Source: Lysobacter sp. BMK333-48F3
GTDB lineage: Bacteria; Pseudomonadota; Gammaproteobacteria; Xanthomonadales; Xanthomonadaceae
Direction: 5' to 3'
Length of the DNA: 64,000 nucleotides
NCBI RefSeq assembly: GCF_019733395.1
Contig: NZ_JAIHOO010000001.1
Coordinates: 4,883,394-4,947,393, forward strand
Positions within the stretch are counted from its first letter, which is position 1. Each line of letters begins with the position of its first letter. Position numbers and translations under genes: made by a program. The notes under the pieces were generated by a model. The model made no database searches. It was given only the letters and a program-made list of their open reading frames with translations, and was not told the origin of the DNA. Shown in pieces: positions 1 through 64,000 of this stretch.

Positions 1-319
1 GTCTGGACGCGCCCCGGCGGTCCGCCCCGTCCGACGCGCGGTCGCGCCCTGCCCTCGCGTTGCGCTGCGGCAAAGCACGTTGCGGGAAAGCGTAAACGCC
101 GCGCCATCGCCGCGCGACGACGCACGCCGATATGCAAAGACGCGCACAGATCCCGCGCGGCGATTTCCCCCAGGCCGCTTGCGCTCGCGGCGCTTGCGCG
201 AAGCCCCGACCACCGCACAAAAACCGCCTCCGGCGCGGCTTAGGGTCGCCACGTCCGCCGCTCGCGCGGACCGGCGGCTGCCTCGCCGACCTCCCCTCAG
301 ACTTCCAAGGAAACGCACG
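1..319. other. Upstream region of the secreted protease, no gene seen
   Basis: An open frame runs in from position 80, but it is Arg/Pro-rich low-complexity translation of GC-rich DNA and the convincing signal-peptide start is at 320. The AAGGA just before 320 is the ribosome binding site of the protease. I see no clear promoter or other gene here. Confidence 0.5.
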
Positions 320-1693
320 ATGATCCGCAACAACGCGCTTTGCCTCGCGCTGCTCGCCGGCCTGTCCGGCGCGTCGGCCCACGCCGCCGGGCCCGCGACG
401 GTCGAAATGGATTCGGCGCCGGTCGTCGAAGCTCCCTCGGCCGGCGCCATGGGCGCGGCCGAATTCGCCGTTTCGGCCAAGACCGGCGCGGTGCGTCCGA
501 TCAGCCTGGTCCGCCCGACCGACCTGGAACGCTCGGCGCTGAAGCAGCGCCGCGTGCAGCAGGACAAGCACGGCCAGCCGCTGGAAATCGGCTTCGCCCG
601 CGACATCGCCCGCAGCGACATCGACCTGCGCACCCTGGCCTGGCAGCCGCTGGCCGACGGCGGCCAGGCGGCGCGCCTGGAACTGCGTTCGGAAACCGCG
701 GTGGCGCTGCGCGCCGGCCTGTCCCTGCGCGGCGCCGGAGCGGCCTCGGCGGTGCTGCATTTCGCCGGCAACGACGGCCGGGTGTTCGCCGCGCGCGGCG
801 CCGAGTTCGCCGGCAACGCGGTCGGCTGGTCGCCGCTGGTCGCCGGCGACACCTTGAGCGTGGAAATCGTGCTGCCCAAGGGCGTCCGCCGCGACGGCCT
901 GCGCCTGAAGGTGCCGCAGCTCTCGCACCTGGACGTCAGCCCGGTCGCCAGCGAACGCGAGTTCCAGGCCCTGGTCGGCGAAAGCGACTATTGCGAGAAG
1001 GACATCGTCTGCCGCACCAGTCCGCCGTCGGGCTTCGTTTCCACCGCCAAGTCGGTCGCGCGCATGACCTTCACCAGCGGCGGCGGCACCTACCTGTGCA
1101 CCGGCACCCTGCTCAACAACAACCACTCGCCGAAGAAGCGCCTGTTCTGGACCGCCGCGCACTGCATCAGCACCCAGACCGTGGCCAATTCGCTGCAGAC
1201 CTACTGGTTCTACGACGTCACCACCTGCGGCGGCAGCACGGTCAACCCGGCCTACACCACGCTCAGCGGCGGCGCCTACCTGCGCCACGCCAACCGCACC
1301 CGCGACACCGCCCTGCTGGAGCTGAAGAGCGCGCCGCCGGCCGGCGCCGTGTACGCCGGCTGGTCGAGCTCGGCGATCGGCTCCACCGGCACCGCGATCG
1401 AAGGCATCCATCACCCGGCCGGCGACGTCAAGAAATACTCGCTGGGCTCGGTGACCGGCCTGTCGACCTCGATCGACGGCAAGTCGCCGCTGTATCGCGT
1501 GGTCTGGAACACAGGCGTCACCGAAGGCGGCTCCTCGGGCTCGGGCCTGTTCACCGTCACCAGCAGCGGCGGCTACCAGCTGCGCGGCGGCCTCTACGGC
1601 GGCTATTCCTATTGCAGCGCGCCGCGCGACCCGGACTACTACTCGCGCTTCTCGGACATCTATTCGAGCGTGTCGAGCTACTTCAACCCGTGA
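320..1693 (+). CDS. Secreted trypsin-fold serine protease, lysyl endopeptidase-like
   Basis: A 457-residue secreted endopeptidase of family S1. The start at 320 is chosen because it follows AAGGA by 8 bases and opens a classical signal peptide (MIRNNALCLALLAG, cleavage near AHA-AG). Residues about 25-210 look like a propeptide and the rest is the catalytic domain. The triad is visible: His281 in WTAAHC, Asp329 in RDTALLEL and Ser406 in GGSSGSG. That arrangement, the several cysteines and the C-terminal YSRFSDIY motif resemble lysyl endopeptidase (Lys-C/Achromobacter protease I), an exported digestive enzyme cleaving after lysine. Specificity for Lys is inferred from family resemblance only. 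It is monocistronic and convergent with the next gene. Confidence 0.85.
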   Translation: MIRNNALCLALLAGLSGASAHAAGPATVEMDSAPVVEAPSAGAMGAAEFAVSAKTGAVRPISLVRPTDLERSALKQRRVQQDKHGQPLEIGFARDIARSDIDLRTLAWQPLADGGQAARLELRSETAVALRAGLSLRGAGAASAVLHFAGNDGRVFAARGAEFAGNAVGWSPLVAGDTLSVEIVLPKGVRRDGLRLKVPQLSHLDVSPVASEREFQALVGESDYCEKDIVCRTSPPSGFVSTAKSVARMTFTSGGGTYLCTGTLLNNNHSPKKRLFWTAAHCISTQTVANSLQTYWFYDVTTCGGSTVNPAYTTLSGGAYLRHANRTRDTALLELKSAPPAGAVYAGWSSSAIGSTGTAIEGIHHPAGDVKKYSLGSVTGLSTSIDGKSPLYRVVWNTGVTEGGSSGSGLFTVTSSGGYQLRGGLYGGYSYCSAPRDPDYYSRFSDIYSSVSSYFNP

Positions 1694-1966
1694 TCGGTCC
1701 CGCGTCGTCCGCCGCCGCGCGCGGCGGGCGACGCATCGCAGCCGCCCCGTGTAGGAGCGGCGTGAACCGCGACATCCGCAGCGACGTACGCAAGCGGCGC
1801 TGGCCGAAGCCGCGGGGCAACTGGAGACCGTTCGGAAGACGCCCGACGACTCGCGACTTCAGATGCGACCGTGGAATTGCACCGCTTCGGTTGTCGCGGC
1901 TTATGACCGGAGGAAATCCCCGTGGGACGCCGCTCCTACAGGCGGCGTCCCTGCCTCCGTCCAGGA
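1694..1966. repeat. Intergenic REP-like hairpin repeats
   Basis: Between two convergent genes. Two inverted-orientation copies of a short repeat are visible: GTAGGAGCGGCGTGAACCGC at 1751 and a copy in the other orientation at about 1893-1941 (GTCGCGGCTTATGACCGGAG, then GCCGCTCCTACAGG). The same family recurs at 13.5, 14.4 and 42.0-42.6 kb. No coding potential beyond shadow frames. Confidence 0.6.
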
Positions 1967-2001
1967 AAACAGAACGGCCGCTGCGCAGGCAGCGGCCGTT
2001 C
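1967..2001 (-). terminator. Rho-independent terminator of the MBL-fold lipoprotein gene
   Basis: A perfect 13-bp stem (GAACGGCCGCTGC at 1972-1984 with its complement at 1989-2001) and a 4-base loop. On the minus strand it is followed by TGTTTTC. It lies 29 bases after the stop of the minus-strand gene ending at 2030. Confidence 0.75.
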
Positions 2002-2029
2002 GATGCATCGACGCGTCGCGAACGACGGC

Positions 2030-2971
2030 TCAGGGCCAGGGCATCTCGCCCTTGGCGACCTTGGCGCTGATCTCCAGCGACAGCTCGCCGCCGAGCTGCG
2101 GATAGCGTTGCTTCAAGGCCGCGATCAGGGCCTTGGCGTCCTTGGCCTTGGCCGCCTCCTCGTCGAAGGCGCGGATGTAGTCGGCGCTGAAACGCACCGC
2201 ATCCAGGGTCTGCGCCGAGCCGGGGGCGAAGTGGCCGGGGATCACCGTCTGCGGCTGCAGCGACTCGATCTTGGCCAGGGTCGCCAGCCAATCCTGGTGC
2301 GATTTCGGCGTCTGCGTGTCGGCCATGAACAGATGCTCGCCGGCGACCACCGGCACGCCGCCGGCGACGGTGCGGATCGACGGGATCCAGACGAAGCTGC
2401 GGTCCGGGCTGGGGCCGTCCAGGCCGACGATCTGCAGGCTCTGCCCTTCCAGCTCGATCCGGTCGCTCTGCAGTACCTGCGGCACCACGATGCGCTTGGG
2501 CGCGTCGGCGCCGAGCTTGGGCCCCCAATAGGCCAGCTTGCCGGCCTGGGTGCTGCGGATGTGCTCGACCGTAGGCGCGGTGGCGAGGATTTCGGCTTCG
2601 GGGAAGGCCTCGTGCAGGGTGTCCAGGCCGAAGTAGTAGTCCGGGTCGCCGTGGCTGATGTAGATCGCGCTCAGGCGCTTGCCCGAGGCCTGGATCCGCT
2701 CGACCAGTCGGCGCGCATCGGCGGCGGAGAACTGGGCGTCGATCAGCACCGCGTCCTTGGCGCCGACGACCAGCACCGAGGCGACCTGGAACAGGCCTTT
2801 CTCGCCGGGGTTGTAGACCTCGGTCTTGAGCGGCGCGGCCACGGCGACCGGCGCGGGCGCGGCGGCGGTCGACGCCGGCGCTGCGGCGGGCGCGGCTTCG
2901 CGTTGGCAGGCGATCAGGCCCAGGCTCAGGCCGGCGGCGGCGAGGGCAAGAAACAGACGGGTTCGGGACAT
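2030..2971 (-). CDS. Metallo-beta-lactamase-fold hydrolase, predicted lipoprotein
   Basis: A 313-residue protein with a lipoprotein signal (LSLGLIAC, Cys22) and an Ala/Pro-rich linker to residue about 48, so probably membrane-anchored in the periplasm. The MBL fold is recognised from the opening strands (VGAKDAVLIDAQ), the metal-loop position at residues 107-112 and a late VIPGHFAPG segment. The usual HxHxDH loop is replaced by HGDPDY: the second His is Asp109 and the last His is Tyr112. Substrate is unknown; relatives act on quorum lactones, thioesters or beta-lactams, but none can be assigned. Transcribed alone, divergent from the CGNR gene, with its own terminator. Confidence 0.75.
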   Translation of the reverse strand: MSRTRLFLALAAAGLSLGLIACQREAAPAAAPASTAAAPAPVAVAAPLKTEVYNPGEKGLFQVASVLVVGAKDAVLIDAQFSAADARRLVERIQASGKRLSAIYISHGDPDYYFGLDTLHEAFPEAEILATAPTVEHIRSTQAGKLAYWGPKLGADAPKRIVVPQVLQSDRIELEGQSLQIVGLDGPSPDRSFVWIPSIRTVAGGVPVVAGEHLFMADTQTPKSHQDWLATLAKIESLQPQTVIPGHFAPGSAQTLDAVRFSADYIRAFDEEAAKAKDAKALIAALKQRYPQLGGELSLEISAKVAKGEMPWP

Positions 2972-3136
2972 GGCAGGGCCTCATGACGGTCGGACGGGCG
3001 AAGCGGCGCGGCTGAGCCGGTATACCGATGCCGGCACGCAGGACGCGTGAGGCGGGCCGGCCGGCCCGGTCGGCTGCGGCATGTCCGGCAGAATAGTTGA
3101 CCGAAACGACGCTAAAAACGGCGCATCAGTCGACTA

Positions 3137-3252
3137 TCTGTTGCACATAACAGACATATCCCGTTCCGATCGCGCCTGCGGCGGCTCGAGGCCGCACCGG
3201 GCTGGAAACCTTTAAAATTGCCATTGCAGGTTACAAGCGCGCGATCTACCCT
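3137..3252 (+). promoter_or_regulatory. Candidate promoter and dyad for the CGNR regulator
   Basis: In the divergent intergenic region 2972-3275. A dyad TCTGTT-gcacat-AACAGA lies at 3137-3154, and a sigma70-like pair TTGCAG (3224-3229), 17-base spacer, TACCCT (3247-3252) would start transcription about 15-20 bases before the gene at 3276. The dyad could be an autoregulatory operator. Read by eye only. Confidence 0.35.
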
Positions 3253-3275
3253 GCCCGCATCCACGAGGGAAGCCT

Positions 3276-3899
3276 ATGCGCCTGGAACCCCACGACTTCC
3301 GCCCGGCCGATCTGGTCGGCGGCGATCCGGCCCTGGATCTGGTCAACACCGTCACCGCGCGCGACAGCGAACCGCGCGACTGGCTCGACGGCTACCCCGC
3401 CCTGCTCGACTGGGCCGCGCGCAGCGGCGCCTTCGCCGAGTCCGACCTGGGCCGGTTGGACGCGCTGCGGCGCGAATCGCCCGCCCAGGCCGCGGCGGCG
3501 CTGAGCCGCTGCAAGCAACTGCGCGAGGCCTTGTGCGAAGCCCTGTATGCGCTGGCCGGCGGACGCGCGCCGGCGCCGAGCGCGCTGGACGCCATCGACC
3601 GCGCCCGCCTCGATGCGTCGCGCGCCGCGCAGTTGGTGTCCGACCGCGGCCGGCTGCGCACGCAGTGGTCGCCGCAACGTTCCGGGCTGGATTTGATCGC
3701 GCACGTGATCACCGCCTATGCGATCGACCTGCTCAAGGACCCGCGCATCGACCGACTGCGGGTCTGCGACGGCCGCGACTGCGGCTGGGTGTTCGTCGAC
3801 ACCTCCAAGAACGGCCGCCGCCGCTGGTGCGACATGGCCACTTGCGGCAACGTCGCCAAGGCGCGGCGTTTCCAGCAGCGCCATCGCGAAGCGGACTAG
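3276..3899 (+). CDS. ABATE/CGNR zinc-finger transcriptional regulator
   Basis: A 207-residue protein with the ABATE domain over residues about 10-155 (GGDPALDLVNT near the start is typical) and a C-terminal CGNR treble-clef zinc finger. Cys164, Cys169, Cys185 and Cys190 are the four zinc ligands, the last in TCGN followed by basic residues (AKARRF) that would contact DNA. Family members are thought to be stress- or ligand-responsive DNA-binding regulators; the ligand is unknown. The TolB-like gene begins 11 bases downstream, so the two are probably cotranscribed. Confidence 0.85.
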   Translation: MRLEPHDFRPADLVGGDPALDLVNTVTARDSEPRDWLDGYPALLDWAARSGAFAESDLGRLDALRRESPAQAAAALSRCKQLREALCEALYALAGGRAPAPSALDAIDRARLDASRAAQLVSDRGRLRTQWSPQRSGLDLIAHVITAYAIDLLKDPRIDRLRVCDGRDCGWVFVDTSKNGRRRWCDMATCGNVAKARRFQQRHREAD

Positions 3900-3910
3900 G
3901 ATCGCCCGTC

Positions 3911-4843
3911 ATGACCGCTCCGCGCGTCCGACTGCACGGCGACCTGCGGGCCGTGTACGTGCTCGCCCTGTGCCTGCCGCTCGCCGCCGCAGCGGCGGGC
4001 GCGCCGCCCGCGCCGGTCCGCTGGACTCCATCGGTCCTGGCCAGCGACGGCTACGAGTCTTCGCCGAGCTTCAGCCCGGACGGCGACGAAATCGTGTTCA
4101 TGCGTAGCGACCGCAATTTCGCCGCCTGGCGCCTCTTGCAATCGCGCTGCGAGCGCGGCCGCTGGTCGCCGCCGCGCCCACCGGCGTTCGCCAGCGCCGA
4201 AGCCGGCGTCGACGCCGATCCGGCCTTCAGCCCCGACGGCCGCCGGCTGTATTTCGTCTCCTCGCGCCACGACCCGCGCCGCGAAGACCTGGACATCTAC
4301 GTGGTCGAGCGTCGCGGCCGCGACGGTTGGTCGGCGCCGCGGCGCCTGCCGGCGCCGGTCAACTCGCCGGCGTCGGAGCTGTTGCCGCGGCCGACCGGCG
4401 ACGGTCGCCTGTATTTCGGCTCCAGCCGCGACGGCGGCCATGGCCAGGGCGATCTGTACCTCGCCCGGAGCGATGCCGACGGACGCTGGACGGTGGCCAA
4501 CCTCGGCCCGCCGCTGAGCAGCGCCGGCAACGAATACGAAGCCGACGTCTCCGGCGACGGCCGCCGGTTGGTCGCGGTGATCGATCGCGGCGACCGCTCG
4601 CACCTGTATCGGTTCGAACGCGAGCGCGGCGTGTGGCGCGAGCGCGGCCGCCTGCCCGCGCGCGAGGACGTGTTCCAGGTCGGCCCGCTGCTGTCGCCGG
4701 CCGGCGACCGGCTGCTGTTCGCCCAGGCCGACGGCGAACGCTCGGGCGAACTGTTCCTGCTCGACCTGGTCGAGGCGCCGGACCGCCGCTGGCCGCCGGC
4801 CTGCGGCGCGCCGTCGGCGCGGCCGCGCGAGGGCCGGGACTAA
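3911..4843 (+). CDS. Secreted TolB-like WD40/PD40 beta-propeller protein
   Basis: A 310-residue exported protein. The start at 3911 is chosen because it opens a signal peptide (hydrophobic stretch LALCLPLAAAA, cleavage before GAPP). The body carries repeated PD40 blades: FSPDGDEIVF, FSPDGRRLYF and further SxDGxxL variants, as in TolB and related periplasmic propellers. Such proteins usually bind other proteins or ligands, and no catalytic residues are apparent. It follows the CGNR regulator by 11 bases. Its last four bases overlap the end of the convergent antiporter gene. Confidence 0.75.
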   Translation: MTAPRVRLHGDLRAVYVLALCLPLAAAAAGAPPAPVRWTPSVLASDGYESSPSFSPDGDEIVFMRSDRNFAAWRLLQSRCERGRWSPPRPPAFASAEAGVDADPAFSPDGRRLYFVSSRHDPRREDLDIYVVERRGRDGWSAPRRLPAPVNSPASELLPRPTGDGRLYFGSSRDGGHGQGDLYLARSDADGRWTVANLGPPLSSAGNEYEADVSGDGRRLVAVIDRGDRSHLYRFERERGVWRERGRLPAREDVFQVGPLLSPAGDRLLFAQADGERSGELFLLDLVEAPDRRWPPACGAPSARPREGRD

Positions 4844-6660
4844 GTCGCGGTACCGGCTGCCGGCGCTTCGGCGCCGGCCGCGCCGGCGCGCGGCTTGGGC
4901 GCGATCAGCGGGGTCTGCTGCATATTGCCGTACAGCAGCGGCACGCCGGCGCGGGTGCCGCCGACCAGTTCCAGTTCGAAGCGTTCGGCGTCGCGACGGC
5001 GGATGTCGGCGACCACCTCGCCGGCTTCGTCGGCCGGCACGCCGAGTTCGACCAGCGCCGCTTCGCCGAAGCGCATCGCCGACTCGAACGTCTCGCGGAT
5101 CTGCAGGTCGACCCCGGCGTTGACCAGTTCCAGCGCGTGTTCGCGGTCGAAGCTGCGCGCCAGCACCTTGGCCTGCGGGAACTGGTGCCGCACCAGCTGC
5201 ACCGTGGTCGTCGCCGCAGCGCGGTCGTCGATGCAGATCGCGATCAGCTGCGCGCTGCCGGCGCCGGAGGCGTGCAGCACGTCCAGGCGGGTGCCGTCGC
5301 CGTAATAGACCTTGAAGCCGAAACTCTGCGCGCTCTGGATCATCTCCACGTCGGTGTCGATGATCGAGACCTCGACCCCGCGCGACAGCAGCGATTGGCA
5401 GACCACCTGGCCGAAGCGGCCGAAGCCGACCAGCAGCACGCTGCCGCTGAGGCCGTTGGGCTCGTCCACTCCTTCCAGCGACAGCGCCGCCTTCGGCGCC
5501 AGCCGGCGCAGCAGCAGGATCGCGATCGGGGTCAGCGCCATCGACAGGACCACGATCGCGGTCAGGTTGGCGCCGGTCTCGGCGTCGAGGAGGCGCGCGC
5601 CGACCGCGGCCGAGAACAGCACGAAGGCGAACTCGCCGCCCTGCGCCATCAGCACCGCGCGGTCCAGCGCTTCGGTGTGGCAGGACTTCAGCAGCCGCGC
5701 GACCGCGTAGATGCACGCCGCCTTGGTCAGCATCAGCACCAACACCCCGCCGACGATCGACGGCCAGTTCGCCGCCACCACGAGCAGGTCCAGCGACATG
5801 CCGACGCTGAGGAAGAACAGGCCGAGCAGGATGCCGCGGAAAGGTTCGACGTCGGCTTCGAGCTGGTGGCGGAAAGTCGATTCCGACAGCAGCACCCCGG
5901 CCAGGAACGCGCCCATCGCCATCGACAGCCCGCCGATCTGCATCAACAGCGCGGCGCCCAGCACCACCAGCAACGCGGCCGCGGTCATGACTTCGCGCGC
6001 CTTGGCCGCGGCCAGCAACCGGAACAGCGGGTTCAGCAGCCAGATGCCGGCGGCGAGCAAGGTCGCCAGCGCGGCCAGGGCGATGCCGATGTCGGCCCAG
6101 CGCGAACGCGCCGCGCCGTCGGCGACCGCATCGGCCGGCGCCATCAGCGCGACCAGGGCCAGCAGCGGCACGATCAGCAGGTCCTCGAACAACAGGATCG
6201 AGACGATGCGCTGGCCGCGCGGCAAGGCCAGGTCGCCGCGCTCGCCGAGGATCTGCATCACGATCGCGGTCGAGGTCAGGACGAAACCCATCGCACCGAT
6301 GAAGGCCACCACCGGCGGAAAACCGAACAGCAGCCCCACCCCGGTCATCGCCGCCGAGCAGACCAGGATCTGCACGCTGCCCAGGCCGAAGATCTCGCGC
6401 CGCAGGCTCCACAGGTGCGAGGGCCGCATCTCCAGGCCGATCAGGAACAGGAACATCACCACGCCGAGTTCGGCCACGTGCAGGATCGCCTGCGATTCGG
6501 CGAACAGGCCCAGGCCGAACGGCCCGATCGCCAGGCCCGCGGCCAGGTAGCCGAGCACCGAACCCAGGCCGATGCGCTTGAAGACCGGCACCGCGACCAC
6601 CCCGGCGGCGAGCAGCACCACCACCTTCACCAGTTCGCTGCCCTGCGCTTCGGCCGCCAT
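4840..6660 (-). CDS. Monovalent cation:proton antiporter, CPA2/Kef type, with RCK domain
   Basis: A 606-residue inner-membrane transporter. The N-terminal two thirds is a run of about a dozen hydrophobic segments with the CPA2 signature regions (VLGYLAAGLAIGPFG, IGLEMRP, SVGMSLDL). A Rossmann RCK/TrkA-N domain follows from about residue 405, with the nucleotide-binding loop VGFGRFGQV. This is the architecture of KefB/KefC glutathione-gated K+ efflux systems and relatives exchanging K+ or Na+ for H+. I cannot tell the gating ligand. No KefF/KefG-like subunit lies next to it. Transcribed alone, ending four bases inside the convergent propeller gene. Confidence 0.88.
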   Translation of the reverse strand: MAAEAQGSELVKVVVLLAAGVVAVPVFKRIGLGSVLGYLAAGLAIGPFGLGLFAESQAILHVAELGVVMFLFLIGLEMRPSHLWSLRREIFGLGSVQILVCSAAMTGVGLLFGFPPVVAFIGAMGFVLTSTAIVMQILGERGDLALPRGQRIVSILLFEDLLIVPLLALVALMAPADAVADGAARSRWADIGIALAALATLLAAGIWLLNPLFRLLAAAKAREVMTAAALLVVLGAALLMQIGGLSMAMGAFLAGVLLSESTFRHQLEADVEPFRGILLGLFFLSVGMSLDLLVVAANWPSIVGGVLVLMLTKAACIYAVARLLKSCHTEALDRAVLMAQGGEFAFVLFSAAVGARLLDAETGANLTAIVVLSMALTPIAILLLRRLAPKAALSLEGVDEPNGLSGSVLLVGFGRFGQVVCQSLLSRGVEVSIIDTDVEMIQSAQSFGFKVYYGDGTRLDVLHASGAGSAQLIAICIDDRAAATTTVQLVRHQFPQAKVLARSFDREHALELVNAGVDLQIRETFESAMRFGEAALVELGVPADEAGEVVADIRRRDAERFELELVGGTRAGVPLLYGNMQQTPLIAPKPRAGAAGAEAPAAGTAT

Positions 6661-6823
6661 GGTCCCACCTCGCTTGCGTCTGGATCGTATCGGTCGCAGC
6701 CGCGCCGCAGCGCGCTCCGTCGCGACAGCCTAGCAGGCGCGCCGATGCGGTCTGAAGCCGGGCGTCCGCCGTCGCCGCGTTGCTATGATCGCCGCCTGCC
6801 GACCGTCATCGAAGGACTCGATC

Positions 6824-7990
6824 ATGCTCCGCCGCGCGCGCGCCCTGGCTCCGGCCGTCGTACCGTTCGCCGCCGGCGCGCTCGCCGCGGCGGCATTGAC
6901 GGCCGCATCGCCGGCACGCGCCGCGGGACCGGCCAACATCGCCGCCTCCGATCGCAGCGCCTGGCCGCAGCCGCTGAACGCCCCGGCCGCCTTCGACCGC
7001 GCCTCGCGCGCCGAGATCCTCGCTTTCGCCCACCAACTCGCGCTCAGCGAAACCCTGGACGACGAGGCGCTGCGCGCGCGCCTGGGCCTGAAGCAGATCG
7101 ACCGGCCGGCCCTGGAACGCATCCGCGGCCGCTTCTGGCAACGCCTGGCCGCCGGCTACCGCAGTGCGCTGGGCAGCTGCGTCCGCCAGGACGTCTTCTG
7201 CGCCCCTGCCGGCGACGCCGCCGCGCTGCGCGCCCTGGCCCTGCGCTTCCAGGCCGCGCCGGAGCCGGCCTACGCGGCCTGGTACGCCGATGCGGCGCGC
7301 TTCCATCGCACCTACCTGGACGAGCAGCTGCGCCTGGCGGCGCTGTTCCCCCGGGTCAGCAGCGAGATCGACACCTATTCCGCGGTCGAGTCCGATGGCA
7401 GCGAGCTCGGCGACCGCCGTTTCCTGCTCAGTTTCGACGACGGCCCGACCGCGCCGGGCGGCAACACCGACCGGCTGTTGCGCAGCCTGCGCGAGCTGCG
7501 CCTGCAGGGCACCTTCTTCGTCCTCGGCGAATCGCTGCAGCGCCGCGGCGACGACGCCGCCCGGCTCTACGCCGGCATGTGCGTGGCCTCGCACGGCTGG
7601 CAGCACCAGTCGCATGCGCGCTGGCCGCAATGGCAGGACTCGGTGGCTCGCAGCAGCGCGCTGGTGGCCCAGCGCGTCGGCAGCGGTTACGTGCCGCTGT
7701 TCCGTCCGCCCTACGGCCAACGCCTGGCCGACAGCGGCGCCTTCTTCCGCGCCCAGGGCCTGCGCGTGGCCTTGTGGAACATCGACAGCCAGGACTGGAA
7801 CGCCAAGGTCTCGGCCGATGCGGTCGGCCAGCGTTTGCTCAGCCTGATGCTGCTGTGGCGGCGCGGCACGATCCTGTTCCACGACGTGCACGACAAGGCC
7901 CGCCAGGCGCTGCCGTGGCTGCTGCGGCAGACCCGCGGCGCCGGGGTGGAGTGGGTGGACTGCAAGCGCTATCCCGCGTCTGCTGGCTGA
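6824..7990 (+). CDS. Secreted polysaccharide deacetylase family protein (NodB homology)
   Basis: A 388-residue exported protein. The start at 6824 has a good Shine-Dalgarno (GAAGGA) and opens a signal peptide ending near ARA-AGP; an in-frame ATG at 6785 lacks these. Residues about 35-190 are an unassigned N-terminal region. The NodB domain follows with its motifs in order: FDDGP (catalytic Asp and metal Asp), a metal-His region SHGWQHQSH, RPPYG, a WNIDSQDW segment and ILFHDVH. These enzymes remove acetyl groups from N-acetylglucosamine polymers such as peptidoglycan or chitin. The substrate here is not determined. Confidence 0.85.
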   Translation: MLRRARALAPAVVPFAAGALAAAALTAASPARAAGPANIAASDRSAWPQPLNAPAAFDRASRAEILAFAHQLALSETLDDEALRARLGLKQIDRPALERIRGRFWQRLAAGYRSALGSCVRQDVFCAPAGDAAALRALALRFQAAPEPAYAAWYADAARFHRTYLDEQLRLAALFPRVSSEIDTYSAVESDGSELGDRRFLLSFDDGPTAPGGNTDRLLRSLRELRLQGTFFVLGESLQRRGDDAARLYAGMCVASHGWQHQSHARWPQWQDSVARSSALVAQRVGSGYVPLFRPPYGQRLADSGAFFRAQGLRVALWNIDSQDWNAKVSADAVGQRLLSLMLLWRRGTILFHDVHDKARQALPWLLRQTRGAGVEWVDCKRYPASAG

Positions 7991-8095
7991 GCGCTCCGGT
8001 TCGCGCGAACCCCGGCGCGCGCCGCGAGATACGGCGTTCGCGGCGAGCGGAAAAACGCGACGAAACCCGGCCTGGCGCGACGGTTTCGCTGGACG

Positions 8096-8124
8096 CCGCA
8101 CGAGTTTTTAGAACTGTCGTGCGG
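8096..8124. other. Inverted repeat in the intergenic region
   Basis: CCGCACGA and TCGTGCGG separated by 13 bases (GTTTTTAGAACTG), unusually AT-rich for this DNA. It could be an operator or the promoter region of the small secreted protein that starts 157 bases downstream. Confidence 0.3.
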
Positions 8125-8280
8125 CCGTCGGAACGTCGCAATCGCTGCGTCGCCCCTGACCCAGAATGAGCTTCGGCCCGCCGCCCGAGGCGGGCCGGCT
8201 CGGACCGCGACGGACGCGTCCGCGACGATCGCTCGTTGCCCGCCCCGCGCGCATTCAAACCATCACGCAAGGAACTGCGT

Positions 8281-8751
8281 ATGACCCATCATCGCTCGCT
8301 CGCGGCTTGCGCCGCCACCGCCCTGCTCATGCTCGCCGCGCCGCTGGCCTCGGCCGCCACGCCGCCGCCGGATACCGAACTGCACGTCAACATCTGCGGC
8401 GCCTACACCGCCGACATGTGGCTGGACTTCGGCAACAGCGGCAGCACCGCCACCGTGGTCGCCAAGGCCAGCGTGCGCCAGGGCTTCAGCCCGCCGGCGC
8501 CTGCACCGGCCTGGTACATCGTCACCGCCCAGGTCTCCGGCCGCAGCCACGACGGCGTCCCGGTGACCACCGACTCGCAGTCGCTGGACGGCACCTACAG
8601 CTTCCCGGGCACGCCGGCGCGCAAGGGGCTGAGCGTGTTCCGCAGCTCGACCTGCGAACTGACCGGCAAGGCGATCGTCGAAGTCGCCTGTCCGAACGGC
8701 GGCTCCGACATCAAGACCCTGACCGTCAGCTGGCCGCGCTGCGGCACTTGA
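8281..8751 (+). CDS. Small secreted protein of unknown function
   Basis: A 156-residue protein beginning with a clear signal peptide (MTHHRSLAACAATALLMLAA, cleavage near ASA-ATP). AAGGA lies just upstream of the chosen start. The mature part is beta-rich by composition and has four cysteines (NICGAY, SSTCEL, VACPNG, PRCGT) that could form two disulfides. I do not recognise a family. It stands alone between the deacetylase and asnB, and codon use matches its neighbours. Confidence 0.7.
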   Translation: MTHHRSLAACAATALLMLAAPLASAATPPPDTELHVNICGAYTADMWLDFGNSGSTATVVAKASVRQGFSPPAPAPAWYIVTAQVSGRSHDGVPVTTDSQSLDGTYSFPGTPARKGLSVFRSSTCELTGKAIVEVACPNGGSDIKTLTVSWPRCGT

Positions 8752-8759
8752 TCGTCGCG

Positions 8760-8781
8760 CTGTCCGCGCGGTCGCGGACAG
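8760..8781 (+). terminator. Hairpin after the small secreted protein
   Basis: CTGTCCGCG and CGCGGACAG around a CGGT loop, 9 bases after the stop codon. There is no U-run, so it is terminator-like or simply an RNA-stabilising hairpin. Confidence 0.4.
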
Positions 8782-8824
8782 CCACCCCGCATCGGGCGCC
8801 ATGACGGCGTCCGATGCGTTCCAC

Positions 8825-8881
8825 GCTCAGACCAGCGCAGTTCGGATCAGCGCGGCTCAGATCAGCACGGCTCAGACCAAC
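8825..8881. repeat. Short degenerate tandem repeat, about 15-bp unit
   Basis: Three diverged copies of a unit like GCGCGGCTCAGATCA straddling the stop codon of asnB (GCGCAGTTCGGATCA, GCGCGGCTCAGATCA, GCACGGCTCAGACCA). Probably replication slippage. Confidence 0.5.
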
Positions 8882-10557
8882 GCGGACTGGTGCACACCGG
8901 CCACCGCGCGCCCGGACGGATCGGCGGCGTTGGCGAAAGCCGCGTCCCAGGCGATCGCCGCCGGCGACGAGCAGGCGATCGACTTGCCGCCCGGCACCGT
9001 CTGCGCGCAGGCCTCGCCGGGGAACTGGCGCTCGAACAGGCTGCGGTAGTAGTACGCCTCCTTGGTCTGCGGGGTGTTGATCGGAAAACGCACCGCCGCC
9101 GCGGCGAACTCGCGGTCGCCGACCTGGGCTTCGGCATGCGCCTTGAGGCCGTCGATCCAGCCGTAGCCGACGCCGTCGCTGAACTGCTCCTTCTGCCGCC
9201 ACAGGATCTCCTTCGGCAGATAGCCCTCGAAAGCCTCGCGCAGGACCGCCTTCTCGATCCGTCCGGCCGGCTTGTCGACCATCTTGGCCTGCGCGTCCAT
9301 GCGCATCGCCACGTCGAGGAATTCCACGTCCAGGAACGGCACCCGCGGCTCCACGCCCCAGGCCATCATCGACTTGTTCGCGCGCAGGCAGTCGTAGCTG
9401 TGCAGCGCGTCGAGCTTGCGCACCAGTTCCTCGTGGAATTCGCGCGCGTTCGGCGCCTTGTGGAAGTACAGATAGCCGCCGAAGATCTCGTCCGAACCTT
9501 CGCCCGACAGCACCATCTTCACCCCCATCGCCTTGATCCGCCGCGCCAGCAGGAACATCGGCGTGGACGCGCGGATGGTGGTGACGTCGTAGGTCTCGAT
9601 GTGGGCGATCACGTCCGGCAGCGCGTCCAGGCCCTCCTCGAAGGTGTAGGTGAAGCCGTGGTGCACCGTGCCCAGCGCCTTGGCGGCGATTTCCGCCGCG
9701 GCCAGGTCGGGCGAGCCCTCCAGGCCGATGGCGAAGGAATGCAGGCGCGGCCACCAGGCCTCGGCCTGATCGTCTTCCTCGATCCGGCGCCGGGCGAAGC
9801 GCGCCGCGCAAGCCGCCACCAGCGAGGAATCCAGGCCGCCGGACAGCAGCACGCCGTAGGGCACGTCGCTCATCATCTGCCGGTGCACCGCGCGCTCGAA
9901 GGCCTCGCGCAGCTCCTGCAACGAGACCTCGACCCCGCGCACCGCCTCGTACTCGCGCCACGGCCGCTGGTAGTACTTCACCGCCACCCCGACTTCGCTG
10001 TCGTAGTAGTGCCCCGGCGGGAACGGCGCGACGTCGTCGCACAGCCGCGCCAGCGCCTTCATCTCCGAAGCCACCCACAATCGGCCGTCGGCGTCGTGGC
10101 CCCAGTACAGCGGACACACCCCGATCGGATCACGCGCGATCACGTAGCGGCCGCGCGCCGCATCCCACAGGGCGAAGGCGAAGATTCCGTTGAGCCGGCC
10201 GACCCACTCGCCGATCTCGCCGCCTTCGCGGTACAGGGCGTTGATGACCTCGCAGTCGGACTTGGTCTGGAACGCGTAAGGCGTACCCAGTTGCTGCTCG
10301 AGTTCGCGATGGTTGTAGATCTCGCCGTTCACCGCCAGCGCCAGCTCGCCGTCGGCCGAACGCAGCGGCTGCGAGCCGCCGGTGGGGTCGACGATGGCCA
10401 GGCGCTCGTGGACCAGGATCGCGCGCGGCTCGACGCTGACCCCGGACCAGTCCGGACCGCGGTGGCGTTGGCGCGCCGACAGGGACAGCGCCAGCGGGCG
10501 CAGCGGGCGCAGGTCGGCGCCGGGACGCAGGTCGAACAGACCGAGGATCGAGCACAT
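8872..10557 (-). CDS. asnB: Asparagine synthase B, glutamine-hydrolysing
   Basis: A 561-residue amidotransferase making Asn from Asp, ATP and glutamine. The start at 10557 places Cys2 directly after Met (MCSILGLFD); this Cys becomes the N-terminal nucleophile of the class II glutaminase domain (residues about 1-210, with RHRGPD and the AVNGEIYNH segment). The synthetase domain follows with the PP-loop LLSGGLDSSLVAA and a SGEGSDEIFGGY motif. Length matches E. coli AsnB (554). A CCAGGAG ribosome binding site precedes the start. The mRNA leader encodes an Asn-rich peptide and a terminator, so expression is probably controlled by Asn-tRNA charging. Confidence 0.96.
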   Translation of the reverse strand: MCSILGLFDLRPGADLRPLRPLALSLSARQRHRGPDWSGVSVEPRAILVHERLAIVDPTGGSQPLRSADGELALAVNGEIYNHRELEQQLGTPYAFQTKSDCEVINALYREGGEIGEWVGRLNGIFAFALWDAARGRYVIARDPIGVCPLYWGHDADGRLWVASEMKALARLCDDVAPFPPGHYYDSEVGVAVKYYQRPWREYEAVRGVEVSLQELREAFERAVHRQMMSDVPYGVLLSGGLDSSLVAACAARFARRRIEEDDQAEAWWPRLHSFAIGLEGSPDLAAAEIAAKALGTVHHGFTYTFEEGLDALPDVIAHIETYDVTTIRASTPMFLLARRIKAMGVKMVLSGEGSDEIFGGYLYFHKAPNAREFHEELVRKLDALHSYDCLRANKSMMAWGVEPRVPFLDVEFLDVAMRMDAQAKMVDKPAGRIEKAVLREAFEGYLPKEILWRQKEQFSDGVGYGWIDGLKAHAEAQVGDREFAAAAVRFPINTPQTKEAYYYRSLFERQFPGEACAQTVPGGKSIACSSPAAIAWDAAFANAADPSGRAVAGVHQSALV

Positions 10558-10620
10558 CGGGGTATCTCCAGGAGGGGGTGAGCGGCGGTTGAGGTGGGAT
10601 GGGAAAGCGTTTCGGGGGCC

Positions 10621-10658
10621 TGAAACGCAAGAAGCCCGCACTTCGCAGTGCGGGCTTC
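10621..10658 (-). terminator. Attenuator terminator hairpin in the asnB leader
   Basis: A perfect 12-bp stem, GAAGCCCGCACT and AGTGCGGGCTTC, with a 4-base loop (10631-10658), followed on the minus strand by TTGCGTTTC. It sits 64 bases before the asnB start and 28 bases after the leader peptide stop. Termination here would prevent asnB transcription. The U-run is short, so efficiency needs measuring. Confidence 0.75.
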
Positions 10659-10746
10659 CTGAGCGATTTAGCGTGTGTTGCGCGCGCTAATCGCCGGCCC
10701 GCGGGAGGCTGGCGTTATTGCGGTTATTGTTGTTGGCGCGCACGTT
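10631..10746 (-). promoter_or_regulatory. Asn-responsive transcription attenuator of asnB
   Basis: Elements in transcription order on the minus strand: Asn codons (10746-10714); GCGGGC at 10702-10697; a stop-codon hairpin GCGATTAGCG/CGCTAAATCGC (10694-10685 with 10673-10663, one bulge); and the terminator, whose 5' arm contains GCCCGC at 10655-10650. GCGGGC can pair with that GCCCGC to form an antiterminator enclosing the stop-codon hairpin. A ribosome at the UAG (10689-10687) would cover GCGGGC and allow termination. One stalled at the Asn codons would leave it free and favour readthrough. The sequence elements are seen; the switching is inferred from trp/his-type attenuation. The antiterminator stem is only 6 bp, all G-C. 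Confidence 0.7.
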
Positions 10747-10818
10747 GGCCACGGCCGCGCAGGCGCTGCCGGCGCGAGTGGCGCTGCGGCGGTCGGCGAT
10801 GGCGGACGGGAAGGTCAT
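10687..10818 (-). CDS. Asn-rich leader peptide of asnB (attenuation leader)
   Basis: A 43-codon reading frame upstream of asnB: MTFPSAIADRR at the start, then ANVRANNNNRNNASLP, ending AGD and UAG. Seven of 43 residues are Asn, six of them within seven codons (AAC AAC AAT AAC CGC AAT AAC). AAT is otherwise rare in such GC-rich DNA, which argues against chance. AGGA lies 7 bases before the ATG, inside a small dyad GATCCT/AGGATC. A TTGCAT, 17-base spacer, CAGGAT pair overlaps this site and could even give a nearly leaderless mRNA. The peptide itself probably has no function; its translation senses charged tRNA-Asn. A GTG at residue 23 would give a shorter leader but lacks a ribosome binding site. 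Confidence 0.75.
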   Translation of the reverse strand: MTFPSAIADRRSATRAGSACAAVANVRANNNNRNNASLPRAGD

Positions 10819-10942
10819 GAGCCGATCCTGCTTGAGGATCGCCCCGGATGCAAGCGCCCCCTCCCCACCGCCCCCGGGAGTGCGCCCCGCCGGCCGCCCC
10901 TCCCCCCTTGAACACTCCGCTCTCGCAACCCCGCGAGACCAG

Positions 10943-11001
10943 TCCCATTCCCCATTCCCCATTCCTGACTCCCGACTCCCGACTCCCGATTCCCGATTTC
11001 C
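10943..11001. repeat. 7-bp tandem repeat tract (GGGAATC/GGGAGTC type)
   Basis: Read on the minus strand, successive units are GGGAATC, GGGAGTC and GGGAATG, slightly degenerate. It lies between the divergent asnB leader and the acylase gene. The same unit forms a cleaner tract at 23741-23800. Confidence 0.75.
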
Positions 11002-11042
11002 GCCCTCCCGTAACAAGCTAAGCTCGCCCACGGAGGAACCCC

Positions 11043-13460
11043 ATGGCCAAATGGATCAGGCGCGCTCTGCTCGCGCTGTTGTGCCTGTCGTTGATCGGCG
11101 CCGTCGCAGCCTGGTGGCTGCTGCGCGGCAGCCTGCCCCGCCTGGACGGCGAACTCGCCCTGGCCGGCCTGTCCGCGCCGGCGAAGCTCGAACGCGATGC
11201 ATTGGGCGTGGTCACGGTGGACGCCGCGAACCCGGCCGACGCGGTGCGCGCGCTGGGCTTCGTCCACGCCCAGGAACGCTATTTCGAGATGGACCTGTTG
11301 CGCCGCACCGCCGCCGGCGAGCTGTCGGCGCTGTTCGGCGAACGCGCGCTCGACTTCGACCGCCGCCACCGCGTGCACCGCCTGCGCGCGCGGGTGCAGC
11401 AGCATCTGGCCGAGTTCAGCGGCGACCAGGCGGCGCTGCTGCAGGCCTATGCCGAAGGCGTCAACGCCGGCCTGCGCGGGCTGTCGCGCAAACCCTGGCC
11501 TTATCTGCTGCTGCGCAGCGAGCCCGAGCCGTGGACCGTGGCCGATTCGGCCCTGGTCGGCTATGCGATGTACTTCGACCTGCAGGGCGGCGACAACGCG
11601 CGCGAGTTGGCGCTGTGGCGGATCCGGCCGCATGTGCCGCCGGCCCTGTTCGCCCTGCTGACCAATCCCGGCAGCAGTTGGGACGCGCCGCTGTACGGCG
11701 CGCCGTTCGGCGATGCGGCCCTGCCGAGCGCCGAGCAACTGGACCTGCGCAAGCTGCCGGCGCCGGCCTCGGCCACGCTGATCCCCCTGCCCTTCCTCGA
11801 CGAGATCGGCAGCAACAACTTCGCCGTCGCCGGCAGCCTGACCGCGGACCGCCGCGCGATCGTCGCCGACGACATGCACCTGGGCCTGCGCGCGCCCAAC
11901 ATCTGGTTCCGCGCGCGCCTGCGCTACCCGGATCCCGGCGCGCCGGACGGCCGCATCGACGCCTCCGGCTTCACCCTGCCCGGCCTGCCGGCGGTGGTGG
12001 TCGGCAGCAACGGCCATGTCGCCTGGGCCTTCACCAACAGCTACGGCGACTGGGCCGACTGGTCGCTGCAGCCCGGCTGCGCCGCCGGCGCCCCGCCCGC
12101 GAGCTGCGCCGGCCTGCGCGTGCACGAGGAAACCATCGTCGTCGCCGGCCGCGCGCCGGAAAAACTCATCGTCCGCGAAACCGCCTGGGGCCCACTGCTG
12201 CACGACAACGCCGACGGCAGCGCGTTGGCCCTGCGCTGGAGCGCGCACCTGCCCGGCGCGCTCAACCTCGGCCTGGCCGAGCTGCAGCGCGCGGGTTCGG
12301 TCGACCAGGCGCTGCAAGCGGCCCGCACGGTGGCGATGCCGGTGCAGAACCTGGTGGTCGGCGACCGCGCCGGCAAGATCGCCTGGCGCCTGCTCGGCCC
12401 GATTCCCGAACGCGAGGGCTCGTGTACCACCGACGCGCTGGCCGAGAACGCCGATGCCGACGGTCGCCCCCTGCAGGTACCTACCTGCCCGCCGTGGACG
12501 ATTCAGACTGCGGATGCGCCGGACCTGGTGGCGCCGCCGTCGGGGCGTTTGTGGACCGCGAACACGCGTACGCTCGACGGCCTGGAACTGGAACGCATCG
12601 GCCAGGGCGACTATGTGCTCGGCGCGCGCGCCGGCCAGATCCGCGACGGCCTGTTCGCCAAGCAACGCTTCAACGAACGCGACCTGCTGGCGATCCAGCT
12701 CGACGACCGCGCGCTGTTCCTGCAGCGTTGGTGGCGCTTGCTGCAAGACCAGGGCCGGCACGCGCAGCAAGCCGGCGACTCGCCGGCGCTGGCCGCGCTG
12801 GCGCAGGCTGCGCAGCGCTGGGAAGGCCGCGCCGAACCGGGCTCGGTCAGCTACCGCATGGTCCGCAACTGGCGCCGCGCGGTGTTCATCCGCATCGCCA
12901 ACGGCCTGACCGCACCGGCGCAGGCGGCGTTGGGCGCGCAGTTCGAAATGCCCGACCTCAAGCAACTCGAAGGAGTGATCTGGCCGCTGCTGAGCCAGCG
13001 CCCGGCGCACCTGCTGCCGCGCAGCGAACGTTCCTGGGACAGCCTGCTCGAGCATGCCGCGCGGGACGTGCTGGACGAACTCAAGGTGCCGCCGGGACCG
13101 AACGCGGCCGCGCAATTGGCCAGGCACCCCTGGGGCGAGCACAACACCGCCTCGATCTGCCATCCGCTGGCCTCGGCCCTGCCCGGCTTCGCCCGCGGCG
13201 CGCTGTGCATGCCGCCGGACCAATTGCCCGGCGATGCGGCGATGCCGCGGGTGCAGCGGCCGAGCTTCGGTGCGTCCGAGCGCATGGTGGTATCGCCCGG
13301 TCACGAAGCCGACGGCATCGTGCACATGCCCGGCGGCCAGAGCGGCCATCCGCTATCGCCGTTCTGGGGCGCGGGCCACGACGATTGGGTCCACGGGCGG
13401 CCGACGCCGTTCCTGCCCGGGCCGGCGAAGTACAGGCTGGAGTTGCGGCCGATCGAGTGA
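11043..13460 (+). CDS. Penicillin acylase family N-terminal-nucleophile hydrolase
   Basis: An 805-residue exported or membrane-anchored amidohydrolase. Residues about 8-27 are one hydrophobic segment (LLALLCLSLIGAVAAWWLL). The precursor has an alpha-chain region (AALGFVHAQER-like motif near residue 75, typical of the family) followed by the autocatalytic site. Ser257 in GSNNFAV becomes the N-terminal nucleophile of the beta chain after self-cleavage. Asn and Arg residues expected in the active site follow (VGSNGHVAWAFTNSYGDWAD). Family members hydrolyse penicillins, cephalosporins or acyl-homoserine lactones; the preference of this one cannot be read. GGAGG lies 8 bases before the ATG. Confidence 0.9.
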   Translation: MAKWIRRALLALLCLSLIGAVAAWWLLRGSLPRLDGELALAGLSAPAKLERDALGVVTVDAANPADAVRALGFVHAQERYFEMDLLRRTAAGELSALFGERALDFDRRHRVHRLRARVQQHLAEFSGDQAALLQAYAEGVNAGLRGLSRKPWPYLLLRSEPEPWTVADSALVGYAMYFDLQGGDNARELALWRIRPHVPPALFALLTNPGSSWDAPLYGAPFGDAALPSAEQLDLRKLPAPASATLIPLPFLDEIGSNNFAVAGSLTADRRAIVADDMHLGLRAPNIWFRARLRYPDPGAPDGRIDASGFTLPGLPAVVVGSNGHVAWAFTNSYGDWADWSLQPGCAAGAPPASCAGLRVHEETIVVAGRAPEKLIVRETAWGPLLHDNADGSALALRWSAHLPGALNLGLAELQRAGSVDQALQAARTVAMPVQNLVVGDRAGKIAWRLLGPIPEREGSCTTDALAENADADGRPLQVPTCPPWTIQTADAPDLVAPPSGRLWTANTRTLDGLELERIGQGDYVLGARAGQIRDGLFAKQRFNERDLLAIQLDDRALFLQRWWRLLQDQGRHAQQAGDSPALAALAQAAQRWEGRAEPGSVSYRMVRNWRRAVFIRIANGLTAPAQAALGAQFEMPDLKQLEGVIWPLLSQRPAHLLPRSERSWDSLLEHAARDVLDELKVPPGPNAAAQLARHPWGEHNTASICHPLASALPGFARGALCMPPDQLPGDAAMPRVQRPSFGASERMVVSPGHEADGIVHMPGGQSGHPLSPFWGAGHDDWVHGRPTPFLPGPAKYRLELRPIE

Positions 13461-13501
13461 GCGGCCGACCTCGGAGCGGCCGCCGCGATCCGCAACATCG
13501 C

Positions 13502-13562
13502 GGTCGCGGCCTGTGACCGAAGGAAATCCCGGTGGAACCCCGCTCCCTCGAGGGAGCGGCTG
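13502..13562. repeat. REP-like repeat and 20-bp palindrome next to the IS insertion
   Basis: GTCGCGGCCTGTGACCGAAG followed by GGAAATCCCGGTGG, closely matching the copy at 1893-1935, then a perfect palindrome CCGCTCCCTC/GAGGGAGCGG at 13540-13559. The palindrome may also terminate the acylase transcript. The insertion sequence begins nine bases further on. Confidence 0.6.
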
Positions 13563-13570
13563 ATTTTTTG

Positions 13571-14403
13571 GGTAGTTCCCTACGAATCTGGACCAGATTA
13601 GGCTGGTTCCAGATGCAAAAATGTCCTGTTTGCCAACGTGCGCGGCCATGGAAATTGAGCGATGGACGGCTCAAGTGCCGGGCGTGCGCCCATCGCTTTC
13701 GTCCGGCCGTCTTGGCCTGGGAATCGGTCCGATTGAGCGCTTCCCAGAAGCGGCAACTGATCGAACGTTTCGCTCTGGGCGTACCGGTCTACCGGCAGCG
13801 ATTCCGGCCCGTATGCAGCCCGGCCACGGCAGAAAAGTTCTACCGCGTCCTGCGGGCTTGCTGCGCCTTCGAAGAGCAGTGGCGAGGGCCGTTCGATGGG
13901 GTCGTGGAATGCGACGAAACTACGTTTGGCGGCATACGTCATGGCAAAACCGGTTGGGGCGCCGCCGGCAAGGTGATCGTGTTCGGCATCGTCAAGCGCA
14001 ACGGCCAGGTCAAGGCCATGCCGATCGCGGCGCACGATCGCGACAGCGTGATGCAGCAGATCGAGGCGCACACCCGCGAAGGGTCGCTGTACTACACCGA
14101 CCGCTGGCAGGCGTACGCCACGCTGAAGCTACGAGGCGACCACGTGATGATCCGCAAGGAGAAGGGCAAGCCGGTCGGACGCGACCACATCAACGGCATC
14201 GAAGGCTTCTGGAGCTACGCCAAGAACTGGTTAGCCCCGTACCGTGGGGTGCCCCGCCAATTCTTCCATCTGTATTTGGGTGAAGTTTGCTACCGCTACA
14301 ACCACCGGGCCGAAGATCTGCAAGCCTTGCTGGACAAGGCTCTGCGGGTCATAGACCTTGACCAAATCACTCCACTTTTGGTCCAGAAACGTTAGGAATT
14401 ACC
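13571..14403 (+). mobile_element. IS1595-family insertion sequence, intact
   Basis: An 833-bp element with imperfect terminal inverted repeats: GGTAGTTCCCTACG... on the left and, reverse-complemented, GGTAATTCCTAACG... on the right, both ending TCTGGACCA, 20 of 25 positions identical. It is flanked by a perfect 8-bp target duplication ATTTTTTG (13563-13570 and 14404-14411), the length expected for this family. It carries one transposase gene. It inserted between a REP-like repeat and a GTAGGAGCGGCG repeat, so no gene is disrupted. The intact ends and duplication suggest recent insertion. Confidence 0.92.
13613..14395 (+). CDS. IS1595-family (ISXO2-like) transposase
   Basis: A 260-residue DDE-type transposase. 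The start at 13613 is used because it lies inside the element; an upstream in-frame ATG at 13532 is outside the left inverted repeat. The N-terminus is a zinc ribbon (KCPVC and CRAC). Catalytic residues fit the ISXO2-like domain: Asp101 in ECDETTFGG, Asp163 in TDRWQAY, and the His192-Asn194-Glu197 cluster in HINGIEGFW. No frameshift or stop is seen, so the enzyme should be functional. A perfect match of all motifs makes the family call secure. Confidence 0.93.
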   Translation: MQKCPVCQRARPWKLSDGRLKCRACAHRFRPAVLAWESVRLSASQKRQLIERFALGVPVYRQRFRPVCSPATAEKFYRVLRACCAFEEQWRGPFDGVVECDETTFGGIRHGKTGWGAAGKVIVFGIVKRNGQVKAMPIAAHDRDSVMQQIEAHTREGSLYYTDRWQAYATLKLRGDHVMIRKEKGKPVGRDHINGIEGFWSYAKNWLAPYRGVPRQFFHLYLGEVCYRYNHRAEDLQALLDKALRVIDLDQITPLLVQKR

Positions 14404-14410
14404 ATTTTTT

Positions 14411-14434
14411 GTAGGAGCGGCGTGAGCCGCGACC
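14411..14434 (+). repeat. REP-like hairpin repeat
   Basis: GTAGGAGCGGCGTGAGCCGC followed by GACC, the same unit as at 1751 and within the 42.3-42.6 kb array. It touches the right target duplication of the insertion sequence. Confidence 0.6.
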
Positions 14435-14499
14435 GGGGACCCACGTCGTGCCCGTGCGCCGCGCAATCGCAACGAAGCGATCGCGCGCCTGCGCCCGCC

Positions 14500-15654
14500 T
14501 CAGCCGTTCTCGATCAGCAAGCGCTCGATCAGCGCCAGGTACAGCTCCGGCAAGGCCTCCAGGTCGGCCACCGAGACGTTCTCGTCGACCTTGTGGATGC
14601 TGGCGTTGACCGGGCCGATCTCGATGCACTGCGCACCCAGCGGCGCGATGAAGCGCGCGTCCGAGGTGCCGCCGCCGGTGCTTTCCTCCGGCGCGGCGCC
14701 GGCGAAGCGGCCCAGCACCTCGCGCGCCGCGGCGCGCAGCGGACCTTCCGGGGTGTAGAACGGCTCGCCGCCGCGGAACCACTGCAACCGGTACTCCAGG
14801 CCGTGCGCGCGCAGCACCTGCTCGCACTCGCGCTCCAGCCGCTGCGCGTTCCAGTTCGGGTTGTAGCGCAGGTTGAACAGCACCTGCAGCTCGCCCGGAA
14901 TCACGTTGTTGGCGCCGGTGCCGGCGTGGATGTTGCTGATCTGCAGCGAGGTCGGCGGGAAGGTCTGGTAGCCCTCGTCCCAGCGCCGCGCGGCCAGTTC
15001 CGACAATGCGGGCATGGCCTGGTGGATCGGATTGCGCGCCTTGTCCGGATAGGCCACGTGGCCTTGCACGCCGATCACGCTCAGCGTCGCCGACAAGGTG
15101 CCGCGCCGGCCGACCCGCAACAGGTCGCCCAGCGTGCGCGTCGACGAAGGCTCGCCGGTGACGCACCAGTCGATGCGCTCGCCGCGGGCGCGGAAGGTCT
15201 CGGCGACCTTGCGCACGCCGTCGATGGCGTCGCCTTCCTCGTCCGAGGTCAGCAGCAAGGCGACCCGGCCGCGGTGGCCGGGATGGCGCGCGGCGAAACG
15301 CTCCAGCGCGACCACGAACGCGGCCACGCTGCCCTTCATGTCGGCCGCGCCGCGGCCGTACAGCACGCCGTCGCGGATCTCGGGCCGGAACGGGTCGCTG
15401 GCCCAGCTCTCGGCCGGACCGGACGGCACCACGTCGGTGTGGCCGAGCAGGACCAGGGTCGGCCCCTCGCCCGCGCCGTGGGTCGCCCACAGGTTGTCGA
15501 CCTCGCCGTAACGCAGGTGCTCGCAGGCGAAGCCGGCGCGCTGCAAGCGCTGCGCGATCAAGTCCTGGCAGCCCAGGTCGGCCGGCGTCACCGACGCGCG
15601 CGAAATCAGTTCGCAGGTCAGCGCCAGGACTTCGCTGGGCGCGACGGCGCTCAC
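14500..15654 (-). CDS. dapE: Succinyl-diaminopimelate desuccinylase
   Basis: A 384-residue dizinc M20 enzyme that hydrolyses N-succinyl-LL-diaminopimelate in lysine and peptidoglycan-precursor synthesis. The first metal motif is [11 protein letters not shown], the bridging Asp lies in GRGAADMKG, and the TSDEEG motif carries the catalytic and metal Glu pair. The C-terminal part has the [12 protein letters not shown] segment. Length fits the family (about 375). The start is a GTG whose last two bases and next A form the TGA of the preceding gene (GTGA), so translation is coupled. Last gene of the map-glnD-dapD operon. Confidence 0.95.
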
Positions 15655-16010
15655 GAGCCGATCCCGAAGCGCTGCTTGAAGCCGTTGTCGCTGAAGCCCT
15701 GGCTGACCTTGCCGTCGTCGGTGACCACCACCGGCCGGCGGATCAGCTGCGGATACTCCTTCAGCAACAGCTTCCACTCCGCATCCGAGGCCGGCTCCTT
15801 GCGGTTCGGCGGCAGGGTGCGCCAGGTGGTCGAAGACTTGTTGATCAGGCTGTCCCAGCCGCCGAGCTGGTTCTTCCATTCGATCAGCGTTTCCGCGCTC
15901 TGCCGGTTGTCGCGGTAGTCGACGAAGCTGTGGGCGACGCCGAAGCGGTCGAGCCACTTGCGGGCTTTCTTGCAGGTGTCGCAGTTGTTCAGGCCGTAAA
16001 GAGTGGTCAT
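15651..16010 (-). CDS. ArsC/Spx-like thioredoxin-fold protein (YffB type)
   Basis: A 119-residue protein of the ArsC/Spx family. The single redox Cys sits in [12 protein letters not shown] near residue 9, giving a CxxC pair (Cys9 and Cys12) at the start of a thioredoxin-like fold. A conserved [11 protein letters not shown] segment lies near the C-terminus. It resembles the YffB/Spx branch often found before dapE; arsenate reduction is not implied. Its ATG overlaps the stop of the upstream gene (ATGA) and its stop overlaps the dapE start. Confidence 0.85.
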
Positions 16011-16477
16011 GGCTGTCTCATCGATGTCGCTTTGATCGTGGCGATGCGTTGCTTGAGTTCGCCGGCCAACGGGTTCGGCTTATAGGGAAGGCAGTCGGAC
16101 GCGGCGGACAACGGCACGAAGGCGATACGGTCGCCCAGCGCGCCGGCGCGGTCCAGCCGCAAGCTCAACCGGGCCGGATTGGTGTTGCGGGTGACGCTGA
16201 CGTCGACGATGTCGCGCAACGCGACGGTCTGCTCCAGTCCGCCCTTGCGGACCTTGAGTTTATCGCCGTCGTCCAGCACTTCGTCGGCCAGATCGGCCGT
16301 GTAACGGCGCACGACGAAGAACCCGACCGCGATCATGAGCGGCAGAACCAAGACAGGGGTGGATCCGGCCGGCTCGTTGAACAGCAAATACAAGAACGAG
16401 AGGCTCGGCAGTCCCAAAAAAAACGCCGGAAACACCTTTTTGTAGCAGAACGTCATCGACGACGAGATCCTGCGCAC
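16007..16477 (-). CDS. Small membrane protein, paralogue of the next gene
   Basis: A protein of 156 residues if the GTG at 16477 is used ([10 protein letters not shown]); an ATG at 16456 would give 149. The GTG is preferred because the resulting VRRISSS aligns with MLRISSP in the paralogue at 16566-17033. Two hydrophobic stretches ([15 protein letters not shown] and [14 protein letters not shown]) are followed by a soluble beta-rich domain with [18 protein letters not shown], resembling PH-like domains of membrane proteins. Function unknown. Its stop overlaps the ArsC-like start. Confidence 0.65.
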
Positions 16478-16565
16478 CGTCAGCCCCCCGATAGTTTGCA
16501 ACGCATGGTTTTCGGCGCGCTGCGCAGCGCTCGCGCACGGCCATCGACTCGACCGCACCGCTCTT

Positions 16566-17033
16566 TCATCGCCGTGAGGAGGGCCCGGGCCGCGCATCGC
16601 GCATCTGGCCCACGCGCCTCTCCAGATCGGCCACCGCCGGGTGCTTGCGATACCCCGGCCATGGATCGCCCAAGGGCAAAAAAACGATGTGCCGGCCCAG
16701 GACGCCGGGCTTGCGCAGTTCCAGCATGAGTTGGCCGCGCTGCAGCCAGCCGGCCGGGCGCAGCGCTTGCACATCGGCAAGCGCCACCCGGGTCTCGACC
16801 TTGCCTCGCCGCACGCGCAGCACGTCTCCGGCCCACTCGACCTCATCGGCCAGTCCCCAGTTCAGCGGCAGGAACGCCGCCGATACTGCCGCATAGGTGC
16901 CGAACACGGTGGCCGCCCACATCACCGGAAATCCCGCTGCGTAGGTCGCCGCGCATGCGATCGGCAGGAACGCCAGCGGCAGCAGCGGACGCCACTTGCG
17001 CCAGGCCGTCCAGGGCGACGAGATCCGCAGCAT
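16566..17033 (-). CDS. Small membrane protein, paralogue of its downstream neighbour
   Basis: A 155-residue protein with the same plan as the gene at 16007-16477: an LRISSPW start, two hydrophobic stretches (LLPLAFLPIACAATYAAGF and an Ala-rich second), then VRRGKVETRVALADVQAL, and a late HIVFLPLGDPW matching [10 protein letters not shown] in the paralogue. A tandem duplication is likely. It starts 11 bases after the dapD stop, inside the operon. No family name is offered; membrane association is predicted from the hydrophobic segments. Confidence 0.65.
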   Translation of the reverse strand: MLRISSPWTAWRKWRPLLPLAFLPIACAATYAAGFPVMWAATVFGTYAAVSAAFLPLNWGLADEVEWAGDVLRVRRGKVETRVALADVQALRPAGWLQRGQLMLELRKPGVLGRHIVFLPLGDPWPGYRKHPAVADLERRVGQMRDARPGPSSRR

Positions 17034-17043
17034 GCGGGCGGCG

Positions 17044-17945
<902 letters not shown>

Positions 17946-17949
<4 letters not shown>

Positions 17950-20591
17950 CGGCTGTCTCCTTCGAGGCAGGCCAGCAACGCGTCGCGCAGGGCCTGCTGT
18001 TGCGTTTCGTCGAGCGCACGGTCGCGCCCGTCGGTGATCTGGAACACGTCCTCGGCGCGTTCGCCGAAGGTGGCGATGCGCGCGTCGTACACGCGCAGGC
18101 GCTGCTTGCGCAGGGCCTGGGCGACGTCGGCCAGCAGCCCCGGCCGGTCGGTGCAGACCAGGCTCAGCGTGGTCCGCGCCGGCGCCGCGCCGTCGTGCTT
18201 GCGGTAATCGGAAAACTCGATCTGCGGGGCGATGCGGAAGTGGCGCAGGTGGCGCGGCTGGGCGCGCCGCGCCGGCTGGATCCGCTCCAGTTCGCCGGCC
18301 AACGCCGACTCGAGCCGGCGCTCCACGTCCTCGGCGCTCGGCGGCTGGCGCGGATCGGTCGGCACCACTTCGAAGGTGTCGAAGATCGCCCCGTTCGGGC
18401 CGTCGAGCACGCGCGCCTGCTGGATCGCCAGGCCGAGCCGATCCAGGGTGGCGACGATCGCCGCGAACAGGCCGTCGCGGTCGGGCGAATGCACGAACAC
18501 TTCCAGGGCGCCGGCATGCGCGCCGCCGTGGGCGCTGACCGGCCGCGCGCGCACCCGGGTGTCGCCGAGCGCGACGCCGCGCAGCGAAGCCGCCTGCCAG
18601 GCGATCTGGTCGGGCCGGCCGCGCTGGAAGGCGATCTCCGGCATGCGCGCGAACAACGCGGCGATTTCCTCGTCGCGGGCGCCGAATGCGGCCAGCATGG
18701 CCTGCGCCGCCTCGCGCGTTTCCGCCGCGCGCTCGGCGCCGGCGACCGGATGTTCCAGTCCGCGCCGCAGCGCCAGCCGGGTCGCGGTGTACAGGTCGGC
18801 CAGCAGCCGGTCCTTCCACGCGTTCCAAAGCTTGGGCGACGTGCCGGCGATGTCGGCGCAGGTCAGCAGATAGAGATGGTCCAGGTGCTCGCGGTCGGCG
18901 ACCTTGGCCGAGAAGCGGTGGATCACTTCCGGGTCGGCGATGTCCTGCTTCTGCGCGGTCACCGACATCAGCAGGTGATGGCGCACCAGCCATTCGATCA
19001 GCGCGGTGTCCGACTCGCTCAGGCCCATGATGCCGCCGAACGTGCGCGCGTCCTCGGCGCCGAGTTCGGAATGGTCGCCGCCGCGGCCCTTGGCGATGTC
19101 GTGGAACAGCCCGGCCAGCAGCAGCAGTTCCGGCTTGCGCAGGCGCGGCCAGACTTCGTGGGCGATGCTGAAGCGCTCGTCGGCCACGCCGGAAGCGAAG
19201 CGGGCCAAGTTGCGCAGCACCGCCAGGGTGTGCTGGTCGACCGTGTAGACATGGAACAGGTCGAACTGCATCCGCCCGGAGACTTTCGAGAACGCCGGAA
19301 TCCAGCGCCCGAGCACGCCCAGCCGGGCCATGCGCTCCAGCGCGTGCACCGGGTGCGGGCCGCGCAGCAGCTTGAGGAAGCGCTCGCGCAGCGCCGGCTC
19401 GGCGCGCTCGAAGCTGGGCACCTTGGACAGCGCCTCGGCCAGGGCGCGCGCGGTCTGCGAGTGCAGACCGCGAATGCGGTCGTGCGCGGCCCAGGCCGCG
19501 AACAGGGCGAAGATCTCGTGCGCGTCGCTCGGCCACTCCGGCTGGCTGGCGGCGATGTAGTCGCGACGCAGTTCGAAGGCCTCGTACGGCGTTTCCAGCG
19601 GCTGCGGCTGGGCCTCGCCCTCGATCTGCTCCTCGAAGCGCTGCAGCAGGCGCTCGCCGATCCGCAGCACCAGCGCGGCGCTGCGGTAGAAGCCCTGCAT
19701 CATCTGCTCGACCGCCAGGCTGTCGGCGTGGTCGACATGGCCCAGGCGCTCGGCGAGCAGTTTCTGGTAATCGAAGCGCAGCCGCTCTTCGCGCTTGCGC
19801 GCGACCAGGTGCAGGCCGAAGCGCAGGCGCGACAGGGCGCGGCGCTCGCGCTCCAGGGTCGACAGTTCGTCGGGGCCGAGCTGGCCGATCGACAGCAGCG
19901 ATTCCAGGTCGGCGGTGCCGATGATGCGCAGCGCCATCCAGTGCAGGGTCTGCACGTCGCGCATGCCGCCCGGGCCTTCCTTGAGGTTGGGCTCGAGGTT
20001 GTCGGCGGTGTCGCCGTAGCGGGCGTGGCGCTGGCGCAGTTCCTCGCGCTTGGCGATGAAGAACTCGCGCGCCGGCCACACCTGCGAGGTGGAAATCGCC
20101 GCCTGCAGGGCCATCTGCGCGACCGCGTCGGCGGCGATCGGGCGCGCTTCCAGCATCGCCGTGGCCACGGTCAGGTCGGCCGCGGCCTCGGTGCACTGCG
20201 CGGCCGAACGCACCGCGTGGCCGACCGGCAGGCCGGCGTCCCACAGCGCGGCGAAAAACTCTCCCAGCGCTTCGGCCCGGGCCGCCTGGGCCTCGGGCTC
20301 GGCCAGCACCAGCAGGTCGATGTCCGATTGCGGGAACAGTTCGCCGCGGCCGTAGCCGCCGACCGCGAACAACGCCAAGTCCGCGCCGCTACCCAGGTGA
20401 CGCTGCCAGGCGGCGCGCACCTGCGCGTCGACCGCGTCGGCGCGGGCGCGCAGCAAGCGGTCGATGTCGGCGTCGCCGTCGCGGTCGAAACGTTCGGCCA
20501 GGGCGGCGTCGACCGCGGCCAGGGCCGCGCGGATCGCCGCCGGAGTGCCGGCCTCGGGCGCGGCGTCGTCGGCCGCGACGGGTGCGGTCAT
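17946..20591 (-). CDS. glnD: Bifunctional PII uridylyltransferase/uridylyl-removing enzyme
   Basis: An 881-residue nitrogen sensor that uridylylates PII (GlnB/GlnK) when glutamine is low and deuridylylates it when high. Domains in order: nucleotidyltransferase with [17 protein letters not shown] near residue 110; a GlnD helical linker; an HD hydrolase domain with [18 protein letters not shown] near residue 510; and two C-terminal ACT domains ([13 protein letters not shown] and [12 protein letters not shown]) that bind glutamine. Length matches E. coli GlnD (890). ATGA overlaps on both sides show coupling with map and dapD. Confidence 0.96.
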
Positions 20592-21364
20592 AGGTCGTTG
20601 TCGTCGCCGGGCACGCGGGTCAGGATTTCGACGCCGTCTTCGGTCACCGCAATGGTGTGCTCCCACTGCGCCGACAACTTGCGGTCCTTGGTGACCACGG
20701 TCCAGCCGTCCGGCAGCGTCTTATGCCGATAGGTGCCTTCGTTGATCATCGGCTCGATGGTGAAGGTCATCCCGGGCACCAGCTTGAGCCCGGCGCCGGG
20801 CTGGCCGACGTGCAGGACCTGCGGGTCTTCGTGGTAGACCCGGCCGATGCCGTGGCCGCAATAGTCGCGGACCACGCTGAAGCGCTCGGACTCGGCATAG
20901 GTCTGGATGACGTGGCCGATGTCGCCCAGGGTGATGCCGGGCCTGACGATGCGGATGGCGCGGAACATCGCCTCGCGGGTCACCTCGACCAGGCGCTTGG
21001 CCATGACCGACGGCGTGCCGACGTAGTACATGCGGCTGGTGTCGCCGTGCCAGCCGTCCTTGATCACGGTGACGTCGATATTGACGATGTCGCCGTCCTT
21101 GAGGATCTTGCCGTCGCTGGGAATGCCGTGGCAGATGACGTTGTTGACCGAGGTGCAGACGGTCTTGGGGAAGCCCTTGTAACCGACGTTGGCGGGAATC
21201 GCCTTCTGCACGTTGACGATATGATCGTTGCAGATGCGGTCCAGTTCGCCGGTGCTCACGCCCGGCTTCACGTGCGGGGCGACCACTTGCAGGACCTCGG
21301 CGGCCAGTCGGCCGGCGACGCGCATCTTCTCGATGTCTTCGGGGGTTTTGATGGTGTAGGCCAT
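20588..21364 (-). CDS. map: Methionine aminopeptidase, type I
   Basis: A 258-residue cobalt/iron/manganese enzyme that removes the initiator Met from nascent proteins. Metal ligands are in the expected places: Asp in [19 protein letters not shown] (two Asp), His in [14 protein letters not shown], Glu in FTIEPMIN and Glu in [11 protein letters not shown]. Length fits type Ia. First gene of the minus-strand operon; it reads away from rpsB, the usual divergent arrangement. Confidence 0.96.
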
Positions 21365-21525
21365 GGCCGGGATTATCGCCTATTAACGCCCCGGCCATCA
21401 CGGTTCGCGGACCGCCACGGCCGCGACGCAGCGTGCCGCCGGCGCCGCCCGTCGATCCGGAAAATCTCACGCATCAGTGAGATGCCGGCTTTCGCGCCTG
21501 CCGCCCTTGCCCGCCAGGCACGGAT

Positions 21526-21554
21526 TTGCCCTGCCGGCCCGCCGCGCTTACAAT
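21526..21554 (+). promoter_or_regulatory. Sigma70-type promoter of rpsB
   Basis: TTGCCC at 21526-21531, a 17-base spacer and TACAAT at 21549-21554, in otherwise very GC-rich DNA. The GC-rich discriminator (TTCCGCGG) fits a stringently controlled ribosomal promoter. It leaves an untranslated leader of roughly 240 bases before rpsB. TACAATTCCGC is repeated exactly in front of pyrH. Confidence 0.6.
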
Positions 21555-21802
21555 TCCGCGGCTGTGCGCCGGACCGGGTTCCCGGATCGGCCGCGCCGTC
21601 CACGCCGGACGTCACCGGCGAATACACACCTGTCGCCCCAATTCGTGCCGGGGTGCCGCGAAATCGGCCGCAAGCCGATCCGCGGTTCGGACACGAAAGC
21701 GCCAGGGAGGCCCAACCCCGGAACCATCGCCACGCGGCCAGGCCGCGCGGCAGCGCCCTCACCTATCGCGGCGCCGGTTCCACTGCCTTCGGAGTCTTTG
21801 CA

Positions 21803-22642
<840 letters not shown>

Positions 22643-22654
22643 GCGTCATGTAAT

Positions 22655-22680
22655 GCAGCCGCGCCACACTGCGCGGCTGC
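22655..22680 (+). other. Intercistronic hairpin between rpsB and tsf
   Basis: A perfect 10-bp stem GCAGCCGCGC/GCGCGGCTGC with a 6-base loop, 12 bases after the rpsB stop. There is no U-run. It may be a partial attenuator or a stabiliser of the rpsB mRNA. Confidence 0.5.
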
Positions 22681-22801
22681 GATTACCCGTATCCGTTCCG
22701 GGCAGCCGCCGCGCAAGCGGCGATGCGTCGCCGCGATCCGCGATGAAAGCGCGGCCTGCGCCGTCCCTGCCCGGACTTTATCGAACACCCGAGGTAACCC
22801 C

Positions 22802-23680
22802 ATGGCTGAAATCACCGCTTCCCTGGTCAAGGAACTCCGCGAGCGCACCGGCGCCGGCATGATGGAGTGCAAGAAGGCCCTGACCGAAAACAACGGCGAC
22901 CTCGACGCCGCCGCCGAGTGGCTGCGCAAGTCGGGCATCATCAAGCTCGAAAAGAAGGCTGATCGCGTTACCGCCGAAGGCCGCATCGCCGTCGCCCAGA
23001 ACGGCGGCAAGGCCGTGCTGGTCGAGATCAACTCCGAAACCGACTTCGTCGCCAAGGACAGCAATTTCGTCAGCTTCACCGACACCGTCGCCCAGGTCGC
23101 CCTGAGCTCCGGCGCGGCCGACGTGGAAGCCCTGAAGGCCGCCAAGCTGCCGTCGGGCGAGACCGTCGAGGAAACCCGCGCCGCGGTCATCGCCAAGATC
23201 GGCGAGAACATTCAGGTCCGCCGCATGGTCGCGATCGACAGCGCCAACAACGTCGCCGCCTACGTGCACGGCGGCAAGATCGGCGTGCTGATCGAGCTCA
23301 AGGGCGGCGATGCCGACCTGGCGCGCGGCCTGGCGATGCATGTCGCGGCGATGAACCCGCCGCACATCAAGGCCAGCGACGTGCCGGCCGCGTTCGTCGA
23401 GAAGGAAAAGGAAATCGAGCTGGCCAAGATGTCCGAGAAGGACAAGGCCAAGCCGGCCGACATCCTGGAGAAGATCATCGGCGGCAAGATCGCCAAGATC
23501 GTCAACGAGGTCACCCTGTACGGCCAGACCTATGTGCTCGGCGACCAGACCGTCGAGCAGGTGGTCAAGGCCGCCGGCGCCGACGTGGTCGGCATGCACC
23601 GCCTGGCCGTGGGCGAAGGCATCGAGAAGCAGGTCGACGACTTCGCCGCCGAAGTCATGAAGCAGGCCGGCCTGGCGTAA
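22802..23680 (+). CDS. tsf: Elongation factor Ts
   Basis: A 292-residue guanine-nucleotide exchange factor for EF-Tu. The N-terminal UBA-like module reads [20 protein letters not shown]. The core follows with [14 protein letters not shown], the TDFVA motif that disrupts nucleotide binding in EF-Tu. The C-terminal module is at [20 protein letters not shown]. Length agrees with the family (283 in E. coli). It follows rpsB, as in most bacteria, and ends in a strong terminator. Confidence 0.97.
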
Positions 23681-23704
23681 GCCGAGCCGCTGCGAAGCGA
23701 GACG

Positions 23705-23737
23705 AAAAAGGCCGCGGATTCCGCGGCCTTTTTCTTT
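23705..23737 (+). terminator. Rho-independent terminator of tsf
   Basis: AAAAAGGCCGCGG, loop ATT, CCGCGGCCTTTTT, then CTTTG. The A-run on the left means it could also act on the opposite strand. Confidence 0.9.
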
Positions 23738-23740
23738 GTT

Positions 23741-23800
23741 CGGGAATCGGGAATCGGGAATCGGGAATCGGGAGTCGGGAGTCGGGAGTCGGGAGTCGGG
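23741..23800. repeat. 7-bp tandem repeat, CGGGAAT x4 then CGGGAGT x4
   Basis: Eight units plus a partial unit in 60 bases, directly after the tsf terminator. The two halves differ by one base per unit, suggesting expansion by slippage. The degenerate relative is at 10943-11001. Confidence 0.9.
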
Positions 23801-23819
23801 CGACAGCGTATCCGCCTGC

Positions 23820-23921
23820 CGTCATGCCCGCGCAGGCGGGCATCCAGGGCTTCATCGCGACATAGCTCTGTAGCCACATGGCTCTGAAGCCCCTGGATCC
23901 CCGCCTTCGCGGGGATGACGA
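23820..23921. repeat. Paired inverted repeat (REP/MITE-like)
   Basis: The left arm begins GTCATGCCCGCGCAGGCGGG and continues CATCCAGGGCTTC. The right arm mirrors it: GAAGCCCCTGGATCCCCGCC then TTCGCGGGGATGAC. Each arm is itself a small hairpin, with about 35 bases between arms. The mirrored ends suggest a small non-autonomous element. Confidence 0.65.
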
Positions 23922-23971
23922 CTGGAGGCCGCAGGACAGCGCGCAGGACGGCAGCGGACCGCCGCGCGGCC

Positions 23972-24202
23972 TCACTCGATGGGTGGACAGGATTCGGAGT
24001 AGTACGAACTCTGCGACAGGTACACCCACTGTCCGCCGCTCCAGCGGTACTTGACCGTGACCACCTCGTAGGCCCAGCCGCGGTCCTCGCAACTGGTCTG
24101 GCTCATGATCTCGCCCTCGGCCGGATCAGCCTGGGCCGCCACCGGCAGCACCAACAGCAGGCCCGACAGGCCCAGCGCGCGCAACGCATTCCGATACGTC
24201 AT
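23972..24202 (-). CDS. Small secreted protein of unknown function
   Basis: A 76-residue protein with a clean signal peptide ([20 protein letters not shown], cleavage at AQA-DPA), leaving a mature domain of about 50 residues. Two cysteines (TSCEDRG and SESCPPIE) bracket an aromatic-rich stretch ([17 protein letters not shown]) and may form one disulfide. AGGAGG lies before the ATG. It stands alone between tsf and the AIM24 gene; no family recognised. Confidence 0.65.
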
Positions 24203-24357
24203 CTCACCCCTCCTGGGAACGGCGAACGTCTCGCCGGCGTCGATCTTAGCCAGACCGGGCCGCGGCGCCCGCGCCGTACCCTGTCAGATCCGACAGGCCG
24301 GCCGCGGCAACCACGACCGCCGTCGCAAAGCCACGCGCCAAGGGCGGGCACGGACAC

Positions 24358-24384
24358 AAAAAAGGCCGCGTCGTCGACGCGGCC
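24358..24384 (-). terminator. Rho-independent terminator of the AIM24 gene
   Basis: A 9-bp stem GGCCGCGTC/GACGCGGCC with a 3-base loop, followed on the minus strand by six T. It lies 32 bases past the stop. Confidence 0.85.
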
Positions 24385-24415
24385 CTCGGCAGTCCGGGCG
24401 CAGGCGCCCGCGGGC

Positions 24416-25108
24416 TCAGCCCTGCTGCTGGAAATACACCTCTTCGTACGGCTGCACCACGACCCAGCCGGTGCCGGCGAACTTGAGCTGCACGCTCTCG
24501 CCCGAGCCGCGGCCGAACAGGGTGCCCAGCGAGATGTCGGTGACGATGTCCGGGCTCAGCCCGCCCGACCAGGCCACGGTCGCGTTCGGGTCGGTGAACA
24601 CCGGCTGGTCCGGGGTCACCGCCAGGGTCAGCGGCTCGTAGTGCGAGGTGATCGCGACCACGCCCTGGCCGCTGAGCTTGATGTTGAACAGGCCGCCCGA
24701 GACCATGCCGGCGACCTTGCGCATCATCTTGATGTCCGAGGCGATGCCGTCCTCGTAGGCCAGCACGTCGTTGCCGTTGACGAAGATCGACTCGCCGTTC
24801 AGGCGCAGCAGGGTGATCTTCTTGCCGGCGTCGGCGATGTAGACCCGACCCTGGCCTTCCATCTTCATCAGCTGGGTGCCTTCGCCGCTGATCGCCTTCT
24901 TCAGCAGATTGCCCAGGCCCTGCTCCAGCACGCCCTGGCGGACGAACTTGACGCCGCCGCGGTAGGCGACCATCGAGCCGGCCTTGGCCCAGACCCGGCC
25001 GTTGAGCTTGACCTCGAGCAGGTGCGAGCTTTCCAGTTCGAACGCCTCCTGGCTGAGGTCCTTCTGCTTGGAAGCCTCGAGGAATTCGTTGAGATTCTTG
25101 ATCGACAC
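24416..25108 (-). CDS. AIM24 family protein
   Basis: A 230-residue protein of the AIM24/DUF124 family, a TRAP-like beta-sandwich fold. The start is a GTG at 25108 (VSIKNLNEF), because AAGGAG lies 7 bases upstream; longer readings are Arg/Ala junk. Typical features are [29 protein letters not shown] and a Gly-rich [11 protein letters not shown]. The mitochondrial homologue affects inner-membrane organisation; the bacterial role is not established. It ends in a QQQG tail. Single-gene unit with its own terminator. Confidence 0.85.
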
Positions 25109-25370
25109 GGTCCATCTCCTTGGGTGGTGCGCGGCGCGCGCCGCGGCGGCGCCGGCGCGATGCGGCGGTCCCGCCATGGGACCGGCGGCGCGATGATACG
25201 GGATCGCGGCGGCGCTACGATGGCGAAACCGGTCGCGGTCGGCGCGCGACGGCGATCGCACCCCGCCGCGGCCTCGGCGACGGCCGCCGGAGCGCGTGGG
25301 TTACCCCAATCGCGCCCAAACCGCGAGCGATCGGCTCGATTCCGCACGCCGCAGCATGGAGGGCTTGGGC

Positions 25371-25376
25371 TACAAT
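25371..25376 (+). promoter_or_regulatory. -10 element of the pyrH promoter
   Basis: TACAAT followed by TCCGCCGCC, matching the rpsB -10 and discriminator over 11 bases. No good -35 is seen 17 bases upstream. The rest of the intergenic region 25109-25370 shows nothing else I can name. Confidence 0.4.
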
Positions 25377-25408
25377 TCCGCCGCCCCGTCGCTCCCCCGA
25401 GAAAGCCC

Positions 25409-26131
25409 ATGTCCCAGCTCGCCTATCGCCGTGTCTTGTTGAAACTTTCCGGCGAGGCGCTGATGGGCGACGAGGATTACGGCATCGATCCCAAGGTGAT
25501 CGGCCGCCTCGCCCGCGAGGTCATCGAAGTCCAGCAGGCCGGCGCCGAAGTCGCGCTGGTCATCGGCGGCGGCAACATCTTCCGCGGCGCCGGCCTGGCC
25601 GCCGGCGGCATGGACCGGGTCACCGGCGACCAGATGGGCATGCTCGCCACGGTCATCAACGCCCTGGCCATGCAGGATTCGCTGGAGAAGCTCGGCGCCA
25701 AGGTGCGGGTGATGAGCGCGATCAAGATCAACGACGTGTGCGAGGACTACATCCGCCGCCGCGCCATCCGCCACCTGGAAAAAGGCCGCCTGGCGATTTT
25801 CGCCGCCGGCGTCGGCAGCCCGTTCTTCACCACCGACTCGGGCGCCGCGCTGCGCGCGATCGAGATCGGCGCCGACCTGCTGCTGAAGGCGACCAAGGTC
25901 GACGGCGTGTACGACAAGGACCCGAAGAAGCACAGCGACGCGGTGCGCTTCGACAAGCTCAGCTACGACGAGGTGATCAGCCGCGACCTGCAGGTCATGG
26001 ACACCGCTGCGTTCGCGCTGTGCCGCGACAGCGAACTGCCGCTGCGCATCTTCGACATGAGCCAGCCGGGCGTGCTGCTGAAGATCCTGCGCGGCGAGAA
26101 CATCGGCACCCTGGTGCAGGGCCGCGGCTGA
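25409..26131 (+). CDS. pyrH: UMP kinase
   Basis: A 240-residue hexameric kinase that makes UDP from UMP with ATP, feeding RNA, DNA and UDP-sugar synthesis. It has the amino-acid-kinase fold: [12 protein letters not shown] at the start, [10 protein letters not shown], and [17 protein letters not shown], with [17 protein letters not shown] as the nucleotide region. Length matches E. coli PyrH (241). Position between tsf and frr is the conserved one; here accessory genes are inserted on both sides. Confidence 0.97.
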
Positions 26132-26225
26132 ACCCAGCCCGCCCCGCGCCGATCGCGACGGCCGCCCTCGGGCGGCCGTTTGCGTTCGAGGACCGGCGAG
26201 CGCGACCGCCGCCGTCCCGGCCGGC

Positions 26226-27860
26226 TCAGCCTTCGCGGCTGAACTCGCGCGCCGCCTGGGCCGCCTCGCGCGCGGCCTGCTCGGCCTCGCGGGTCGCTGC
26301 CGCGGCTTCGCGCATGGCCTGCGCGGCCGCGCCCCGGGCCTGTTCGGCGATGCGCTCGGCCTCGACCTGCCCGCCTGCCGCACGGCGCGCCTGCTGCTCG
26401 GCGCGGGCGGCTTCGCGCGCTGCCCGATGCGCCTGCTCTTCGGCCCGGGTGGCGTGCTGCCGAGCAATCGCCTGCGCCCGCTCGGCCACGCGTTGTCCGC
26501 GCTCGGCTTCGCGCCGGCCCTGCTCGGCCGCGCGCTCGCCTTCGATCCGGGCCGCGCGGGCGTGGCGTTCGGCCTCGCTCGCCGCCACCGCCGCTTCGCG
26601 CCGCGCGCGTTCGCCGGCGATCTCGGCCTGGCGCGACTCGCGCATCATCCGCTGCAGCCGTTCGCGCGTCGCCGGATCGACGACCTCGCGGTAAGCGCCG
26701 TCGTCGCCAATTCGGTAGTAGCGCTCGCCGCGCACCGCCCAACGCTGGTCCGGCACGCCGGCGCCGCGTTCGGTGATGTGGGTTTCGCCGGCGCTTTCCC
26801 CGGCGCGATCCGGGTCGACCTTGGCCTGTACCGGCTGGGCGATATCCGCGGCGGCGATCCGGTACGGGGCCAGACCGAGCGCGGCGACAGCGGCGGTCAG
26901 GCATAGGGCGAGCAGGCGCGAAGTCGGAACGGCGTTGTGCAGCATGGTCAGTCTCCTCTTGAGGATCAGATAGGTCGGCGAGGCGCTGGCGAGGCCGGCC
27001 TGCGGCCGCGGACCGACGCCCAGCCGCACCAGCAGGCGGCCGTAGTCCTGGGCGGCGTAGCGCCGGCTGTCGAGCACGGCCGCATCGACCGCGGCCTCGC
27101 GCGCCAGGGCGTACTCGCGCGCGATCAGGTGGGCGAGCGGGTGGAAGAAAAACAGCCATTGCGCCGCGGCCGGCACCCAGCCCCACCACAGGTCGCCGCG
27201 ACGCAGGTGTTCGAGTTCGTGGTGCAGGGCCATTTCCAGTTCGGCCGCGCTCATGCCCGCCAGCCGCGCCTGCGGCAGCAGCACCGTCGCCGGCCACGGG
27301 CCCAGCAACTGCGGCGATTCGATCTGCGCCGACAGCCGCAGCGCCGGCATCCGGCGCAAGTCGAGCGCGACGCCGAGCCGATGCCAGATCTGCAGCGCGG
27401 CGGGGTGTTCGCAGCGTTGCGAATCGGCCAGGCGGCGGCGCGCGGCGCGCCAGGCCCGAGCCTGCGGCGCCAGCATCGCCAGGCAGCCGGCCAGCCACAG
27501 CCCGGCCAGCACCAGCGACCAGACCGGCAGGTCCGGGCCGGCGTGCGGCGCCGCATTCGCCGCTTCGCCGGCGGCGATCGCGAACGGCAGGCGCTCCGGC
27601 CAGGGCGCGGCCGGCAGTCCGTCGCCGGCGGCCAGCGCCGGCCACCACGACGGCGCCGACAACGCCAGCGGTGTCGGCCAACACAGGCCGATCAGCAACT
27701 GCAGGGCCGCCAGCCACCACAGCCGGCAACGCGCCGCCGCGCTCAGCCGCGGCAGCCAGCGGCAGGCCGCGGCCACCAGCGCCACCAGCAACAGCGATTG
27801 CAGGCTCGCCGCCGCCAGCCTGGCGATCAGTTCCGACACCCAGTCCGCATCGATGCCCAT
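26226..27860 (-). CDS. BlaR1-like M56 membrane metallopeptidase with coiled-coil tail
   Basis: A 544-residue integral membrane protein. Hydrophobic segments lie near residues 15-35, 45-70 and 110-132, then an M56 gluzincin zinc site HELEH at 214-218, further membrane segments (WVPAAAQWLFFFHPLAH; LLALCLTAAVAALGL near 325), and an extracytoplasmic part. Where BlaR1/MecR1 carry a penicillin-binding sensor, this protein has about 145 residues of Ala/Arg/Glu/Gln-rich sequence (REAAVAASEAERHARAAR), predicted as a long coiled coil. It presumably cleaves or inactivates the BlaI-like repressor encoded one base upstream, but the signal is unknown. Confidence 0.85.
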   Translation of the reverse strand: MGIDADWVSELIARLAAASLQSLLLVALVAAACRWLPRLSAAARCRLWWLAALQLLIGLCWPTPLALSAPSWWPALAAGDGLPAAPWPERLPFAIAAGEAANAAPHAGPDLPVWSLVLAGLWLAGCLAMLAPQARAWRAARRRLADSQRCEHPAALQIWHRLGVALDLRRMPALRLSAQIESPQLLGPWPATVLLPQARLAGMSAAELEMALHHELEHLRRGDLWWGWVPAAAQWLFFFHPLAHLIAREYALAREAAVDAAVLDSRRYAAQDYGRLLVRLGVGPRPQAGLASASPTYLILKRRLTMLHNAVPTSRLLALCLTAAVAALGLAPYRIAAADIAQPVQAKVDPDRAGESAGETHITERGAGVPDQRWAVRGERYYRIGDDGAYREVVDPATRERLQRMMRESRQAEIAGERARREAAVAASEAERHARAARIEGERAAEQGRREAERGQRVAERAQAIARQHATRAEEQAHRAAREAARAEQQARRAAGGQVEAERIAEQARGAAAQAMREAAAATREAEQAAREAAQAAREFSREG

Positions 27861-27861
27861 G

Positions 27862-28248
27862 TCAGCCGTCCTTGCGCCGCGATTGCAGTTGCGCGACCAG
27901 TTCTTCCAATTCGCCCAGTTCCTCGTCGCTGACCTCGCCGCGCTGCGACATCCAGGCCACGAACGGCGACAGCGAGCCTTGCAGGGTGTTGGCGACGAAC
28001 TGGCCGACCGCCGAACGCATGACTTCGTCGGGCGCGGTCGCGCTGGCGTAGCGGTACACGCCGCCGGCCTTGCGCCGGCGCAGGAAGCCCTTGGCGCGCA
28101 GGCGCTCCATCATGGTCAGCACGGTCGAACGGGCCAGGCCGCGGGCCTGGCCGTAGTCGGCCGCCACTTCGCCGACCGAGGCGTCGCCGCGCTCGTCCAG
28201 GTAATGCAGCAGGGCCAGTTCCTGGTCGCCGATCGATTTGCGGTTCAT
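27862..28248 (-). CDS. BlaI/MecI/CopY family repressor
   Basis: A 128-residue winged-helix repressor. The DNA-binding half shows SIGDQELALLHYLDERGDAS then GLARSTVLTMMERLRAKGFL, the recognition helix and wing of the BlaI family; the C-terminal helices (SDEELGELEELVAQL) form the dimer. A very strong ribosome binding site (AGGAGGG) is 5 bases before the ATG. It is cotranscribed with the M56 protease gene and faces two matching operators, so autoregulation relieved by M56 proteolysis is expected. Confidence 0.92.
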   Translation of the reverse strand: MNRKSIGDQELALLHYLDERGDASVGEVAADYGQARGLARSTVLTMMERLRAKGFLRRRKAGGVYRYASATAPDEVMRSAVGQFVANTLQGSLSPFVAWMSQRGEVSDEELGELEELVAQLQSRRKDG

Positions 28249-28257
28249 GGACCCTCC

Positions 28258-28303
28258 TGACTACGTCTGTAGTCAGAGTGCGTTTGACTACAGGCGTAGT
28301 CAA
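28258..28303. promoter_or_regulatory. Tandem operators for the BlaI-like repressor
   Basis: Two dyads 10 bases apart (8 bases between them): TGACTAC-gtct-GTAGTCA (28258-28275) and TTGACTAC-aggc-GTAGTCAA (28284-28303). Both contain CTAC-N4-GTAG, a variant of the TACA/TGTA BlaI/MecI half-sites. A TTGACT hexamer on the minus strand lies inside the upstream operator and may be the -35 of the repressor gene. Repressor bound here could also influence the divergent CDF gene, whose start is 159 bases away. Confidence 0.8.
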
Positions 28304-28461
28304 GCGGCCGAAAGTCATGGGTCCGGGGCGGCGGGACGGCGGCGGGAGCGCTCCGGCAGCGCCGCTCCAATCTCGGATTCCGTGCCCGGCTGCCGGGTTT
28401 AAAGCCGCGCCGCGGCGGCCTGTAATAGTGTTCGTGCCCGGCCGCGTGACAGCATGGCCGC

Positions 28462-29568
28462 ATGCATTCCCACGGCCACCATCACCACGCCCACGGCGGC
28501 ACCCGCGCCTTCGCCGCGGTGACCTTGATCAACCTCGCCTACACCGTGCTCGAGGCCGGCTACGGTTTCGCCACCAATTCGCTGGCGCTGCTGTCCGATG
28601 CCCTGCACAACCTCGGCGACGTGCTCGGCCTGGGCCTGGCCTGGGGCGCCGCCGCCCTGGCCCGGCGCAGCCCCACCGACCGCCACACCTACGGCTGGCG
28701 CCGCGCGACCCTGCTCTCGCCGCTGGCCAACGCGCTGCTGCTGGTCGCCTTTTCCGGCGCCCTGGGCTGGGAGGCGATCCGCCGCTTCGGCGCGCCGCCG
28801 CAGATTCCAGCCTTGCCGGTGATGCTGGTCGCGGCGATCGGCATCGCGGTCAATCTGGGCGCGGCCTGGCTGGTGCGCGACGGCCACGAGCACGACCTCA
28901 ACCGCCGCGGCGCCTTCCTGCATTTGATGGCCGATGCCGCGGTGTCGCTGGCGGCGGTGCTGGCCGGCGCCGGCATGTGGCTGACCGGCTGGGCCTGGCT
29001 CGACCCGGCGATCGCCTTGCTGATCGGCGCGGTGGTCGCGATCGGCGCATTCGGCCTGCTGCGCGAAAGCTTCGACGCGGCGATGGACGCGGTGCCGCGC
29101 AGCATCGACCGCGGCGAAGTCGAGGCGCTGCTGCGCGCGCAGCCGGGCGTGGAGACCGTGCATCACCTGCACATCTGGTCGCTGGGCGCCGGCGAGATCG
29201 CGATGACCGCGCACATCGTGCGTCCCGACGACAGCGACCACGACGCTTTCATCGACCGCCTCAACCGCGAGCTCGACCGCCGCTTCGGCATCAATCATCC
29301 GACCCTGCAGGTCGAGCACGGCCGCGCCTGCGAGCACGACCGCCACGACCGCGCGCCGCACGGCGGCCACGGCCATGGCCACGAGCACCATGAGCACCAC
29401 GATCACGGCCACCGCCACGATCATCATCACCACGAAGACGGCTGCGGCCACGACCACCAGCACGGTCACGACCACGCCGCCGGCCACGATGGCGACCATC
29501 CGCACGATCACGATCGCCCGCACCCGCATCCGCAGCGTCCGAACCCCGGTCCATCGGCGTCGCGCTGA
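28462..29568 (+). CDS. Cation diffusion facilitator metal exporter with His-rich tail
   Basis: A 368-residue CDF transporter, exporting Zn2+, Co2+, Cd2+ or similar by proton exchange. The N-terminus is His-rich ([13 protein letters not shown]). Six membrane segments follow, with transport-site residues in [15 protein letters not shown] (HxxxD) and in a second [12 protein letters not shown]. The cytoplasmic domain is at [17 protein letters not shown]. Beyond residue about 290 is a long His/Asp tail ([20 protein letters not shown]) likely to bind metal. The metal is not determined. It is divergent from the BlaI/M56 pair. Confidence 0.92.
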
Positions 29569-29735
29569 GGTTCATGCTGCATCGCAGCGAATCGCGCCGG
29601 GGCGCCGGATCTCCCACGATCCCTGCCCTCCGGCGCGCGCAAACCGTGACCGCCGACGCCCGTCGCACCGCCCCTGCGGCCCCTGCGCGGCCTCCTCGGG
29701 GCGGCCGCCCGGCCCGCAAAACCCGCCCGAGCCCA

Positions 29736-29741
29736 TATAAT
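29736..29741 (+). promoter_or_regulatory. Consensus -10 element upstream of frr
   Basis: TATAAT, a perfect -10 and striking in this base composition, 48 bases before the frr start. The -35 region is poor (CCCGCA at a 17-base spacing). Confidence 0.45.
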
Positions 29742-29789
29742 CCCGCGATTACCCTTGCAGTTACCGTTACGAAAGGACCGGAGCCGGCG

Positions 29790-30347
29790 ATGCTCAACGA
29801 CATCAAGAAAGACGCACAGAACCGCATGGCCAAGAGCGTGGAAGCGTTCCGCCACGATCTGACCAAGGTCCGCACCGGCCGCGCCTCCACTGCGCTGGTG
29901 GACCATCTGAAGGTCAACTACCACGGTTCCGACATGCCGTTGAACCAGGTCGCCAGCGTCCAGGTCAGCGATGCGCGCACCCTGACCATCACCCCGTGGG
30001 AAAAGCAGATCGTCGGCGCGGTCGAGAAGGCCATCCTCGCCTCCGACCTGGGCCTGACCCCGAACACCGCCGGCACGGTGATCCGGATCAACCTGCCTGC
30101 GCTGACCGAAGAGCGCCGCAAGGAGCTGACCAAGGTCGTGCACAGCGAAAGCGAGAACGCCAAGGTCGCGGTCCGCAACATCCGCCGCGACGCCAACCAT
30201 CAGGCCAAGGAACTGCTCAAGGACAAGAAGGTCACCGAGGACGAGCTGCGCCGCTTCGAGGACGAGATCCAGAAGGTCACCGACAGCGCGATCAAGGACG
30301 TCGACGGCGTGGTCAAGGCCAAGGAACAGGAGTTGATGGCGGTCTGA
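29790..30347 (+). CDS. frr: Ribosome recycling factor
   Basis: A 185-residue tRNA-mimic that, with EF-G, splits post-termination ribosomes. The two-domain sequence is typical: [51 protein letters not shown] and [15 protein letters not shown], with a helical C-terminus. The length is the same as E. coli RRF. An upstream in-frame ATG at 29574 is rejected because the sequence before 29790 is intergenic in character and the family starts at MLNDI. GAAAGGA precedes the start. Confidence 0.97.
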
Positions 30348-30500
30348 TGCCGCCAGGCGCCGCACGCGGGTTCGACTGAACTTCCGCGCGCCGCGCCGGT
30401 CCAGTTCCGGGTTCCGCGCGCGCGGGGCCCGGCTCCGCCCGGCCGCCATCCCCCGTCAACGGCCGACCGTCCGCCTACCGAGATTCCCGTCATCGGCGCC

Positions 30501-31261
30501 ATGCCCAACGAGTCCGCCCCCTCGCCCGCCCGCATCCCGCGCCACCTCGCCGTCATCATGGACGGCAACGGCCGTTGGGCCGAACGCCGGCGCCGGCCGC
30601 GCATCATCGGCCACCGCGCCGGCGCGCGCACGGTCAACGTCTGCATCGATTTCTGCATCGCCCGCGGCATCCAGGCGCTGACCCTGTTCGCGTTCTCGAG
30701 CGAGAACTGGGGCCGCCCGGAGGACGAAGTCGGCGGGCTGATGAAGCTGTTCCTCAACGCGCTGGAGCGCGAAGTCGAAGAGCTGCACCGGCGCGGCGTG
30801 CGGGTGCGCTTCATCGGCGAACGCGACCGCTTCTCGCCCAAGATCCGCGAACGCATGGCCGCGGCCGAGGCGCAGACCCGCGCCAACGACCGCCTGCACC
30901 TGACCATCGCCGCCAGCTACGGCGGCCGCTGGGACATCGTCCAGGCGGCGCGTTCGCTGGCCGCCGACGTCGCCGCCGGCCGGCTGGCCGCGGACGCGAT
31001 CGACGAATCCCTGTTCGCCTCGCGGATTTGCCTGGCCGACCTGCCGCCGCCGGATCTGTTCATCCGCACCGGCGGCGACACCCGGATCAGCAATTTCCTG
31101 CTCTGGCAGCTGGCCTATACCGAACTGTGGTTCACCGAGGCGCTGTGGCCCGAACTCGACGAGGCGATGCTGCAACGCGCGCTGGACGAGTTCGGCGGCC
31201 GCGAGCGGCGCTTCGGCCTGACCGGGGCGCAAATCGCCGCCCAGCCCAAAGAGACCGTTGA

Positions 31262-31265
<4 letters not shown>
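30501..31265 (+). CDS. uppS: Undecaprenyl diphosphate synthase (cis-prenyltransferase)
   Basis: A 254-residue enzyme that condenses IPP onto farnesyl diphosphate to make the C55 lipid carrier for peptidoglycan and O-antigen. The catalytic Asp is in HLAVIMDGNGRWA. Further family motifs are TLFAFSSENWGRP, the late DLFIRTGGDTRISNFLLWQ and YTELWFTEALWPE. Its TGA overlaps the cdsA ATG. The farnesyl substrate would come from ispA at 53 kb. Confidence 0.97.
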
Positions 31266-32113
<848 letters not shown>

Positions 32114-32120
32114 TCCGGCC

Positions 32121-33299
32121 ATGACTGCTCCCGCCCGCAAGGTCGCCGTACTCGGCGCCACCGGTTCGATCGGCACGTCCGCGCTGGACGTGATCGCGCG
32201 CCATCCCGATTCGCTGCGCGCCAGCGTGCTCGCCGCCGGCGGCAAGGTCGACGCCCTGCTCGCGTTGTGCGAACGCCATCGCCCCGAGCACGCGGTGATC
32301 GCCGACCCGGGCGGCTTCGCCGCGCTGCGCGACGGCCTGCGCGAACGCGGCCTGGCCACCCAGGCCCATTGCGGCGACCAGGCCCTGGTCGAGCTGGTCG
32401 GCTCGCAGGTCTGCGACACCGTGGTCGCGGCCATAGTCGGGGCGGCCGGGCTGACCTCGACCCTGGCCGCCGCCCGCGCCGGCAAGCGCCTGCTGCTGGC
32501 CAACAAAGAGTCCTTGGTGCTGGCCGGCGAGCTGCTGATGGACGCCGCCGCCCAGGCCGGCGCCTGCATCGTGCCGATCGACAGCGAGCACAACGCGATC
32601 TTCCAGTGCCTGCCCGACGCGCACGCCCACGCCGGTCTCAAGCGGATCCTGCTGACCGCCTCGGGCGGCCCGTTCCGCGGCCGTACACGTTCGCAGCTGA
32701 CCGAAGTCACCCCGGAACAGGCGGTGGCCCATCCCAAATGGTCGATGGGGCCGAAGATCTCGGTCGATTCGGCGACGCTGATGAACAAGGGCCTGGAAGT
32801 GATCGAGGCCCACCACCTGTTCGGGGTCGGCGGCGAACGCATCGAAGTGCTGGTGCACCCGCAGAGCCTGGTCCATTCGCTGGTCGAATTCGTCGACGGC
32901 TCGACCCTGGCCCAGCTCGGCCTGCCCGACATGCGCACCGCGCTGGCGGTGGGCTTCGGCTGGCCGCAGCGGATCGACTCGGGCGTGGCCGGACTCGACC
33001 TGCTGGCCCACGGCCGGCTCGATTTCGAGCGCCCCGACCTCGCCGCCTTCCCCTGCCTGCGCCTGGCCTTCGAGGCCCTGGCCGCCGGCGGCACCGCGCC
33101 GGCGGTGCTGAACGCCGCCAACGAAGTGGCGGTTTCAGCGTTTCTTCAGCGGCGCATCGGTTTCCTAGCGATACCGGCGCTGGTCGAGGACACCCTCGCC
33201 GCGCTCCCCTCCCAACCGGCCAGTTCGCTGGCGGCGTTGCGCGACGCCGACGAACGGGCCCGCCGCCACGCCGAACAGGCGATCGTTCAACGAGCCTGA
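32121..33299 (+). CDS. dxr: 1-deoxy-D-xylulose 5-phosphate reductoisomerase
   Basis: A 392-residue NADPH- and metal-dependent enzyme converting DXP to MEP in the non-mevalonate isoprenoid pathway. The NADPH loop is [17 protein letters not shown]. Active-site segments are [29 protein letters not shown] (metal-binding Asp and Glu) and [29 protein letters not shown] is the flexible catalytic loop region. It belongs to the uppS-cdsA-dxr-rseP run. Confidence 0.97.
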
Positions 33300-33337
33300 A
33301 CCATGGCAGCAGCCCAGCCACCGTCGTCGAGGCAGCC

Positions 33338-34699
33338 ATGAGCGAGGTCCTGGGATCGCTGTGGTGGCTCATCATCAGCATCGGCTTGCTGGTGACCATC
33401 CACGAGTTCGGCCATTTCTGGGTCGCCCGCCGCTGCGGGGTCAAGGTGCTGCGCTTCTCGATCGGCTTCGGCAAGCCGCTGTGGCTGCGCAAGGGCGCCG
33501 ACGGCACCGAGTACGCGATCGGCGCGATTCCGCTCGGCGGCTACGTCAAGATGCTCGACGAGCGCGAATTCGAGATTCCCGACGCGCTGATCCCGCAGGC
33601 CTTCAACCGCAAGCCGGTGTGGCAGCGCATCGCCATCGTCGCCGCCGGCCCGGTCGCCAACCTGATCCTGTGCGTGGCCCTGTTGTGGGGCATGTTCGTG
33701 ATCGGCCGCCCCGACTTCGCGCCGGTGATCGGCGACGCCGTCGGCCTGGCCGCCGAGTCGGGACTGCGCCGCGGCGACAGCGTGCTGCGGATCGGCGACC
33801 GCGACACCCCGACCTGGAGCGAGGTGCAACTGGCCCTGCTGCCCTACGCGCTGGACCGCGAGAACGTGGCGGTGCGGATCCGCGCCGAGAACGGCGCGCA
33901 GGCCACTCGCCAACTGCAGCTGTCGCGCCTGCCGGCCGAGTTCGACGAACGCCGCGCGGTGCAGATCGTCGGCCTCAGCGGCCGCCACGAGCTGCGCCCG
34001 ACCGTGATCGGCCGGATCGCCCCGGGCGCCCCGGCCTGGGGCGTGCTGGCCGAGGGCGACCGGGTCACCGCGCTCGACGGCGATCCGGTGCGCAGCTGGG
34101 ACGACCTCAGCGCGGCGGTGACCAAGCTCGGCGAGCGCGGCGGCGCGGCGATGATAGAAGTGGCCCGCAACGGCGACCGCCTGGCCCTGGAAATCGCCCC
34201 CAAGCGGATGGCCAGGCCCGACGGCAAGGCCTACTGGGGCCTGGGCCTGACCTCGGCCGCCGTGCCCGAGCCGGCGCGCGACGCGGTGCTGCGCTACGGC
34301 CCGCTGCAGGCGGTGCCGGCGGCGCTGCGCGAGGGCGTGCACCAGACCGAGCAGTTGTTCGCGATGATCGGCCGCGCCTTCACCGGCCGGGTCTCGCTGC
34401 AGAACACGGTGGCCGGCCCGGTGACCATCGGCCGCGCCGCCAACGCCTATGCCCGCAACGGGCCGGCCTGGTATCTGCAGCTGCTGGCCCTGCTGTCGCT
34501 GAGCCTGGGCATCCTGAACCTGCTGCCGATCCCGATCTTGGACGGCGGTCACCTGCTGTATTACCTTATCGAGCTGGTCAAAGGCAGCCCGGTCAGCGAG
34601 CGCGTGATGGCGGCCGGACATTTCGTCGGCCTGGCCCTGATCGCCAGCCTGATGGGCCTGGCGTTCTACAACGACATCCTGAACAACTTGGTGCGCTGA
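33338..34699 (+). CDS. rseP: Regulator of sigma-E site-2 protease
   Basis: A 453-residue intramembrane zinc protease of the M50 family that cleaves anti-sigma-E factors after first-site cleavage. The zinc site HEFGHF lies in the first membrane segment (VTIHEFGHFWVARRCGV). Two PDZ domains occupy the periplasmic loop (GDAVGLAAESGLRRGDSVL; RIAPGAPAWGVLAEGDRV). The third ligand is in LNLLPIPILDGGHLLYY near the C-terminus. Next to bamA and within the outer-membrane biogenesis cluster, as in E. coli. Confidence 0.96.
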   Translation: MSEVLGSLWWLIISIGLLVTIHEFGHFWVARRCGVKVLRFSIGFGKPLWLRKGADGTEYAIGAIPLGGYVKMLDEREFEIPDALIPQAFNRKPVWQRIAIVAAGPVANLILCVALLWGMFVIGRPDFAPVIGDAVGLAAESGLRRGDSVLRIGDRDTPTWSEVQLALLPYALDRENVAVRIRAENGAQATRQLQLSRLPAEFDERRAVQIVGLSGRHELRPTVIGRIAPGAPAWGVLAEGDRVTALDGDPVRSWDDLSAAVTKLGERGGAAMIEVARNGDRLALEIAPKRMARPDGKAYWGLGLTSAAVPEPARDAVLRYGPLQAVPAALREGVHQTEQLFAMIGRAFTGRVSLQNTVAGPVTIGRAANAYARNGPAWYLQLLALLSLSLGILNLLPIPILDGGHLLYYLIELVKGSPVSERVMAAGHFVGLALIASLMGLAFYNDILNNLVR

Positions 34700-34793
34700 T
34701 GCCGGCCTGACGCTCGAACGAACGCTTTGCCCTCTATCCTGCCGCACTTCGACCCGATGCCCGACTGCCGGCATCCAGCCCCAAACGGACGTA

Positions 34794-37265
34794 ATGATGA
34801 CGCGAATCCCTAATCGCCGCCTGCTCGCCCTCGCCCTTGCCACGGCAATGACCTCGGCGCCGGCGATTCCCGCGATGGCGCAGTCCGCCGATCCGTTCTC
34901 GCTGGGCGGCGGCGCGCCGAACGCTCCGGCACCGGGTTCGTTCACGGTCAGCGACATCCGCATCGACGGGTTGCAACGCATCTCCGCCGGCACCGTCTTC
35001 ACCTACCTGCCGGTCGAGCGCGGCGACACGATGGACACGGCCAAGGCCGGCGACGCCATCCGCGCCCTGTACAAGACCGGCTTCTTCGAAGACGTCCGGC
35101 TCGACCGCCAGGGCACCATCCTGGTGGTCACCGTCGCCGAGCGTCCGGCGATCAACAAGCTGACCCTGACCGGCAACAAGGACATCAAGAGCGAAGACCT
35201 GCTCAAGGGCCTGAAGGAAATCGGCCTGGCCGAAGGCGAGACCTTCGACCGCCTGGCCCTGGACAAGGTCACCCAGGACCTGACCCGGCAGTACAACAAC
35301 CGCGGCAAGTACAACGTCGAGATCACCAACTCGGTGAACCGCCTCGACCGCAACCGCGTCGACCTGACCATCACCGTCAAGGAAGGCAAGGCGGCCAAGA
35401 TCCGCCACATCAACCTGATCGGCAACGACAAGTTCGAGCAGAAGGACATCCTCGACGGTTGGGAATCGCGCGAGCACAACTGGCTCAGCTGGTACCGCCG
35501 CGACGACCAGTACTCGCGCGAGAAGCTGTCCGGCGACCTGGAAAAGCTCAACTCCTATTACCTCGACCGCGGCTACGTCGACTTCAGCATCGACTCGACC
35601 CAGGTCGCGATCAGCCCGGACCGCCAGGACATGTTCCTGACCGCCGGCGTCACCGAGGGCGACCAGTACAAGGTCGCCAGCGTGCAGGTCACCGGCGACA
35701 CCATCCTGCCCAAGGAAGAGATCGAGAAGCTGGTCATCGTCAAGCCGGAACAGATCTTCTCGCGCCGCCTGCTCGAGATCAGCTCCGACGCGATCACCGC
35801 GACCCTGGGCAACGTCGGCTACGCCTTCGCCCAGGTCAATCCGATCCCGGACGTCAACCGCGAGAACAAGACCGTCGGCATCAACATGCAGGTGGTGCCG
35901 GGCCCGCGCGTCAACGTGCGCCGGATCGTGTTCAAGGGCAACACCCGTACCGCCGACGAAGTGCTGCGCCGCGAAATGCGCCAGTTCGAAGGCACCTGGT
36001 ACTCGCAGGCGGCGATCGACCGCTCCAAGATCCGGCTGCAGGGCCTGGGCTATTTCGAGAACGTCGACGTCGAGAGCAAGCCGGTGCCCGGCACCAACGA
36101 CCAGGTCGACGTGGTCTACAACCTCAAGGAAACCACCTCCGGCAGCTTCGTGTTCGGCCTGGGCTATTCGCAGCTGGGCAAGCTGACCACGCAGATCCAG
36201 CTGTCGCAGAACAACTTCCTCGGCAGCGGCAACCGCGTGTCGGTGCAGGCGCAGCGCAGCCGTTACCAGTCGCGCTACGACTTCTCCTACACCAACCCCT
36301 ACTTCACCGACGACGGCGTCTCGCTGGGCTACAACCTGTCCTGGCGCGAACTCGACTACTCCGACTTCAACACCGCCCAGTACTCGACCACCAACGGCAC
36401 CGCCCAGGTCGTGCTCGGCGTGCCGCTGACCGAGACCGACTCGGTGACCGGCCTGCTCGGCATCGACAGCAACGAGATCCTGGCGTTCGAGAACACCGCG
36501 CCGCCGAGCATCATCGATTACCTCGACGCGCTCGGCCAACGCACCTTCCACGCCTGGCGCGCGCAGATCGGCTGGGGCCGCAACAGCCTCAACCACGCGC
36601 TGACCCCGACCGCCGGCACCCAGCAGCGGGTGTGGCTGGAAGCGACCCTGCCGGGCTCGACGGTCGAGTACTACAAGATCAACTACAACTTCTCCAAGTT
36701 CTGGCCGCTGTCGCGCCACCTGGTGCTCAACACCCGCGCCGAACTGGGCTACGGCGACAGCTACGGCAAGGACAGCAGCCGGGTCGTCGACCGCGACGGC
36801 ACCGGCCCCAACCCGCCGAAGACCATCACCGCGACCGGCCTGCCGTTCTTCGAGAACTTCTACGCCGGCGGCGTGCGCTCGGTGCGCGGCTTCACCGACA
36901 ACACCCTCGGCCCGCGCGAGGCCGCCTTCGTCGGCGCGACCTACAAGCAGCCGCTGGGCGGCGCGTTCAAGACCACCGGTTCGCTGGAAATGTATTTCCC
37001 GACCCTGCTCGACACGCCGGCCGCGCGCATCTCCGCGTTCCTGGACTTCGGCAACGTCTACAAGGACTACGACGCCTTCGACGCGGGCGAGCTGCGCGCC
37101 TCGGCCGGTATCGCCCTGATGTGGCGCTCGCCGATGGGCCCGATCTCGATCAGCTACGCGTTCCCGTTCAAGAAGCAGGGTCCGGAGTACAACGCGCAAG
37201 GCCAGCAGGTCGACCGCGGCGACGAGCTGGAACGCCTGCAGTTCACCTTCGGCGGCACGTTCTGA
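34794..37265 (+). CDS. bamA: Outer-membrane protein assembly factor BamA
   Basis: An 823-residue outer-membrane insertase, core of the BAM complex. A signal peptide ends near AMAQSAD. Five POTRA domains follow (start FTVSDIRIDGLQRISAGTVF) up to about residue 425, then a 16-strand barrel. The conserved VRGF motif is in GGVRSVRGFTDNTLGPRE, and the protein ends in F (FTFGGTF), the usual outer-membrane signature. ATGATG at 34794 leaves the first codon ambiguous by one residue. lpxD follows after 28 bases with no skp between them. Confidence 0.97.
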   Translation: MMTRIPNRRLLALALATAMTSAPAIPAMAQSADPFSLGGGAPNAPAPGSFTVSDIRIDGLQRISAGTVFTYLPVERGDTMDTAKAGDAIRALYKTGFFEDVRLDRQGTILVVTVAERPAINKLTLTGNKDIKSEDLLKGLKEIGLAEGETFDRLALDKVTQDLTRQYNNRGKYNVEITNSVNRLDRNRVDLTITVKEGKAAKIRHINLIGNDKFEQKDILDGWESREHNWLSWYRRDDQYSREKLSGDLEKLNSYYLDRGYVDFSIDSTQVAISPDRQDMFLTAGVTEGDQYKVASVQVTGDTILPKEEIEKLVIVKPEQIFSRRLLEISSDAITATLGNVGYAFAQVNPIPDVNRENKTVGINMQVVPGPRVNVRRIVFKGNTRTADEVLRREMRQFEGTWYSQAAIDRSKIRLQGLGYFENVDVESKPVPGTNDQVDVVYNLKETTSGSFVFGLGYSQLGKLTTQIQLSQNNFLGSGNRVSVQAQRSRYQSRYDFSYTNPYFTDDGVSLGYNLSWRELDYSDFNTAQYSTTNGTAQVVLGVPLTETDSVTGLLGIDSNEILAFENTAPPSIIDYLDALGQRTFHAWRAQIGWGRNSLNHALTPTAGTQQRVWLEATLPGSTVEYYKINYNFSKFWPLSRHLVLNTRAELGYGDSYGKDSSRVVDRDGTGPNPPKTITATGLPFFENFYAGGVRSVRGFTDNTLGPREAAFVGATYKQPLGGAFKTTGSLEMYFPTLLDTPAARISAFLDFGNVYKDYDAFDAGELRASAGIALMWRSPMGPISISYAFPFKKQGPEYNAQGQQVDRGDELERLQFTFGGTF

Positions 37266-37293
37266 TCGCCGACCGCGCTTTGGGCACCCCGCT

Positions 37294-38313
37294 GTGAGCA
37301 ACGACGGTTACACCGCGCAGGAACTGGCCGAGCGCTTCGCGCTCGGCTTGCGCGGCGACGGCGCCGCGCGCGTGCTCGGCGTCGGCACCCTGGCCCGGGC
37401 CGAGCCCGGCCAGCTGGCCTTCCTCGCCAATCCCAAGTACCGCGCCCAGCTCGCCGCGAGCCGCGCCGGTGCGGTGGTGATGCGCGAGGACGACGCCGAG
37501 GGCTACGCCGGCACCGCGCTGATCGCGCGCGATCCCTACGCCGCCTTCGCCAAGATCTCGGCCCTGTTCGAGCCGCGCCCGCTGCGCGAACCCGGCATCC
37601 ACGCCTCGGCCGCGATCGATCCCAGCGCGGACGTGTCGCCCCAGGCCCATATCGGCCCCTTCGTCAGCATCGGCGCGCGCAGCCGCATCGAGGCCGGCGC
37701 CATCGTCGGCCCCGGCTGCGTGATCGGCGAGGACTGCGTGGTCGGCGCCGGCAGCGAACTGATCGCCCGGGTGACTCTGGTGACCCGGGTCCGGCTCGGC
37801 CAGCGCGTACTGATCCATCCCGGCGCGGTGCTCGGCGCCGACGGCTTCGGCCTGGCGATGGAGGCCGGCCGCTGGCTCAAGGTGCCCCAGCTCGGCGGCG
37901 TGGTGGTCGGCGACGATTGCGAGATCGGCGCCAACACCACCATCGACCGCGGCGCGATCGAGGACACGGTGCTGGAAGAGGACGTGCGCCTGGACAACCA
38001 GATCCAGATCGGCCACAACGTCCGCATCGGCGCCCACAGCGCCATGGCCGGCTGCTCGGCCGCGGCCGGCAGCGCCCGGATCGGCCGCTACTGCCTGATC
38101 GGCGGCGGCGCCGGCGTGCTCGGCCATCTGGAGCTGTGCGACAAGGTCGTGATCACCGCGATGAGCCTGGTCACCAGCTCGATCCGCGAGCCGGGCGAGT
38201 ACTCCTCCGGCACCCCGCTGATGGACAACCGCAGCTGGCGCAAGAACGCCGCCCGGTTCAAGCAGCTCGACGCGATCGCCCGCCGCAACCCGCGTCCGCG
38301 CGAGGACGGCTGA
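37294..38313 (+). CDS. lpxD: UDP-3-O-acylglucosamine N-acyltransferase
   Basis: A 339-residue acyltransferase that adds the second hydroxy-fatty acyl chain in lipid A synthesis. An N-terminal uridine-binding domain (YTAQELAERFAL) precedes a left-handed beta-helix of hexapeptide repeats (ASAAIDPSADVSPQAHIGPF; GANTTIDRGAIEDTVLEE). The catalytic His is in DNQIQIGHNVRIG. The start is a GTG (GTGAGCAACGACGG). Genes fabZ, lpxA and lpxB follow in the standard order. Confidence 0.96.
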   Translation: MSNDGYTAQELAERFALGLRGDGAARVLGVGTLARAEPGQLAFLANPKYRAQLAASRAGAVVMREDDAEGYAGTALIARDPYAAFAKISALFEPRPLREPGIHASAAIDPSADVSPQAHIGPFVSIGARSRIEAGAIVGPGCVIGEDCVVGAGSELIARVTLVTRVRLGQRVLIHPGAVLGADGFGLAMEAGRWLKVPQLGGVVVGDDCEIGANTTIDRGAIEDTVLEEDVRLDNQIQIGHNVRIGAHSAMAGCSAAAGSARIGRYCLIGGGAGVLGHLELCDKVVITAMSLVTSSIREPGEYSSGTPLMDNRSWRKNAARFKQLDAIARRNPRPREDG

Positions 38314-38465
38314 GCCGCCCTGCCCCGGCGCCACCATACGCCGGCGCCACACCCGCGGCGAAAACTGCGGGACAATGGGCATTGCGGCGCAAGCCGATCA
38401 CGACGGGCCGCGGACGGACCGCGGACTCCCAGCGCAGGACGCGCATAACGGAAGAACCCAAGAAG

Positions 38466-38921
38466 ATGAGCCAGACCCTGCAACTCCCGCTCGACGTTAC
38501 GGCGATCCAGAAGCTGCTGCCGCACCGTTACCCGTTCCTGCTGGTCGACCGCGTGGTCGAGTTCGAAGCCCACAAGCGCGTGCTCTGCCGCAAGAACGTG
38601 AGTTGCAACGAGCCCTACTTCAACGGCCACTTCCCCGGCCACCCGGTGATGCCGGGGGTGCTGGTGATCGAAGCGCTGGCCCAGGCCGGCGGCATCCTGA
38701 CCCAGCTCTCGCACGGCGGCGTCGCCGACGGCCGCCTGTTCTACCTGGTCAAGATCGACAACGCCAAGTTCTCGCGCATGGTCACCCCGGGCGACTGCCT
38801 GGAGCTGGAAGTCACGCTCAAGCGCACCATCCGCAACATGGCCATCTACACCGGCGTGGCCCGCGTCGACGGCGAGCAGGTCGCCTGCGCCGACATCGTC
38901 TGCGCCGAGGTCAAGGAGTGA
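38466..38921 (+). CDS. fabZ: 3-hydroxyacyl-ACP dehydratase
   Basis: A 151-residue hot-dog-fold enzyme that dehydrates 3-hydroxyacyl-ACP during fatty-acid elongation; it competes with LpxA/LpxD for hydroxyacyl-ACP. Motifs: [14 protein letters not shown]; the catalytic His in [15 protein letters not shown] and the Glu in [11 protein letters not shown]. Length equals the E. coli enzyme. lpxA begins 5 bases after the stop. Confidence 0.97.
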
Positions 38922-38925
38922 CGCG

Positions 38926-39708
38926 ATGAGCGCCACGATCCACCCCACCGCCTTCGTCGAACCCGGCGCCCGCCTCGGCGACGGCGTCGTGGTCGGCCCG
39001 TTCTGCTACATCGGCGATCAGGTCGAGGTCGGCGACGGCACCGTGTTCGGCCCGCACTGCGTGGTCCACGGCCCGACCCGGATCGGCCGCGGCAACCGCT
39101 TCTACGCCCAGTGCGCGATCGGCGGCGATCCGCAGGACAAGAAATTCGCCGGCGAACGCACCGAGCTGGAAATCGGCGACGACAACGTGTTCCGCGAGTT
39201 CGTCACCGTCAACCGCGGCACCGGCAACGGCGGCGGCCTGACCCGGATCGGCAACGGCAACTGGTTCCTGGCCTACACCCACGTCGCCCACGATTGCCAG
39301 GTCGGCAACCAGTGCGTGTTCTCCAACAACTCGACCCTGGCCGGCCACGTCACCGTGGAAGACCAGGTGATCATGAGCGGCTTCTCCGGCATCCATCAGT
39401 TCTGCCGGATCGGCGCGCACGCCTTCATCGGCATGGGCGCGCTGGTCAACGGCGACGTGCCGCCGTTCCTGATGGTCGCCCAGGACGGCTACGGCCGCCC
39501 GCGCGGGATCAACAGCGAAGGCCTCAAGCGCCGCGGCTTCGACGCCGAACGCATCGGCGCGATCAAGCGCGCCTACCGCACCTTGTACGTCTCCGGCGCT
39601 TCGCTGGAAGAAGCGCGGGCCAAGCTCGAGGACATCGCCGCCGACAGCCCGGACGTGCGCGCCCTGCTCGACTTCATCGGCAACGGCGAGCGGCCGCTGC
39701 TGCGCTGA
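38926..39708 (+). CDS. lpxA: UDP-N-acetylglucosamine O-acyltransferase
   Basis: A 260-residue trimeric beta-helix acyltransferase catalysing the first step of lipid A synthesis. Hexapeptide repeats run from [20 protein letters not shown] to about residue 190, then helices. The catalytic His is in [16 protein letters not shown]. Acyl-chain-length specificity (the residue that acts as ruler) is not read here. It follows fabZ by 5 bases; 285 bases separate it from lpxB, so lpxB may have its own promoter. Confidence 0.97.
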
Positions 39709-39993
39709 GCCCGCCCGCGGCGGGACGGCGCCGGCCGTCCCGTCCTGCGCAGCGCTTCCCATCCGATTCCGCGTCGCGGCGCCCCGCGCGCGCCGAGGCG
39801 CGCGGCGTGATCGCCGCCCGGCTTGGCCCACGACCGCGATCACCCGCCTGGGCAGGATCTGACCCTCGGGGACGACGTTGGCCCCACGACAGGGCACAAT
39901 GCGACGGCAAGTCCGGTTTCCCCCGCTGACGCCCGTCGCGCGCCGCGCCTCGCCGCCGCGCCCCACGGCACGAACTGGAACGTCACAGCGCCG

Positions 39994-41223
39994 ATGAATG
40001 CCGCCGCTACCGCCCCGATCGACGAGATCTTCCCCGCTCCGCCGCCTCCGCCGCCGCGCTACGCCCTGATCGCCGGCGAGGCCTCCGGCGACCTGCTCGG
40101 CGCCGCCCTGATCGAAGAGCTCAAGCGCCGCCACCCGGGCGCCGAATTCGTCGGCATCGGCGGCGAGCAGATGCGCGCGGCCGGGATGGACACCTGGTTC
40201 GACGCCGGCGAACTGGCGGTGATGGGCCTGTCGGAAGTGCTCAAGCACCTGCCGCGCCTGTTGCGCCTGCGCCGCGACGTGCGCCAGCGGGTGCTGGACT
40301 GGAAGCCCGACGCGTTCATCGGCATCGATGCGCCCGATTTCAATCTCGGCGTCGAACGCTGGCTCAAGCAGCGCGGCGTGCGCACCGTGCACTACGTCAG
40401 CCCCTCGGTCTGGGCCTGGCGGCGCAAGCGCGCGCAGAAGATCGGCCACAGCGCCGACCGGGTGCTGTGCCTGTTCCCGATGGAGCCGCCGATCTACGCC
40501 GAGTTCGGCGTCGACGCGCGCTTCGTCGGCCATCCGCTCGCCGACGAGATGCCGATCCACCCCGACCGCGACGAAGCGCGGATGAACCTGGGCCTGGACG
40601 AAGAAGCGCCGGTGCTGGCGATGCTGCCGGGCTCGCGGGTCGGCGAAATCGAACGCCTGGCCGGCGACTTCCTCGCCGCCGCGGCGCTGATGCTAGCCGC
40701 CGAGCCGCGCCTGAGCGTGGTCGCGCCGATGGCCAACGCCGCCTCGCGCGCCGCGTTCGAACGCATCCTGCAGGCGCACCCGGACGGTGCGCGGCTGAGC
40801 CGCGCGCTGCGCATCGTCGACCGCGGCGCGCGCACGGTGATGGTCGCCAGCGACGCGGTGCTGCTGGCCTCCGGCACCGCCACCCTGGAGGCGATGCTGG
40901 CCAAGCGGCCGATGGCGGTGGCCTACAAGGTCGCGCCGCTGACCTATGCCCTGGTCAAGGGTCTGGGCATGCTCAAGGTCGACCACTACGCCCTGCCGAA
41001 CGTGCTCGCCGGCGAAGCGCTGGTGCCGGAGCTGATGCAGGCCGAGTGCACGCCGGAGAACCTGGCCGGCGCCTGCCTGCGCTGGCTGCGCGACCCGCAA
41101 GCCGCCGCCGCGCTGTTGCCGAAGTTCCAGCGCATCCACCTGGAGCTCAAGCGCGACGCCTCGGCGCGCGCCGCCGATGCGATCGAGCAGTTGATCGGCG
41201 AGAATGCGGCGAGCAACGCCTAG
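39994..41223 (+). CDS. lpxB: Lipid-A-disaccharide synthase
   Basis: A 409-residue GT-B (GT19) glycosyltransferase that joins UDP-diacyl-glucosamine and lipid X. The chosen ATG gives a 26-residue lead with a run of Pro (FPAPPPPPPRY) before the conserved YALIAGEASGDLLGA. Other signatures: FIGIDAPDFNLG, YVSPSVWAWRRKR, LPGSRVGEI and LASGTATLEAML. An in-frame ATG at 39823 would add 57 residues without family resemblance. rnhB follows. Confidence 0.96.
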   Translation: MNAAATAPIDEIFPAPPPPPPRYALIAGEASGDLLGAALIEELKRRHPGAEFVGIGGEQMRAAGMDTWFDAGELAVMGLSEVLKHLPRLLRLRRDVRQRVLDWKPDAFIGIDAPDFNLGVERWLKQRGVRTVHYVSPSVWAWRRKRAQKIGHSADRVLCLFPMEPPIYAEFGVDARFVGHPLADEMPIHPDRDEARMNLGLDEEAPVLAMLPGSRVGEIERLAGDFLAAAALMLAAEPRLSVVAPMANAASRAAFERILQAHPDGARLSRALRIVDRGARTVMVASDAVLLASGTATLEAMLAKRPMAVAYKVAPLTYALVKGLGMLKVDHYALPNVLAGEALVPELMQAECTPENLAGACLRWLRDPQAAAALLPKFQRIHLELKRDASARAADAIEQLIGENAASNA

Positions 41224-41385
41224 CGTTCGAGATCGACGGCCGGCGCAGCGGAACCGGGAACGAGTACCCGCCTGCGCACCGGCTTCGATCGGTTTTCCCG
41301 CCCTTTGCATGTCCTGCCCTTTGCGCCGGCCTCGTTCTTCGCCGCTCGCTCCTCTCCACTCATTCCTCTGCACCCGCCCGCTGCC

Positions 41386-42006
41386 TTGAACGCCCCCGCC
41401 GCCACCGTCCGCCCCCGCGCCAAGCCGCGCCTGATCGCCGGCGTCGACGAGGCCGGGCGCGGCCCGCTGGCCGGGCCGGTGGCGGTCGCCGCGGTGATCC
41501 TGAACCCGCGCCGGCGCATCGAAGGCCTGGACGATTCCAAGAAGCTGACCGAGGCCCGCCGCGAGGCGCTGTTCCCGCTGATCCAGGAACGCGCCCTGGC
41601 CTGGCGGATCGAATTGGTCGAGGTCGAGGAAATCGACCGGATCAACATCTTCCACGCCACCATGACCGGCATGCGCCGCGCGGTGCTGGCGCTGAACCCC
41701 GGCGCCGACCTGGTCCGGGTCGACGGCAACCGCCTGCCGTCCGGCCTGCCCTGCGCCGCCCAGGCGCTGGTCGGCGGCGACGCGCTGGAGCCGTCGATCA
41801 TGGCCGCCTCGATCCTGGCCAAGGTCGCCCGCGACCGGATCATGCGCGGCCTGCACGAGCAGTACCCGCACTACGGCTTCGACCAGCACAAGGGCTATTC
41901 CACCGCCGCCCACCTGGCCGCGCTCAACGCCCACGGCCCCTGCCCCCAGCACCGCCGCAGCTTCGCCCCGGTGCGCATCGCCGAAGGCCAGTTGGCCTTG
42001 TTCTGA
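41386..42006 (+). CDS. rnhB: Ribonuclease HII
   Basis: A 206-residue endonuclease that nicks at ribonucleotides embedded in DNA. Motifs: [16 protein letters not shown] with the catalytic DE pair, [13 protein letters not shown], and [13 protein letters not shown] with the later metal Asp. The start is placed at the TTG at 41386, which gives the usual short lead to the DEAGRG motif. An ATG at 41305 is in frame, but its extra 27 codons fall in a CCTCTCC-like pyrimidine-rich repeat tract. Last gene of the lpx group, followed by a terminator. Confidence 0.93.
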
Positions 42007-42150
42007 GCGCGTCTGCGCGGCGCGAGATCGGCGCTGGCGGTCGCGGCTTGCGCCGCTGCTACTGCAACGATACGCACTGTTGCTTTTGCTTTTGCTTGAA
42101 GAGCTCGGCGCAGCAACGAACTTGCGAGAACGACCGTAGACCCGAAGGGC

Positions 42151-42175
42151 GGCGCACAGGATGTGCGCCGTTTTT
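42151..42175 (+). terminator. Rho-independent terminator after rnhB
   Basis: GGCGCACA, loop GGA, TGTGCGCC, then GTTTTT. It lies about 145 bases past rnhB. Confidence 0.75.
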
Positions 42176-42204
42176 CGATAGGACAAGGATGTCCTATCGA
42201 AAAA
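42171..42204. other. Perfect hairpin TTTTTCGATAGGACA
   Basis: A 15-bp perfect inverted repeat with the 4-base loop AGGA, immediately after and overlapping the U-run of the rnhB terminator. Symmetric T/A ends make it a possible bidirectional terminator or the edge of the repeat island that follows. Confidence 0.7.
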
Positions 42205-42264
42205 TCCCCGCGCCGGCACCGAACTCGCAGGGGAGGTTTGCGCAAGACGCGTTTTTCTTTGGTG

Positions 42265-42629
42265 ACTTTCTTTTGGGGCGCCAAAAGAAAGTTACCCGCC
42301 CGCTTGCGGGCGGAAGCTTCGCATTTGAAGCCTTCGAACGACAGACGCGGCGAGACCGACACAGCGCGGTCGCGGCTCACGCCGCTCCTACAGGGCGCCA
42401 AAAGAAAGTTACCCGCCCGCTTGCGGGCGGGTAACTTTCTTTTGGCGCCCTGTAGGAGCGGCGTGAGCCGCGACCGCGCTGTGTCGGTCTCGCCGCGTCT
42501 GTCGTTCGAAGGCTTCAAATGCGAAGCTTCCGCCCGCTTGCGGGCGGAAGCTTCGCATTTGAAGCCTTCGAACGACAGACGCGGCGAGACCGACACAGCG
42601 CGGTCGCGGCTTGCGCCGCTCCTACAGGG
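42265..42629. repeat. Regular palindromic repeat array, 117-bp period
   Basis: Two modules alternate. X is 25 bp (CGCCAAAAGAAAGTTACCCG plus CCCGC). Y is 90 bp, starting GCGGGCGGAAGCTTCGCATT and ending with the REP hairpin CGCCGCTCCTACAGGG. The order is X(42279-42303) TT Y(42306-42395) X(42396-42420) TT X'(42423-42447) Y'(42448-42537) TT Y(42540-42629), where primes mean inverted. The arms around the central TT are a perfect 115-bp inverted repeat. All three TT junctions sit in CGCCCGCTTGCGGGCG, 117 bp apart. The last Y differs from the first at two positions. A further 12-bp dyad ACTTTCTTTTGG lies at 42265. Nothing is encoded; long frames crossing it are translated repeats. Confidence 0.9.
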
Positions 42630-42850
42630 AACCGGCGACACCGGTCGTCAGAGAGGGCGCGCAAGTGCGGGCGCTACCGCCGATCGGCTGAATGCGCGCT
42701 CCCTGCCATCGGTCACAGCGACTTCATACCGGCGCGCCCACACTGCCGACAGGCGCAGAGTCACCCCCTGCAGACCCTGCAGGTTCGCGTCGCCGCCGGC
42801 CCGCGACGCGCGCCGCCGCCTCCCCCGTAGGCCGGACGCGAGGTGTTCCC

Positions 42851-43486
42851 ATGCGCATGCCTCACCCCACCCCGACCGCCGAGCCGCTGCCGTTCGAACG
42901 CGACGCCGTCGCCCCGCCGGTGCCGCCGGCCTACCAACCCGCCCTGGCGATCCGGCCCGCCGCGATCGCCGAATTCGACGCCCTGGTCCACGAACTGCAA
43001 CCCGATGCCGCCCGGGTCGACGCGGCGCGGCTGCAGCGCCTGGCCGGCTGGCTGGCCGCGTTGCCGGCCAGCGAAGCCCGCCGCGTCATCGACGACCGCA
43101 TGCAGCGGCTGCAGGAGCTGCACGCGATGGTCGACGACCCGGCCTGGGACTGCGATCCGGCCCTGCGGGTACGCCTGGACAAGCTGTTCGCCTACATCGA
43201 CCGCAACGACGACCTGATCCCGGATCCGACCCCGCTGCTGGGCCTGCTCGACGACGTGCTGCTGCTGGAACTGGCCTGGCCGACCTTCGCCGCCGAAGCC
43301 GACGACTTCCGCGACTTCTGCGCCTATCGCCGGCTTGAGCACCCGCACGGCGAACCCGCCGAACAGCGCGCGGCCTGGATGCGCGACCGCCAGGCCGAAC
43401 TGGCCCTGTTGCAGCACAACGCCCGGGTCAACGACAGCCACTACGCCAACGGCCGCACCCCCGAGCCGGTGTTCCGGATCGCCTGA
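42851..43486 (+). CDS. DUF1232-like protein
   Basis: A 211-residue protein. The start at 42851 is chosen over an upstream ATG at 42692 because the sequence before it is Arg-rich and outside the conserved part. The region around residues 115-145 (FAYIDRNDDLIPDPTPLLGL followed by LDDVLLL) resembles the DUF1232/YkvA core, in which a D-IPD-P-GxLDD pattern is conserved. Unlike typical members it lacks an obvious membrane helix. Function unknown. It lies alone between the repeat array and dnaE. Confidence 0.65.
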   Translation: MRMPHPTPTAEPLPFERDAVAPPVPPAYQPALAIRPAAIAEFDALVHELQPDAARVDAARLQRLAGWLAALPASEARRVIDDRMQRLQELHAMVDDPAWDCDPALRVRLDKLFAYIDRNDDLIPDPTPLLGLLDDVLLLELAWPTFAAEADDFRDFCAYRRLEHPHGEPAEQRAAWMRDRQAELALLQHNARVNDSHYANGRTPEPVFRIA

Positions 43487-43799
43487 CCCGACCCGCGGCC
43501 GCCCGGCTGTTGCGGCGGCCGCCGCCACCCGCCTTCGGCGCCGCCGAAGGCCCGGGCGTCCGACGCCGCGGGCGCCCGCGCGCACCGGTCCGCGCGCCGC
43601 ACGAGCGCGCGCCGCCGAGGACCTCGCCGGGAAAGTTTTCGCCGCGTGGTGAGATTCCACGCAGTGCGCCGTCGCGGCCGGTTTCCAGCCCTGTCAAGGC
43701 TTGTCCCGAGCCGCCGGGCTGATACCCTGCAATCCGGCACGCAACCGCTGCCGTCCCCCGGCTTGGCATCATCACGGCACGGCCGCAGAACCGGTACGC
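43487..43799 (+). promoter_or_regulatory. Intergenic region with candidate dnaE promoter
   Basis: TTGTCC at 43701-43706, a 16-base spacer, then TGATACCCT, an extended -10 with hexamer at 43723-43728, about 70 bases before dnaE. The rest (43487-43700) shows no gene or repeat I recognise. Confidence 0.4.
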
Positions 43800-47324
<3,525 letters not shown>

Positions 47325-47341
47325 GAAACAGTGGGTCGTAA

Positions 47342-47387
47342 AGAGGAACGAGCGGACCGGGCGCCGTCCCGGGTTTCTCGTTCCTCT
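47342..47387 (+). other. Nested hairpin after dnaE
   Basis: An outer stem AGAGGAACGAG/CTCGTTCCTCT (11 bp) encloses a second GC-rich hairpin (CCGGGCGCCGTCCCGG, imperfect). It starts 17 bases past the dnaE stop and lacks a long U-run. GTTCCTCT-type sequence also occurs upstream of rnhB. Confidence 0.5.
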
Positions 47388-47547
47388 GCACGGGTTGCTT
47401 AGCCCGGAACCGTGGCGCTCCTCACGCCTGCGAAGTGCCACCGATGCCCCGTTCCTCTTGACGCGCTTCCCGCCGCGCCCCATGCCCCTCGGTACGGTCC
47501 GCCCCCCTAGGCTAGACTGTGCCTCGACCTAGGCCCACGGCCCCCGA

Positions 47548-48507
47548 ATGAATCCGAACTACCTCGACTTCGAGCAGCCCATCGCCGACCTGGAAGCCAA
47601 AATCCAGGAACTGCGCCACGCCAGCAGCGGCCCGGCCGTCGACATCGATGCCGAAATCCACGCCCTGCAGGACAAGCTGCGCCTGCGCACGGCGCAGATC
47701 TTCCGCGACCTCTCGTCCTGGCAGATCTCCCAGCTCGCCCGCCACCCCGCCCGCCCCTACACCCTGGATTACCTGCGGGTGATGTGCGACGAGTTCCAGG
47801 AACTGGCCGGCGACCGCGCCTTCGCCGACGACAAGGCCATCGTCGGCGGCCTGGCCCGCATCGCCGGCCGCAGCGTGGTGGTGATCGGCCATCAGAAGGG
47901 CCGCGACACCAAGAGCAAGATCAAGCGCAATTTCGGCATGCCGCGTCCGGAGGGCTACCGCAAGGCGCTGCGGCTGATGAAGCTGGCCGAGCGTTTCCGC
48001 CTGCCGCTGCTGACCTTCATCGACACCGCCGGCGCCTGGCCGGGCATCGACGCCGAAGAACGCGGCCAGTCCGAGGCGATCGCGCGCAATCTGATGGAGA
48101 TGGCCGAGCTCAAGACACCGGTGATCTGCACCGTGATCGGCGAAGGCGGCTCCGGCGGCGCGCTGGCGATCGGCGTCGGCGACCGCACCTTGATGCTCGA
48201 ATACAGCACCTATTCGGTGATCACTCCGGAAGGCTGCGCATCGATCCTATGGAAGACCGCCGAGAAGGCCAAGGACGCGGCCGAACAGCTCGGCCTGACC
48301 GCCAAGCGCCTGCACGACCTGGGCCTGGTCGACAAGATCGTGCGCGAGCCGATCGGCGGCGCGCACCGTAATCCCAAGCAGATGGCCACCCGCCTGAAGG
48401 CGGTGCTGCTCAACGAACTCGACGCGCTGGAAGGCGTGCCGACCGAGCAGTTGCTGCAGCGCCGTTACGAGCGCTTGCGCAGCTACGGCGCTTACGAAGC
48501 CGCGTAA
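47548..48507 (+). CDS. accA: Acetyl-CoA carboxylase carboxyltransferase subunit alpha
   Basis: A 319-residue subunit that with AccD moves the carboxyl group from biotin to acetyl-CoA, starting fatty-acid synthesis. Start [20 protein letters not shown] is typical. Core segments: [36 protein letters not shown] and the oxyanion-hole glycines in [16 protein letters not shown]. Length equals E. coli AccA. It supplies malonyl-CoA for the fabZ/lpx genes upstream. Confidence 0.97.
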
Positions 48508-48525
48508 CGCGACGACAACGCGGAC

Positions 48526-49332
48526 ATGGACGTCCGGACCGCCCCACCCCGCAACGACGCCCGGCGCTGGCCGCTGCGGGCGTTCGGCTATCTGGCGGCG
48601 CTGCCGGTGGCGCTGTTCTGCCTGGCGGTCGCGTTTTGCTATGGCCTGTACTGGCAGGGCCTGGCCGATATCCCGGCCGAGTTGCCGCAAGCGCGGCGCA
48701 CGTATCCAACCGAGTTGCGCCGCTTGTACTGGCGAGCGCACGACGGCCAAGGCGAGATCCGCCTGCCGCGATCGAGTTCGCCGCGCCTGGCGAGCGAGCT
48801 GTTACGGATTGCGGCAAGCAGCCAAGCGCGACCGCCGAGACCGTCCGCGGCCTGGCAGGTCCTCAGCCAGTCCGCCCGCGTAATGCTGGCCGAACTCGAA
48901 CCCGCGCCGGGCCCGAATTTGCGCCGGCACCAGACCGAATTCTCGCTGCAGATCCTGCTCAGCCGCGAGCGCAGCGGCGAGCAGTTGATCGACTACCTGC
49001 TCGATCGCAGCTACTTCGGCCAGGACGCAGCCCATCGACCCATCCACGGCATCGAAGCCGCCTCGTCGCACTACTACGGCCTGCCGGTCGAACGACTGAC
49101 GGCCGCCGAACAGCTCGCCCTGCTGGTGCTGCCGCGCGGTCCGTACTACTTCGATCCGGCTTGCAATCCCGAGCGGTTCCAGCAGCGCTATGCGTTCCTG
49201 CTCGGCCGCGTCGGCCTGGTTCCGGCGAACACCACCGAGCATTCCCCGCCTCCGCGCATGCGCATAGGCGGATGCTCACGCAAGGCACGCGCCAAGCCGG
49301 TTGCACCGAACGTCGAGCCATCGACGACTTAG
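48526..49332 (+). CDS. GT51-like membrane protein lacking the catalytic half
   Basis: A 268-residue protein with one N-terminal membrane segment (YLAALPVALFCLAVAFCYGL). Residues about 140-225 match the C-terminal half of the peptidoglycan glycosyltransferase (GT51) domain: SLQILLSRERSGEQLIDYLL, RSYFGQDAAHRPIHGIEAAS, YYGLPVERLTAAEQLALLVL, ending in a PRGPYYFDP segment like the LP..P..YDP of that family. The first half of the domain, with the catalytic Glu in EDxxFxxHxG and the QQLAKN motif, has no counterpart. So it is either a decayed transglycosylase or a non-catalytic relative. It begins 18 bases after accA. Confidence 0.65.
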   Translation: MDVRTAPPRNDARRWPLRAFGYLAALPVALFCLAVAFCYGLYWQGLADIPAELPQARRTYPTELRRLYWRAHDGQGEIRLPRSSSPRLASELLRIAASSQARPPRPSAAWQVLSQSARVMLAELEPAPGPNLRRHQTEFSLQILLSRERSGEQLIDYLLDRSYFGQDAAHRPIHGIEAASSHYYGLPVERLTAAEQLALLVLPRGPYYFDPACNPERFQQRYAFLLGRVGLVPANTTEHSPPPRMRIGGCSRKARAKPVAPNVEPSTT

Positions 49333-49739
49333 ACGGAAGTCGCAGCCGGTGAAACGAATCCGGCGCAGGTTATCTACCTTGCCGCTCCTGCCGGCCTGAA
49401 ACTCGGCTCGTGCGCCTGCCGCCAATCCGATGCGCCGGCACCGGGACCATCGCCCACGCCTGAGTTCCAAGCCCGCTGATAGCGTTACGCCAGTCGCGGC
49501 TTCGCCCCTGATTCGCTCACGGCGCTGCACGACCGGATCGGCCTCGCAGCCGCGCCTCTGCGAGTTCCGCTCCGGAATCCGTTCGGACGCTGCCGCCGGT
49601 GGGGCAGGCCCCATTACGACCGTTGCCGCCTGCAGCCGCATGCGCAGGCGACCTCGCATCGATGGCATCGCCCCCCCTTCCACCGCCGACCCGTGTGCGG
49701 CGGCGAGAGTCTTTCACACCACTCACTACAGACTTCCCG
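49333..49739. other. Intergenic region, nothing recognised
   Basis: About 400 bases between the GT51-like gene and the phosphatase. Open frames on both strands here are short or Arg-rich and have no ribosome binding site. I see no repeat, RNA gene or promoter I would name. Confidence 0.5.
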
Positions 49740-50279
49740 ATGATTGCAGAACTCTATTGGCTACCCGCCTCGACTTCCTTGCGCCTGGCTCTGGCACCGA
49801 GACCGCGCGCCGGCGACTGGCTAGACGACGAGATGCGGGCCTGGGCCCGGACAGGCGTCGATGTCGTGGCGTCGCTGCTCGAGCCGCAGGAGATTCGCGA
49901 ACTTGGCCTGCACGGCCAGGAACAGGCTTGCCGGGTTTCGGGCATGCGCTACCTTTCGTTTCCGATCGCAGACCGCCAGGTTCCGCCCTGCCTGCGGGCG
50001 ACGCGGCGTTTCTGCGGCGCGCTTGCCGACGACCTGCGCTCGGGGCTGGCCGTCGTCGTCCACTGCCGCGCCGGCATCGGCCGCAGCGGATTGATCGCAG
50101 CCTGCGTACTGCAGGAATTCGGCATCACCGGCGATGCGGCGTTTGCGATGCTCGGCGCTGCGCGGCGGGTTCAAGTACCGGACACCGAGCAACAAGCGCA
50201 GTGGGTGCGCGACTATGCGGCGCACCGCTCCTTGAGCGGGTCGGCCGAGCCTCGCGCCGATGTTCACCAGGCGCGCTGA
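49740..50279 (+). CDS. Dual-specificity/tyrosine phosphatase family protein
   Basis: A 179-residue cysteine phosphatase. The P-loop HCRAGIGRSG places the nucleophile at Cys109 and the phosphate-binding Arg at 115. The general acid is probably Asp78 in FPIADRQVP, as in the CDKN3/DSP-like branch. The start MIAELYWLP is preferred over a long Arg/Pro-rich extension. Substrate unknown. Its last 16 bases overlap the end of the convergent oxidoreductase gene. Confidence 0.82.
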   Translation: MIAELYWLPASTSLRLALAPRPRAGDWLDDEMRAWARTGVDVVASLLEPQEIRELGLHGQEQACRVSGMRYLSFPIADRQVPPCLRATRRFCGALADDLRSGLAVVVHCRAGIGRSGLIAACVLQEFGITGDAAFAMLGAARRVQVPDTEQQAQWVRDYAAHRSLSGSAEPRADVHQAR

Positions 50280-51325
50280 TACTGCTCCGGCACCTGCAGA
50301 CTCGCGCCCAGCTCGCGCGCGGCGCGCTGCGGGAAATACGGGTCGCGCAGCAACTCGCGCGCCAGCAGCACCGCGTCGGCCTCGCCGTCGGCGACGATGC
50401 GCTCGGCCTGCGCGGCTTCGGTGATCAGGCCGACCGCGCCGGTGGCGATGCCGGCTTCGCGGCGGATGCGCGCGGCGAACGGCACCTGGTATCCGGGTTC
50501 GACCGGAATGCGCGCGTTCGGCACCAGGCCGCCGCTGGACACGTCGATCAGGTCGACGCCCAAGTCCTTCACCTCGCGCGCCAGGGCGACGCTCTGCTCG
50601 ATGTCCCAGCCGCCGTCGGCCCAGTCGGTGGCGGAGATGCGCAGCCACAGCGGCAGCCGCTCCGGCCAGACTTCTCGGACGGCGGCCAGCACTTCGCGCA
50701 GCAGGCGGGTGCGGTTGTCGTAGCCGCCGCCGTAGCGGTCGTCGCGCCGGTTCGACAGCGGCGACAGGAACTGGTGCAGCAGATAGCCGTGCGCGGCGTG
50801 GATCTCGACCAGTTGGAAGCAAGCGTCGAGCGCGCGCTGCGCGGCGGCGGCGAAATCGTCGACCACGGTGCGGATCTCGATCGGCGACAGCGCGCGCGGC
50901 ACCGGCGACTCGCTGCGGAACGGCAGCGCCGACGGCGCCACCGGCAGCCAGCCGCCGTCGGCCGGCGCGACCGGCTTGCCGCCCAGCCAGGGCGCTTCGA
51001 CGCTGGCCTTGCGCCCGGCATGGCCGAGCTGGGCGCCGACCGCGGTGCCGCGCGAACGCAGGAAGCAGTTGATCCGGTGCCAGGCCTCGGCCTGGGCGGT
51101 GTTCCACAGGCCGGTATCGGCCGGCGAAATGCGTCCTTCCGCCGATACCGCGCTGGCTTCGCTGAGGATCAGCCCGGCGCCGCCGACCGCGCGGCTGCCG
51201 AGATGGACCAGATGCCAGTTGTTCGGCAGCCCGTCGACGGCCGAGTACTGGCACATGGGCGAGACCACCAGGCGGTTGCGCAAGGTCAGCGACCGTTGCG
51301 CGAGCGGAGCGAAAAGCCGGGACAC
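50264..51325 (-). CDS. NADH:flavin oxidoreductase, old yellow enzyme family (YqjM-like)
   Basis: A 353-residue FMN-dependent ene-reductase with a TIM barrel. Start LFAPLAQRSLTLRNRLVVSP and PMCQYSA (the Cys of the YqjM/thermophilic-like class) place it near YqjM/NamA. AQLGHAGRKAS, the substrate-binding pair in EIHAAHGYLLHQFLSP, and RDDRYGG are typical. Natural substrate is unknown; homologues reduce activated alkenes. Convergent with the phosphatase and divergent from tilS. Confidence 0.92.
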   Translation of the reverse strand: MSRLFAPLAQRSLTLRNRLVVSPMCQYSAVDGLPNNWHLVHLGSRAVGGAGLILSEASAVSAEGRISPADTGLWNTAQAEAWHRINCFLRSRGTAVGAQLGHAGRKASVEAPWLGGKPVAPADGGWLPVAPSALPFRSESPVPRALSPIEIRTVVDDFAAAAQRALDACFQLVEIHAAHGYLLHQFLSPLSNRRDDRYGGGYDNRTRLLREVLAAVREVWPERLPLWLRISATDWADGGWDIEQSVALAREVKDLGVDLIDVSSGGLVPNARIPVEPGYQVPFAARIRREAGIATGAVGLITEAAQAERIVADGEADAVLLARELLRDPYFPQRAARELGASLQVPEQYQRAW

Positions 51326-51433
51326 GGCACGATTCCTAGAGGGGATTATGGGTAAAAACGGTAGCGATCCCGGCGCGCCGGCGCAGCATCATCGATGGGT
51401 TGCTGCATCCCGCCGCCGTGGCACCATGAACCG

Positions 51434-52735
51434 ATGCCCCTCCCCCGCGCCGATGCGATCGTTTCCGCCCTGCGCGAGCTGCCGCCGACGCCGCTGTGCG
51501 TGGCCTACAGCGGCGGCCTGGATTCCAGCGCGCTGCTGCACGCCCTGGCGGCCTCGGCGCAGGCGCGCGCGCAGGGCCTGCGCGCCTGGCACGTGCACCA
51601 CGGCCTGCATCCGCAAGCCGACGCCTGGACCGCGCATTGCGCGCGGATCTGCGCCGGACTCGGCCTGGAACTGACCGTTTCGCGGGTATCGGTTGAAGCC
51701 GGACGCGGCGACGGGCCGGAGGCCGCGGCGCGGCGCGCGCGTCATGCCGCCTTCGCCGCCGGCCTGGGCGCGGGCGAGACCCTGGTCCTGGCCCACCACC
51801 GCGACGACCAGGCCGAAACCCTGTTGCTGCGCCTGCTGCGCGGCTCCGGCCCGGACGGGCTGGCGGCGATGCGCGAGCAGCGCGACTGCGGCCGCGGCAG
51901 GCTGTGGCGGCCCTTGCTGGCGCTGTCGCGCGCGCAACTGCAGGCCTATGCGCAGGCCCAGGGGCTGGAATGGATCGACGACCCCAGCAATGCCGACCCG
52001 GCTTTCGACCGCAACTTCCTCCGCCTGCGCGTGCTGCCGCTGCTGCGCGAACGCTGGCCGCAGGCCGATGCCGCGTTCGCCTTGTCGGCGCGGCTGCAGG
52101 ACGAAGCGGCGCAACTGCTCGAACAGGACGACGCGCTGGCGCTGGCCGCGGCGCGCAGCCTGGACCCACAGGCGCTGTCGCGCAGCGCGCTGCGCGGGTT
52201 GACGCCGGCGCGGCGCGCGCGGGTGCTGCGGCGCTGGATCGCCGAACTCGGCCTGCCGCCGCTGCCGGCCGCGGGCGTGGCCCGGATCGAGGACGAATTG
52301 CTCGACGCGCGCGCCGACGCCGAAGCCGAGTTCGCCTGGCACGGCGCGGTGGTGCGGGCCTGGCGCGACCTGCTGCATGCGCAGCCGCAACGCCCGGCCC
52401 TGCCGGCCGACTGGAGCGCCGAGTGGGACGGCCGCGCCGCCCTGACCCTGCCCGACGGCGGGCAATGGCGCCTGCTCGGCGCCGAGGCCTTCCCGGCGCC
52501 GCTGCGCGCGCATGCGCGGCGCGGCGGCGAGCGCATCGTCCTGCCCGGCCGCGACCACGGCCACGCGCTCAAGCAGGCGCTGCAGGACCTCGGCGTACCG
52601 CCCTGGGAACGGCGCCGGCTGCCGCTGCTCAGCGACGCCGGCGGCGAGCTGCTCGCGGCCGGCGATCTGCTGTATTCGGCGCGCCTGGACGCCTGGCTGC
52701 GCGAATGCGGCGCGCGCCTGGTCTGGCGCCCCTGA
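51434..52735 (+). CDS. tilS: tRNA(Ile)-lysidine synthase
   Basis: A 433-residue ATP-dependent enzyme that converts C34 of the CAU-anticodon isoleucine tRNA to lysidine, needed to read AUA. The PP-loop is CVAYSGGLDSSALLHAL. The motif VLAHHRDDQAETLLLRLLRG follows, with LRGSGPDGLAAM. The C-terminal TilS domain is at residues about 340-430 (LPGRDHGHALKQALQDLGVP). The ATG at 51434 is preferred over one 39 bases earlier, which adds only a Pro/His/Trp-rich lead. xseB and ispA follow closely. Confidence 0.95.
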   Translation: MPLPRADAIVSALRELPPTPLCVAYSGGLDSSALLHALAASAQARAQGLRAWHVHHGLHPQADAWTAHCARICAGLGLELTVSRVSVEAGRGDGPEAAARRARHAAFAAGLGAGETLVLAHHRDDQAETLLLRLLRGSGPDGLAAMREQRDCGRGRLWRPLLALSRAQLQAYAQAQGLEWIDDPSNADPAFDRNFLRLRVLPLLRERWPQADAAFALSARLQDEAAQLLEQDDALALAAARSLDPQALSRSALRGLTPARRARVLRRWIAELGLPPLPAAGVARIEDELLDARADAEAEFAWHGAVVRAWRDLLHAQPQRPALPADWSAEWDGRAALTLPDGGQWRLLGAEAFPAPLRAHARRGGERIVLPGRDHGHALKQALQDLGVPPWERRRLPLLSDAGGELLAAGDLLYSARLDAWLRECGARLVWRP

Positions 52736-52792
52736 CGCAGCGCGCGCCTGCGCCGCATTGACCCGGCCCGGGAGCGGCCGCACACTTCTCCC

Positions 52793-53068
52793 ATGCCTCG
52801 CAAACCCGCCAACGAAGCCTCGCCGGTGGCCGATTTCGAACAGTCGCTCGACGCGCTCGAGCAACTGGTCGAGAAGATGGAACACGGCGAAATGAGCCTG
52901 GAAGAATCGCTCGCCGCCTACGAACGCGGCGTCGGCCTGTACCGGCGTTGCCAGACCGCGCTGGAACAGGCGGAACTGCGCGTGCGCCTGCTCAGCGACC
53001 CGCAGGATCCGGCCAGCGCCGAACCGTTCGGCAACGCCGGCCCGCCGGGCAGCGATATCGATGCCTGA
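52793..53068 (+). CDS. xseB: Exodeoxyribonuclease VII small subunit
   Basis: A 91-residue helical subunit of the XseA-XseB single-strand exonuclease. Signature [20 protein letters not shown] and [19 protein letters not shown] are diagnostic. The last 8 bases overlap ispA, the common arrangement with ispA and often dxs downstream. The large subunit is not in this window. Confidence 0.95.
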
Positions 53069-53957
53069 TGCCCGCCTGGGCGAGGACCGCCTGAGCGCTT
53101 GGCGCGGGCGGGCCGACGCCGCCTTGACCCGCGCCCTGCCGGCGCCCGACGCCGAGCCGCAGCGCCTGCACCAGGCGATGCGCCACGCCGTGCTGCTCGG
53201 CGGCAAGCGCATGCGTCCTTTACTGGTTTACGCCTCCGGCGCGCTGTTCGACGCCGCGCCGGAAACCCTGGACGCGCCGGCCTGCGCGGTCGAGCTGATC
53301 CACGCCTATTCGCTGGTCCACGACGACCTGCCGGCGATGGACGACGACGCCCTGCGCCGCGGCCAGCCGACCGTGCACGTGGCCTTCGACGAGGCCACCG
53401 CGATCCTCGCCGGCGACGCGTTGCAGTCGCTGGCCTTCGCCGTGCTCGCCGATGCGCCGGCCGCGGCCGACGTGCGGGTGGCGCTGATGCGCACCCTGGC
53501 CGAGGCCGCCGGGGTCGCCGGCATGTGCGGCGGCCAGGCGTTGGACATCGACGCCACCGGCCGCGGCGAACGCCTGAGCCTGGCCGCGCTGGAGCGCCTG
53601 CATGCGCTCAAGACCGGCGCGCTGATCCGCGCCGCGGTGCGGATGGGCGCGCTGTGCGGCGGCGCCGACGCCGACGCCTTGGCGGCGCTGGACCGTTACG
53701 CGCATGCGCTCGGCCTGGCGTTCCAGGTTCGCGACGACATCCTCGACGTCGAAGGCGACAGCCAGACCCTGGGCAAGACCGCCGGCAAGGACGCGGCGCA
53801 GGACAAGTCCACCTTCCCGGCCCTGATCGGCCTGGACGCTTCGCGCGCGCGCCTGGACGAGCTGGCGGCGGTCATGGAGCAGGCTTTGGCGCCGTTCGGC
53901 GCGCCTGCGCAGGCCTTGCGCGCGCTCGGCCGCCTGGCGATCGAACGCGACCGCTGA
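53061..53957 (+). CDS. ispA: Farnesyl diphosphate synthase
   Basis: A 298-residue trans-prenyltransferase that builds farnesyl diphosphate from DMAPP and IPP, the primer for UppS and quinones. The first Asp-rich motif is [20 protein letters not shown]; the second is [24 protein letters not shown] and KTGALI are other family segments. Translationally coupled to xseB by overlap. Confidence 0.95.
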
Positions 53958-54092
53958 GCCATGCGGCGCCGCGCTCGCGGCGATCGCTTCCGACCCGCTT
54001 CGACTCGATCGGCATGGGCCGCCCGCATCGTCGGGCAGCGTGCGCCTGCGCGAACGGACCGGCGCGGACGCGCCGGCGCAAAGCGGTTGCGC

Positions 54093-54127
54093 AAAAAAAA
54101 CGAAGGCGGACCGTAGTCCGCCTTCGT
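54093..54127 (-). terminator. Rho-independent terminator of the DUF4870 gene
   Basis: A perfect 12-bp stem ACGAAGGCGGAC/GTCCGCCTTCGT with loop CGTA. On the minus strand eight T follow. It lies 27 bases past the stop. Confidence 0.9.
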
Positions 54128-54154
54128 CGTGTCTCGCAACGATGTCGCGCGCGA

Positions 54155-54502
54155 TCAGTTGACCAGGCGCAGCGTCATCGGATAGCGGTAGGCCTCGCCC
54201 TTGTTGGCGGACAGCGCGGCGAGGATGGTCAGGACCAGCCAGGCCAGGCCGACGACCAGCATCAGCAGGAAGCCGATCAGGACGATGGTCAGGATCGCGC
54301 TGACGATGAAGGCGATCAGCACGGTGATGTTGAAGTTCAGCGCTTCCTTGCCCTGTTCGGCAGCGAAAGGCATGGTGTCCTTCTTGATCAGCCAGACCAC
54401 CAGCGGGCCGAGGACAGAGCCGAAGGGAACGATCAAACCGACCAACGTGCTCAGATGAGCCAGCATGCCCCAAGTCTTCTCGTCCTGACTGATTTCGTTC
54501 AT
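54155..54502 (-). CDS. DUF4870 small membrane protein
   Basis: A 115-residue protein with three hydrophobic segments. The family pattern is clear: DEKTWGMLAHLSTLVGLIVP, VLGPLVVWLIKKDTMPFAA, then EQGKEALNFNITVLI and a C-terminal YPMTLRLV. Function is unknown, although such proteins resemble Tic20-like membrane proteins. The ATG at 54502 is used because the 25 residues before it (Lys/Thr-rich) are not part of the family. AGGGGAAGCGTA precedes the start. It has its own terminator. Confidence 0.88.
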   Translation of the reverse strand: MNEISQDEKTWGMLAHLSTLVGLIVPFGSVLGPLVVWLIKKDTMPFAAEQGKEALNFNITVLIAFIVSAILTIVLIGFLLMLVVGLAWLVLTILAALSANKGEAYRYPMTLRLVN

Positions 54503-54740
54503 TACGCTTCCCCTACGTGTTTGATGGTCGTGTTTGGTGGCCGTGCTTTTGGTGGCCGTCTTGACGGTCGACGACAAGGCCCACGGCGGACATTGTCGCC
54601 CTCGCCGGCATCATAAACCTTTCCGCGTCACAGAATAAGCACGCGACCGCTTGCGGCAGCGGCCGCGCCGTGCAACGTAGCGCGGCCTGCGATCCGGCCA
54701 TCGGGCCCGCAGCGGGCCGCGCGCACGGACGCGTTGCGAC

Positions 54741-55892
54741 TCAGGTCGCACGCCAGCCCGACAGCGGCGCGATCGCGCGGCTGTCGGGAAACAGGCCGGT
54801 TTCCAGCACCCGTTCGGGCACTCCCAGGTGCTCGCCGGCCAGCGCCTTGAACAGCGCGCGCAGGTCGGTGGTGGCGCGCAGGTCGCGGCCTTCGTTGAGC
54901 TGGTTCGGGCCCAGGCCGGGCCAGTCGCCGGCGATGCGTCCGCCGCGCACCGCACCGCCGCACAGCAAGGCCATCGCGCCGGTGCCGTGATCGGTGCCGC
55001 CGGTGCCGTTGACCTGGGCGGTGCGGCCGAACTCGGTCACCACCGCGATCACGCTGCGCGACCAGGTCGCGCCGAAACCCTCGCGCGCGGCGGCCAGGCC
55101 GCGATCGAGCTCGGCCAGCTTGCGCGCCAGCTGCTGCGCCTGGTTGCGATGACTGTCCCAGCCGCTGTCCTCGACGAAGCCGATCCGCGGCCCGCCGTCG
55201 GCGCCCATGCGCTCGCCGGCGACGCGCATCGCCTCGGCCAGGGCGAACGCGCCCGTCCCCGCGCGCGTCTGCGCGACGACCTGGGCCGAGCGCTCGAAGG
55301 TCTCGCCCAGGCGCGGATCGGCGGCGTACAGCGGTCCCAGCGTCTGCAACAGTTGCGGATCGACCGCCTTCGGCAACGGCGGCCACCAGTTGCTCGCGCG
55401 CTCGCTGCCGCGCAACGCCAGCGGCATCACCGCGGCGACCGCGAGCGCGGACTGGCCGGCCGGCAACGCGCTCACGCAGCGGCCCAGCCAACCGTCGCGC
55501 GCGCCGCCCGGGCGCGCGGTGCCGTTCTCCAGGCAGTCCTGGGCGTCGAAATGCGAGCGTTCGCGATACGGCGGCGCGACCGCGACCACCGGCAAAGCCT
55601 GCCCGGCGCGGTACAGGGCCGCGGTTTCGGTCATCGCCGGATGCAGGCCGAACAGGCCGTCGATACGGATCGGCTCCTCCACCGCGGCGGCGGCGCGCAG
55701 GCGCGCATAGACCGGATCGGCGTACGGCGGCAGCCAGTGCAGGCCGTCCAGGCCGCCGCGCAGCAACACCACCAGCAGGCGCGTATCGGCGGCCGAACCG
55801 GCGCGCGCGGCGGCGCCGGCCGCGGCCGGGAACAGGGTCAGCAGCGCGCTCGCGCCGAACGCGGCGAGCAGACCTCGACGTTGCGGATCCAT
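54741..55892 (-). CDS. DUF1501 exported protein
   Basis: A 383-residue protein with a signal sequence containing QRRGLLAAFGASALLTLFP, a Tat-like twin-Arg followed by a hydrophobic stretch. The core is that of DUF1501, an alkaline-phosphatase/sulfatase-like fold: LLVVLLRGGLDGLHWLPPYA near the start, AQDCLENG, DSGWDSHRNQ, and VVTEFGRTAQVNGTGGTDHG near the C-terminus, where the His and Asp residues could bind metal. Substrate unknown. It starts 1 base after the DUF1800 gene, the usual pair. Confidence 0.88.
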   Translation of the reverse strand: MDPQRRGLLAAFGASALLTLFPAAAGAAARAGSAADTRLLVVLLRGGLDGLHWLPPYADPVYARLRAAAAVEEPIRIDGLFGLHPAMTETAALYRAGQALPVVAVAPPYRERSHFDAQDCLENGTARPGGARDGWLGRCVSALPAGQSALAVAAVMPLALRGSERASNWWPPLPKAVDPQLLQTLGPLYAADPRLGETFERSAQVVAQTRAGTGAFALAEAMRVAGERMGADGGPRIGFVEDSGWDSHRNQAQQLARKLAELDRGLAAAREGFGATWSRSVIAVVTEFGRTAQVNGTGGTDHGTGAMALLCGGAVRGGRIAGDWPGLGPNQLNEGRDLRATTDLRALFKALAGEHLGVPERVLETGLFPDSRAIAPLSGWRAT

Positions 55893-55893
55893 C

Positions 55894-57381
55894 TCATACC
55901 CTCCACTGGAACGCGGGACCGGCGAACAGCAACGCATGGCCTTCGCTGGCCGAGCCGGCGCGGCGCAGGCCGATCGCGAAATCGCCCTGCACCGCGCGCT
56001 CGCCCAGCACCGCCAGCGCGCGCGGATACGGCGCGGCGCCGCGGCTGTCGATGCGCGCGGCCAGCATCTGCGCGGCCTGGATGCGCTTCCACAAGCCGTC
56101 CGGACTGCTCCAGTCGGCCGCGGTGTCGGCGAAGCCGGCCGGCGAGCGCGGAGTGAACACCGGCTGGCCCAGGCGCGCAAGCAAGCCGGTCAGGGCGCGC
56201 GAGTCGACCGCCAGTTCGCCGGCGCGCAGCGCGGAAATCACGAAGTCGTTCGGGGTCTTGAACTTGCGCGCGTCGGCGCTCCAGGCCGCGTCGCTCTCGA
56301 CCAGCGCCCGGTACATCGCGCGCAGGTCGCCGTCCGCTCTCAGATAGGCCTGGGCCATGCGCTCGACCAGCGGCTTGGGCGGTTGGTCGGCGACGAAATG
56401 GCGCGCCAGCTTGAAACTCAGATGGCGCGCGGTGGAGGGATGGCGGGCCAGGTCGGCCAACACCGCGCGGCCCTGCTCGACCCCGCCTTCGGCATAGTCG
56501 CGGCCGAGCACCCGCCGCGCGCCGGGCTCGTGGGTGCGGGCGCGGAACACGAAACCGCTGTCGGGCGCGCGATCGCCGTAGTCCTGGGCCTCGTTGGAAT
56601 TGAGCGCGCTCCAGCCGGTGATCGCGCGCGCCAGCTCGACCACATCCTCCTGGCGGTAGCCGCCGTCGACGCCGAGCGTGTGCAGTTCGAGGATTTCGCG
56701 GGCCAGGTTCTCGTTGAGCCCGCGCCGCTCGCGGCGCAACTGCTCGGCGCGCTGCGCGGCGACCGAGTCGTTGCCGATCGAGATCGCATTGTCCAGGTAG
56801 CGCAGCATCGCCGGGTGGGTTTCCACCGCCAGCAGCATGTCCTGGAAGCGGCCGAGCACGTGCGGCCGGATCGCCTCGCGCTCCATCGACGCGGCGTACA
56901 AGCGGGTGTCGCCCTTGTCGGCGGAGACCGCGAAATGGTTCGACCAGAACTGCACCAGCCGCTCGACGAACGGCGCATCGGTATGCGCGGCGTGGGAAAA
57001 GCGCGCTGCGTATTCGCTTTGCTGCTGTTCGCGCAATTCCCGGCGCATGTCCGCCGAGCGCCGGTCGGCACGGCCGCCGCTGCCGTTCTCGTCGCTCGTC
57101 TCGGCGTTCATCGCGGGCGCCGCCGCGGCCATCGCCGGAGCGTCCGCCGCCGCGCCTGCGGTGGATTTGCGCTGCGCCCGCGCCGCGCGCGAGGCGGCCA
57201 GTTGCGCGTGCTCGCGCAGCATCGTCGCCGCGCTGCTGGGCAGGCCCTGGAACTCGGCCTGCGCCGGCACGCGCGCCAGTTGGGCGAGCAGGATCTCGCG
57301 CCCGTCGCCGCTGCGTTCGAGTTCGCCCGGCCTCGCGCCGAGCCCGAAACGATTCGCGGCCGTCGCCTTGCTTGCGCTCAT
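55894..57381 (-). CDS. DUF1800 family protein
   Basis: A 495-residue protein beginning RFGLGARPGELE, the standard DUF1800 opening (NRxxFGxxPG). Other marks: LVQFWSNHFAVSADKGDTR, NLAREILELHTLGVDGGYRQ and FKLARHFVADQPPKPLVERM. Residues about 70-105 are an Ala-rich linker. Its role is not established; it regularly precedes DUF1501, which suggests a joint exported or envelope function. Cotranscribed with the DUF1501 gene after it. Confidence 0.88.
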   Translation of the reverse strand: MSASKATAANRFGLGARPGELERSGDGREILLAQLARVPAQAEFQGLPSSAATMLREHAQLAASRAARAQRKSTAGAAADAPAMAAAAPAMNAETSDENGSGGRADRRSADMRRELREQQQSEYAARFSHAAHTDAPFVERLVQFWSNHFAVSADKGDTRLYAASMEREAIRPHVLGRFQDMLLAVETHPAMLRYLDNAISIGNDSVAAQRAEQLRRERRGLNENLAREILELHTLGVDGGYRQEDVVELARAITGWSALNSNEAQDYGDRAPDSGFVFRARTHEPGARRVLGRDYAEGGVEQGRAVLADLARHPSTARHLSFKLARHFVADQPPKPLVERMAQAYLRADGDLRAMYRALVESDAAWSADARKFKTPNDFVISALRAGELAVDSRALTGLLARLGQPVFTPRSPAGFADTAADWSSPDGLWKRIQAAQMLAARIDSRGAAPYPRALAVLGERAVQGDFAIGLRRAGSASEGHALLFAGPAFQWRV

Positions 57382-57485
57382 GCGGCCTCCCGGAAGTGGA
57401 CTTCCAGGATGAACGTCCCAGCTGAGCCTACGTTGACCGGATCGGGCCGGGGCCCGATCGGCAGTGCGATACCGCTTAGCGGTTC

Positions 57486-58874
57486 TCAGTCTGCGGCGGT
57501 TTCGCCGGCGACGGTCATGCGCCCGACCAGGATCGAACCGGTGCGCACGTGCGAGCGGTAGTCCACGTCGCTGCCGACCGCTTCGATCGCCGCGAACATG
57601 TTGCGCAGATTGCCGGCGATGGTGATGCCGTCGACCGGATACTGGATCTCGCCGTTCTCGACCCAGAAGCCGGCGGCGCCGCGCGAGTAATCGCCGGTGA
57701 CCGCGTTGACGCCCTGCCCCATCAGCTCGGTGACCAGCAGGCCGCGGCCCATGTCGCGCAGCATCGACTCGAAATCGCCGGCGTTGGCGGCGACCTGCAG
57801 GTTGTGCACGCCGCCGGCGTTGGCGGTGGTCTGCAGGCCGAGCTTGCGCGCCGAGTAGCTGCCCAGCACGTAGCGCTGCAGCACCCCGCCGCGGACCAGC
57901 GAGGACTCGCGCGTGGCCACGCCTTCGGCATCGAACGAAGTGGAGCGGAAACCGCGCGGCAGGAACGGCTGCTCGTCGAGCTGGAACCAGGACGGGAACA
58001 AGGCGCTGCCGACGCTGTCGACCAGGAAGCTGGCGCGCCGGTACAGGGCGCCGCCGCTGACCGCGCCGAGCAGGTGGCCGATCAGCGAACGCGCGCTCTC
58101 GGCCGCGTACAGCACCGGGTACTCGCCGGTCGGGATCTGCCGCGGCGCGAGCCGGGCGACGGTGCGCTCGCCGGCGCGGCGGCCGACGCTGACCGCCGAT
58201 TCCAGGTCGTCGGCGGCCAGCGCCGAGCTGTACCAGCCGTCGCGCTGCATGCCGTCGCCGCGGCCGGCGATCAGGGCGCAGCCCAGGCTGTGCTGGGTGC
58301 TGCGCTCGCGGCCGAGGAAGCCGTGCGAGTTGGCGTAGACGCCGAGGCTGGCGCCGGTGCCGATCGAGGCGCCGTCGGAGTTCTCGATCCGGGCGTCGGC
58401 GGCGCGCCCGGCCGCTTCGCAGGCCAGGGCCAGCTCGACCGCGCGGTCGGCGTCGATCAGCCAGGGATGCCAGGTGTCGAATTCGCGCAGGTCGCCGGCC
58501 ATCAGGCCGGCGTCGGCCAGGCCGGCGGCGCTGTCGTCCTCGGTGTAGCGGGCGATCGCGCAGGCCTGCTCGACCGTCGACTCCAGGCTTTCCGGACGCA
58601 GGTCGGCGGTGCTGGCGCTGCCCTTGCGCTGGCCGAAGTAGACGGTCACGGCGATGCCGCGGTCGCGGGTCGCCTCGACCGTCTCGACCTCGCCCATGCG
58701 GACGTTCACGTTGAGGCCGGTCTCTTCCGAACAGGAGACCTCGGCCTGGCTGGCGCCGCGCGCCCGCGCCGCCGCCAGCAGGCGCTCGGACAGGTCGGCG
58801 AGCGCGTCCAGGCGCGCTTCGGGGTCGGCGAAGGTGTGGGCCAGAGCGGCCGGACTCAGGGCGACTGCGTTCAA
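57486..58874 (-). CDS. pmbA: TldE/PmbA metalloprotease subunit
   Basis: A 462-residue partner of TldD. Together they form a heterodimeric zinc protease that degrades unfolded peptides and matures microcin B17 and, in E. coli, CcdA. PmbA supplies no HExxxH motif. The protein shows [20 protein letters not shown], the [17 protein letters not shown] segment near residue 215, and a C-terminal [20 protein letters not shown]. TldD lies 0.9 kb away across darP, the arrangement usual in gammaproteobacteria. Confidence 0.95.
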
Positions 58875-58952
58875 TGTCTTATCCTTACGCTGTGCGGCGC
58901 CGCGGGCGCCGCCGATTCTTGTTCAGTTTGCAGGTTAGAGAGAGGTTTTGCG

Positions 58953-59519
58953 ATGCGCGGCAGAGACGAGGACACCGGCGAATTCTTCAGCCCCAGCCGC
59001 AGCCAGAACCGGCGCGAAGCGCTGGAAGTGCTGGCCCTGGGCGAAAAACTGGTGGCGCTGACCGAGGCCCAGCTGGCCAAGCTGCCGGTGCCCGAATCGC
59101 TGCTGCCGCACATCCGCGAATGCAAGCGCATCACCGCCCACATCGCCCACAAGCGCCAGCTGGCGTACCTGGCCAAGCAGATGCGGCGCGAGGACGACGA
59201 GGCGCTGGAAGCCTTGCGCGACGCCCTGGACGAGAACGGCGAGGCGGCGCGGCGCGAAGTCGCGGCCATGCACCGGGTCGAGAACTGGCGCGAGCGCCTG
59301 CTCGACGGCGGCGACGCGGCCCTGGCCGAGCTGCTGGACGAATACCCGCAGGCCGACCGCCAGCGCCTGCGCCAGCTGGTCCGCAACACCCTGGAAGAAC
59401 GCAAGCGCAACAAGCCGCCGCATGCCTTCCGCGAGCTGTACCGCGAACTGCGCGATGCGATCCTCGGCGCGCGCGATTCCGGCGACGAAGCCGACGACGA
59501 CGCTTCCGAGCACGACTGA
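58953..59519 (+). CDS. darP: DarP (YjgA), ribosome-associated protein
   Basis: A 188-residue DUF615 protein that helps late 50S subunit maturation. It has the helical sequence of the family: [39 protein letters not shown], and the C-terminal [20 protein letters not shown] with [16 protein letters not shown]. The Asp/Glu-rich tail ([12 protein letters not shown]) is typical. Divergent from pmbA by 78 bases. The next 40 bases after its TGA lead, in the same frame, into a second C-terminal-like copy. Confidence 0.94.
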
Positions 59520-59558
59520 ACCGCGCCGCGGGCGAGCGCCAGGGCCATCGACGAACGA

Positions 59559-59756
59559 TTGCTCCACATCGAGACCTGGCGCACCCGCTTCATCGCCGAA
59601 GGCATCGAGGCTATCGATGCCTTCGTGCTCGAGTATCCGGCGGCGGACAAGCAACGGCTCAAACGGCTGGTGCAGCAGGCGCAGGCGATAAAACACCGCT
59701 ACGGCACGCCGCGCCGGCTGCTGCGCCATCTGCGCGCGCTCGACTTGGCGCGCTGA
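59559..59756 (+). CDS. Free-standing DarP C-terminal domain paralogue
   Basis: A 65-residue frame from a TTG (LLHIETWRTRFIAEGIEAID). It aligns end to end with the C-terminal third of DarP: WR, EYP-AD-QRL and LV are shared with [11 protein letters not shown]...[10 protein letters not shown] of the gene before it. It is in the same frame, 13 codons after the darP stop. ATG is absent and the ribosome binding site is weak (AGGG, 15 bases upstream), so expression is uncertain. It could be a separate small protein, a decayed tandem duplication, or the product of stop-codon readthrough. Confidence 0.55.
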   Translation: MLHIETWRTRFIAEGIEAIDAFVLEYPAADKQRLKRLVQQAQAIKHRYGTPRRLLRHLRALDLAR

Positions 59757-59786
59757 GCCGCGTCGCCCGCTCCGCCGCGGCGACGA

Positions 59787-61229
59787 TCACGACTGGGTGC
59801 CGCCGACGGTCAACTGGTCGATCAGCAGCGAAGGCTGGCCGACCCCGACCGGCACGCTCTGCCCGTCCTTGCCGCACACGCCCACGCCCTCGTCCAGGGC
59901 CAGGTCGTGGCCGATCATGCTGACCCGCTGCATGGTCTCCGGACCGTTGCCGATCAGGGTCGCGCCCTTGACCGGCGCGGTGATCCTGCCGTCTTCGATC
60001 AGATAGGCCTCGGTGGCCGAGAACACGTACTTGCCGCTGGTGATGTCGACCTGGCCGCCGCCGAAATTGACCGCGTACAGGCCCTTCTTGACCGAACGGA
60101 TCATCTCCTCCGGATCATGGGTGCCGGCGAGCATGTAGGTGTTGGTCATCCGCGGCATCGGCAGGTGGGCGAAGGATTCGCGGCGGCCGTTGCCGGTCGG
60201 CGCCATGCCCATCAGCCGCGCATTGAGGGTGTCCTGCATATAGCCGACCAGCACGCCGTCCTCGATCAGGGTGGTGCAATTGGTCGGCGTGCCCTCGTCG
60301 TCGATGTTGAGCGAACCGCGCCGGCCTTCCAGGGTGCCGTCGTCGACGATGGTCACGCCCTTGGCCGCCACCCGCTGGCCCATCCGGCCGGCGTAGGTCG
60401 AGGTGCCCTTGCGGTTGAAATCGCCTTCCAGGCCGTGGCCGACCGCCTCGTGCAGCAGCACGCCCGGCCAGCCCGAGCCGAGCACCACCGGCATCACCCC
60501 GGCCGGCGCGTCGATCGCTTCGAGATTCACCAGGGCCTGGCGCAGGGCCTCGCGCGCCAGCCGCTCGGGGCGGTCGCCGCCGAGCAGTTCGGCGTAGCTG
60601 TAACGGCCGCCGCCGCCGGCGTAGCCGCTTTCGCGGCGGCCGTTGTGCTCGACGATGATCTGCACGTTGAGCCGCACCAGCGGGCGCACGTCGCCGGCCA
60701 GCACGCCGTCGCTGCGCGCGACCAGGATGGTGTCGACCCCGCCGCTGAGGCTGACGATGACCTGCTTGACCCGCGGGTCGGCGGCGCGCAGCAGCTTGTC
60801 CAGCCGGCGCAGCGCTTCGACCTTGGTTTCGTTGGCGACCGAATCGATCGGATCCTCGCTCGGGTACAGCGAGCGGCCGCCGCCGCGCACCAGGGCGCGC
60901 GCCGCATGGGCGTTGCCGTCGCGGGCGATCGCCCGCGCCGAGCGCGACGCCGCCAGCAGGGCTTCGCCGTTGATCTCGTCGGAATAGGCGAAGCCGGTCT
61001 TCTCGCCGCTGATCGCGCGCACGCCGACGCCCTGCTCGATCGAATGCGAGCCGTCCTTGACGATGCCGTCCTCGACGCTCCAGCTCTCGCGGCGCGCATG
61101 CTGGAAGTAGAGATCGCCGAAATCGACGCCCGGACCGAGCAAGGCGCCGAAGCTGCGCTCCAGGCCGCCGGCGTCGAGCCCGGCGGGCAGCAGGAGGCGG
61201 GTTTCGGCGATCTGCAGAGGAAGGGTCAT
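59787..61229 (-). CDS. tldD: TldD metalloprotease subunit
   Basis: A 480-residue catalytic partner of PmbA. The zinc motif HEAVGH lies in [20 protein letters not shown], with the TldD-typical [20 protein letters not shown] and a C-terminal [20 protein letters not shown] including the third ligand region ([10 protein letters not shown]). The ATG at 61229 ([12 protein letters not shown]) is preferred over one 30 bases upstream. Lies between the yhdP-like gene and darP, all in the expected order. Confidence 0.96.
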
Positions 61230-61399
61230 GGGGGAACCGTGAAGTCGTGGAAAGGCCATCTTAGGCGGCCGGAACGGCGCGTGGACGAGGCGGACGGCGA
61301 AAAACGCCGATCGCGCCGCTCCTGCGCACCGGGAACGTAGGACAGATGGTGGCGTGAGGGCCGCCGATCAATCCCGGCGGCGCCCGGCGCGGCCGGCGT

Positions 61400-64000
61400 T
61401 CAGCCGGCCGGCGGGGCCGGCGCGGCGGCGGCGCGGGTCTGTTCGCGGGTCACCACCTCGACCTTGGGCTCTTTCCACGGCCCGGTGACCCGGTAGGTCT
61501 TGGAAGCCAGGCTGCCCAAGGGCTTTTGCAGCACCGCATTGGCGGCGGCGCCGATCGCCGCGCCGACCGGGCCGGCGGCGAGCGCGCCGACCGCGGTCAG
61601 TACGTTGGCCGCCTTGGGCCGCACTTCGATGGTCTGGTCGTAGCGCTGCGCGCGCAGGTCGGCGGCGCCGCGGATCGAGATCGCCGCCGCCGGGCCGTCG
61701 ATGGTCAGGTCGTCGCTGCGCGCGCTGCCGTTGCCGAAGCGCACCGTGCCGCCGATCCGGTCGAAGGCGAAGCCCTTGGAGAACAGGTCGCGGAAATCCA
61801 GGGTCAGCCGGCGCGGCAGCTGGGCCACGCTGAGCAGGCCGAGCACGCGGCCGGCGCCGGGCTCGATCTCCAGCAGGCGGCCGTCGCGCGCGTCTAGAGT
61901 CAGGCTGCCCTCGAGCGAGCCCAGGGCGAAACCGGCCGGGCTGCCCGGCCAGCCGGCCTCGAACGTGGCCTTGGCCCGACCGCCGCCGATCTGGTTGGCG
62001 AAGCCGAAGCCGTTCATCAGCGCGCCGACGTCGCCGCTGTCGACGCTGAGGTTCAGGTGCGTGCGGGCGTTGCCGCCGCGCCCGGTCCAGTCGCCGCTAA
62101 GGTCGATCGACTGCTTCGGCGCGCGGGTGCTGATCTGTTCGATGCGCATCCCGGCCGGGGTCGGCCGGGTGCGCACGCTGGCCTTGCCGAGCGCGGCGTC
62201 GCCGACCCGCAAGTCGGCGATGTCGAGCAACAACGCCGGGATCTCGGACGGATGCAGGCCCTGCTCCGCGCCTGCGCCCGCGGCATTCGCCGCAGCCGCA
62301 GCCGAGGCCGGCGCGCCCGCGCTGGCGTTGGCATTCGCGCCGCCTGCGCTGCCTGCGCCGGTACCGGGCGCCGCTGCGGCCGCCTTTGCCGGCGCCCGCC
62401 AATGCACGCGGGCGAAGCGGCCGGCGATGGCGCCGCTGTCGCCGCCGGGAATCAGCACCGCGCCCTCCAGGGCCGCGCCCTCGGCGCGCACCGCGGTGGC
62501 GCCGCGCGGCGCCGGCGCGACGATGATGCGGGTATCGGGGAACTGGCCGCCGATCAGTTGCAACTGCTGCGCGCTCACGTCGATGCGCTGCAGGGGCAGC
62601 CCGCCGCCCGCGCCTTCGCCCCCGCCGTCGCCATGCGCCAGCGCGATCCAGTCGACCGCATCGAGTTGCGCGGCGCGGCCGGTGGCGATCAGGCCGCTGG
62701 CCGGCGGCGCCTCGTCGACCCGGTTGCCGCCCAGCACCACGCGCACGCCGGTGCGGCCGTTGGCGGTGCGCGCGCGCAGCGCCAGCACGTTGCCCAGCGA
62801 AACGCGCACGTCGCCGCTGCCGAGCGGCAGCGGGGTTTCGACCGTGGTCGGCAGGCTGGCCGCGGCCGGCTTGGCCAACGGCGCCGGCAGGGTCAGCGCG
62901 GTGCCGACCAGGTTGGTCTGCAGGCGCAGCATGGTCGGCACCGGCGCGGCCACGCCGGTGGCCTTGACCGCGGTCGTCGCGCCCGGGCTCTTGGGAATCG
63001 AAATCGCCGCGGTCCACAGCGAGCGGCCGTCCAGATAGGGCTTGAGCCAGGCCAATTCGTCCGGACCGCGCGCGATCATCTCGTCGGCGCCGGAGGCGGT
63101 ATCCAGCGCGGCCTCGAACACGTTGCCGCGGTCGCGCACGTATTCGTCGCCGGCGCGCAGCGACAGCTTGCCCGGCGCGCCCTCGTGCTGCACCGCCAGT
63201 TCCTCGGCGCCGAAACCGCCGCGGCCGTACTCGGCGCGGCCGCGCACCTGCTCGAAGGCCAGCTTCCAGCGCGGGTCGGCCAGCTTGGCGTTGTCCAGCG
63301 CGACGGTGCCGGCGATGTGGGTGCGGCTGTTCGGCCGCAGCGGCAGTTCCATCTCGAAACCGACCTGGGCCGGGCCGCTGGCGCGCACGTTGTTCAAGGT
63401 GTCGGCGTGATCTTTCTGCAGCGGACTTTGCTTGAGCAGGGCCACCAGTTGCGCCGCGTCGGCGGCGCCGTCGGCCTCGACGCGCAGGCGGCCGTCCTTG
63501 TAGTGATCGATGCCGGCTTCGATCCGGCGCACGCCGACGCCGGCCAGGCGGCCCTTGCCGGCGACGCTGAAGCCGTCGGCGACGAAGCGCACGTCGGCGT
63601 CGAGGCCTTCCACCGCCGGCCAGTCGGGCTGGAATTTCACCACCGCGCCTTGCAGGCGGGCGCTGGCCTCGAACAAACCGTTGTTGCGGTTGAACGGCCA
63701 GTCGTCGAGATCGCCGGAGACCACCGCGTGGGCATCGCTCAAGCGTCCGCCGACCAGGGCGGTGTCGAGCCAATGCAGCAGGTTCGCCGACATCTTGTCG
63801 CGGATCCAGAAACCCTTGGCGACCGGCACCTGGGTCGGGTCGAGGTCGGCGGCGATGTCGATCCACGGCCGGCTGCCGTCGCCTTGCCACCACAGGCCGC
63901 CGCGCGCATGCACGCCGAAGTCCTTGCCCTGCACGCGCAGCGCGGTGGTGCCGACGCGCCAGCCGGCGCCTTCGCGCCAGCCGCCGACGCGGCCGTCGAG
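61400..64000 (-). CDS. YhdP family AsmA-like envelope protein, 5' end outside the window
   Basis: At least 866 residues are present, the frame staying open to the edge, so the N-terminus is missing. YhdP-family proteins are giant (about 1270 residues) AsmA-like bridge proteins that move phospholipid between inner and outer membrane. The C-terminal signature fits: FAFDRIGGTVRFGNGSARSD, then RAQRYDQTIEVRPKAANVLT and AAIGAAANAVLQKPLGSL. An Ala-rich low-complexity stretch (GANANASAGAPASAAAAANA) lies in the middle. Located just upstream of tldD, as in many gammaproteobacteria. Confidence 0.9.
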   Translation of the reverse strand, partial: LDGRVGGWREGAGWRVGTTALRVQGKDFGVHARGGLWWQGDGSRPWIDIAADLDPTQVPVAKGFWIRDKMSANLLHWLDTALVGGRLSDAHAVVSGDLDDWPFNRNNGLFEASARLQGAVVKFQPDWPAVEGLDADVRFVADGFSVAGKGRLAGVGVRRIEAGIDHYKDGRLRVEADGAADAAQLVALLKQSPLQKDHADTLNNVRASGPAQVGFEMELPLRPNSRTHIAGTVALDNAKLADPRWKLAFEQVRGRAEYGRGGFGAEELAVQHEGAPGKLSLRAGDEYVRDRGNVFEAALDTASGADEMIARGPDELAWLKPYLDGRSLWTAAISIPKSPGATTAVKATGVAAPVPTMLRLQTNLVGTALTLPAPLAKPAAASLPTTVETPLPLGSGDVRVSLGNVLALRARTANGRTGVRVVLGGNRVDEAPPASGLIATGRAAQLDAVDWIALAHGDGGGEGAGGGLPLQRIDVSAQQLQLIGGQFPDTRIIVAPAPRGATAVRAEGAALEGAVLIPGGDSGAIAGRFARVHWRAPAKAAAAAPGTGAGSAGGANANASAGAPASAAAAANAAGAGAEQGLHPSEIPALLLDIADLRVGDAALGKASVRTRPTPAGMRIEQISTRAPKQSIDLSGDWTGRGGNARTHLNLSVDSGDVGALMNGFGFANQIGGGRAKATFEAGWPGSPAGFALGSLEGSLTLDARDGRLLEIEPGAGRVLGLLSVAQLPRRLTLDFRDLFSKGFAFDRIGGTVRFGNGSARSDDLTIDGPAAAISIRGAADLRAQRYDQTIEVRPKAANVLTAVGALAAGPVGAAIGAAANAVLQKPLGSLASKTYRVTGPWKEPKVEVVTREQTRAAAAPAPPAG

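Follow-up and report, generated by a model that had tools for sequence, protein, structure and literature searches.

The asnB gene in the 64,000-nt stretch of Lysobacter DNA analysed here (the window) is preceded by an element that we interpret, from sequence comparison and fold modelling, as an asparagine-specific ribosome-mediated transcription attenuator, a reading to which we give a probability of about 0.92. On the minus strand, the order of the parts is TTGCAT, 17 nt, CAGGAT, 6 nt, ATG, a 43-codon ORF, a spacer, a 12-bp hairpin, GGAG and asnB. In the proposed mechanism, transcription would begin with the leader AUG or no more than about one base away from it, and a ribosome would load at the 5' end of the RNA without a Shine-Dalgarno sequence. 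When charged tRNA-Asn is scarce, this ribosome would wait on a run of Asn codons, with its leading edge just short of the sequence GCGGGC (segment 2), which would then be free to pair with the 5' arm of the terminator, together with a hairpin around the stop codon. Formation of this antiterminator would allow RNA polymerase to read into asnB. When asparagine is plentiful, the ribosome would reach the stop codon and cover segment 2, and the terminator would form. The asparaginyl-tRNA synthetase gene asnS is present in the genome of the window, and free asparagine can therefore feed the tRNA-Asn that would be sensed.

The leader ORF and its predicted promoter

The asparagine leader peptide ORF (10687..10818, minus strand) extends from an ATG at 10818 to a TAG ending at 10687. 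Checked base by base, its 43 codons include 7 for Asn, six of which are packed into the 7-codon run AAC AAC AAT AAC CGC AAT AAC (NNNNRNN; 10714..10734, minus strand), exactly as the preliminary description had claimed (43 codons, seven Asn, six in a seven-codon run with two AAT). The same description had named the downstream gene asnB, which proved correct: the product of the putatively controlled gene (8872..10557, minus strand) matches the glutamine-dependent asparagine synthase B family NF006949 with 855 bits against a cut-off of 499 (E=1.9e-257).

The covariation, promoter and fold analyses rest on 125 loci with a leader, one of which, G207, is excluded wherever 124 loci are given. The predicted leader promoter of the window consists of a -35 element TTGCAT (10848..10853, minus strand) and a -10 element CAGGAT (10825..10830, minus strand), the latter 6 nt before the leader ATG. 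The search was for a YANNNT -10 box with TTG 16-18 nt ahead of it, and gaps of 0-59 nt between this pair and an in-frame start codon were scanned. Gaps of 6 nt predominated (70 loci), with 25 loci at 7 nt and 2 at 5 nt, and no other gap was found in more than 4 loci; 97/125 loci at 5-7 nt compare with a mean of 2.4 and a maximum of 7 in a random-codon control. All 95 promoter-coupled ATG or GTG codons located 6-7 nt from the -10 box, whatever the frame, turned out to be in the frame of the Asn codons (95/95). By family, the strict rule holds in 95/107 loci of f1, which we infer to be the Xanthomonadaceae (Lysobacteraceae), in 2/14 of f12, by the same inference the Rhodanobacteraceae, and in 0/3 of f2; a relaxed rule holds in 15 of the 17 f2 and f12 loci, a figure without a control, compared to 2/17 for the strict rule. 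CAGGAT is the -10 hexamer in 36 of the 97 loci, followed by TAGCGT (12), TAGGGT (11), TACGGT (9) and others that are similar, and TANNNT boxes are found in many other genera.

From this distance of 6-7 nt between the -10 box and the AUG, a leaderless leader mRNA is predicted, its first base being the A of the leader ATG or one beside it, and the leader is probably translated from this mRNA. The AGGA that had been described earlier as a ribosome binding site is indeed present at 10829-10826, but its reading as such is doubtful because it overlaps a -10 box that stands 6 nt before the start, and the box stands 5-7 nt before the start in 97/125 loci; it is more likely part of the -10 box. The strongest competing explanation keeps the same attenuator and gives it a conventional 5' UTR, with AGGA as Shine-Dalgarno sequence and transcription starting further upstream. 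It draws on the position of AGGA in the window, where 7 nt separate it from the ATG, and on the Shine-Dalgarno-like tetramers at 40 of the 97 promoter-coupled leader starts. We consider it unlikely: CAGGAT accounts for the -10 box at 36 of the 97 starts and only 3 of the 40 tetramers occur with a -10 box lacking AGGA, whereas asnB itself, preceded in the window by GGAG (10566..10569, minus strand), has a Shine-Dalgarno-like tetramer in 97/97 of the same loci, and the -10 to start codon gap of 5-7 nt is far more frequent than in its control.

Predicted competing structures of the leader RNA

The terminator announced in the preliminary description as a perfect 12-bp stem is confirmed as GAAGCCCGCACT-GCGA-AGTGCGGGCTTC, which is GC-rich with a GCGA loop. 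Its 5' arm (segment 3, AGGAAGCCCGCACT) lies at 10647..10660 and its 3' arm (segment 4, AGTGCGGGCTTCTT) at 10629..10642, both on the minus strand; the latter is followed by GCGTTTC, a U tract that is weak and interrupted in the genome of the window. Segment 2, the antiterminator strand GCGGGC (10697..10702, minus strand), starts 11 nt past the last Asn codon and sits inside the last codons of the leader. A hairpin enclosing the leader stop codon, also part of the earlier description, is present in the predicted fold (GCGATTAGCG / CGCTAAATCGC; 10663..10694, minus strand), where it stacks inside the antiterminator. Further upstream, GCCAGCC (10707..10713, minus strand) is a possible segment 1 that could pair with GGCCGGC (10699-10693) and so hide segment 2. 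In a 26-locus alignment, this 1:2 hairpin has 84.6% of its cells paired, which equals the shuffled level, and shows no compensatory change, so that a protective 1:2 hairpin is not supported by covariation.

The claim that GCGGGC pairs with the 5' arm of the terminator gained support from both conservation and covariation. The leader strand is paired with the core of the 5' arm at 5/5 positions in 104 loci and at 4/5 in 20 (n=124), a score taken at the best offset per locus, so that 124/124 by itself flatters the pairing; the best exact Watson-Crick run of the antiterminator is just 5 bp in 23/125 loci. A leader with CAGG pairs with CCTGC in the 5' arm in 11/11 loci, and CCTGC occurs in none of the other 114, which all have CCCGC (103 with CGGG in the searched part of the leader, 11 with neither motif). 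At the best offset, the covarying core base pair is A-T in 10 loci and G-T in 1, at a different offset. The 3' arm of the terminator retains G, forming a G.U wobble, in 9 of the 11 CAGG/CCTGC loci, and therefore the 5' arm follows the leader and not its terminator partner. Evolution here gives direct evidence for the alternative fold, since a single base varies in step with the antiterminator and not with the other arm of the terminator. In a tree built from asnB at 61 loci, the leader base and the arm base need 5 changes each, and the well-supported branches provide 3 independent leader/arm pairs, of which 3/3 agree, too few for a significant sign test. The position adjoining the core is C-G in 72 loci, T-A in 24 and C-A in none, with other mismatches in 23 and weak backing from the tree. 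Position 5, for which 39/61 loci were usable on the tree, offers weak tree-based covariation (a mean of 1.3 of 3 independent pairs concordant, 0 opposite and 1.7 without difference).

The duplex formed by the leader strand of a locus with its own terminator arm has a mean energy of -18.7 kcal/mol versus -16.4 kcal/mol for swapped partners, and the observed mean is reached by 0/10000 permutations over 96 distinct pairs whose relatedness was not controlled. In the 26-locus alignment, the antiterminator and the terminator both beat shuffles in paired cells, double-change cells and covariation score, and in paired cells they also surpass every slid version; neither stem beats shuffles in the number of pairs with double changes or in pair types. 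The terminator has compensatory A-U/G-C pairs at two positions. The compensatory stem changes suggested earlier as a check on the element are hence present in the antiterminator (CAGG/CCTGC, 11/11) as well as in the terminator.

These pairings bear on a second explanation, according to which the hairpin is the plain terminator of a gene for an Asn-rich small RNA or small protein and asnB is transcribed from its own promoter. In its favour, termination would yield a discrete RNA of about 190 nt, and within the genus the leader peptide has a conserved C-terminus, ASLPRAGD or ASLPRADD. A plain terminator would not need pairing between leader and arm, however, and the CAG/CGG codon near the C-terminus tracks the terminator arm, so that antiterminator pairing accounts for the C-terminal codons. 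Between genera the C-termini differ while the Asn codons and the pairing are kept, and the leader peptides as a whole diverge widely (e.g. NNNNRNNASLPRAGD, NNALANNRARPMRVCD, ANNRNANNGCPRGG and NNANTNNARNLGRVGV) with persistence of their Asn runs. We regard this explanation as very improbable.

How the position of the ribosome would affect an attenuator of this kind was modelled by folding the RNA downstream of a ribosome with its A site at each codon in turn and its leading edge set 12 nt beyond the first base of the A site. With the 3' arm of the terminator not yet transcribed, the predicted antiterminator probability averages 0.90 at the last Asn codon (>0.5 in 115/124 loci), 0.75 and 0.40 at the next two codons and 0.28 at the stop codon (124 loci); 9/124 loci do not exceed 0.5 at the last Asn codon and 14/124 stay above 0.5 at the stop. 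For the genome of the window, the probability is 1.00 at the last Asn codon, drops to 0.59 and 0.00 at the next two codons and is 0.04 at the stop. Codons ahead of the Asn run also give at least 0.97 here, because segment 2 stays free whenever a ribosome is held upstream of it. In E. coli trpL, the positive control, the probability falls from 0.79 at the Trp codons to 0.41 at Thr and to 0.02 at the stop. The model thus switches at the last Asn codon, in line with the earlier claim that the spacing fits ribosome-mediated attenuation, and folding under ribosome constraints, as the preliminary description had proposed, separates the last Asn codon from the stop. Folding without a ribosome, which it had also proposed, predicts antitermination as well (0.83 before segment 4 is made). 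Once the RNA is complete, the equilibrium fold favours the terminator for all ribosome states in the model (mean at least 0.83), and the same holds for trpL, so that antitermination must be kinetic.

Occurrence across asnB loci and within the genome

The survey covered 199 asnB upstream regions, drawn from genus, family, order, class and phylum of the window genome, and looked for a small Asn-rich ORF with a terminator after it. This number omits G065, whose contig begins at asnB, and G141, in which asnB is in two pieces, and includes 22 of the 46 asnB matches outside the order. Leader and terminator are present in 107/110 same-family loci with a close asnB (at least 71% identity), the exceptions being G022, G067 and G109. 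They are found in 20/20 loci of the genus, all 20 leaders of which have the NNNNRNN run, and in 14/15 loci of f12 and 3/3 of f2, compared to 2/71 elsewhere. Within these 71, the leader is absent from 14/14 loci of a second same-family asnB lineage (63-67% identical; G033, G060, G064, G069, G075, G078, G082, G083, G108, G114, G129, G134, G140 and G154), from 14/14 f9 loci, from 17/18 f7 loci (exception G207) and from 24/25 remaining loci (exception G610). Among the 161 loci first examined, a terminator accompanies the Asn-rich ORF in 125/126, G022 being the one without; four of these 125 terminators, with loops beyond the limit of the finder, were assigned by a hand-set motif. In 38 loci, an Asn-containing ORF occurs in 8, and only G610 among them has a terminator.

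Across genera, the comparison called for earlier finds the Asn codons kept, and the distance from stop codon to terminator is 21-38 nt in 124 loci, 108 of which fall within 24-32 nt. Named records with the leader belong to Xanthomonas, Stenotrophomonas, Pseudoxanthomonas, Luteimonas, Lysobacter, Thermomonas, Arenimonas, Rhodanobacter, Dyella, Fulvimonas and Frateuria. Out of 80 named loci, which overlap the surveyed genomes and were not added to the 199, an Asn-rich ORF is present in 34/37 with at least 74% identity (all except L234, L240 and L257) and a terminator, by a simple pattern, in 33; the remaining 43 include 6 with an Asn-containing ORF, none of which has a terminator by that pattern. 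The record of L240 is titled Rhodococcus sp. RD6.2 and contains an asnB that shares 76% identity with the first sequence in the query alignment and has no leader; titled as an actinobacterium, it is possibly mislabelled or contaminated.

Two loci outside the clade deserve separate mention. L171 (G207, 1/18 in f7) has an Asn-containing small ORF and a terminator about 144-75 nt before a distant asnB, which may be of independent origin or due to chance. G610 also has such an ORF and a terminator, but its Asn codons are far from the stop. We do not take these two cases as independent asparagine leaders arising outside the clade.

The 420 nt upstream of asnB in the window genome were subjected to dinucleotide shuffling, and Asn per 10 codons was scored in any small ORF: 0/2000 shuffles reached 4, the real value being 6, and because no shuffle matches the observed clustering, the Asn run upstream of asnB is not a product of chance. 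Over the 125 loci with 20 shuffles each, 9/2500 shuffles reached 4 Asn within 10 codons, as opposed to 118/125 real loci, which had been preselected for at least 3 Asn; the unselected figure is the 107/110 for close same-family loci. A chance Asn-rich ORF in front of an ordinary terminator, which G207 and G610 (2/71 outside the clade) may exemplify, is a negligible explanation for the element given these shuffles and the conservation across three families.

Elsewhere in the same genome, no Asn-rich small ORF was found in the 450 nt before asnS and no His-rich leader before hisG, and a search for Leu/Ile/Val-rich ORFs before an ilvB-like gene returned a single ORF with three nested starts, which lies about 1.2 kb upstream and is not leader-like. 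The hisG and ilvB-like comparison is not a fair test because both genes seem to lie inside operons. The codon pattern NNNxNN occurs at 3 sites genome-wide, the asnB leader among them. In the window itself, a repetitive GGGAATCGGGAGTCGGGAGT... tract (10940-11000, minus strand) lies between the leader promoter and a divergent gene (11043-13460, plus strand) that encodes a penicillin-amidase family acylase (PF01804, 427 bits), weakly PvdQ-like, and an IS1595/ISXO2-like transposase gene (PF12762) is located at 13532-14395 on the plus strand.

Relation to known attenuators and significance

Attenuation by a leader peptide is known for trp, his, leu, thr, ilv and phe in Proteobacteria. The asnB element resembles these attenuators in a leader rich in codons for the end product, in mutually exclusive antiterminator and terminator structures and in a switch just past the regulatory codons. 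It differs from them in its Asn codons, its asnB target, its leaderless promoter geometry and the location of the antiterminator strand within the last leader codons. In Firmicutes, Asn-specific T-box riboswitches sense the charging of tRNA-Asn at the RNA level by binding the tRNA directly. Sensing of tRNA-Asn charging by RNA for the benefit of asparagine genes would be common to both systems, but the asnB element has a leader ORF in place of direct tRNA binding and no Rfam match. At the gathering threshold, Rfam yields 0 matches, T-box included, in the window or in five related loci. Below the threshold, the highest scores on the leader strand are 28.4 of 55 bits for Thr_leader and 22.6 of 50 bits for Leu_leader; the Thr_leader model also scores 21.8 bits on the other strand, and these scores indicate at most a resemblance of kind.

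Excerpts from PMC1262725, PMC2965389 and PMC1183508 mention several attenuated amino acids and name asparagine in none of them. No asparagine attenuator was found in a library of open-access papers, including excerpts from PMC2965389, PMC3771888, PMC7298713, PMC1262725 and PMC1183508. The closest counterpart for the start is trpL/rnTrpL of Sinorhizobium meliloti, the attenuated RNA of which, according to excerpts from PMC7298713, begins at the leader ATG, as predicted for the asnB leader, and may act as a leaderless mRNA; in the same excerpts, it differs in responding to tryptophan, in belonging to an alphaproteobacterium and in that its RNA and peptide also act in trans. By the structural tests run, the type of mechanism is known, its asparagine specificity appears to be new and its start is unusual.

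We lean, with some reserve, towards a new class of asparagine attenuator whose leader would be leaderless by design across Xanthomonadaceae and Rhodanobacteraceae, with the start codon transcribed first and ribosome loading at the 5' end itself synchronising ribosome and RNA polymerase. Its promoter geometry would offer a natural system in which the two are kept in step without a Shine-Dalgarno sequence. An asparagine type conserved in multiple genera belonging to at least two families would lengthen the short textbook list of amino acids and, if true, would explain how asparagine synthesis is controlled in these bacteria.
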